A DNA stretch of 33,871 nucleotides from Polaromonas sp. Its GTDB lineage: Bacteria > Pseudomonadota > Gammaproteobacteria > Burkholderiales > Burkholderiaceae_C. The stretch spans positions 1 through 33,871 of the forward strand of contig JAQGMZ010000076.1 in NCBI GenBank assembly GCA_028292045.1, in the 5' to 3' direction. A program made the translations under genes and the position numbers. Shown piece after piece: positions 1 through 33,871 of the stretch. Position 1 is the first letter of the stretch. Each line of letters begins with the position of its first letter. The notes beneath the pieces were generated by a model. That model did not search any database, had not been told where the DNA came from, and was given only the letters and a program-made list of their open reading frames with translations.

Positions 1-748
1 CCTTTTCTTCGGCGGGGAAGACATCGATGATCCGGTCGACCGTCTTGGCCGCGCTGGACGTGTGCAGCGTGACGAACACCAGGTGGCCGGTTTCATCGGC
101 GGTCATGGCCAGCCAGATGGTTTCCAGGTCGCGCATTTCACCGACCAGGATGGCATCGGGGTCTTCACGCAGGGCGGACTTCAGGGCAGCGGCGAAGCTC
201 AGCGTGTGCGGACCGACCTCGCGCTGGTTGATCAGGCATTTCTTGGACTCGTGGACAAACTCGATCGGGTCCTCGACCGTCAGGATGTGGCCGTATTCGG
301 TCTCGTTGAGGTAGTTGACCATGGCTGCCAGGGTGGTTGACTTGCCGGAGCCCGTCGGCCCGGTGACCAGCACCATGCCGCGCGGCTTGAGCGCCAGCTC
401 GCCGAAAATCTTGGGCGCGCCCAATTGCTCGAGCGTCAGGATCTTGGAGGGAATGGTGCGCAATACCGCTCCGGCGCCGCGGTTGTGGTTGAAGGCATTG
501 ACCCGAAAACGCGCCAGGCCGTCGATCTCGAAAGAAAAATCGACCTCCAGGAACTCTTCATACTGTTTGCGCTGGGTGTCGTTCATGATGTCGTACATCA
601 TGGCGTGGACTTCCTTGTGGTCCAGCGGCTCGATGTTGATGCGCCGCACATCGCCGTGCACCCGGATCATCGGTGGCAGGCCAGCTGAAAGATGCAGGTC
701 GGATGCCTTGTTTTTGACGCTGAAGGCCAACAACTGCGTAATGTCCAT
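1..748 (-). CDS. pilT: Type IV pilus retraction ATPase PilT (3' end outside window)
   Basis: This is the hexameric cytoplasmic ATPase that powers pilus retraction and twitching motility. Reading the minus strand from ATG 748-746 gives MDITQLLAFSVKNKASDLHL, the classic PilT N-terminus (family length about 345 aa). Only about 249 residues are present because the gene runs off the left edge. Visible motifs are the Walker A GPTGSGKST (residues about 130-138), the Asp box around VEDPIEF, the Walker B-like DAILVGEMRD, and the His box around TGHLVFVTLHTSS. It is divergent from yggS with a 65-bp gap, a layout common in betaproteobacteria. pilU would be expected beyond the left edge, but this is not seen. 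The identification is secure; PilU is excluded by the N-terminal sequence and GPTGSGKS context. Confidence 0.96.
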   Translation of the reverse strand, partial: MDITQLLAFSVKNKASDLHLSAGLPPMIRVHGDVRRINIEPLDHKEVHAMMYDIMNDTQRKQYEEFLEVDFSFEIDGLARFRVNAFNHNRGAGAVLRTIPSKILTLEQLGAPKIFGELALKPRGMVLVTGPTGSGKSTTLAAMVNYLNETEYGHILTVEDPIEFVHESKKCLINQREVGPHTLSFAAALKSALREDPDAILVGEMRDLETIWLAMTADETGHLVFVTLHTSSAAKTVDRIIDVFPAEEK

Positions 749-776
749 ACTGGCAGATCCTCAAGGTTACATCCAA

Positions 777-799
777 GCCGGATCTAGGTTAAATCCGGC
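777..799. promoter_or_regulatory. Inverted repeat in the pilT/yggS divergent intergenic region
   Basis: The 7-bp arms gccggat (777-783) and atccggc (793-799) are perfect inverted repeats separated by 9 nt, centred in the 65-bp gap between two divergent genes. A -10-like box TACAGT (802-807) for yggS follows directly, 6 nt before its ATG. This could be an operator or simply a small hairpin; the sequence does not decide. Confidence 0.3.
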
Positions 800-813
800 A
801 TTACAGTCGGATT

Positions 814-1545
814 ATGACCACGATTGCGCATCACCTCCGTCTTGTTCGCCAACGAATGAATGCCGCCTGCCTTTCCGCCGGACGCGACCCGGCCGGCGTG
901 CGGCTGCTGGCCGTGTCCAAAACCTTTGGCGCCGCGGCGGTGACCGAAGCCGTCCTGGCCGGCCAGACGGCGTTTGGCGAAAACTACATTGCCGAGGGCG
1001 TTGACAAGATCGAGGCCTTGCGCCTTTGGGAATCTGGCCGCGCAGGCCCGCCCGACGCGAATGGCGGCAAGCTCGAGTGGCATTGCATCGGGCCGGTGCA
1101 GAGCAACAAGACGCGGTTGGTGGCCGCCCATTTCGACTGGGTTCAGTCGGTGGACCGGCTCAAGACCGCACAGCGCCTGAGCGAGCAGCGACCGGACGGG
1201 CTGGCGCCGCTGCAGGTGTGCCTGCAGGTCAATGTCGATGGCGGCGCGAACAAGTCTGGGCTGGCGCCTGGCGAGGTGCTGGCGCTGGCGCGGGAAGTGG
1301 CAAACCTGCCGCGCCTGGTATTGCGCGGACTGATGGCCATTCCCGAGCCTGCTGCTGATTTTGAAGCCGCCTGCGAACTGCACAAACGCGCAAAGGCCGT
1401 TTTTGACGAGGTCAACGCAGCGGGCGTCGTGCCGCTGCCCATGGACACGCTGTCGCTGGGCATGACCGCCGATCTGGAAGCGGCCATTCGAGCCGGCAGC
1501 ACCATGGTGAGGGTGGGAAGCGCCATCTTTGGGAGCCGGGGCTAG
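814..1545 (+). CDS. yggS: YggS/PROSC family pyridoxal-5'-phosphate homeostasis protein
   Basis: This is a cytoplasmic PLP-binding protein of alanine-racemase fold type III with no known catalytic reaction; in the family it buffers free PLP and affects amino-acid and B6 balance. The 243 aa match the family length. The PLP lysine is K36 in AVSKTF. Other family signatures are GENYIAEG, HCIGPVQSNKTR (usually HFIGxLQxNK) and a C-terminal SLGMTADLEAAI with GSTMVRVGSAIFG, the phosphate-binding end. ATG 814 has no Shine-Dalgarno sequence but has TACAGT six nt upstream, so the mRNA may be leaderless. Its stop codon overlaps the stop of the convergent GGDEF-EAL gene through the palindrome CTAG (1542-1545). 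The call is firm. Confidence 0.95.
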   Translation: MTTIAHHLRLVRQRMNAACLSAGRDPAGVRLLAVSKTFGAAAVTEAVLAGQTAFGENYIAEGVDKIEALRLWESGRAGPPDANGGKLEWHCIGPVQSNKTRLVAAHFDWVQSVDRLKTAQRLSEQRPDGLAPLQVCLQVNVDGGANKSGLAPGEVLALAREVANLPRLVLRGLMAIPEPAADFEAACELHKRAKAVFDEVNAAGVVPLPMDTLSLGMTADLEAAIRAGSTMVRVGSAIFGSRG

Positions 1546-4028
1546 GTCGCCTGGCGCTTGGCCGCACCGGCTTTGCGGGGCAGCCGGGCGGCCATGAGGT
1601 AGTCGTTCAGCTCCCTGATCGGCAGCGGCACCGAGAACAGGAAGCCCTGGAACTGGTCGCAGCCCTGGGCAATCAGGAAATCTTGCTGGGCCTGGGTTTC
1701 CACGCCCTCGGCCACCACCTCCAGGTTCAGGCTGTGGGCCAGGGTGATGATGGTGCGGGAAATGGCGGCATCGGCGGGGTCGGTCAGCACTTCCGCGACA
1801 AAATTCTTGTCAATCTTGAGCTGGTCCAGCGGCAGGCGCTTCAGCGCCGACAGCGACGAGTAGCCCATGCCGAAATCGTCAAGCGCCAGCGTGACGCCCA
1901 GCGCCTTGAGCGTTCCCATCCGGGCCAGGGTCACCTCCATGCCGTCGGCCAGCAGGGTTTCGGTCAGTTCGAGCTTGAGGTACTCTGGCTTGACGCCCGT
2001 GCGCCGAATCTCGGCCATCACCTGGTCGACAAAGTCGGGATGCCGGAACTGGCGCACGCTGACATTCACCGCAATGCTCAGACGGCTCAAGCCGGAGGCC
2101 TTCGGGGATTTCGCCCAGGCAGCCAGCTGTTCGCACGCCGTGCCCAGCGCCCACTGGCCCAGCGGCAAGATCAGCCCGCTTTCTTCGGCCATCGGTATGA
2201 AGTCGGCCGGCATGACCAGCCCGCGCCTGGGATGCTGCCAGCGCAGCAGGGCCTCCACGCCGGTCACGCGGCCCTGGCGGTCAACCTGGGGCTGGTAGTG
2301 CAGCACAAATTCGTGCCTGCGCAGGCCGGTGTGCAACTCGGAGCTGACCGCCGCATTGGCATCCACCGCCGACTGCATCTCGGGGTCGTACACACACAGC
2401 GCATCACGGCCGGTGGTCTTGGCCTGGTACATGGCCAGGTCGGCCTGCTTGAGCACTTCGCTGACGCTGTCATGCGGGCCGGTCAGGGAAGTCACGCCGA
2501 TGCTGGAGGTGGTGTAGTGCTGGTGCCCGGCGAGGTCGAAGGGCTCGCGCAATTGCGCCAGAACTTTTTCTGCCAGCAAGCGGGTTTTATGGGTGGCCGC
2601 CGCCGCATCATCGCCCAGGTCTTCGAGCAGCACGACAAATTCATCGCCGCCCAGCCGCGCCACGGTGTCGGTGGCGTCCACGCAGCTTGCCAGCCGTTCG
2701 GCCACTTGCTGCAGCAGCAGGTCGCCCATGTCGTGGCCCAAGGTGTCGTTCAGCACCTTGAGCTTGTCCACGTCAATGAACATCAGTGCGCCGTTTCGGC
2801 GCAACGCCACGCTCTGCGACATCACCTGCTCGAGGCGGTTCAACAGCATCAGCCGGTTGGGCAGGCTGGTCAGCGGGTCATAGAAAGCCAGCTGGTGAAT
2901 GGCGTCCGCGGTGAACTTGCGCTGCGTGATGTCCCGGCCGACGGCCACCCAGTGCATGAGTTCGTCGGCGGTTGCGGCAACCTGCACAATTTCCAGTTCT
3001 AGCCAGAAGCAGCTGCCGTTCTTTCGGTAGATCAGCAGTTCGCTGCGGGTCTGCCGGTGGCGCGCCAGTAATTTGGCCATGCGCCCGAATTCATCCTGCG
3101 CGGCGCCCGGCCCCAGCAGTTTGCTGGGGGTCTGGCCCAGGACCTCATGCCGGCTGTAGCCCGTGTGCTGCTCGAAAGCCGGATTGACGAACACGATGTA
3201 CGGCACTTTCCTGTGCGCCGGCTGGGCCTCGGCAATCAGCACGATGTCATTGAGCCGCGAGACGCAGGTTTCCAGCAACATCAGCTGCTCCTGGGATTTG
3301 CGCCGCTTGCTGATGTCGCGAAAGTACACCGCCAGGCCTTCGGCAAAGGGGCTGGCCCGCACTTCGAGCCATTTGCCCAGGCCGGGGTAAAAATCTTCGA
3401 ATTCCAGCGGCCGGTTGGTGGCAATGGTGCGCTGAAGCTCCTGGCGCAGGCGCTGGTTCTTGTCGTTGACCAAGATCAGCCAGATTTCCCTTCCAATCAG
3501 TTCGGACGTCTTGTGCCGCAGCAACTGCTCGCCTGCCGGGTTGAGGTAGGTAAAGCGGCAATGGCCGTCCAGCGTGACAAAGGCTTCGGTGATGCTGGCC
3601 AGCGTGGTGTTCAGCCGCATGGTCAGGTGCAGGGTTTCCTGCTGCGCCTGCTTGCGCGTTGAAATATCCTGCACCATTCCCTGCAGGCCATTGATGCGGC
3701 CGCGCGCATCCTGCACACCCTCGCAGGCCAGGCGCACCCACCTGCGGGAAACCGGCGTGTCGATCGGCAATTCCTCGTCAAAACCGACGCCGTACTGGCT
3801 GCACTGCGCCATCAGCCATTCGACGCGGTCCCGGAAATCGGGCGCGAACCGGGCCTTGAACTCGTCCAGCGTGATCGATTCACTGGGCAGCAGGCCGACG
3901 ATGGCCGAGAACCCCATGGAAAAAGCCAGGCGCTGCGGGCTTTTCAGGCTGACGGTCCAGCTGCCAGTCTGGGCAATGCGCTCTGCCAGGGCGAGCAGGT
4001 GGGCAGCCTGTTGGGCGGCGGTTGGCAT
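1542..4028 (-). CDS. PAS-PAS-PAS-GGDEF-EAL c-di-GMP turnover protein
   Basis: This 828-aa cytoplasmic signalling protein makes and/or degrades cyclic di-GMP. Three PAS-like sensor modules occupy about residues 15-125, 135-245 and 255-375; the second and third end in the DIS/DIT linkers RDISKRRKSQ and GRDITQRKF. The GGDEF domain spans about 380-545, with FYDPLTSLPNR and an intact active site LGGDEF. Aspartate replaces the first Arg expected for the RxxD inhibitory site (DATD upstream of GGDEF), so product feedback is probably absent. The EAL domain (about 560-815) keeps EALLRW, NVSVRQF, LTETLL, DDFGMGYSS, KIDKNF and VAEGVET, so phosphodiesterase activity looks possible. No transmembrane segment or signal peptide is seen. 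The signal sensed cannot be told. ATG is at 4028. Confidence 0.95.
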   Translation of the reverse strand: MPTAAQQAAHLLALAERIAQTGSWTVSLKSPQRLAFSMGFSAIVGLLPSESITLDEFKARFAPDFRDRVEWLMAQCSQYGVGFDEELPIDTPVSRRWVRLACEGVQDARGRINGLQGMVQDISTRKQAQQETLHLTMRLNTTLASITEAFVTLDGHCRFTYLNPAGEQLLRHKTSELIGREIWLILVNDKNQRLRQELQRTIATNRPLEFEDFYPGLGKWLEVRASPFAEGLAVYFRDISKRRKSQEQLMLLETCVSRLNDIVLIAEAQPAHRKVPYIVFVNPAFEQHTGYSRHEVLGQTPSKLLGPGAAQDEFGRMAKLLARHRQTRSELLIYRKNGSCFWLELEIVQVAATADELMHWVAVGRDITQRKFTADAIHQLAFYDPLTSLPNRLMLLNRLEQVMSQSVALRRNGALMFIDVDKLKVLNDTLGHDMGDLLLQQVAERLASCVDATDTVARLGGDEFVVLLEDLGDDAAAATHKTRLLAEKVLAQLREPFDLAGHQHYTTSSIGVTSLTGPHDSVSEVLKQADLAMYQAKTTGRDALCVYDPEMQSAVDANAAVSSELHTGLRRHEFVLHYQPQVDRQGRVTGVEALLRWQHPRRGLVMPADFIPMAEESGLILPLGQWALGTACEQLAAWAKSPKASGLSRLSIAVNVSVRQFRHPDFVDQVMAEIRRTGVKPEYLKLELTETLLADGMEVTLARMGTLKALGVTLALDDFGMGYSSLSALKRLPLDQLKIDKNFVAEVLTDPADAAISRTIITLAHSLNLEVVAEGVETQAQQDFLIAQGCDQFQGFLFSVPLPIRELNDYLMAARLPRKAGAAKRQAT

Positions 4029-4444
4029 GCAGTGCAGGCTCAGGCAGCGGTCATGAAGTAATCACGCAATGTGCCAGCAGCGCCTTGGCTGTCAATGTTG
4101 CTCAACAGCAGGCTATCAACTTTCGTCATCCAGAGGTCCTTGTGTCCTGTCGGGGTCGTGCCCGCATTTGATAACAACCGCTTTCCGGGCCCTGCGCTGA
4201 CCATCTCTGCAAAAGGTCTTTCCTGCTACTTTTTCGGGCGCATTGGCGTGCAGCCATTATGTGACCAGTGGCTAAATCCAATTTGTCCCATGATGCGAAA
4301 CGGCTGTCTCTGTTCCTGCGCAGGCTCAGTCAATACTCGCCGCGGCCACTGCCGGCGGCAAATTAATTGGTTACTTCTATTGCAATTGGTCCGGGTTTTT
4401 GGGTTATTTCGCAACGTAGGATGAATGATTTTGAAGGATGACCC
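4029..4444. other. 416-bp non-coding region between the GGDEF-EAL and bactofilin genes
   Basis: This is the only stretch over 300 bp without a gene, and it is visibly richer in A+T than its surroundings, especially 4160-4440. On the minus strand a perfect -35 hexamer TTGACA (4090-4095) stands 17 bp from a poor -10 (ACATTG, 4067-4072), a possible promoter for the GGDEF-EAL gene. On the plus strand the right end holds a candidate bactofilin promoter. A 117-codon open frame (4071-4424) has no recognisable protein features and I regard it as chance. No tRNA, riboswitch or repeat was recognised. Confidence 0.5.
4380..4408 (+). promoter_or_regulatory. Candidate sigma-70 promoter for the bactofilin gene
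   Basis: TTGCAA (4380-4385) is followed after 17 bp by GTTATT (4403-4408) in an A+T-rich segment 36 bp before the start codon. The Shine-Dalgarno GAAGGA (4433-4438) lies 6 nt before ATG 4445. The match is moderate and was found by eye. Confidence 0.4.
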
Positions 4445-5020
4445 ATGGCTACACCGTTTTTTGGCAAACGAGAAAATGAAATTCCCACTTCCGGTGCACG
4501 CCCTGGTCCAGGTAACAGCTACGGGGCCGCATCCCCGGCTGCGCCCGGTTCGCTGCATGCCGGTTCGCCTGCGGCCCCCGCCAGCCCGAACGTGGCCCGG
4601 CCTCAAATGCTGGAGCCGGCTCCTGCGGCCGGCCAGGAGCGTGAAAGCGGCAGCAAGCTGACGGTTGGGCCGAACATCAAGCTCAAGGGCGTTGAGATCA
4701 CGGATTGCGACACGCTCGTGGTTGAAGGCCTGGTCGAGGCAACCATGAATTCGCGCGTCATTCAGATTGCGGAGCAGGGGGCTTTCAAAGGTTCGGCCGA
4801 GATCGAGATTGCTGAAATTCGGGGTGAATTCAACGGCAACCTGGTGGCCCGCCAGAAACTCGTGATCTACGCCACCGGCAAGGTCACCGGCACCATCCGC
4901 TACGGCAAACTCGTGGTGGAAGAGGGCGGCCAGATTTCCGGTGACATAGTCTTTGGCACCCAGGCCGGCAACAGCAAGCCTGCGGCTGTGCTCAACAAGT
5001 CCGGATTGCAGGCGGCTTGA
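4445..5020 (+). CDS. Bactofilin (polymer-forming cytoskeletal protein)
   Basis: Bactofilins self-assemble without nucleotide into filaments or membrane patches that position wall enzymes or other polar machinery. The 191-aa protein has a Gly/Pro/Ala-rich, probably disordered N-terminus (about residues 1-65). A bactofilin (DUF583) beta-helix core follows at about 75-175, with the repeating hydrophobic pattern of the right-handed helix in segments such as GVEITDCDTLVVEGLVEA, EIRGEFNGNLVARQKL and VTGTIRYGKLVVEEGGQISG. A short Ala/Gly tail ends it. A good Shine-Dalgarno (GAAGGA) fixes ATG 4445. There is no M23 peptidase neighbour, which often accompanies bactofilins, so a role in wall shaping cannot be read from context. 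It converges with lrgB. The family call is firm and the function open. Confidence 0.92.
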   Translation: MATPFFGKRENEIPTSGARPGPGNSYGAASPAAPGSLHAGSPAAPASPNVARPQMLEPAPAAGQERESGSKLTVGPNIKLKGVEITDCDTLVVEGLVEATMNSRVIQIAEQGAFKGSAEIEIAEIRGEFNGNLVARQKLVIYATGKVTGTIRYGKLVVEEGGQISGDIVFGTQAGNSKPAAVLNKSGLQAA

Positions 5021-5091
5021 CCGGGTTCGCTGGTTAAGCTTTTTACGCTTCCTTGCCGGGAAGACCTGCTTTCGGCGCGCCCGGCGCCCTG

Positions 5092-5823
5092 CTAAAACAG
5101 CTTGAACGCCAGCGGAATCAGCAGCGAGGCGAGTACGACCTGCAAGCCCAGCGCCAGGCCTGCATACGCTCCGGCATCCGGATCGACCTGCATGGCACGG
5201 GCTGCGCCAATTCCGTGCGACACCGTGCCCAGCGCATACCCCCGGGCCGCCCAGCCTTGGCTGTCGGTCGGAATGCGCAGGGCGGCAAACAGGTACTTGC
5301 CGCAAAGCGCGCCGACCAGCCCGGTGATGACCGCGAACACGGCCGCCAGCGCCGGAATGCCGCCAATTTGCTCGGCAATGCCCATGGCCACGGGCGCCGT
5401 CACTGACTTGGGAACCAGGGACAGGATCAGTTCCTGGGGCAGGCCCAGCAATTTTCCCAGCAGCAACGAGGAAGCTGCCGCCACCGTGCCGCCGGCCAGC
5501 GCAGCCACCAGCAGCCGGCGCCAGCGCTGGCGCAACTCCGCACGGCGCAGCCACAGCGGCCAGCCGAGCGCCACCACCGCCGGGCCGAGCAGGAAATGGA
5601 TGAACTGGGCGCCTGCGAAGTAGGCCGGGTACGAAACCCCGGTGGCCAGCAGGCCGCAAGCCAGGGCAACAACCGACCACAGCACCGGATTGGCCCAAGG
5701 CGCCTGGCCAGCCCTGGCGTAAAGCGCATGCGCCAGCACATACACCAGCAGCGTCGCGGTCAGGCCGAAAAGCGGCGTGGCCGACAGGTACACCCAAAGC
5801 TGCACAAAGTCAGACATCGGCAT
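5092..5823 (-). CDS. lrgB: LrgB/YohK-type membrane protein, probable carboxylate transporter subunit
   Basis: This 243-aa integral inner-membrane protein has about 7-8 hydrophobic segments. The C-terminal half carries family hallmarks: LVPKSVTAPVAMGIAEQIGG (about 145-165) and GTVSHGIGAARAMQ (about 205-218). Classical annotation is murein hydrolase export regulator, but LrgAB homologues transport small carboxylates (pyruvate in Bacillus; glycolate/glycerate for the plant fusion PLGG1). The start ATG (5823, or an alternative at 5817) lies inside the 3' end of lrgA, a 14-bp overlap that implies translational coupling. It is the third gene of a glcD-lrgA-lrgB unit, which favours transport of glycolate or a related 2-hydroxyacid; that substrate is inferred, not shown. 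Confidence 0.93.
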   Translation of the reverse strand: MPMSDFVQLWVYLSATPLFGLTATLLVYVLAHALYARAGQAPWANPVLWSVVALACGLLATGVSYPAYFAGAQFIHFLLGPAVVALGWPLWLRRAELRQRWRRLLVAALAGGTVAAASSLLLGKLLGLPQELILSLVPKSVTAPVAMGIAEQIGGIPALAAVFAVITGLVGALCGKYLFAALRIPTDSQGWAARGYALGTVSHGIGAARAMQVDPDAGAYAGLALGLQVVLASLLIPLAFKLF

Positions 5824-6196
5824 CCTGGCCTGGAGACTGCGCGCCGTGAGGCGCAGGCGGGCGGTTCCTGAACAGGTGCAGCGTCAGCACGGTCACCCCC
5901 AGCCCGGCCCAGGTGGAAAGCAGCACCACGGCCAGCATGCGCACGCCATACTGGCTGACCAGGGAAAGATGCGTCATGACGCCAACGCCGACAGGCACAA
6001 AGAGCAGGGAAAGGTGCGACAGCAAAAAGGCCGCGCATTCACCCACCGGCTTTTGCACCGCCGGCCAGCGCAGTGCCAGCAGCAGCAGCACCATGCCAAT
6101 GACGGGCCCGGGCAAGGGCCAGCCCAGTCCGCGCGCCAGCAATTCACCAGCCGATTGAAAAACCAGCAGCCAGACCATGCCGCGCAGCGCATTCAT
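5810..6196 (-). CDS. lrgA: LrgA/CidA family membrane protein
   Basis: This 128-aa protein has four hydrophobic helices and the CidA/LrgA pattern, with GWPLPGPVIGMVLLLLAL (about residues 25-42), then LSLLFVPVGVGVMTHL (about 62-77), the most conserved part of the family. It is the holin-like or transporter partner of LrgB and presumably forms an inner-membrane complex with it. ATG 6196 starts 53 bp after the glcD stop on the same strand, and its 3' end overlaps lrgB by 14 bp. The Arg/Pro-rich cytoplasmic tail after about residue 110 is not conserved. The family is secure; see lrgB for function. Confidence 0.92.
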   Translation of the reverse strand: MNALRGMVWLLVFQSAGELLARGLGWPLPGPVIGMVLLLLALRWPAVQKPVGECAAFLLSHLSLLFVPVGVGVMTHLSLVSQYGVRMLAVVLLSTWAGLGVTVLTLHLFRNRPPAPHGAQSPGQDADV

Positions 6197-6249
6197 GGGA
6201 CGTGATGTTTCTGGCTGTGGCGCATGGATGCAAGGCGCAGGCAGGACGG

Positions 6250-7752
6250 TCAGAAACGCGGCAGGTCCGGGTGGGAGATCTTGCCGCCGCGCACCAGCAT
6301 TTTTCCGTACTCGGCGCAGCGGTTCAGGGTCGGGATGACCTTGCCGGGGTTAAGCAGGCCTTTGGGATCAAAAGCGCGCTTGACGCCGAACATCTGCTCG
6401 TTTTCCTGGGCCGAGAACTGCACGCACATGGAATTGAGCTTTTCCACGCCCACGCCGTGCTCGCCGGTCACGGTGCCGCCCATGGCCACGCTGGTTTCCA
6501 GGATGTCGGCGCCGAACAGCTCGCAGCGGTGCAGCTGGTCGGCATCGTTCGCGTCGAACATGATGAGCGGGTGCAGGTTGCCGTCGCCCGCATGGAACAC
6601 GTTGGCGCAGCGCAGGCCGTACTTGATTTCCATGTCGGCAATGGCCAGCAAAATGTCGGCCAGGCGCTTGCGCGGAATGGTCGAGTCCATGCACATGTAG
6701 TCGGGGCTGATGCGGCCCGACGCCGGAAATGCGTTCTTGCGCCCGCTCCAGAAGCGCAGGCGTTCGGCCTCGTTCTGGCTTACGGTGATGGCGGTGGCGC
6801 CATACAGTTCCAGCACCGCGCGCATGCGGCCGATTTCCTCCTCGACCTCTTCCGGCGTGCCGTCGCTCTCGCACAGCAAGATGGCCGCCGCGCTCAGGTC
6901 GTAGCCGGCGTGCACAAAGTCCTCGACCGCCGCCGTCATCGGCTTGTCCATCATTTCCAGCCCGGCCGGAATGATGCCGGCGGCAATCACGCCCGCCACC
7001 GCGTCGCCGGCCTTGCGCAGGTCGTCGAAGCTGGCCATGATGCAGCGCGCCAGCTGCGGCTTGGGGATCAGCCGCACGGTGACTTCGGTGGTCACCGCCA
7101 GCATGCCTTCGCTGCCGATGACGATGGCCAGCAGGTCGTAGCCCGGCGCATCGAGCGCATCGCCGCCGAACTCGACCTCTTCGCCTTCGATGGTGAAACC
7201 CTTGACCTTGACCACGTTGTGCACCGTCAGCCCATATTTCAGGCAATGCACGCCGCCCGAGTTCTCGGCCACGTTGCCGCCGATGGTGCAGGCGATCTGG
7301 CTCGACGGGTCGGGCGCGTAGTAGAGGCCGTGCGGCGCGGCGGCCTCGGAAATCGCCAGGTTGCGCACGCCGCCCTGCACCACGGCGGTCCGGCTGGCCG
7401 GGTCCATCTTCAAGATCTTGTTGAACTTGGCCAGCGACAGGGTCACGCCCATCCGGTGCGGCATGGCGCCGCCCGACAGCCCGGTGCCCGCGCCGCGCGC
7501 CACCACCGGCACATCGAGCGCATGGCAGGCCTTGAGCACCGACTGCACCTGGGCGTAGGTTTCGGGCAGCGCCACCACCAGCGGCCGCTCGCGGTAGGCG
7601 GTGAGCCCGTCGCATTCGTAAGGCGTGGTGTCTTCGCGGTTCCACAGCAGCGCGTGGCCGGGCAGAACGGCCTGCAAGGCGCGGACCACCTGCGACTGGC
7701 GCTCTGCGCGCTCAAGGGAAGAAAGTTGTTGGGTGGAAGCGGATGCGTTCAT
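6250..7752 (-). CDS. glcD: GlcD-type FAD-linked 2-hydroxyacid oxidase subunit
   Basis: This enzyme of the GlcD/D-lactate dehydrogenase family would oxidise glycolate or a related 2-hydroxyacid to the 2-oxoacid, passing electrons to the respiratory chain. The 500 aa match GlcD length (E. coli 499). The PCMH-type FAD domain (about 55-235) shows VVARGAGTGLSGGA and the glycine-rich GGNVAENSGG. The C-terminal FAD-oxidase domain (about 270-480) includes VFHAGDGNLHPLI and GEHGVGVEKL. ATG 7752 is preceded by GAGGGA about 10 nt upstream. GlcE and GlcF, normal partners in glycolate oxidase, are not next to it; lrgAB follows instead. D-lactate dehydrogenase (Dld II) is an alternative, though the sequence is closest to what I know of GlcD. 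Confidence 0.9.
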   Translation of the reverse strand: MNASASTQQLSSLERAERQSQVVRALQAVLPGHALLWNREDTTPYECDGLTAYRERPLVVALPETYAQVQSVLKACHALDVPVVARGAGTGLSGGAMPHRMGVTLSLAKFNKILKMDPASRTAVVQGGVRNLAISEAAAPHGLYYAPDPSSQIACTIGGNVAENSGGVHCLKYGLTVHNVVKVKGFTIEGEEVEFGGDALDAPGYDLLAIVIGSEGMLAVTTEVTVRLIPKPQLARCIMASFDDLRKAGDAVAGVIAAGIIPAGLEMMDKPMTAAVEDFVHAGYDLSAAAILLCESDGTPEEVEEEIGRMRAVLELYGATAITVSQNEAERLRFWSGRKNAFPASGRISPDYMCMDSTIPRKRLADILLAIADMEIKYGLRCANVFHAGDGNLHPLIMFDANDADQLHRCELFGADILETSVAMGGTVTGEHGVGVEKLNSMCVQFSAQENEQMFGVKRAFDPKGLLNPGKVIPTLNRCAEYGKMLVRGGKISHPDLPRF

Positions 7753-7990
7753 GGCAGGGAATCCCTCATTGAAAGCAGACTTTAGTGCAACCCGACCTGT
7801 AAGGGGTGAAGATTTTTAACGGCCAGTGTGAAATGCCAGGGGCGATCGCTTCAGGCGGGCGGCATGCCCAGCCCGGCAGGTCAGAGCGCTGTAACGTAAC
7901 AAGCCAAGCATGCGACTTGCCCGCGCCGAAAGGCATTGCCATGCAACGCGGCTGCGCTAAGCCTGATCAAGGGCCCAATGCCGGCAAGCC

Positions 7991-8890
7991 CTACACCAGG
8001 CTTTTGCGCAGCCATTCGGCGAACGCCGCGCATTCCCAGCGGTCCATGGTGCCGGTGCGCCAGCACAGGTAATGGGCATGGGGGCTGGCTACCTTGCGGC
8101 TGAAAACCTCGTTCGTGTCCAGGTGCACCAGCGAGCCGTTTTCCAGCCATGGCGCCCCCAGCTTCAGGCGCACCAGGGCAATGCCCATGCCGGCGGCGGC
8201 GCCATCGCACAGCAGGCCGATGTCGTTGAACTGCGAGCCCTCGACCGGCTCGGGCCAGTCGAGGTGGTTGGCGGCGAACCAGGTGCGCCACGGCTCCAGC
8301 GGGGAACGCAGCAGGCTTTCGCCCAGCAGGTCTTCGGCCGATTCGAACGGCCCGTGCTCGCGCAAAAAAGTCGGCGAGGCCAGCGGGACAACCTCGTCGT
8401 TGAGCAGGCAGACATGCTCCAGGTCGGCATAGCGGCCGGTGCCAAAGCGCACGATCAGGTCCGAATCCTCGGCCACCACATCCAGCAGTGGAATCGACAC
8501 CTGGATGGTCAGGTCGATCTCGGGGTAGGCATCGGTGAACTGGCGCAGTCGCGGAATCAAGATGGAGCGGGCAAAGGTCGGCGTGACCGCCAGGCGCAGC
8601 TTGCGCTTGCCCGGGGTGGCGCTGTGGCCCGCCGTGCCGGGAAACTTTTGCAGCGTGGCCAGCCCTTCGCGGACATGCGCCAGATATTCGCTGCCCTCGG
8701 TGGTTAGCGAAAAATCGGCCCGGCCAAACAGTTTGGTGCCGATGATCTGCTCCAGCTGCTTGACCCGGTGGCTGACCGCGCTGGGCGTGACGCAGAGTTC
8801 CTCGGCCGATTGCGTCACGCTGCGCAGCCGCGCCAGGGCTTCAAACGTCAGCAGGCACTGGATGGGCGGAATTCGAGCGCTAGAGGCCAT
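7991..8890 (-). CDS. LysR-family transcriptional regulator, GcvA/AmpR-like
   Basis: This 299-aa DNA-binding regulator has an N-terminal winged helix-turn-helix at about residues 8-67 (FEALARLRSVTQSAEELCVT, then SAVSHRVKQLEQ, and LFGRADFSLTTEG). A periplasmic-binding-protein-like effector domain follows (about 92-295). The opening IPPIQCLLTFEALAR and the phrase LTTEGSEYL resemble GcvA-type regulators. ATG is at 8890. It lies 238 bp upstream of glcD on the same strand, so it may control the glcD-lrgAB unit, although LysR regulators more often act on a divergent gene and the divergent side here is repeat copy A and the 3' end of purU. The target and ligand are unknown. Confidence 0.9.
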   Translation of the reverse strand: MASSARIPPIQCLLTFEALARLRSVTQSAEELCVTPSAVSHRVKQLEQIIGTKLFGRADFSLTTEGSEYLAHVREGLATLQKFPGTAGHSATPGKRKLRLAVTPTFARSILIPRLRQFTDAYPEIDLTIQVSIPLLDVVAEDSDLIVRFGTGRYADLEHVCLLNDEVVPLASPTFLREHGPFESAEDLLGESLLRSPLEPWRTWFAANHLDWPEPVEGSQFNDIGLLCDGAAAGMGIALVRLKLGAPWLENGSLVHLDTNEVFSRKVASPHAHYLCWRTGTMDRWECAAFAEWLRKSLV

Positions 8891-8939
8891 GTTGGGAAGT
8901 CATTGCAAACCCAGGTAAGTAAGTCCGGCAGGTATTTCG

Positions 8940-9069
8940 CAAGCATAGCGACCGAGGGGGCTTCCCTGTGTCCAAGCAGGGGCCGCGGGACTGGCTTTGC
9001 CAGACCGCAGTCGCAGCGGCCCCTCCGGGGGGCAGGGAGCTACACGCAGTGAGCGACCGTGGGGGCTCA
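8940..9069 (+). repeat. Dispersed GC-rich palindromic repeat, copy A
   Basis: The 90-bp core (8977-9066) matches copy B at about 79 of 90 positions by hand count and copy C over its first 59 bp at about 51. A 16-bp arm at 8948-8963 recurs directly at 9053-9068 with 14 of 16 identities, so the core is bracketed by short direct repeats. Inside are a perfect hairpin ctggc-ttt-gccag (8991-9003), an outer pair ggggccgc/gcggcccc, and a C5/G6 hairpin. Plus-strand translation gives QGPRDWLCQTAVAAAPPGG, the same peptide as in copy B, but here no gene is expected on this strand. The right arm covers the purU stop codon. Confidence 0.85.
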
Positions 9070-9915
9070 TTTGAATATCACAGTCTTGTGCCCATTGAGC
9101 ATGACCCGGTGCTCGCTGTGCCATTTCACGGCCCGGGCCAGCACCTGGCTTTCGGTGTCGCGGCCCATGGTGGTCAGGTCTTCCACGGTCTTGCCATGGT
9201 CGGCCCGCGCCACGTCCTGCTCGATGATCGGGCCTTCGTCCAGGTCGGCGGTGACGTAATGGGCAGTGGCACCGATCAGTTTTACGCCCCGGTCATGCGC
9301 TTGGTAATAGGGTTTTGCCCCCTTGAAACTCGGCAGAAACGAGTGGTGGATATTGATCGCCCGGCCCGCCAGCCTGGCGCACAGGTCGTTCGACAATATT
9401 TGCATGTAGCGCGCCAGCACCACCAGCTCGGCGCCCTCGGATTCGATGATGTCGAGTTGCCTCGCCTCCACCTGCGCCTTGGTGGCGGCCGTGACCGGCA
9501 GGTGGTGGAAAGGAATGTTGTAGCTGGCCGCGAGCTGGTAAAACTCGCGGTGGTTGGAGACGATGGCGCGTACGTCCAGCGCCAGCAAACCCGATTTCCA
9601 GCGGAACAGCAGGTCGTTCAGGCAATGGCCCTCCTTGCTGACCAGGAGAACGGTGCGCATCGGCTGCGCGGTGTCGTGCAGTTTCCAGTCCATCTGCATC
9701 GGCGCGGCAAACACCGTCAGGCGGCTGGAAAGCTCCGCATGCGTCTGCTGGACGCAGGCAAACTGCACCCGCATGAAAAATAGGCCCGTGCTGGGATCGC
9801 TGTATTGCGCCGCTTCCTCAATGTTGCCGCCATGCTCGAACAAAAAGCCCGACACGGCATGCACGATGCCCGGGCGGTCAGGGCATGAAAGGGTCAGGAT
9901 GTAAGCAGGGTTCAT
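9067..9915 (-). CDS. purU: Formyltetrahydrofolate deformylase
   Basis: PurU hydrolyses 10-formyl-THF to THF and formate, balancing one-carbon pools and supplying formate. The 282 aa fit the family. An N-terminal ACT domain (about 1-85: ILTLSCPDRPGIVHAVSGFL) regulates the enzyme. The C-terminal formyltransferase-fold domain (about 90-280) carries the catalytic Asn-His-Asp set in INIHHSFLPSFKGAKPYYQA and ATAHYVTADLDEGPIIEQD. The ATG is at 9915. A -10-like GACAAT lies 9 nt before the ATG on the minus strand. The stop codon (9067-9069) sits within the right arm of repeat copy A, so the gene's extreme 3' end may have been shaped by the repeat. The neighbouring GcvA-like LysR would fit one-carbon metabolism, but a link is only suggested. 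Confidence 0.96.
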   Translation of the reverse strand: MNPAYILTLSCPDRPGIVHAVSGFLFEHGGNIEEAAQYSDPSTGLFFMRVQFACVQQTHAELSSRLTVFAAPMQMDWKLHDTAQPMRTVLLVSKEGHCLNDLLFRWKSGLLALDVRAIVSNHREFYQLAASYNIPFHHLPVTAATKAQVEARQLDIIESEGAELVVLARYMQILSNDLCARLAGRAINIHHSFLPSFKGAKPYYQAHDRGVKLIGATAHYVTADLDEGPIIEQDVARADHGKTVEDLTTMGRDTESQVLARAVKWHSEHRVMLNGHKTVIFK

Positions 9916-9953
9916 AGGGCCTGGATTGTCGCAGGTGACCCTGCTCCAGTGGA

Positions 9954-9976
9954 GCTTGCGAACGGAATGCGCAAGC
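9954..9976. promoter_or_regulatory. Perfect inverted repeat between purU and the aminotransferase gene
   Basis: gcttgcg (9954-9960) and cgcaagc (9970-9976) pair perfectly around a 9-nt spacer, in a 140-bp divergent intergenic region. Its size and placement suit a dimeric regulator's operator. A hairpin in the leader of either gene is the alternative. No regulator can be assigned. Confidence 0.35.
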
Positions 9977-10055
9977 CGTGCCGACCATGGTGCCAGAATG
10001 CAGAGTCGGTCGTTGCCTTTGAACCTCGCTTCAGCTTATTCACCCAGGAGAATGC

Positions 10056-11396
10056 ATGGCTTATCAGAACTTCAACATGGACCACCACTGGCTGCCCTTC
10101 ACGCCCAACCGCAGTTTCAACAAGGATCCGCGGATTTTCGTGGCGGCCGACGGCATGCATTTCACGACGCATGACGGCCGCCAGTTGATCGACGGCATTT
10201 CCAGCCTGTGGTGCGTGGCCGCCGGCCACAACCGCAAGCCCATCAACGAGGCCATCAAAAAGCAGCTGGACACGCTCGACTACGCCACCGCTTTCAACGC
10301 CAGCAACGACCAGGCCTTCAAGGCCGCCGAGATGATCGCCGCCATGGCGCCGGGCGACCTGAACAAGGTGCTGTTCTGCAATTCAGGCTCGGAAGCGGCC
10401 GACACGTCGCTGAAAGTGGCGCTGGCCTACCACCGGGCGCGCGGCGAGGGCCACCGCAATGTGTTCATCGGCCGGGAACGCGGCTACCACGGCGTCGGCT
10501 TCGGCGGCATGAGCGTGGGCGGCATTCCGTCCAACCGCAAGGTGTACGGCGCGGCGCTGCTGCCGCGTGTGGACCACCTGCGCTTCATTCACGACCCGGT
10601 GAGCCATGCGTACATCAACGGCGTCGAGCCTGAATGGACCGAAGACCTGCTGCTTGAGCTGGAAAACCGCATCCTGCCGCTGCACGACCCCAGCAACATT
10701 GCCGCCGTGATCGTCGAACCGGTGGCCGGCAGCGCAGGCTGGTACCTGCCGCCCAAGGGCTACCTCAAACGGCTGCGCGAGATTTGCGACAAGCACGGCA
10801 TTCTCTTGATCTTTGACGAAGTGATCACCGGCTTTGGCCGCCTGGGCGTCAACTTCGGCGCCGACTATTACGGCGTTGTGCCCGACATGCTGAACTTTGC
10901 CAAGTGCGTGACCAATGGCGTGATTCCGCTGGGCGGCGTGGTCTGCACCGACCGCATCTACGACGCGATGATGAACGCCCATGCCGGCAGCCCCGAATAC
11001 GCCATTGAGTTCTTCCACGGCTACACCTATTCCGGCCATCCGGTGGCCTGCGCGGCGGCCATTGCCACGCTGGAACTGTACAAGCAGGACAAACTGTTTG
11101 AACGCGCCGGTGAAATGGGCAAGGTGCTGGGCGATGCGATGCACAGCGGCCTCAAGGGGCTGCCCAACGTGGTCGGCATCCGCACCCTCGGCCTGGCCGG
11201 CGCGGTGGAACTGGCGCCCGTCGCCGGCGCGCCGGGCAAGCGGGCTTTCGACATCTTCATGGACTGCTTCCACCATGGCGTGCTGGTGCGGCCGGCCGGC
11301 GAGAACATCGTGCTCTGCCCGCCCTACATCATTGAAAAAGAGCACATCGACCGCATCGTCAATGTGGTGTCCGACGCGGTTCGCAAGCACGCCTGA
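10056..11396 (+). CDS. Class III (omega) aminotransferase, beta-alanine:pyruvate type
   Basis: This is a PLP enzyme of fold type I transferring the amino group from an omega-amino acid or amine, usually to pyruvate. The 446 aa include FCNSGSEAADTSLKVAL (cofactor phosphate binding, about 108-124), RGYHGVGFGGMSVGG, the PLP-ring aspartate in LIFDEVITGFGR (about 250-261), and the Schiff-base lysine K283 in FAKCVTNGVIPLGGV. The cysteine after K283 is less usual than Ala, Gly or Ser. The C-terminal NIVLCPPYII is family-typical. Shine-Dalgarno AGGAG (10046-10050) fixes ATG 10056. The N-terminus (HHWLPFTPNRSF) is that of the beta-alanine/omega-amino acid:pyruvate group. No malonate-semialdehyde dehydrogenase is adjacent, so the substrate is open. 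Confidence 0.88.
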   Translation: MAYQNFNMDHHWLPFTPNRSFNKDPRIFVAADGMHFTTHDGRQLIDGISSLWCVAAGHNRKPINEAIKKQLDTLDYATAFNASNDQAFKAAEMIAAMAPGDLNKVLFCNSGSEAADTSLKVALAYHRARGEGHRNVFIGRERGYHGVGFGGMSVGGIPSNRKVYGAALLPRVDHLRFIHDPVSHAYINGVEPEWTEDLLLELENRILPLHDPSNIAAVIVEPVAGSAGWYLPPKGYLKRLREICDKHGILLIFDEVITGFGRLGVNFGADYYGVVPDMLNFAKCVTNGVIPLGGVVCTDRIYDAMMNAHAGSPEYAIEFFHGYTYSGHPVACAAAIATLELYKQDKLFERAGEMGKVLGDAMHSGLKGLPNVVGIRTLGLAGAVELAPVAGAPGKRAFDIFMDCFHHGVLVRPAGENIVLCPPYIIEKEHIDRIVNVVSDAVRKHA

Positions 11397-11425
11397 GGGC
11401 GGGTGCCGATCCGCTCAAAACCAGC

Positions 11426-12298
11426 CTACTGTGCGGGCGAGGTCAATTGCGTTTTCAGCCCCGCGCAGTAGTCGGTCTCGGGCAGGACGGCCGTGGTCCA
11501 GACGCTGTCGAACGCCCCGGCCTGTTCGCTGCCTGTCCCTGCGCGCAGCCGGAGGGTCTTGGTCGCCAGGTCGGCCCGCAGGTGCTGCGGCACGCCGAGC
11601 TGGCGGTCCACATGGGCATTGCCGGCCAGCAACACCACCGTTTTTCCGGGCAGCAGCAGCTGATGCAAGGTGGCGGCCATGGTGATGTCCTTGGCAATCT
11701 GGATGCGCGCCATGGGCGTGATCTGGCTTTCCGGCAGCATGTTGCAGTGGCCGATGCGGATGGCCTGCTGCTGCGCCTTCAGGGCCGGGCCGGGCAGCCG
11801 GGCATCGAGCTGGGCATCGCGCATGCTGCCCGCCATCTGCGCGCGCGGCAAATTGGCGCCCAGCACCGGCACGCCGGCGCGCACGGCCGTCATCACCGCC
11901 GGTCCATAAGCCTTCCACGGCCAGGCCTTGTCGTCCCATTTCAAAGCCGTGCGCGCCTCTTCATCGCTTGAGCTGGGTTTGAGCTGCGCGGTGCTGGCGC
12001 CGGTGTCGGCCATTTCCAGCGCCAGACCGGCCAGCAGGCCCCGGGCCGCCAGGCTGGAAACGATCTGCTGCTCCAGGTCGTGGTGCGCTAGAGCGTCATG
12101 CTGCTCGCCGACCAGCAGCACATCGGCGGGCAGCAAGGCATCCAGCCGGGCGGCCGTCTGCGCAACGCTGCGGCTGCCGGTCTGCTCAAGGATCGGCAGT
12201 TCGGGTCGCCCCGCGCAGCCGGCCGCACCCAGCAGGCAGGCGCAAGCCAAAAGAAAGGCAGGTCTGCCGGGCAACGGAAAATGAAGGGTAGGGGGCAT
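11426..12298 (-). CDS. ChaN-family lipoprotein (TIKI-like fold, haem-iron uptake related)
   Basis: This predicted lipoprotein of about 290 aa has a signal peptide ending in the lipobox LLGAAG|C (cysteine at about residue 28 from ATG 12298), followed by a DUF399/ChaN domain. Family features are DVLLVGEQHDALAHHDLEQ, with the conserved Glu-His near the N-terminus; VPVLGANLPRAQM; and VVLLAGNAHVDRQLGVPQHL near the C-terminus. Campylobacter ChaN binds haem dimers on the outer membrane; whether this one does is unknown. The open frame extends to a TTG at 12340 that overlaps the upstream DUF3567 stop as TTGA, but ATG 12298 gives a normal signal peptide and is preferred. It converges with the aminotransferase gene. 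Confidence 0.85.
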   Translation of the reverse strand: MPPTLHFPLPGRPAFLLACACLLGAAGCAGRPELPILEQTGSRSVAQTAARLDALLPADVLLVGEQHDALAHHDLEQQIVSSLAARGLLAGLALEMADTGASTAQLKPSSSDEEARTALKWDDKAWPWKAYGPAVMTAVRAGVPVLGANLPRAQMAGSMRDAQLDARLPGPALKAQQQAIRIGHCNMLPESQITPMARIQIAKDITMAATLHQLLLPGKTVVLLAGNAHVDRQLGVPQHLRADLATKTLRLRAGTGSEQAGAFDSVWTTAVLPETDYCAGLKTQLTSPAQ

Positions 12299-12336
12299 GG
12301 CTGAATACGACTGCTTGGGCGCTGCGGGCTGCCGGT

Positions 12337-12618
12337 TCAATGCAGCGACACGGGCGTGGTCGCCAGGCCGCTGTAGCCTTCCAGCGCGTCTTCCACTTCT
12401 TCCTGGGTGGGGATGTCCTTTTTCCAGCCGTTCAGGCGCTCCTGGAACATTTCTGCCCAGGAACCGTCCAGGTAGACCTGCTTGCCGGAGCGCTTGTCCA
12501 CTATTTCATAGCCGTGCCGGGCCAGCTCGGGAGTGACCGGCGGGGGTGCCAGGTCTTCGGGCGCGTTGGCGTGAATCTGCACCACAGCGAATGATTCCGA
12601 CTCGTATAGCAATTCCAT
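12337..12618 (-). CDS. DUF3567 family protein
   Basis: This small acidic protein of 93 aa belongs to a family I know only from Burkholderiales-type betaproteobacteria. Recognisable parts are LYESESFAVVQIHA at the start, then ELARHGYEIVDKRSGKQVYL and DGSWAEMFQERLNGW, and PTQEEVEDALEGYSGL. No signal peptide or membrane segment is present; function is unknown. ATG 12618 is preceded by AAGGA (12626-12630 on the minus strand). It probably shares a transcript with the ChaN gene, whose open frame begins where this one stops. It serves mainly as a lineage marker. Confidence 0.9.
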   Translation of the reverse strand: MELLYESESFAVVQIHANAPEDLAPPPVTPELARHGYEIVDKRSGKQVYLDGSWAEMFQERLNGWKKDIPTQEEVEDALEGYSGLATTPVSLH

Positions 12619-12686
12619 GGAGATGTCCTTTTAACGCAGATGGCCTCAATAGCGCCAACTTCAAGGGGCTGCAGCCGCGCGGGTTG

Positions 12687-13913
12687 TCACGGCGTGCTCA
12701 GGGCGCTCAGCTGCTGGTCCACAAAATCGCCGTTGGCCTGGGTGATCTTGTTGCGAACCGGCAAATAGCCCAGTGCCGGCGCATACCAGATTTCAACCTT
12801 CTGGTCGTATTCGCGCCGGGGCTGCCGCGATATCTTGACAGTCGCCATTTCGCCGAAAGGCAACTGAAGCAGTTCATTGCCCTCGACAACGAATGTCCAT
12901 TGGTCGGCATCGCGCGGCCCGACGGTCAGGGTGGAAATGGTCGAACCCGCCGCAAAACCGCCCGGGTTGCCCGCCAGCATGCCGCCGAGCTGCAAAAATA
13001 TGCTGACCCGGTCCTGCACGCCTGGAACCCAGGGCACGGCGGGCGTATTGGCGCTGAAGCTGATCCGGCCCTTGTCGGGTTCGAAGTGGGCCGCCACCTC
13101 GGACCTCGACTTGTCGGAAAAACGGCTGGGCGCCAGCCCTTGGGGGCTGAGCTGGCCGGTGCTGCCCATGGTGCGCGAGCCAAGGAACAACGCCTTGACC
13201 GTCATGCGGGCGCTGTAGCTGGCGCCACTGTTCTGCCAGACCAGTTCGCCCCTGGCCTGGTAAGTCAGCCCCTTGGCGCTGCCGGTCATGCGGTAGTCCA
13301 GCTGGGCGCTGGCCGGAAGCGCCATGGCCGTCACGGGCGTCTGCACGGGCTGCGGCGCCGCCGGGGGCGAAGTCACGACTGCTTCTGCGCCGGGGGCCGA
13401 TGCTGCGGCGGCAGGCGCGGGTGCCGTTTCGGTATCGGTTTCCAGGGCGGGCCCCGGCGGCGACACGCTGGCCGGATTGGCGGCGCTGTCCGGCCCTTCA
13501 GGCTCGGGCGGCGGCTCGATCGGGGGCGCCATGGAGTCAATGGCGGGGGGCGCAGCCGGCGCAGGGGCAACAAGAGGTTGCTGCCTGGAAACAGGTTTGG
13601 GCGAAGCCTTTGGGACCGGCCGGGGCAATGCGCCTGGCGTGGCGGGCGCCGGGGGGGGCGCTGCGGCAGGGGGCAGGGAAATGCTGCGGGTGGCCCAGAC
13701 CAGCGCGCTGGTCGACGCCGCCGGCTGTGCGGGGCCAAAGCGGGCTGGCGGGGTTTGCAGCAGCAGGGCATGGCCTGCCAGCACCAGTGCAGCCAGCACG
13801 CCCAGCGTGGCGAATGGAGGGTTGGCCCGCCACGGCACAATCTGGCCTGCCATCGGGGCGCTGGGACTCGGCACGTCAGGATGCATCGACCGCCATTTAT
13901 TCTGGAATTTCAT
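12687..13913 (-). CDS. DUF3108 domain protein with Pro/Ala-rich linker
   Basis: This is a membrane-anchored periplasmic protein of 408 aa (or 399 aa from ATG 13886). A single transmembrane segment (about residues 34-55, LGVLAALVLAGHALLL) is followed by a long Pro/Ala-rich linker (about 75-200). A DUF3108 domain comes last (about 205-405: LDYRMTGSAKGLTYQARGEL, FSDKSRSEVAAHFE, KVEIWYAPALGYLPVRNKI). DUF3108 proteins are of unknown function and related to outer-membrane or polysaccharide-linked beta proteins. The most upstream ATG (13913-13911) overlaps the ATG of the divergent FAH gene in a CATG palindrome, leaving no non-coding space; ATG 13886 would leave a 25-bp gap. Neither has a convincing ribosome site. 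Confidence 0.85.
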   Translation of the reverse strand: MKFQNKWRSMHPDVPSPSAPMAGQIVPWRANPPFATLGVLAALVLAGHALLLQTPPARFGPAQPAASTSALVWATRSISLPPAAAPPPAPATPGALPRPVPKASPKPVSRQQPLVAPAPAAPPAIDSMAPPIEPPPEPEGPDSAANPASVSPPGPALETDTETAPAPAAAASAPGAEAVVTSPPAAPQPVQTPVTAMALPASAQLDYRMTGSAKGLTYQARGELVWQNSGASYSARMTVKALFLGSRTMGSTGQLSPQGLAPSRFSDKSRSEVAAHFEPDKGRISFSANTPAVPWVPGVQDRVSIFLQLGGMLAGNPGGFAAGSTISTLTVGPRDADQWTFVVEGNELLQLPFGEMATVKISRQPRREYDQKVEIWYAPALGYLPVRNKITQANGDFVDQQLSALSTP

Positions 13914-14880
13914 GAAACTCGCTACCTACAGGGACGCTTCGCGCGACGGCCAACTGGTCGTGGTGTCGCGCGACCTTTCGACCGCTCATTATGCGACCGG
14001 CATGGCCAACACCCTTCAGCAGGTGCTGGACGACTGGTCTTTCATGGCGCCCCAGCTGCGCGATTTGTCCGACCGGCTGAACAGCGGCAAGGCGCGCCAT
14101 GCCTTCCCGTTCGACCCGGCGTGCTGCATGGCGCCGTTGCCGCGCGCCTACCAATGGGTCAGCGGCACGGCCTATGGCAGCCATGCCGAGCGGCTGGACA
14201 GGCTGCCCGGGGGCAGCCGGCCAGAAGGCCGGTGCCCGCAACCGCTGCTGCGCCAGGGCGGCAGCGACTGCTTTCTGGGGCCGCGCGATGACGTGCGGGT
14301 CGGCAGCGACGCGGCTGGCATCGACTTTGAAGCCCAGCTCGCGGTCATCACCGGCGACGTGCCGGTAGGCGCAAGCCCTGAAGAGGCGCTGGACGCCATT
14401 CGCCTTCTGGTGCTGGCCAGCGACCTGTGCCTGCGCGGCATGGGCGGCGCAGCCGGTGAAGTGCAAGGCCGGCCGGCTACCGCCTTCGGCCCGGTGGCCG
14501 TCACCCCTGACGAGGCCGGCGAAGCCTGGCGCCAGGGAACGCTGAACCTGAACCTGCAAACCACCTGGAACGGCCGCAAGGTCGGCCTGTGCGATGCCGG
14601 CGCCGGCATGACGCTTCATTTTGGCCAGCTGGTGTCGCAGCTGTGCAGCAGCCGCGCGGTTCGCGCCGGCAGCATCGTGGGCGCAGGCCCGGTCAGCCAC
14701 GCGGACTGGAGCCTGGGCTACCACTGCATTGCCGAAAAGCGCGCGGTGGAAACAGCCGACAACGGCAAGCCGAAAACCCGTTTCATGAAGCCGGGCGATA
14801 CCCTGCGCATCGACATGAAGGGCAAAAACGGCCAGTCGCTGTTTGGCGCCATCGAGCAGGAAGTCAAGCTGCCGGAATAA
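13912..14880 (+). CDS. Fumarylacetoacetate hydrolase (FAH) family protein
   Basis: A 322-aa enzyme of the FAH superfamily (C-C bond hydrolases and decarboxylases of 2,4-dioxo acids, divalent-metal dependent). It opens MKLATYRDASRDGQLVVVSR and contains YQWVSGTAYGSHAERL, DFEAQLAVITGDVPVG (about 138-153), LNLNLQTTWNGRKVG and LRIDMKGKNGQSLFGAIEQE, which match the two-domain, roughly 330-aa form closer to true FAH than to the 220-aa FAHD1 form. In the metal motif usually written E-x-E, Glu140 is present but the second position is Gln142. The exact reaction cannot be assigned; aromatic-ring degradation is the usual setting, but no such neighbours are seen. The open frame continues upstream to 13324, but ATG 13912 matches family starts. 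Confidence 0.87.
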   Translation: MKLATYRDASRDGQLVVVSRDLSTAHYATGMANTLQQVLDDWSFMAPQLRDLSDRLNSGKARHAFPFDPACCMAPLPRAYQWVSGTAYGSHAERLDRLPGGSRPEGRCPQPLLRQGGSDCFLGPRDDVRVGSDAAGIDFEAQLAVITGDVPVGASPEEALDAIRLLVLASDLCLRGMGGAAGEVQGRPATAFGPVAVTPDEAGEAWRQGTLNLNLQTTWNGRKVGLCDAGAGMTLHFGQLVSQLCSSRAVRAGSIVGAGPVSHADWSLGYHCIAEKRAVETADNGKPKTRFMKPGDTLRIDMKGKNGQSLFGAIEQEVKLPE

Positions 14881-14906
14881 GGGCCGGCGGCGGCCCGGCA
14901 GCCTTG

Positions 14907-15320
14907 TCAGGCGGCGTACAGCGTGTCAAACGACCGCAGGCCCTTGATCTCGATCGGGTTGCCGAACGGATCGCAAAAGAACATCGTCCACTGCTCGCCC
15001 GGCTGGTTTTCAAAACGCAGCTGCGGCGCCAGCACGAACCGGGTCTTGGCCGCTTCCAGGCGGGCGGCCATGGCTTGCCAGTCCGCCAACGCCAGGACTA
15101 GGCCGAAGTGCGGCATCGGCACCCGCTGGTCGCCCACATGACCGGTGGATTCGGTCTTGAAAGTCTCGCCCAGGTGCAGTGAAAGCTGGTGTCCGAAAAA
15201 ATCAAAATCGACCCAGGTGGCGGTAGAGCGGCCCTCGACGCAGCCCAGCACGACGCCATAAAAGCGGCGCGCCTCGTCCAGGTCGGTAACGTTGAAGGCC
15301 AGGTGAAACAAGCTTTTCAT
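14907..15320 (-). CDS. VOC-superfamily (glyoxalase/dioxygenase-like) protein
   Basis: This small cytoplasmic protein of 137 aa has one VOC module made of two beta-alpha-beta-beta-beta units. It starts FHLAFNVTDLDEARRFYGVV and ends MFFCDPFGNPIEIKG. Candidate metal ligands are His6 in LFHLAF, His in MPHFGLVL and Glu in NPIEIKG, the usual His/His/Glu triad. Substrate is unknown; glyoxalase I, ring-cleavage dioxygenase and antibiotic-binding proteins share the fold. ATG 15320 fits the domain boundary; the frame stays open far upstream, antisense to the PhaM-like gene, which is a codon-bias shadow. TAAGCT 7 nt before ATG may be its -10. Confidence 0.88.
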   Translation of the reverse strand: MKSLFHLAFNVTDLDEARRFYGVVLGCVEGRSTATWVDFDFFGHQLSLHLGETFKTESTGHVGDQRVPMPHFGLVLALADWQAMAARLEAAKTRFVLAPQLRFENQPGEQWTMFFCDPFGNPIEIKGLRSFDTLYAA

Positions 15321-15373
15321 GGCGGCAAGCTTAGCAGCCCGGCCAGGCCGTGAAAACCCCCTGAAAAAACCGG

Positions 15374-15401
15374 TTGACGCCGGGGCGCGAGACTGCACAA
15401 T
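15374..15401 (+). promoter_or_regulatory. Candidate sigma-70 promoter of the PhaM-like gene
   Basis: TTGACG (15374-15379), a 16-bp spacer and CACAAT (15396-15401) form a good sigma-70 match about 100 bp upstream of ATG 15502, whose ribosome site AGGAGA is at 15488-15493. Confidence 0.5.
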
Positions 15402-15501
15402 CAGTGCCTGCGTCGGGTTTTGTGCCCTGTTTGTTGCGCCACCAGCCCAACAGCGCCCCGCCCGGCAGACGCAACCGCAACAACCGCCAGGAGACACTTC
15501 A

Positions 15502-16407
15502 ATGAGCACCGCAAACACCCCTTCATTTCCCGACTTCGGCAAGCTGGTGCCCGGTTTTGATTTTTTGCAAAACCTGGCCAAGCAGGCCGCCGGCAGCACG
15601 ACACAGGCGATGCCGCAACTGCCCAACCTCGGCAACTGGATTGCGCCGACGCTCAATGTCGAGGAGCTGGACAAGCGCGTGCAGGAATTGAAGGCGGTGC
15701 AGTTCTGGCTCGACCAGAATGCGGCAGCGCTCAAGGCGACCATCCAGGCGCTTGAAGTGCAAAAAATGACGCTCGCCACCCTCAAGGGCATGAACTTCAA
15801 CATGGGCGAAGTGGCCAATGCCTTCAAGGTCAAGCTGGGCGACGCCGTGGCCGGGGGCGCACCGCGCGCTGCCGACAAGCCCAAGGGATTTGCCGGGCTT
15901 GAAATTCCCCCTTCGATTTTCAAGGCCAACAAGGAAAAAGCCGCGCCGGACGCCGCTGGTGATTCCTCAGCTTCCCAGGCCGAGCCAGAAGCCGCGCCAG
16001 CCGCTGCCCCCGGCATGGCCGACCCGATGCAGTGGTGGGGCGCGTTGACCCAGCAGTTCCAGGCCATCGCCTCTGAAGCCATGAAGGAAGTGGCCAAGAC
16101 CTCGGCCCTGGAGCCGGCCAAGAACATGGCCGCCGGCCTGGCCAAGGATGCGGTCAAGACGGCAACCGAAGTGGCCAAAAACATTGCTGAAACCGCCTCA
16201 AAAACTTTGGCCGGCAATACCCGCGCTGCCCTGGAAAGCGCGCTGGACAGCAGCTGGGCCAAGCCTGCAGCGGGAAAAAAGCCGGCAGTGAAAAGCCCGG
16301 TGAAAAGTACGGCAAAGGCCAGCGCCAAAACCGCTTCACCGGCGGCCCCGGCAAAAGCGCCGGCCCGCAAGGCCGCGGGTGCTGCCGCGCGCAAGACAAC
16401 GCGCTGA
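15502..16407 (+). CDS. phaM: PhaM-like polyhydroxyalkanoate granule regulatory protein
   Basis: PhaM in Cupriavidus binds PHA synthase, phasin and DNA, tethering storage granules to the nucleoid and activating the synthase. This 301-aa protein has the same plan. The N-terminal region (about 1-110) carries the family pattern GKLVPGFDFLQNLAK, NWIAPTLNVEELDKRVQELK and QFWLDQNAAALKATIQALE. The middle has ADPMQWWGALTQQFQAIA (about 173-190). Ala/Lys-rich helices follow, then a histone-H1-like tail (about 255-301) with repeated KSP/AKA/PAKAPARKA units, the DNA-binding signature. There is no signal peptide. Shine-Dalgarno AGGAGA and a nearby promoter support the start. No phaC or phasin is adjacent. 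The family call is good; the function is by homology. Confidence 0.85.
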   Translation: MSTANTPSFPDFGKLVPGFDFLQNLAKQAAGSTTQAMPQLPNLGNWIAPTLNVEELDKRVQELKAVQFWLDQNAAALKATIQALEVQKMTLATLKGMNFNMGEVANAFKVKLGDAVAGGAPRAADKPKGFAGLEIPPSIFKANKEKAAPDAAGDSSASQAEPEAAPAAAPGMADPMQWWGALTQQFQAIASEAMKEVAKTSALEPAKNMAAGLAKDAVKTATEVAKNIAETASKTLAGNTRAALESALDSSWAKPAAGKKPAVKSPVKSTAKASAKTASPAAPAKAPARKAAGAAARKTTR

Positions 16408-16421
16408 GACGCGCCAGCCCT

Positions 16422-16440
16422 GGCCGGAAGACCGGCCTTT
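16422..16440 (+). terminator. Terminator-like hairpin after the PhaM-like gene
   Basis: GGCCGG (16422-16427), loop AAGA and CCGGCC (16432-16437) form a perfect 6-bp stem followed by TTT. An outer ccctg/caggg pair extends it. It lies 14 bp past the stop codon. The U-tract is short, so termination strength is uncertain. Confidence 0.55.
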
Positions 16441-16509
16441 GGCAGGGTTGCGGGTGATGTGCCACATTGGAGCCTTGCCTCCACCCCCTCAACTGCCCAC
16501 GTTCACGTC

Positions 16510-17802
16510 ATGAAACTCTTTCCTTACGGCCACGCCACCCATCCGCAATGGGAAATGGCGGCCGCCCTGGTGCTGGCGCAACTGCGCGGCTACCTGGCCC
16601 TGCCTGCCTATGCCGGCGCCCCCACCCTGGCGCTGCTGTACATCACCGACCACTATGCCTCCCAGGCCCAGGAAATCCTGGACCACCTCAGCGCCGAGCT
16701 GCCCTTCATCACCGACTGGAGCGGCACCGTGGGCGTCGGCATCGCGTCGAACAACGTCGAGTATTTCGATGAGCCTGCCCTGGCCGTGATGCTCTGCGAG
16801 CTGCCGCACGGCCACTACCGCGTGTTTTCCGGCGTGTCGCCCCTGCCGCCCGCGCGCGCCGGCCTGTTCACGGCGCACACCGCGCTGGTGCATGCCGATG
16901 CGGCAACGCCCGACGTGGCCGAACTGATTGCCGAGATGGCGCAGCGCACCGACAGCGGCTATGTCTTCGGCGGCCTGGCATCAAGCCGCAGCCGCACGGT
17001 GCAGTTTGCGCTCAGCGGGCATGGCAACCTGAAGGGCCAGGGCGCGGCCTGCGGCGTGTTCAGCGGCGGCCTGAGCGGCGTTGCCTTTGCGCGCGATGCG
17101 TCCGGCGGCATGGGGCTGATGTCACGCGTCACCCAGGGCTGCAGGCCAATATCCAGCACCTACGAAATCACCGCCTGCGACGCCAACCTGGTCCTGGAAC
17201 TTGACGGCCGGCCCGCGCTGGACGTGCTGCTGGCCGACCTGGGCGTGTCGCTCGAGCAGCCGCGCGAGGCGCTGGCCAGGGTGCGCAGCACACTGGTCGG
17301 CCTGAGCCATGATGCGGACCTGCCGATTGACGCCGTCCGGCAACGCTCGGGCCAGTTTGGCGCCGAGGTCATGGTGCGCCACCTGATCGGGCTGGACCCG
17401 GCGCGGCGCGGCGTTGCCATTGCCGAGCTGGTCACCGTCGGCATGAAGCTGGCATTTTGCGAACGCCATGCCGAGGCCGCACGCGCCGACCTGGTGCGCA
17501 TCTGCGCCGAAATCCGCGAGGAGCTTGAGCCGGAAGAACTGACGCTCGAAGTCGCGACCGCCCTGAACCTGCCCGAGGGCGAGTCAACTCCGCATCCGGC
17601 GCGGCGCATTGCCGGCGCGATCTATGTCAGTTGCTCGGGCCGCGGCGGGCCGCATTTTGGCGCGCCCAGCGCCGAACTGCAGATCGTGCGCCGCGCGCTG
17701 GGCGACGTGCCGCTGGTCGGGTTTTTTGCCGGCGGCGAAATAGCCCGCAACCACCTGTATGGCTACACCGGCGTGTTGACGGTGTTCACCACGGCGGACT
17801 GA
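16510..17802 (+). CDS. FIST domain sensory protein (FIST-N and FIST-C)
   Basis: FIST domains are ligand-binding sensor modules thought to bind small molecules such as amino acids. This 430-aa protein consists of FIST-N (about 30-220: LALLYITDHYASQAQEIL, then TDWSGTVGVGIASNNVEYFD and DSGYVFGGLASSRS) and FIST-C (about 225-410: GCRPISSTYEITACDANLV, then YVSCSGRGGPHFGAPSAEL and LVGFFAGGEIARN). No kinase, GGDEF or HTH domain is fused, so it is a stand-alone version whose signalling partner is unknown. ATG 16510 (MKLFPYGHATHP) is preferred over an in-frame GTG at 16459. It begins about 100 bp after the PhaM-like gene, beyond the terminator-like hairpin. Confidence 0.9.
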   Translation: MKLFPYGHATHPQWEMAAALVLAQLRGYLALPAYAGAPTLALLYITDHYASQAQEILDHLSAELPFITDWSGTVGVGIASNNVEYFDEPALAVMLCELPHGHYRVFSGVSPLPPARAGLFTAHTALVHADAATPDVAELIAEMAQRTDSGYVFGGLASSRSRTVQFALSGHGNLKGQGAACGVFSGGLSGVAFARDASGGMGLMSRVTQGCRPISSTYEITACDANLVLELDGRPALDVLLADLGVSLEQPREALARVRSTLVGLSHDADLPIDAVRQRSGQFGAEVMVRHLIGLDPARRGVAIAELVTVGMKLAFCERHAEAARADLVRICAEIREELEPEELTLEVATALNLPEGESTPHPARRIAGAIYVSCSGRGGPHFGAPSAELQIVRRALGDVPLVGFFAGGEIARNHLYGYTGVLTVFTTAD

Positions 17803-17805
17803 CCG

Positions 17806-17824
17806 GCCCGGCCGCCAGCCGGGC
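17806..17824 (+). terminator. GC stem-loop directly after the FIST gene
   Basis: GCCCGGC (17806-17812), loop CGCCA and GCCGGGC (17818-17824) form a perfect 7-bp stem beginning 4 bp past the stop codon. No T-run follows, so it is a stem-loop of possible terminator or 3'-stabilising function. Confidence 0.4.
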
Positions 17825-17955
17825 GGACGGGGTGTCAGGAAAACCGGGCAAAATCCGGCTTTGCAACAGGCCATGCATCCAGGCGCATGCCTGGGGGCCG
17901 CCTTACGCCTTGTCTGGCTGCGAAATTCAGTACAACAATAAGCCAGGAACCAGAC

Positions 17956-19938
17956 ATGCGCGTCGAACCCGCCTCAACCACCTTGCCAGGCGTGCCTGCA
18001 GCGCCCGCGCCCGTAAACGACCCACACCCGAACCAGTTCGCCCTGCTGCGCCAGCGCCGCTTCGCGCCGTTTTTCTGGACCCAGTTCTCGGGTGCGGCCA
18101 ACGACAACCTGTTCAAGTTCGCCTTCACCGTCATGGTCACCTACCAGCTTGGCGTGGCCTGGCTGCCGCCGGCGCTGGCCGGGCTGGTGATTGGCGCGCT
18201 GTTCATCCTGCCGTTTTTGCTGTTTTCGGCCACCGCCGGCCAGCTGACTGACAAGTTCGAGAAAACGCGCATCATCCGCTTCGTCAAGAATTTGGAAATC
18301 GGCATCATGCTGATCGCGGCGGCGGGTTTTGTGAGCGGCGACGTGGCGGTCCAGGTGCCGGTGCTGCTGGGCTGCACTTTCCTGATGGGGCTGCATTCCA
18401 CGCTGTTCGGGCCGGTCAAGTTCGCCTACCTGCCGCAGGCGCTCAGCGAGCGCGAGCTGACCGGCGGCAACGGCATGGTCGAAATGGGCACCTTTGTCGC
18501 CATTTTGCTCGGCAACATCGCCGGCGGCCTGCTGGTGGCCGTTCCCGGCACCGGGCCGCAGTTGGTGGCCGTGTCGTGCGTGCTGCTGGCGCTGGCCGGA
18601 CGGGCGGTGGCGCAGTTCATTCCGCTTGCGCCCGCCACCGACCCGGGTTTAAAAATAAACTGGAACCCGGTCACTGAAACCTGGCGCAACCTGCAGCTCG
18701 CCCGGACCAACCAGGTGGTGTTCAGGTCGATGCTGGGCATCAGCTGGATGTGGTTTTTCGGCGCCGTATTCCTGAGCCAGTTTCCTAGCTTTGCCAAGGA
18801 AGTGCTGCACGGCGACGAGCAGGTGGCGTCCTTGCTGCTGGTGGTGTTTTCCATCGGCATCGCCACCGGCTCGCTGCTGTGCGAGGTGCTGAGCCGACGC
18901 CATGTCGAGATCGGCCTGGTGCCGCTGGGCGCCATCGGCATGAGCGTGTTCGCCATCGATTTGTATTGGGCCGCGCGCGGCCTGCCGCCTTCGCCGTTGA
19001 TGGGCTTGGCGGGCTTCCTGGCCCAGCCGTCCCACTGGCGCGTGATGGCCGACCTGGCCTTGCTCAGCCTGTTCGCCGGGCTGTACAGCGTGCCGATGTA
19101 CGCGCTGATCCAGTTGCGCAGCCAGCCGACGCACCGTGCCCGCATCAACGCCGCCAACAATATCCTGAATGCGCTGTTCATGATCGTCAGCGCGGTGCTG
19201 GCCGGTGCGCTGCTCAAGGCCGAATTCACGATTCCGCAGATTTTCCTGTTAACCGGGCTGGCCAATGCGGCGGTGGCTTTCTACATCTTCAGGCTGGTGC
19301 CCGAATACCTGCTGCGCTTCATCGCCTTCATGGCGTCGCGCTGCGTGTACCGTTTCAAAATCACCGGTGACCGCAACATCCCGACCCATGGCGCGGCGGT
19401 GCTTGCCTGCAACCATGTCAGTTTCATCGACCCGGTGCTGTTGATGGCGGCTAGCCCGCGGCCGATTTATTTTGTGATGGACTACCGCATTTTCAAGATG
19501 CCGGTGCTGGGCTGGTTCTTCAGGCTGCTCAAGGCGATACCGATTGCGCCTCGCAGCGAAGACCCGGCGTTGTACGAAGCCGCTTTCGAGGCCGCCGCCC
19601 AGGTGCTGCGCAACGGCGACCTGCTGGCCATTTTCCCCGAGGGCAGCATCACCCAGGACGGCGAACTCCAGACGTTCAAGGGCGGCATCATGAAGATACT
19701 GGAAAACGCCGGCTGCGACGGCCTGGCGGTGCCGGTGGTTCCGATGGCGCTGACCAATTTGTGGGGGTCGTTTTTCAGCCGGATAGAGCTGGTGGGCGGC
19801 CGGCGCGTGGCCATGGTCAAGCCATTTCGGCGCGGTTTGTTCAACCGGGTCGGGCTGAATGTCGGCGCGCCGCTGTCACCTGCCGAGGCGCAGCCGGAGC
19901 GCTTGCAGGCGCGGGTTCAGGCATTGGCCAACGCTTGA
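17956..19938 (+). CDS. LplT-like MFS transporter fused to a PlsC acyltransferase domain
   Basis: A 660-aa inner-membrane protein. The N-terminal part (about 35-440) is a 12-helix MFS transporter of the LplT (lysophospholipid flippase) group: FWTQFSGAANDNLFKFAF, SATAGQLTDKFEKTRI, and GLHSTLFGPVKFAYLPQ. The C-terminal part (about 460-650) is a 1-acylglycerol-phosphate acyltransferase domain with the catalytic NHVSFIDP (His487 and Asp492, HX4D) and FPEGS (560-564). It would flip lysophospholipid inward and re-acylate it. Unlike E. coli Aas, no acyl-ACP synthetase (AMP-binding) domain follows, so an acyl-ACP or acyl-CoA donor must come from elsewhere. ATG 17956 is preferred (AGGAAC 17944-17949 upstream) over the in-frame ATG at 17887, which would add 23 residues that look non-native. 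Confidence 0.9.
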   Translation: MRVEPASTTLPGVPAAPAPVNDPHPNQFALLRQRRFAPFFWTQFSGAANDNLFKFAFTVMVTYQLGVAWLPPALAGLVIGALFILPFLLFSATAGQLTDKFEKTRIIRFVKNLEIGIMLIAAAGFVSGDVAVQVPVLLGCTFLMGLHSTLFGPVKFAYLPQALSERELTGGNGMVEMGTFVAILLGNIAGGLLVAVPGTGPQLVAVSCVLLALAGRAVAQFIPLAPATDPGLKINWNPVTETWRNLQLARTNQVVFRSMLGISWMWFFGAVFLSQFPSFAKEVLHGDEQVASLLLVVFSIGIATGSLLCEVLSRRHVEIGLVPLGAIGMSVFAIDLYWAARGLPPSPLMGLAGFLAQPSHWRVMADLALLSLFAGLYSVPMYALIQLRSQPTHRARINAANNILNALFMIVSAVLAGALLKAEFTIPQIFLLTGLANAAVAFYIFRLVPEYLLRFIAFMASRCVYRFKITGDRNIPTHGAAVLACNHVSFIDPVLLMAASPRPIYFVMDYRIFKMPVLGWFFRLLKAIPIAPRSEDPALYEAAFEAAAQVLRNGDLLAIFPEGSITQDGELQTFKGGIMKILENAGCDGLAVPVVPMALTNLWGSFFSRIELVGGRRVAMVKPFRRGLFNRVGLNVGAPLSPAEAQPERLQARVQALANA

Positions 19939-19950
19939 CTTCAATCGCTA

Positions 19951-20005
19951 TGCCATTCCATGGCAGCTGAAGCTGAAAAATAAAGCGCAGACTTCGTATC
20001 TGCGC
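19951..20005 (+). other. Two perfect hairpins between the MFS-PlsC and zinc-ribbon genes
   Basis: TGCCAT-tcc-ATGGCA (19951-19965) and GCGCAGA-cttcgta-TCTGCGC (19985-20005) are both perfect inverted repeats in the 130-bp gap. They are separated by an A-rich segment. Neither is followed by a T-run on the plus strand; they could terminate the upstream transcript or structure the leader of the next gene. Confidence 0.4.
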
Positions 20006-20068
20006 GTCAATCCGGGTGGCCGCCCAACGCCATCCTTTTTACCCAAGTCCCCATCAACAAGGCGCCCC

Positions 20069-21142
20069 ATGAGCAAAACCCTGCGATTGACCGAAAAATG
20101 GATGCAGCGCGGCCTGTGGCTGGTGGCGCTGGTGTTCGCCAGTTTCCTGATCGGCCTGGGCGGCACGGTGGTCGGCGACCTGCCCCGGGTCGAGCAGGCG
20201 CTGTCGCTGGACGATTTCATGGACAAGCCTGCGGCGACCGGATTGCGGGGCAGCATCAGGGCCGGCGAACTCGCCGAGCGCGATGCCGAAGCCGCGCTGG
20301 AGCAGGCCCAGCTCAAGCGCCGGGTTGCCCAGGCCGACTCGGCAGCGGCGCGTGAAACCTTTAACAACTGGCTGTCAACCCGACGCGCCACGCAGCTGTC
20401 TGAGCAGGACCCGGAACTGGTGGCCCGCACCCGCGCGCTCGATGGGCTGAAAGCCGGGGAGCGTGCGGCCGGCATGGCGGCAGAAACCCAGCAGCAGGCC
20501 GCGCTCGACGCCCGGCAAAGCACGGTGCGCGAGCGCCGCAGTTTGGCTGAAATGGAGCAGGCGGCGCAGCAGACGCTGAACGCCGAATACCGCCGCGTCG
20601 AGTTGCGCGTCTTTGTGTACCGCCTGGCGCTCACGCTGCCCCTGCTGGCGCTGGCCGGCTGGCTGTTCGCCAAAAAGCGAAAAAGTACCTATTGGCCTTT
20701 TGTGTGGGGCTTTATTTTGTTTGCCCTGTTTGCCTTCTTCGTGGAATTGGTGCCTTACCTGCCCAGCTATGGCGGCTATGTGCGCTACATCGTCGGCATC
20801 GTGCTCACAGTCCTGGTCGGGCGCCAGGCCATCGTTGCGCTGAACGGCTACCTGGAAAAGCAAAAACTGGCCGAGCAGCTGCCCGATGCCCAGCGCCGCG
20901 AGGAACTGAGCTACGACACCGCGCTGGCCCGCTTGTCCATAAGCGTGTGCCCTGGCTGCGAGCGGCCGGTGGACCTGAAAAACCCGGAAATCGATTTTTG
21001 CCCGCATTGCGGCATTGGCCTGCACGACAGATGTCCGGCCTGCACTACCCGCAAGAGCGCCTTTGCCAAGCACTGCCATGCCTGCGGGGTGCCGGGCGAA
21101 CGCGGCATGCAGGCCCGTCAAACCGGAGTTGTTCCGGCTTGA
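20069..21142 (+). CDS. Membrane protein with coiled coil and double zinc-ribbon tail
   Basis: A 357-aa protein I do not recognise functionally. Order of parts: one N-terminal transmembrane segment (about 14-35); an Ala/Glu/Arg-rich coiled coil (about 60-185); three further transmembrane segments (about 190-210, 216-237, 246-268); and a cytosolic tail with two zinc-ribbon knuckle pairs, CPGC (about 295-298) with CPHC, then CPAC with CHAC (ending about residue 343). Similar proteins occur in Comamonadaceae and some are labelled serine endopeptidase, but no Ser-His-Asp or other protease motif is visible, so I do not adopt that name. ATG 20069 follows AAGGCG. By layout it might scaffold something at the membrane. 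Confidence 0.8.
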   Translation: MSKTLRLTEKWMQRGLWLVALVFASFLIGLGGTVVGDLPRVEQALSLDDFMDKPAATGLRGSIRAGELAERDAEAALEQAQLKRRVAQADSAAARETFNNWLSTRRATQLSEQDPELVARTRALDGLKAGERAAGMAAETQQQAALDARQSTVRERRSLAEMEQAAQQTLNAEYRRVELRVFVYRLALTLPLLALAGWLFAKKRKSTYWPFVWGFILFALFAFFVELVPYLPSYGGYVRYIVGIVLTVLVGRQAIVALNGYLEKQKLAEQLPDAQRREELSYDTALARLSISVCPGCERPVDLKNPEIDFCPHCGIGLHDRCPACTTRKSAFAKHCHACGVPGERGMQARQTGVVPA

Positions 21143-21244
21143 CGGGCCTGCCGGCGTCAACCTACCCGGCGTCGTTCAGTTCGCCTACATTGATTCCGCA
21201 GGGTCGCATTACATTGAGAAATCTCTTTTACAAAGGTTTCCATC

Positions 21245-22579
21245 ATGAATGCGCCAATTCGTAACCATGTGGCCTCGTTGTTTTTGCTGCTGCCTTTGAA
21301 TGCCGCGCTGCTTGCCCTGCCTGCCGCGGCCATCGCCCAGCCAGCCGCACCCGAACTGCGCGCGCTGGAAATCACCTCCGACGACGGACTGCGGGCGGGG
21401 GCCGAACTCTCCTTCAAGGTGGAAGCCACCCGCGGAGCCCGCATCAACCTGCGCATCAACGGCCTGGCGCGCACCATCCCCCTGAGTGAAACCGGGCGCG
21501 GCGTCTACACCGGCAGTTACACCGTCAAGCGCCAGGACCGCATCTTGCCGGCCAATCCGATAGAGGCCACGATGCAGCTGCGCAACCGCAGGCTGGTCAC
21601 GAACTACAGCTTTCCGGCCAGCATGGCGAACCCCCAGGCGGCCGCCCCGATTGCGCCCGTGGCGCCGGTTCCCCTGCTGAAGATCGACCGTTTCACCGTC
21701 GCCCCCATCGACAAGGTGGAACCCGGCGCAGAACTGCGGTTTTCGCTGAACGGCATGGCCGGCGGCGCTGCAGAGGTCGAGCTTCCCGGCATCAGCCGTG
21801 TTCCGATGCGTGAGGTGCGGCCGGGCGTGTATGAAGCCGCCTATACCCTGCGGCGCACCGACAACCTGACGCCATCGCGCCCCATCGTGGCCAGCCTGCG
21901 GGTGGGCGACCAGACCGTCAGAACCAACCTGACCCAGGGACTGACCGCCGATGCCAGGCCGCCGGTGCTGCGCAACCTCTCGCCCCGTGAAGGCGAAGCC
22001 ATCGCCGACCGGTCGACCATTGCCGTGTCGGCAACCTTTGACGACGCGGGCGGCGTGGGCGTCGACCCCAAGAGCGTTCGCATCCTTTTGTCCGGCCGCA
22101 ACGTGACACCGGACAGCGAGATCACGCCGCAGTTTTTCTCATACCGCGCCGACATGCAGCCCGGCCGCCACACGGTGGACGTGACCGCCCGTGACCTGGC
22201 CGGCAACAGCATGCAAAAGTCGTGGACCTTCGATGTGGTGGCGCCACTGGCCGCCGCACCGGCCCCGCTGGTCCTGCAAATCACCAGCCATGCCAACAAC
22301 GCTGTCGTCGAAGGCGGGACGACCGTGGTTCGCGGCCGCACGGCCCCAGGGGCCGTGGTCGAGATCAAGGTGCAGGCGTTCAACCCGGTGGCCGGCCTGC
22401 TGGGCCTGAACCAGGAGGCCATGACCCAAAAGGTGCAAGCCGATGGCGACGGCAATTTCTCCTTCACCGTGGCGTCGCAACTGCCGCTGCCGGGGACGCG
22501 CTATGAAGTGTCGATGGTGTCGTACAAGGCCGAGCTCCGCGCCGAGTCCAGGCTGGTGCTGTTCCAGAAGCAGGGCTGA
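21245..22579 (+). CDS. Exported protein with duplicated beta domains and Ig-like module
   Basis: A 444-aa secreted or periplasmic protein of unknown function. A signal peptide (about 1-31, cleavage near AAAIA|QP) precedes two related domains (about 38-124 and 150-232). Both follow the pattern ELxF...GVY(T/E)...YT(V/L)(K/R)R.D.(I/L)...P, so the gene contains an internal duplication. A bacterial Ig-like module follows (about 236-335, with PPVLRNLSPREGEAIADRST and VTARDLAGNSM), then a carbohydrate-binding-like beta module (about 340-440, TVVRGRTAPGAVVEI and ADGDGNFSFTV). Shine-Dalgarno AAAGG (21232-21236) supports ATG 21245. No enzymatic motif is seen. It could bind peptidoglycan or surface glycans, but this is a guess from fold type. 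Confidence 0.82.
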   Translation: MNAPIRNHVASLFLLLPLNAALLALPAAAIAQPAAPELRALEITSDDGLRAGAELSFKVEATRGARINLRINGLARTIPLSETGRGVYTGSYTVKRQDRILPANPIEATMQLRNRRLVTNYSFPASMANPQAAAPIAPVAPVPLLKIDRFTVAPIDKVEPGAELRFSLNGMAGGAAEVELPGISRVPMREVRPGVYEAAYTLRRTDNLTPSRPIVASLRVGDQTVRTNLTQGLTADARPPVLRNLSPREGEAIADRSTIAVSATFDDAGGVGVDPKSVRILLSGRNVTPDSEITPQFFSYRADMQPGRHTVDVTARDLAGNSMQKSWTFDVVAPLAAAPAPLVLQITSHANNAVVEGGTTVVRGRTAPGAVVEIKVQAFNPVAGLLGLNQEAMTQKVQADGDGNFSFTVASQLPLPGTRYEVSMVSYKAELRAESRLVLFQKQG

Positions 22580-22619
22580 AGCCGCTGTGGCCCGATGGGC
22601 GCTCAGGGCGCCAGCGGCT
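22580..22619. terminator. Bidirectional hairpin between convergent genes
   Basis: Perfect 8-bp arms AGCCGCTG (22580-22587) and CAGCGGCT (22612-22619) enclose a second perfect stem GGCGC-tcagg-GCGCC. It begins at the end of the exported-protein gene and covers the stop codon of the convergent GT39 gene, so it could end both transcripts. There is no T-run. Confidence 0.4.
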
Positions 22620-24396
22620 CGACCAGGTATTCCCTGGCGTACCAGTAGGTTTCAGGCGTCTTGAAGGCCGCCATGAAGCCGTCGTTTTCATCCTGCCGCG
22701 AACGAATGTCCCAGCGCTCGTCGATGATGCGGCAGCGCACGCAGGGCGCCTGGCCGATGCGCCGCTGCACCAGCACGTAGCGGCTGGACTTGAACAAGCT
22801 TTCCACCTCGGCAAAATCGACCGGCTGGGCGGCAAAATAGTCCTTGATCTTCGCGCCGGGAATGATGAATGCGTAGCGCTCGAAATGGCCGTTGAAGTTG
22901 CTCGGTACCTGCACGGTCTGGCCGGCCAGCAGGGCAGTGGTTTCGGGCTTGAAGCGGCCCAGGCTGCCGTTGAAGGGATGGGTCACCCAGGCCAGCGCGA
23001 ACACCACGGCGAAACCGGCCAGCGCCGCCAACGGCCGGGTCCATGATTTTTTGAACACGCCGGCCAGGCATGCCATCGCGGCGCCCGCCACGAACACCCA
23101 GAACAGGGGCGACAAGACCCAGGGGTCTTGCGTCGCCTTCACCGCGCCGTAGCCAATCAGGCCCATGGCCAGCAGGCCGGTCATGCAGACCAGCAGCGTC
23201 AGGCTGAACCAAATGCGGCCGATGCGGTGCCAGTACAGCGCCATCACCACCGCCAGCGCCGGCATGGCCGGGATCAGGTAGCGGGTCGAGCGCTGGGTGG
23301 GCAGCATGAAGACGAGCGCCAGCGCCAGCAGCCAGAGCCACATGATTTTTTCAGCATCGGTGATGGTTTGCGCCGTGCCCTTGCGCTGCCGGTAACCGCG
23401 CCAGGCGGCCACGAAGCAGCCCACCGCCAGCGGAAGCAGGAACAGGGCGTTGGAAAAGTAGCCCGTCAAAATCGTCAGGATGCTGCTGCCGCCGCTGAAG
23501 GCGGTCTTGAAGTAGCCTTTGGACGAGTTCATCTTGCCGGCGTTCTCGCCGACCACAAACTCGCGCCAGACCTCGCCCGGCTGCGGATCCAGGGCAAACC
23601 ACAGGCCAAACACGGCCAAACCGAGCATGCAGATCACGCCGACCCGGACACCGTCCCCGACGATGCCGGGCCTGAAAAGTTTCCACGGCGCCACCTGCGC
23701 GCCCACCGCCTGGTAGCACAGCGCCAGCGCAAAGCCGACGGGCGCCACCATGACAAACGATTTGTACAGGCAGCCGATGCCGATGGCCATCCCCGCGATG
23801 AGCGGAAATTTCCAGCGGGACGCCAGCAGCCGGGCCGGCGACCAGGCGATGGCGAAAAACACGCCGAACAGCCAGAAGGTCTCGGGTGCGCTGGTCAGGT
23901 AGGGCCGGCCATAGCGGTAGGTGGTAAAAAATGACAGGTACACCAGCGCGGCGATGGCGCCCATGGCCAGCGCATGCTGGCGGCCCTGCGCGGGGGTGGC
24001 GCCGCCGGCCGCCTGCGGGGCGTTGCGAACGGTTTTCCAGGCCAGCAGCGCGACCATCAGCGTGATGCCCCAGGTGTAGGCGACGCTGGGCAGCCGCAGC
24101 CGCAGCAGCGTCCAGTGCTCGCCCCAGCCGCCGGCCACCATCGCCTGCCAGAACAGCAGCGGCGGCTTGGTGTTGCGCATGAAGTCCCAGGCGCTTTGCA
24201 GCGGCAGCCAGTGGCCGCTGGCGGCGGTCAGGCGGGCGATGTTGGCATAGACCAGTTCGTCGCCGTTGCGCGGAATGTGGTCGCCGCCCAGGCCGAACAG
24301 GTAGGCCAGCGCCACGGCAATGGCCAGGCCCATCCAGACCCGGTGGAAGGACCGGCGGGCGGGTGGCGTGGTTTCGTCAGGGCTTGTCATGGACAT
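22603..24396 (-). CDS. GT39/ArnT-like polyprenol-dependent membrane glycosyltransferase
   Basis: A 597-aa integral membrane enzyme with about 12 hydrophobic helices. The first periplasmic loop holds the catalytic acidic motif in GGDHIPRNGDELVYANIARL (about 37-56) and then WDFMRNTKPPLLFWQAMVAG, the signature of ArnT/PMT enzymes that move a sugar from a polyprenyl-phosphate donor to lipid A, protein or glycan on the outer face of the inner membrane. The soluble C-terminal region (about 480-597) ends in Arg/Trp/Tyr-rich sequence. Donor sugar and acceptor are unknown; L-Ara4N genes are not present here. ATG 24396 (or 24390) is 6 bp after gtrA, so it is surely the last gene of the minus-strand run. 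Confidence 0.88.
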   Translation of the reverse strand: MSMTSPDETTPPARRSFHRVWMGLAIAVALAYLFGLGGDHIPRNGDELVYANIARLTAASGHWLPLQSAWDFMRNTKPPLLFWQAMVAGGWGEHWTLLRLRLPSVAYTWGITLMVALLAWKTVRNAPQAAGGATPAQGRQHALAMGAIAALVYLSFFTTYRYGRPYLTSAPETFWLFGVFFAIAWSPARLLASRWKFPLIAGMAIGIGCLYKSFVMVAPVGFALALCYQAVGAQVAPWKLFRPGIVGDGVRVGVICMLGLAVFGLWFALDPQPGEVWREFVVGENAGKMNSSKGYFKTAFSGGSSILTILTGYFSNALFLLPLAVGCFVAAWRGYRQRKGTAQTITDAEKIMWLWLLALALVFMLPTQRSTRYLIPAMPALAVVMALYWHRIGRIWFSLTLLVCMTGLLAMGLIGYGAVKATQDPWVLSPLFWVFVAGAAMACLAGVFKKSWTRPLAALAGFAVVFALAWVTHPFNGSLGRFKPETTALLAGQTVQVPSNFNGHFERYAFIIPGAKIKDYFAAQPVDFAEVESLFKSSRYVLVQRRIGQAPCVRCRIIDERWDIRSRQDENDGFMAAFKTPETYWYAREYLVEPLAP

Positions 24397-24402
24397 AAAC
24401 GA

Positions 24403-24888
24403 TTAATGCGTCGCCTTGCGCTGGCGGCGGAAGGTCAGCTTGTCATTGGCGACGAAATTGACCACGCTGGCCAGCACGATGGCGATCACGTTGGCCACCA
24501 GGTAATGCAGGTGCAGCGCCAGCCACTTGGTCAGCAGCGACTGCAGGACGATCGACAGCGCCGCGGCCATCACGTACTTGGCGAACAGCCGCAGCGCCGG
24601 CTGGGGCGCGCTGCGGGTCCGGTCGCGCCAGGTCAGGCGCCGGTTCCAGTAGAAATTGCTGATGGTGGCGATGCTGATGGCCAGCGCGATCGAGTAGTTC
24701 AGCCGCAGGTGAAAGTCGGCGATGCTGTTCAGGAAATGCTCTTGCGCCAGATACAGCACCGCAATGTTGATGACGGTGCCGCTGCCCCCGACCATGCCGA
24801 ACTTGATGAAACGCCAGCGCAGCATCTGCTGGAAACGCGGCGGCAAAAAGCCGACCAGCGTTTCGGCAAAGGTTCTGAGTCTTGACAT
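24403..24888 (-). CDS. gtrA: GtrA-family membrane protein
   Basis: A 161-aa protein with four transmembrane helices and the GtrA pattern: WRFIKFGMVGGSGTVINIAVL (first helix, family-defining; quoted in part as FIKFGMVGGSGTVIN), ATISNFYWNRRLTW and a fourth helix ending VVNFVANDKLTFRRQ. GtrA proteins are thought to flip undecaprenyl-phosphate-linked sugar across the inner membrane for glycan decoration. It lies between a GT9 gene (12 bp) and a GT39 gene (6 bp), which fits supplying a lipid-linked donor to the GT39 enzyme. The GT2 (GtrB-like) enzyme that would load the lipid is not in the window. Confidence 0.92.
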   Translation of the reverse strand: MSRLRTFAETLVGFLPPRFQQMLRWRFIKFGMVGGSGTVINIAVLYLAQEHFLNSIADFHLRLNYSIALAISIATISNFYWNRRLTWRDRTRSAPQPALRLFAKYVMAAALSIVLQSLLTKWLALHLHYLVANVIAIVLASVVNFVANDKLTFRRQRKATH

Positions 24889-24900
24889 AAGGCGGGGCGT

Positions 24901-26244
24901 TCAGGGCGCGGCCAGGCACTCGCGCGCCTTGGCCAGCACGTCGGCAGGTCGAATGACCTTGAGGCACTGGTTGTCGCCATCGCAAAACGAGGTGCGGTGG
25001 TTGTAGGCCGTCAGGCAGGGCGAGCACGGCCACTGGCTGTAAAACGAATGGCACCTGGGCGTCAGCGGCGCGTACAGGGCGGGCGTTTCGGGGCCGAACA
25101 GCATCAGCGTCCAGATCGGCGTCAGCGCGGCAAACTGGCCGGGGCCGCCGTCGTTGGTGACCAGCAGCCGCGCCACATGGAACAGCGCCAGCAACTCCGA
25201 AATAGAGCGGGTGTAGCCGGTCAGGTCGACGATATGGCCCCCAGGTTCGTTCACTTCGTGTAACTCTCTGCCCCCCGAGGGGGCCGCTGCGCCTGCGGTC
25301 TGGGGAAGCCAGTCCCGCGGCCCCTGCTGGAATGGGGACCCCTCACGGTCGCTTGCTTCGCTGGCGCCAGCCTGCACTTGCGCTACCAGCAGGCGGGCCA
25401 GTGCCTGGTCGTCTTTCAACCCAATCACGGCCACGGCGCAGCCGTCGGCCACCAAGCCCTGGCACAGCGCGGTGTACGACGCCAGCGGCCAGGCGCGAAT
25501 CGGCAAAATGCCGCCGCCCGGGTAGACCAGCACCAGCGGCTTGCCGGCAATGGCGGGAAAATCCTGCGCCAGCCGCGCCTGAATGCCCTGCACCAGCGCC
25601 GCATCAAGCCGAACATGCGGCGGCGGCTTGGGCATGCCCAGCACCGGCAGCTTGGACTTCGGCACGGCGGCGGAGTCGATCGACCGCGCCAGCGTCAGGA
25701 ACTGGGCGCTGATGTGGTGGTAGGGGTTGTAGGGCACCGGCCGGTTGATGTGCGAGCCGCGGTACAGGCCTTCCTGCGTGTGGCGGTGAAATCCGACCCG
25801 CACGCGGGCGCCGCTGGCATACGACAGCAGGCTGCTGATGCGCGAGAACAGTTCGCAGTCGATCGCCACGTCGACATTCGCCCGGCGCAGCGCCTGGATC
25901 GCCCGCCACAGGCTCGACAGCAGCGAGGTAAGCGAACGGTCGTCTACCGTGTGCACATTCTCCGGGCGAATCACCTGCATCAGGTCGAGAATTTCCCGGT
26001 TTTTGCGAAACAGCAGCGCATGCAGCGGCGCATCGGGATAGCGTGACCTGAGCCGGGCGAACATGTCGTTGGCCAGCACCAGGCTGCCCATTTCGGACAG
26101 CAGGATCACCACGATGGCGCGCGGCGCCTGGTCGGCGGCCGGCGCCGGCTGAAAGCGGCGCTTGAGCGCGTCAAAGCCCGACACCGCCGCGCACAGGGGT
26201 ATGCCCGCCCAGCGGTCGATGAAGCGCTGCAGGTCGATGTTCAC
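24901..26244 (-). CDS. GT9 (heptosyltransferase-like) glycosyltransferase carrying an in-frame repeat insertion
   Basis: This is a cytoplasmic GT-B fold enzyme related to ADP-heptose:LPS heptosyltransferases, 447 aa. The N-terminal domain shows VILLSEMGSLVLANDMFARL. The C-terminal domain shows LVLVYPGGGILPIRAWP and the nucleotide-sugar site LLVTNDGGPGQFAAL. A Cys-rich tail (CSPCLTAYNHRTSFC) is typical of a subgroup. Translation starts at GTG 26244, three nt after the tgt stop. Repeat copy B supplies residues 307-336 and a few before them, between ARLLVAQV and HIVDLTGYT. In relatives these flanks are joined by a short loop, so the enzyme carries roughly 38 additional residues without a frameshift or stop. 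Catalytic motifs are intact, so it may still work. Confidence 0.9.
   Translation of the reverse strand: MNIDLQRFIDRWAGIPLCAAVSGFDALKRRFQPAPAADQAPRAIVVILLSEMGSLVLANDMFARLRSRYPDAPLHALLFRKNREILDLMQVIRPENVHTVDDRSLTSLLSSLWRAIQALRRANVDVAIDCELFSRISSLLSYASGARVRVGFHRHTQEGLYRGSHINRPVPYNPYHHISAQFLTLARSIDSAAVPKSKLPVLGMPKPPPHVRLDAALVQGIQARLAQDFPAIAGKPLVLVYPGGGILPIRAWPLASYTALCQGLVADGCAVAVIGLKDDQALARLLVAQVQAGASEASDREGSPFQQGPRDWLPQTAGAAAPSGGRELHEVNEPGGHIVDLTGYTRSISELLALFHVARLLVTNDGGPGQFAALTPIWTLMLFGPETPALYAPLTPRCHSFYSQWPCSPCLTAYNHRTSFCDGDNQCLKVIRPADVLAKARECLAAP
25237..25366 (-). repeat. Dispersed GC-rich palindromic repeat, copy B, inside the GT9 gene
   Basis: The core is at 25237-25326 (minus strand), exactly 90 bp or 30 codons, with about 79 of 90 positions equal to copy A by hand count. 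The left arm gcgaccgtgaggggtc lies at 25337-25352 (minus-strand reading). The right end near 25237 keeps only part of the arm. Read in the GT9 frame it gives [19 protein letters not shown] and then RELHEVNEPGG, the same frame that is open in copies A and C. The inner hairpin is shortened here (ctgg/ccag). Confidence 0.85.
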
Positions 26245-26247
26245 GCG

Positions 26248-27802
<1,555 letters not shown>

Positions 27803-27806
<4 letters not shown>

Positions 27807-28015
27807 AAGCGCTCCGGATCATCCAGGATGGTGGTGTCCATGCCCCGCATGATGCCGCGGTAAGCCTGTGGCGGCAGCACGGGTAGCAGCCGGATGATGC
27901 CGCCGTAGTTGACCATCATCATCTTGGAGCCAGGCTTGATCTGCGCGCTCTCGCGTACCGCCTGCGGAATCACAACCTGGTACTTCGAAGAAACCGTAAC
28001 AACATGGTTTTTCAT
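27803..28015 (-). CDS. vapB: AbrB/SpoVT-type antitoxin of the VapBC pair
   Basis: A 70-aa protein with a swapped-hairpin AbrB DNA-binding domain (MKNHVVTVSSKYQVVIPQAV then RESAQIKPGSKMMMV) and a short C-terminal toxin-binding segment (RGIMRGMDTTILDDPERF). It should neutralise VapC and repress its own promoter. I chose ATG 28015 because a -10 box TACAAT ends 7 nt upstream; an in-frame ATG at 28024 overlaps that box, and a TTG lies at 28036. The gene begins about 27 bp after the queA stop. Confidence 0.88.
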
Positions 28016-28022
28016 ATCGATC

Positions 28023-28028
28023 ATTGTA
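28023..28028 (-). promoter_or_regulatory. Candidate -10 box of vapBC
   Basis: TACAAT on the minus strand (28028-28023) matches the sigma-70 -10 at five of six bases and lies 7 nt before ATG 28015. The -35 region would be in the 3' end of queA and is weak. It would let vapBC, and with it tgt, be transcribed independently of queA. Confidence 0.4.
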
Positions 28029-28042
28029 CCGTTCAACCATTT

Positions 28043-29098
28043 TCAGGTCGATGCGGCCGTGCGCTGCAGCAGCATCGCATCGCCATAGCTGAAGAACCGG
28101 TAACGCTGTTCGATCGCATGACGGTACAGCGCCATGATGTGGCCATGGCCTGAAAAAGCGCTGACCAGCATCATCAAGGTGCTTTTGGGCAAATGGAAAT
28201 TGGTCAGCAGCACATCGACCACCTGGAAGTCAAAGCCGGGCGTGATGAAAATATTCGTGTCATCGCAGGCCGGGCCGAATTTCGCGCTCGACTCCAGCGC
28301 CCGCACCGTCGTCGTGCCCACCGCCACCACCCGCCCGCCGCGTAATTTGCAGGCGGCAATGGCCGCCTGCGTGGCCTCGGGCACTTCGAAGCGCTCGAAA
28401 TGCATGACATGGTCGGCAATGTTTTCGGTCTTGACCGGCTGGAACGTGCCGGCACCCACATGCAGCGTGACGCTGGCCCGGGCAATGCCGCGCGCCTCCA
28501 ACTTTGCCAGCATGGCCTCGTCGAAATGCAGCGCGGCGGTCGGCGCGGCCACGGCGCCGGGGTGTCTGGCAAACACCGTCTGGTAGCGCTGCTCGTCGTC
28601 CGACGAATCGGTGTGGGTGATATAGGGCGGCAGCGGCACATGGCCGAACTCGGCCATCAGCGCATACGGATCGCTGCTGAGCTTGAAGCGGTACAGCGGC
28701 CCGTGGTCTTCAGGCCAGCGGCCAAGCAGCGTGGCGGTGAAGCCGCCGTCCATCTGCAGCACCGCGCCCGGCAGGGGTTTTTTGCTGACCTTCATGTGCG
28801 CGGCGACTTCATGGCCGGCGTCAAGCAGGGGCGACAGCACCCGCTCGATCAGCAATTCCAGCTTGCCGCCGCTGGCCTTCTGGCCAAACAGCCGGGCCTT
28901 GACAACCTGGGTGTCGTTGAACACCAGCAGGTCGCCGGGCTCAAGCAAATCGGGCAGGTCGGTGAAGCGGCGGTCGGCGATGGCGCCTCCCCGGCCATCC
29001 AGCAGGCGCGACGCGCTGCGCTCGGCAGCCGGGTGCTGGGCAATCAATTCGTCGGGGAGTGTGAAATCAAAGTCACTGAGGCTGAAATCTGTCTTCAT
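28043..29098 (-). CDS. queA: S-adenosylmethionine:tRNA ribosyltransferase-isomerase
   Basis: QueA transfers and rearranges the ribosyl part of SAM onto preQ1-34 of tRNA to make epoxyqueuosine, the step after Tgt. The 351 aa start [20 protein letters not shown] and contain [25 protein letters not shown], the strongly conserved [23 protein letters not shown], and [20 protein letters not shown] 29098 is chosen over an upstream in-frame codon because it matches the family and lies 17 bp from recG. It is the first gene of the minus-strand run that continues through vapBC and tgt. Confidence 0.96.
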
Positions 29099-29103
29099 GG
29101 AGG

Positions 29104-29113
29104 CACAATTGTC
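29104..29113. promoter_or_regulatory. Overlapping divergent -10 boxes between queA and recG
   Basis: The 17-bp gap contains the palindrome ACAATTGT (29105-29112). On the plus strand it gives CACAAT (29104-29109), 6 nt before the recG ATG, with CTGAAA 16 bp upstream as a fair -35. On the minus strand it gives GACAAT (29113-29108), 9 nt before the queA ATG, with no good -35. Confidence 0.4.
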
Positions 29114-29115
29114 CC

Positions 29116-31239
29116 ATGACGCTTCCGGCTGCCCCCGCCTTCGACAAGGCGCTGAAAACCGCTCCGCCACCGGGCAGGCCCGCGGTGAAATCCCCGGCGC
29201 AAAAAGCCATGGACAAGCTCGGCCTGCGCCGCGACATCGACCTGGCGCTGCACCTGCCGCTGCGCTACGAGGACGAAACCCGCATCGTGCGGCTGCTGGA
29301 CGCGCGCGATGGCGAACTGGTGCAGATCGAGGGCGAAGTCGTGCACAGCGAAGTCCAGATTCGCTCGCGTCGCCAGCTGCTGGTCACGGTCGATGACGGC
29401 AGCGACACCTGCCTGCTGCGCTTCCTGAATTTTTACCCGTCGCACCAGAAAACCCTGAGCGTGGGCGCCCGGGTGCGCGTGCGCGGCGAGCTGCGCGGTG
29501 GCTTTCTGGGCCGCGAGATGATGCATCCGCACTTCAAGCTGGCCGGCGGCGAACTGCCCGGCGCGCTGACGCCGGTGTACCCCACATCCGCCGGCCTGCC
29601 TCAGGTGTACCTGCGCAAGGCGGTGCTGAGCGGCCTGGCGCGGGCTGATCTGCGGGAAACCATTCCTTCGCAGTTTCTAAGCCAGAACATGCCGCTGCGC
29701 TTGTCCAGCCTGCGTGAAGCGCTACAGTTTTTGCACCACCCCACGCCCGACGCGGCGCTGCAGACGCTGGAAGACCGCAGCCATCCGGCCTGGCAGCGCC
29801 TGAAGGCCGAGGAACTGCTGGCCCAGCAGATCTCGCAGCTGCAGGCCCGGCGCGTGCGGGCCGCCATGCGCGCGCCCCCGTTGGACGGCCCGGCCATGCG
29901 CGGCACCCATTGCACGCTGCAGGAGCAGTTGCTGGAACGCCTGCCGTTTCGGCTGACGGCCGCGCAGCAGCGGGTTGGCCTGGAGATCGAGGCGGACCTG
30001 AAAAAGAGCGTTCCCATGCACCGCCTGCTGCAGGGCGACGTGGGTTCGGGCAAGACCGTCGTCGCGGCACTGGCCGCTGCCCGCTGCATTGACGCCGGCT
30101 GGCAGTGCGCGCTGATGGCGCCGACCGAAATCCTGGCCGAACAGCATTTCAGCAAGCTGATCGGCTGGCTGGAGCCGCTGGGCATCACCACCGCCCGGCT
30201 CAGCGGCAGCCAGAAACCCAAGGAGCGGCGCGCCATGCTGGCGCTGGTTGAAAGCGGCGAGGCCGGCCTGGTCATCGGCACCCACGCGGTGATCCAGGAC
30301 AAGGTGGTGTTCAAGAACCTGGCCCTCGCCATCATCGACGAGCAGCACCGCTTCGGCGTGGCCCAGCGCCTCGCCCTGCGCAGCAAGATGACCGAAGGCG
30401 GGCAGGAGCCGCACCTCCTGATGATGACCGCCACGCCGATTCCGCGCACCCTGGCCATGAGCTACTACGCCGACCTCGACGTGTCCACGCTCGACGAGTT
30501 GCCGCCCGGCCGCACGCCCATCGTCACCAAGCTGGTGAACGACGCCCGGCGCGACGAGGTCATCGCCCGCATCCAGGCGCAGATTGCCGAAGGCCGGCAG
30601 ATCTACTGGGTCTGCCCGCTGATCGAGGAAAGCGAGTCCATCGACCTGGTCAACGCCACCCAGACGCATGCGGCGCTCAGCGAGGCGCTGCCCGACGTGA
30701 TGGTCGGCCTGCTGCATTCGCGCATGCCGCCGGCCGAGAAAAAGGCCGTGATGAGCCTGTTCACCGAGGGCGTGATGGCGGTGCTGGTCAGCACCACGGT
30801 GATCGAGGTCGGCGTCGATGTGCCGAACGCGTCGCTGATGGTGATCGAGCATGCCGAGCGCTTTGGCCTGAGCCAGCTGCACCAGTTGCGCGGGCGCGTC
30901 GGTCGCGGCGCGGCGGCGTCGGCCTGCGTGCTGCTGTATTCGACCGGCGACGCGCCCCGGCTGGGCGAGGTGGCGCGGGCGCGGCTGAAGGCGATGGTCG
31001 AGACGAACGACGGTTTCGAGATCGCCCGGCGCGACCTGGAGATTCGCGGGCCGGGCGAGTTTCTGGGCGCCCGCCAGTCTGGCGCGGCGCTGCTGCGCTT
31101 TGCCGATCTGGAAACCGATGCGGCGTTGCTGGCCTGGGCGCGGGAGGTGGCGCCGGTGATGCTGGACCAATACCCTGATCTGGCCGAGCGGCATGTGCTG
31201 CGCTGGCTGGGGGGGAAAGCTGAGTTTTTGAAAGCTTGA
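29116..31239 (+). CDS. recG: ATP-dependent DNA helicase RecG
   Basis: RecG unwinds branched DNA and reverses stalled replication forks. The 707 aa have an N-terminal wedge/OB domain (about 35-200: [35 protein letters not shown]). The SF2 helicase core follows, with Walker [12 protein letters not shown] (about 311-321), motif Ia [10 protein letters not shown], motif [10 protein letters not shown], motif [14 protein letters not shown], motif [16 protein letters not shown] and motif [11 protein letters not shown]. The C-terminal RecG part contains [21 protein letters not shown] 29116 has no Shine-Dalgarno sequence. An Ala/Pro-rich leader of about 25 residues precedes the conserved start. Confidence 0.97.
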
Positions 31240-31327
31240 GCCTGGATAAGCGCTCGCAGCGCCTGGGTCCATGGAATTTTGCCGTTTCCAGCGCCAGTGA
31301 TTCCCCGCCCCGGCTACCATTCCCTCC

Positions 31328-31831
31328 ATGAAATTCATCATCCGTTTTTTTGCCACGCTGCACGCGCTGATCGCCGGGCTGTTCGTCTGCGCGTCACTGG
31401 TCCTGATCGCCATTGCGGCCAATTTTGGCTGGCAGGCGCTGGCCAGCGGCCTGGATGTGGCGGCGGCGCAGGGCATCATCGAGGCCATCGGGCTGATTGC
31501 CGTGGCGGTGGTGGCGCTGCAGATTGCCCAGACCATCGTGGAGGAGGAAGAGATACGCGAGGCGCAGGTCAGCGCGCCGACGCGGGTGCGGCGCTACCTG
31601 TCGCGCTTCCTGGTGGTTATCGTGATTGCCTTGGCGGTCGAGGGACTGGTGGCCACCTTCAAGGCGCTGCACGAAGACCTGTCACAGCTGCCGTATGCCG
31701 CCAGCATTGTGATCTCGGTTGCGATTTTGCTCGCCGGCTGGGGCGCGTTCATCTGGTTCAACCGCGCTGCGGAGGAACTGGAGCCCGAGGCCATGAAGGA
31801 AGCCAAGAGCGAAGATAAAAAGCTCGGATAG
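31328..31831 (+). CDS. Small four-helix inner-membrane protein
   Basis: A 167-aa protein of unknown function. Four hydrophobic helices lie at about 8-30, 45-68, 92-112 and 122-143. An acidic/basic cytoplasmic loop EEEEIREAQVSAPTRVRRYL sits between helices 2 and 3, and the charged tail ends EEL..EAMKEAKSEDKK. It lies between recG and oxyR, all on the plus strand. A -10-like TACCAT (31315-31320) precedes ATG 31328 by 7 nt, with no Shine-Dalgarno sequence. No domain is recognised. Confidence 0.78.
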   Translation: MKFIIRFFATLHALIAGLFVCASLVLIAIAANFGWQALASGLDVAAAQGIIEAIGLIAVAVVALQIAQTIVEEEEIREAQVSAPTRVRRYLSRFLVVIVIALAVEGLVATFKALHEDLSQLPYAASIVISVAILLAGWGAFIWFNRAAEELEPEAMKEAKSEDKKLG

Positions 31832-31889
31832 CCCTGCCGAAAAGCGGGGGCCTGGAATTGCACCGGGATGAAGGCCGCACAATAGCCCC

Positions 31890-32846
31890 ATGACGCTGAC
31901 CGAACTCAAATACATCGTGGCCGTGGCCCGGGAAAGGCACTTTGGCCGGGGCGCCGAGGCCTGCCATGTCTCGCAGCCGACGCTCAGCGTGGCGATCAAG
32001 AAGCTCGAAGAAGAACTGCAGGTCAAGCTGTTCGAGCGCAATGCCAACGAAATCACCGTGACGCCGCTGGGCGAGGAAATCGTTCGCCAGGCGCAAAGCG
32101 TGCTGGAGCAGGCCGACAGCATCCGCGAGATTGCCAAGCGCGGCAAGGACCCGCTGGCCGGCAGCCTGCGGCTGGGGGTGATCTACACCATCGGCCCCTA
32201 CCTGCTGCCCGACCTGGTGCGCCAGATCATTGAAAAAACACCGCAGATGCCGCTGATGCTGCAGGAGAACTTCACCGTCAAGCTGCTGGAGGAACTGCGC
32301 ACCGGCGAGATCGACTGCGCCATCCTGGCCGAACCGTTCCCGGACACCAACCTGGCGATTGCGCCGCTGTACGACGAGCCCTTCATGGCCGCCGTGCCCA
32401 GCAGCCATGCGCTGGCCGCGCGCACCAGCGTGACGGCCGAGGAACTGAAAAAGGAAACCCTGCTGCTGCTGGGCACCGGCCACTGCTTTCGCGACCATGT
32501 GCTGGAGGTTTGCCCCGAGTTCGCGCGGTTTTCCAGCAGCGCCGAGGGCATCAACAAGAGTTTCGAAGGCTCGTCGCTAGAGACCATCAAGCACATGGTG
32601 GCTGCCGGCATGGGCATCACGCTGGTGCCGCGCCTGGGCGTGCCCAGGGAAGCGCTGGCTGCCACTGGCGCGACGACTTCGGCCGGCCAGCCGTCCTACA
32701 TCCGCTACCTGCCGTTCGACGGCCATGTGCCGACGCGGCGCGTGGTGCTGGCCTGGCGCCGCAGTTTTACCCGCTACGAAGCGATTGCCGCGCTGCGCAA
32801 TGCAATTTACGCTTGCGAGCTGCCGGGCGTCATCCGGCTGTCCTGA
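31890..32846 (+). CDS. oxyR: Hydrogen-peroxide-sensing LysR regulator OxyR
   Basis: A 318-aa redox-switched activator. The N-terminal HTH (about 1-60) reads MTLTELKYIVAVARERHFGR and SQPTLSVAIKKLEEEL, nearly the E. coli OxyR sequence. The redox pair is at Cys199 and Cys208 in GHCFRDHVLEVC, the same numbering as in E. coli OxyR. Oxidation to a disulfide triggers activation of peroxide-defence genes. A -10-like CACAAT (31878-31883) stands 6 nt before ATG, with no Shine-Dalgarno sequence. dps lies directly downstream with an OxyR-type operator. Confidence 0.95.
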   Translation: MTLTELKYIVAVARERHFGRGAEACHVSQPTLSVAIKKLEEELQVKLFERNANEITVTPLGEEIVRQAQSVLEQADSIREIAKRGKDPLAGSLRLGVIYTIGPYLLPDLVRQIIEKTPQMPLMLQENFTVKLLEELRTGEIDCAILAEPFPDTNLAIAPLYDEPFMAAVPSSHALAARTSVTAEELKKETLLLLGTGHCFRDHVLEVCPEFARFSSSAEGINKSFEGSSLETIKHMVAAGMGITLVPRLGVPREALAATGATTSAGQPSYIRYLPFDGHVPTRRVVLAWRRSFTRYEAIAALRNAIYACELPGVIRLS

Positions 32847-32867
32847 GGCCCGTCGCCCCAGGCTTGC

Positions 32868-32893
32868 CTATGGCGCATATAGGCACTGGCTGT
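32868..32893 (+). promoter_or_regulatory. OxyR operator upstream of dps
   Basis: The OxyR consensus is ATAG-N7-CTAT-N7-ATAG-N7-CTAT. Here CTAT (32868-32871), N7, ATAG (32879-32882), N7 and CTGT (32890-32893) reproduce elements 2 to 4 with exact spacing and a single mismatch; element 1 is not conserved. It directly abuts the -35 of the dps promoter, the usual place for an OxyR activator site. Confidence 0.65.
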
Positions 32894-32921
32894 TGATGCC
32901 GCTGTCCTGATTGCGTAAAGT
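32893..32921 (+). promoter_or_regulatory. Sigma-70 promoter of dps
   Basis: TTGATG (32893-32898), 17-bp spacer and TAAAGT (32916-32921). Transcription would begin near 32928, giving a leader of about 30 nt with Shine-Dalgarno AAGGA (32946-32950) before ATG 32959. The OxyR operator touches the -35. Confidence 0.6.
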
Positions 32922-32958
32922 GCTTGAACTTCACTTGTCTTGTTAAAAGGAAAAAACC

Positions 32959-33483
32959 ATGGCGAAATCCCCCGTTAAAAACATTGCCCAGGTGTCGGCG
33001 CAAGGCGCGCCGGTCATCAACATCGGCATCAGCGACAAAGACCGCGCCGCCATTGCGCAGGGCCTGAGCCGCCTGCTGGCCGACACCTACACGCTGTACC
33101 TGACCACCCACAATTTCCATTGGAACGTGACCGGGCCGATGTTCAACACGCTGCACACCATGTTCATGACGCAGTACACCGAGCTGTGGAATGCGGTGGA
33201 CCCGGTGGCCGAGCGGATTCGTTCGCTGGGCCACCCGGCGCCGGGCTCGTATGCGCAGTTCAGCAAGCTGGCGTCGGTGCCGGATGCGCCCGTGACGCCG
33301 CCCAAGGCCCTGGAAATGGTGCGCATCCTGGTCACCGGCCATGAAGCGGTTGCCCGCACTGCCCGCGAACTGTTCCCCATGGCCGACAAGGCCAGCGACG
33401 AGCCGACGGCCGACCTGCTAACCCAGCGCATGACGGTGCATGAGCAGACCGCGTGGATGCTGCGCTCGCTGCTGGAAGAGTGA
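32959..33483 (+). CDS. dps: Dps ferritin-like DNA-protection protein
   Basis: Dps forms dodecamers that oxidise and store iron with peroxide and bind DNA non-specifically, protecting against oxidative and starvation damage. The 174 aa show [17 protein letters not shown] (about 50-66) and [13 protein letters not shown] (about 79-91), with His51, His54 or His66, Asp81 and Glu85 as likely ferroxidase ligands. The acidic residue that often occurs four after His66 is Met70 here (HTMFM). The N-terminus has three Lys in the first dozen residues, as in DNA-binding versions. Position next to oxyR and its operator indicate peroxide induction. Confidence 0.95.
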
Positions 33484-33499
33484 GCACGCCTTAAATGAA

Positions 33500-33871
33500 A
33501 TGAACAGCATTAGGCCTGATCCTCCTGACCAGCAGGGGCCACGGAACCGGCTTTGCCGGGCCGCAGGCGCAGCGGCCCCCTCGGGGGGCAGCGCAGTTGG
33601 CGAAGCGACAAGCGTGGGGGCTTTGTACCTGCAACTGATTCGCTGGAACCGACCGGCGGGCTGGCTGCTGCTGCTGTGGCCGACGCTGTCGGCGCTGTGG
33701 GTGGCGTCAAACGGTTTTCCGGGCTGGCACCTGCTCACGGTGTTCACCCTGGGAACGTTCCTGATGCGCAGCGCAGGCTGCTGCGTCAACGACGTGGCCG
33801 ACCGGGATTTTGACCGCCATGTCAAGCGAACGGCGCAGCGGCCGGTGACCAGCGGGGCGCTGTCGGTGAAG
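33500..33871 (+). CDS. ubiA: UbiA 4-hydroxybenzoate polyprenyltransferase (3' end outside window)
   Basis: UbiA attaches the polyprenyl tail to 4-hydroxybenzoate in ubiquinone synthesis at the inner membrane. From about 33626 the frame reads [19 protein letters not shown] and ends before the window edge with the Mg-prenyl-diphosphate motif in [20 protein letters not shown] and RPVTSGALS, all diagnostic. The start is uncertain. An in-frame ATG at 33500 opens a reading frame that passes through all of repeat copy C (residues 12-41) into UbiA without a stop; GTG 33614 or TTG 33623 would give a family-like N-terminus. None has a clear Shine-Dalgarno sequence. Gap to the dps stop is 16 bp from the ATG. 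Confidence 0.9.
33533..33622 (+). repeat. Dispersed GC-rich palindromic repeat, copy C, at the 5' end of ubiA
   Basis: The core is at 33533-33621, one nt shorter than copies A and B because of a deletion in its right third. The inner hairpin is ccggc-ttt-gccgg (33547-33559), against ctggc-ttt-gccag in copy A, so the stem is kept by a paired change. The C5/G6 hairpin follows. The left direct arm is missing; the right end (gcgaagcgacaagcgtgggggct) resembles the left arm of copy B. Translation in the ubiA frame gives [19 protein letters not shown]. Confidence 0.8.

Follow-up and report, generated by a model that had tools for sequence, protein, structure and literature searches.

A dispersed structured repeat carried in frame by a GT9 glycosyltransferase gene and other conserved genes of Polaromonas

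How does an enzyme gene come to carry, in its own reading frame, a palindromic repeat that is also scattered between genes? The question is raised by a glycosyltransferase gene of family GT9 in a 33,871-nt stretch of DNA (the window), which is contig 202 of the draft Polaromonas assembly G000 (3.3 Mb, 279 contigs, 81% complete). A first-pass annotation of the window had proposed that the repeat is translated in frame within this gene, in the manner of rickettsial palindromic elements (RPEs). Here, we compare the gene with its orthologues, follow the repeat through other Polaromonas genomes and weigh the explanations for its presence in coding sequences.

The GT9 gene with and without its repeat

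The product of the GT9 gene (447 aa) matches the Pfam family Glyco_transf_9 (E 5e-16), and its top fold matches are heptosyltransferase II of E. coli (1psw) and a GT9 protein of Veillonella. The repeat is located in the loop after LLVAQV (Table 1). The flanks align end to end with insert-free orthologues, the gap is a multiple of three and no stop codon falls within it, confirming that a dispersed palindromic repeat lies in frame inside this gene. The core had been described as exactly 30 codons; its in-frame, stop-free state is upheld, but its length is 94 nt, or about 31 codons. The gap measures 156 nt versus 39 nt in the usual empty loop, so that the net insertion amounts to 117 nt, or 39 aa. 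The spacer is specific to GT9 and, by eye, has a partial likeness to the tail end of a separate unit. In the AlphaFold model, the insert occupies the loop between helix 277–297 and strand 337–340, in the second half of the enzyme, with very low confidence (pLDDT below 50) across residues 306–334, and the inserted segment is probably disordered. A helix-to-strand turn in a Rossmann-like half is generally remote from the edge that binds the nucleotide, a position that would account for the tolerance of the insert.

Table 1. Coordinates of the GT9 gene, its insert and the other repeat copies in the window
Feature	Position	Strand	Basis or remark
GT9 glycosyltransferase gene with in-frame repeat	24901..26244	−	ORF, Pfam, orthologues, fold match to 1psw
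Repeat core, 94 nt, in the GT9 reading frame	25237..25330	−	sequence reading, copy comparison
Spacer, GT9 flank to core	25331..25374	−	nucleotide comparison; empty orthologues lack the spacer
Entire loop segment, 141 nt, replacing 24 nt of empty orthologues	25234..25374	−	net +117 nt
Copy A, intergenic	8975..9066	+	88% match to GT9 core
Copy C, between ORF 32959–33483 (+) and ubiA	33529..33621	+	81% match over 33529–33608

The two other copies in the window carry the same peptide frame free of stops, as had been noted from the sequence. Copy A is flanked by ORFs on the minus strand (7991–8890 and 9067–9915) and adjoins the stop codon of the latter. The open frame of copy C continues into the start of ubiA (33440–33871, plus strand), as a leader or an N-terminal extension. 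Apart from the repeat, the window contains an Rfam match to Bcj11 (Burkholderia sRNA 11) at 18686–18807 on the plus strand (73.1 bits, gathering score 49). Chance similarity of the three copies is excluded because the assembly to which the window belongs has at least 43 matches to the repeat at E≤0.001, copies A and C included, with 40 of 88 first-look candidates scored. Four other genomes have at least 46, 51, 66 and 73 matches, respectively (40 candidates scored in each). Many copies are intergenic and some form tandem arrays, with a period of 110 nt in G045 and about 102 nt in G042. One array of G045 (L265, G045:C5:1830790-1831981) consists of 11 near-identical units with the 110-nt period and is situated beside long open frames.

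Orthologues of the GT9 gene occur in two states. In a survey of 61 genomes of the genus, the locus was obtained from 24; the segment is absent from 19 of these and present in four, and the remaining locus is on a contig fragment that starts within it. Together with 10 named loci, some of the 34 possibly being close relatives, the loop was measured as filled in six, empty in 27 and fragmentary in one; gaps are 129–171 nt long with the insert and 39–54 nt when empty. Named carriers are P. glacialis R3-9 (L094), CG_9.7 (L095), the MAG RYN_542 (L093), 338R_metabat_72 and RGN.1. The insert is orthologous in the first three, making a sequencing artefact, one of two objections foreseen in the first-pass annotation, unlikely. 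The other objection was that the segment might be an ancestral part of GT9 shared with distant genera. This is not so, since the orthologues of Ramlibacter (L122) and Rivibacter (L124) are without it. Thus, given the empty majority and several carriers, the GT9 insert is derived, present in independent assemblies and in frame. A single gain followed by plain descent was considered and found unsupported, because the insert label requires at least four changes on the GT9 tree (32 rows, loop removed, L124 skipped). In one carrier, G013, much of the core has been lost.

Copies inside other genes and their reading frame

The first-pass annotation had suggested looking for the inserted peptide inside unrelated proteins. 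We fetched 107 regions around 114 repeat clusters from JS666 (G031), P. glacialis (G036), G042 and CG9_12 (G045). The regions were chosen from the listed matches of a DNA search irrespective of frame and represent an unbiased set; 13 further regions, picked by a peptide hit together with a long ORF, are biased and were excluded from the frame count. Since a strict coding rule, which flagged eight of 139 clusters (four of them at region edges), missed the GT9 copy itself, a relaxed cluster list was judged by eye, with host genes recognised through Pfam and NCBIfam. The host list excludes copies close to N-termini or in genes that match no family (L276, L215, L267).

Family-supported in-frame copies are found in many Polaromonas genes. 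In P. glacialis the hosts include cinA/MoCF, a GlcD-like FAD oxidase, mpl, GT9, a ligase-associated DEXH helicase (two copies), cyclopropane synthase and an alpha/beta hydrolase. The same hydrolase is a host in G045, along with an MdtB-like RND permease, and the hosts in G042 are ksgA and a histidine phosphatase. None of the clusters of JS666 holds an in-frame copy by the family-supported score. A scan of 32 clusters in the genome of the window added cinA and priA to GT9. In this priA (L010, G000:C122), the copy is positioned directly ahead of the helicase motif LLGSATPS. The biased set contributes an FAD-oxidase/FeS protein (L280) and a salicylyl-CoA hydroxylase (L281), the latter with two copies in opposite orientations.

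Filled and empty alleles were also found in cinA, ksgA and the helicase. The single site of cinA is filled in 10 of 20 genomes and empty in the other 10, and in G023, G013 and G024 a large part of the core is missing from the insert. For ksgA, 20 genomes were searched, two gave no ksgA and three of the 18 loci have the insert. The ksgA of G018 (L320), counted as empty, retains by eye a tail-like remnant of the repeat without the core. The helicase was nearly whole in six of the 20 genomes, with an insert at site 1 in five and at site 2 in four. At site 1 (L333–L337), the same loop carries the forward peptide in G036 and G018, the antisense peptide in G045 and G009 and a composite in G013; site 2 uses another peptide frame.

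The comparison between species covered five sites and 83 gaps, 28 of which contain an insert. Every gap length is divisible by three and no gap has a stop codon; the insert alleles, which fall into 22 combinations of site and length, keep the frame in each. Because the two anchors of a gap were placed independently, a frameshift would have been seen. Beyond the insert gap, a few host matches do contain stops: cinA of G023 has two TGA, the G018 helicase has one TGA, and ksgA of G045 has a TGA and a TAG. Some of these alleles could be broken, or the match may overrun the gene. Because the reading frame is kept, we infer that the segment is translated, and the insert-bearing proteins would be made and active, probably with a further loop of roughly 30 residues or more added to working enzymes.

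The frames are not used equally. The frame containing QGPRDWL, which in the consensus is hydrophilic and net neutral, is used by nine of 12 distinct in-frame events, counted by hand as one per gene site (P = 3e-5, or about 2e-4 allowing for the choice among six frames). The bias probably reflects the purging of harmful alternative peptides; insertion in a preferred orientation could explain it too.

Structure, divergence and mobilisation of the repeat

The ends of the repeat are sharp in 171 full-length copies (CCAGCAG...GTGGGGGC). Its hairpins were analysed in 102 distinct copies of a thinned set of 129, where 97.8% of cells are paired, compared with at most 52% when the partner strand is slid. 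Double-change cells number 158 versus 52 in shuffles (none of 500 shuffles as high), and nine pairs show double changes versus a shuffled mean of 5.1; these statistics are inflated by kinship among the copies, and part of the structure was drawn with the alignment in view, which favours it over the controls. Further pair types are not in excess (23 versus 22.7 in shuffles). The consensus folds better than shuffles as DNA (z −3.5). The GT9 copy with its spacer folds no better than shuffles (z −0.6 as DNA, 0.4 as RNA), and no Rfam family matches the repeat at its gathering score.

The core evolves differently from the surrounding gene. Its pN/pS is 0.85 in GT9, 0.95 in cinA, 1.33 in ksgA and 0.60 at helicase site 2, as opposed to 0.13–0.29 in the flanks, and the inserted peptide looks unselected. 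Silent divergence of the cores is 2.6 to 8 times below that of the host gene. Four of the six GT9 insert alleles entered the rate tests, as did three of 10 for cinA, three and then two of three for ksgA, and three of four and two of five for the helicase. Windows with divergence as low as the core were found 10 times in 385 for GT9, 0 in 256 for cinA, 63 in 254 for ksgA, 46 in 964 for helicase site 2 and 49 in 918 for helicase site 1, where the core is no more conserved over all sites (0.140 versus 0.125). The low silent rate is thus well supported for cinA, reasonably so for GT9 and only poorly at the other sites, and the window scan weakens silent-site conservation as a general rule. The pattern suggests that the core is conserved as nucleic acid. 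Wholesale homogenisation between copies was considered for GT9 and rejected: the cores of G000, G036, G018 and RYN_542 are 95–98% alike, versus a median of 82% to the other copies of G036 and G000. The best identity of the GT9 core to any other copy is 91% in G036 and 87% in G000, and the core of 338R is only 84% identical to those of the four carriers.

For GT9, the low silent divergence could instead reflect recent recombination of a gene segment across species rather than slow evolution of the repeat, and we regard this as a real possibility, somewhat short of an even one. Upstream of the insert, the carriers also share a stretch of unusually high similarity (4-fold divergence of 0.04 versus 0.16–0.20, in part of the rows), and the repeated changes of the insert label on the GT9 tree point the same way. 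The cinA site argues against it, since none of its windows is as low as the core and its flanks beside the insert differ by 0.44–0.56 between G036 and G000.

How the repeat moves bears on a second alternative, namely that it is a REP/BIME mobilised by the genus's own RAYT-type Y1 transposase. The repeat is palindromic and a Y1 transposase is encoded in 60 of 61 Polaromonas genomes. Yet, in 32 Y1 loci (20 with 1.5-kb flanks and 12 stretches of 4.5–7 kb) no repeat was detected at E≤1e-3, with weak word matches in four, and the 94-nt unit is without the GTAG-type form of 20–40 nt. Accordingly, we rejected an assignment to REPs with a RAYT and consider such mobilisation unlikely. Nearly every genome has one divergent Y1 gene of about 240–280 codons with no repeat beside it (L081–L092). 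With regard to MITEs, which have terminal inverted repeats and a target-site duplication, the ends of the repeat are sharp, and inspection by eye of part of the rows where empty alleles exist revealed no clear target-site duplication. With three candidates scored in each of 250 genomes of the order, matches came from 11, the present genome included. Those in the 10 other genomes are mostly partial; in one, belonging to a different family, they are spaced in tandem at 91–94 nt. A plasmid search returned one partial match, in Variovorax.

It is very improbable that the inserted peptide is a functional module, such as a linker, a binding segment or a localisation tag, kept and spread by selection. 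The shared QGPRDWL frame and the persistence of the insert across several species would fit a module, but the pN/pS of the core indicates no selection on amino acids, the antisense peptide and another frame are used at the two helicase sites, the core is largely lost in GT9 of G013 and in three cinA alleles, and numerous copies are intergenic. Equally implausible are decaying pseudogenes kept open by GC-richness and few stops: all six frames are open in 91–165 of the 171 copies and a few host alleles contain the stops outside the gap described above, but the host flanks are under purifying selection, every gap is in frame, and ksgA, priA and mpl are among the hosts.

We therefore favour, with good confidence, a selfish structured repeat, very probably the element known as BRE, that persists in genes where it is in frame and in a permissive surface loop. 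As we envisage it, the repeat of about 94 nt would spread through Polaromonas chromosomes as selfish DNA, its copies presumably moved in trans by a transposase or a replication process acting on hairpins. A minority would insert in genes and be kept in permissive loops when they change the length by whole codons and leave the frame without a stop, the host protein gaining an extra flexible segment. Later in-frame deletion could remove a copy, perhaps leaving a stub like that in ksgA of G018.

Relation to known repeats and significance

The closest counterpart is the Beta-proteobacterial Repeat Element (BRE) of about 90 bp, most copies of which (29) were reported in Polaromonas sp. JS666 (Hot et al. 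2011, PMC3110155). In the section of that paper on BRE, the element shares with ours the length of about 90 bp, the GC-richness, the chromosomal location, the dispersed copies and tandem arrays, the many copies in JS666 and the presence of some copies in coding sequences. Our count for JS666 is at least 46 matches (40 candidates scored), against the 29 reported at stricter limits. BRE is also a repeat of Bordetella and other Betaproteobacteria; in the order surveyed here, the 10 genomes that gave matches besides our own show mostly partial ones. The identity of the two is likely, as judged by host strain, size and distribution rather than by letter-by-letter comparison. Some BRE copies were already described there as lying entirely within coding sequences, so the belief of the first-pass annotation that such insertions were undescribed in this family is not supported. 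By contrast, the section on BRE names no host proteins, empty sites, reading frame or structure.

REPs are likewise found inside ORFs of several non-rickettsial species, replication and repair genes included, according to the available part of Di Nocera et al. (2013, PMC3733652). In that account, GTAG/CGTC REPs are, like the present repeat, palindromic and located in ORFs of free-living bacteria; however, they are units of 20–40 bp, tagged by GTAG/CGTC and often near a RAYT, whereas the Polaromonas repeat is 94 nt long, with no RAYT link found in the Y1 loci examined. PARCELs, as presented in the available text of Roske et al. (2010, PMC2996958), are also palindromic, encode a recurring peptide and are seemingly mobile. 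Nevertheless, they are tandem domains of 25 residues in ORFs that have no assigned function, unlike the single insertions in conserved enzymes of Polaromonas.

The rickettsial elements, as outlined in the accessible portions of two sources (PMC10969869, PMC3733652), are similar in being palindromic, in lying in frame in many unrelated conserved genes and in encoding a recurring peptide. The Polaromonas repeat differs from them in sequence, in its high GC content and in its free-living host and, compared with that account, in using at least two frames and both orientations and in reusing the same loops between species. The empty orthologues, the further intragenic copies and the species range bear out the proposed RPE-like behaviour, a likeness that should be taken as working like an RPE and not as membership of the same family. 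A 2024 review, in the portion available, deems a rickettsia-like route conceivable in other bacteria (PMC10969869). Our literature search, with most subscription journals outside its scope, returned no account of host proteins or empty sites in Polaromonas. Thus, the element and its habit are of already known kinds; what appears new is how far the habit extends, together with the recurrent use of the same loops and the frame statistics.

More tentatively, few protein-decorating DNA repeats outside Rickettsiales may be as pervasive as this one, which repeatedly enters the same core-enzyme loops in one orientation or the other; conservation as nucleic acid, through hairpin maintenance or copy correction, might slow its silent drift while the peptide goes unselected. 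For annotation, a segment of about 30 residues common to unrelated Polaromonas proteins should be regarded as a DNA repeat and not as a domain. The natural empty and filled alleles of GT9, CinA, KsgA and the DEXH helicase make the tolerance and later deletion of long insertions directly testable. In-frame palindromic insertion is known mainly from Rickettsia, and Polaromonas is a free-living bacterium. If the favoured explanation is true, genes of a free-living organism repeatedly absorb a mobile hairpin repeat with the frame kept, and the rickettsial habit would not be a by-product of a decaying intracellular genome.
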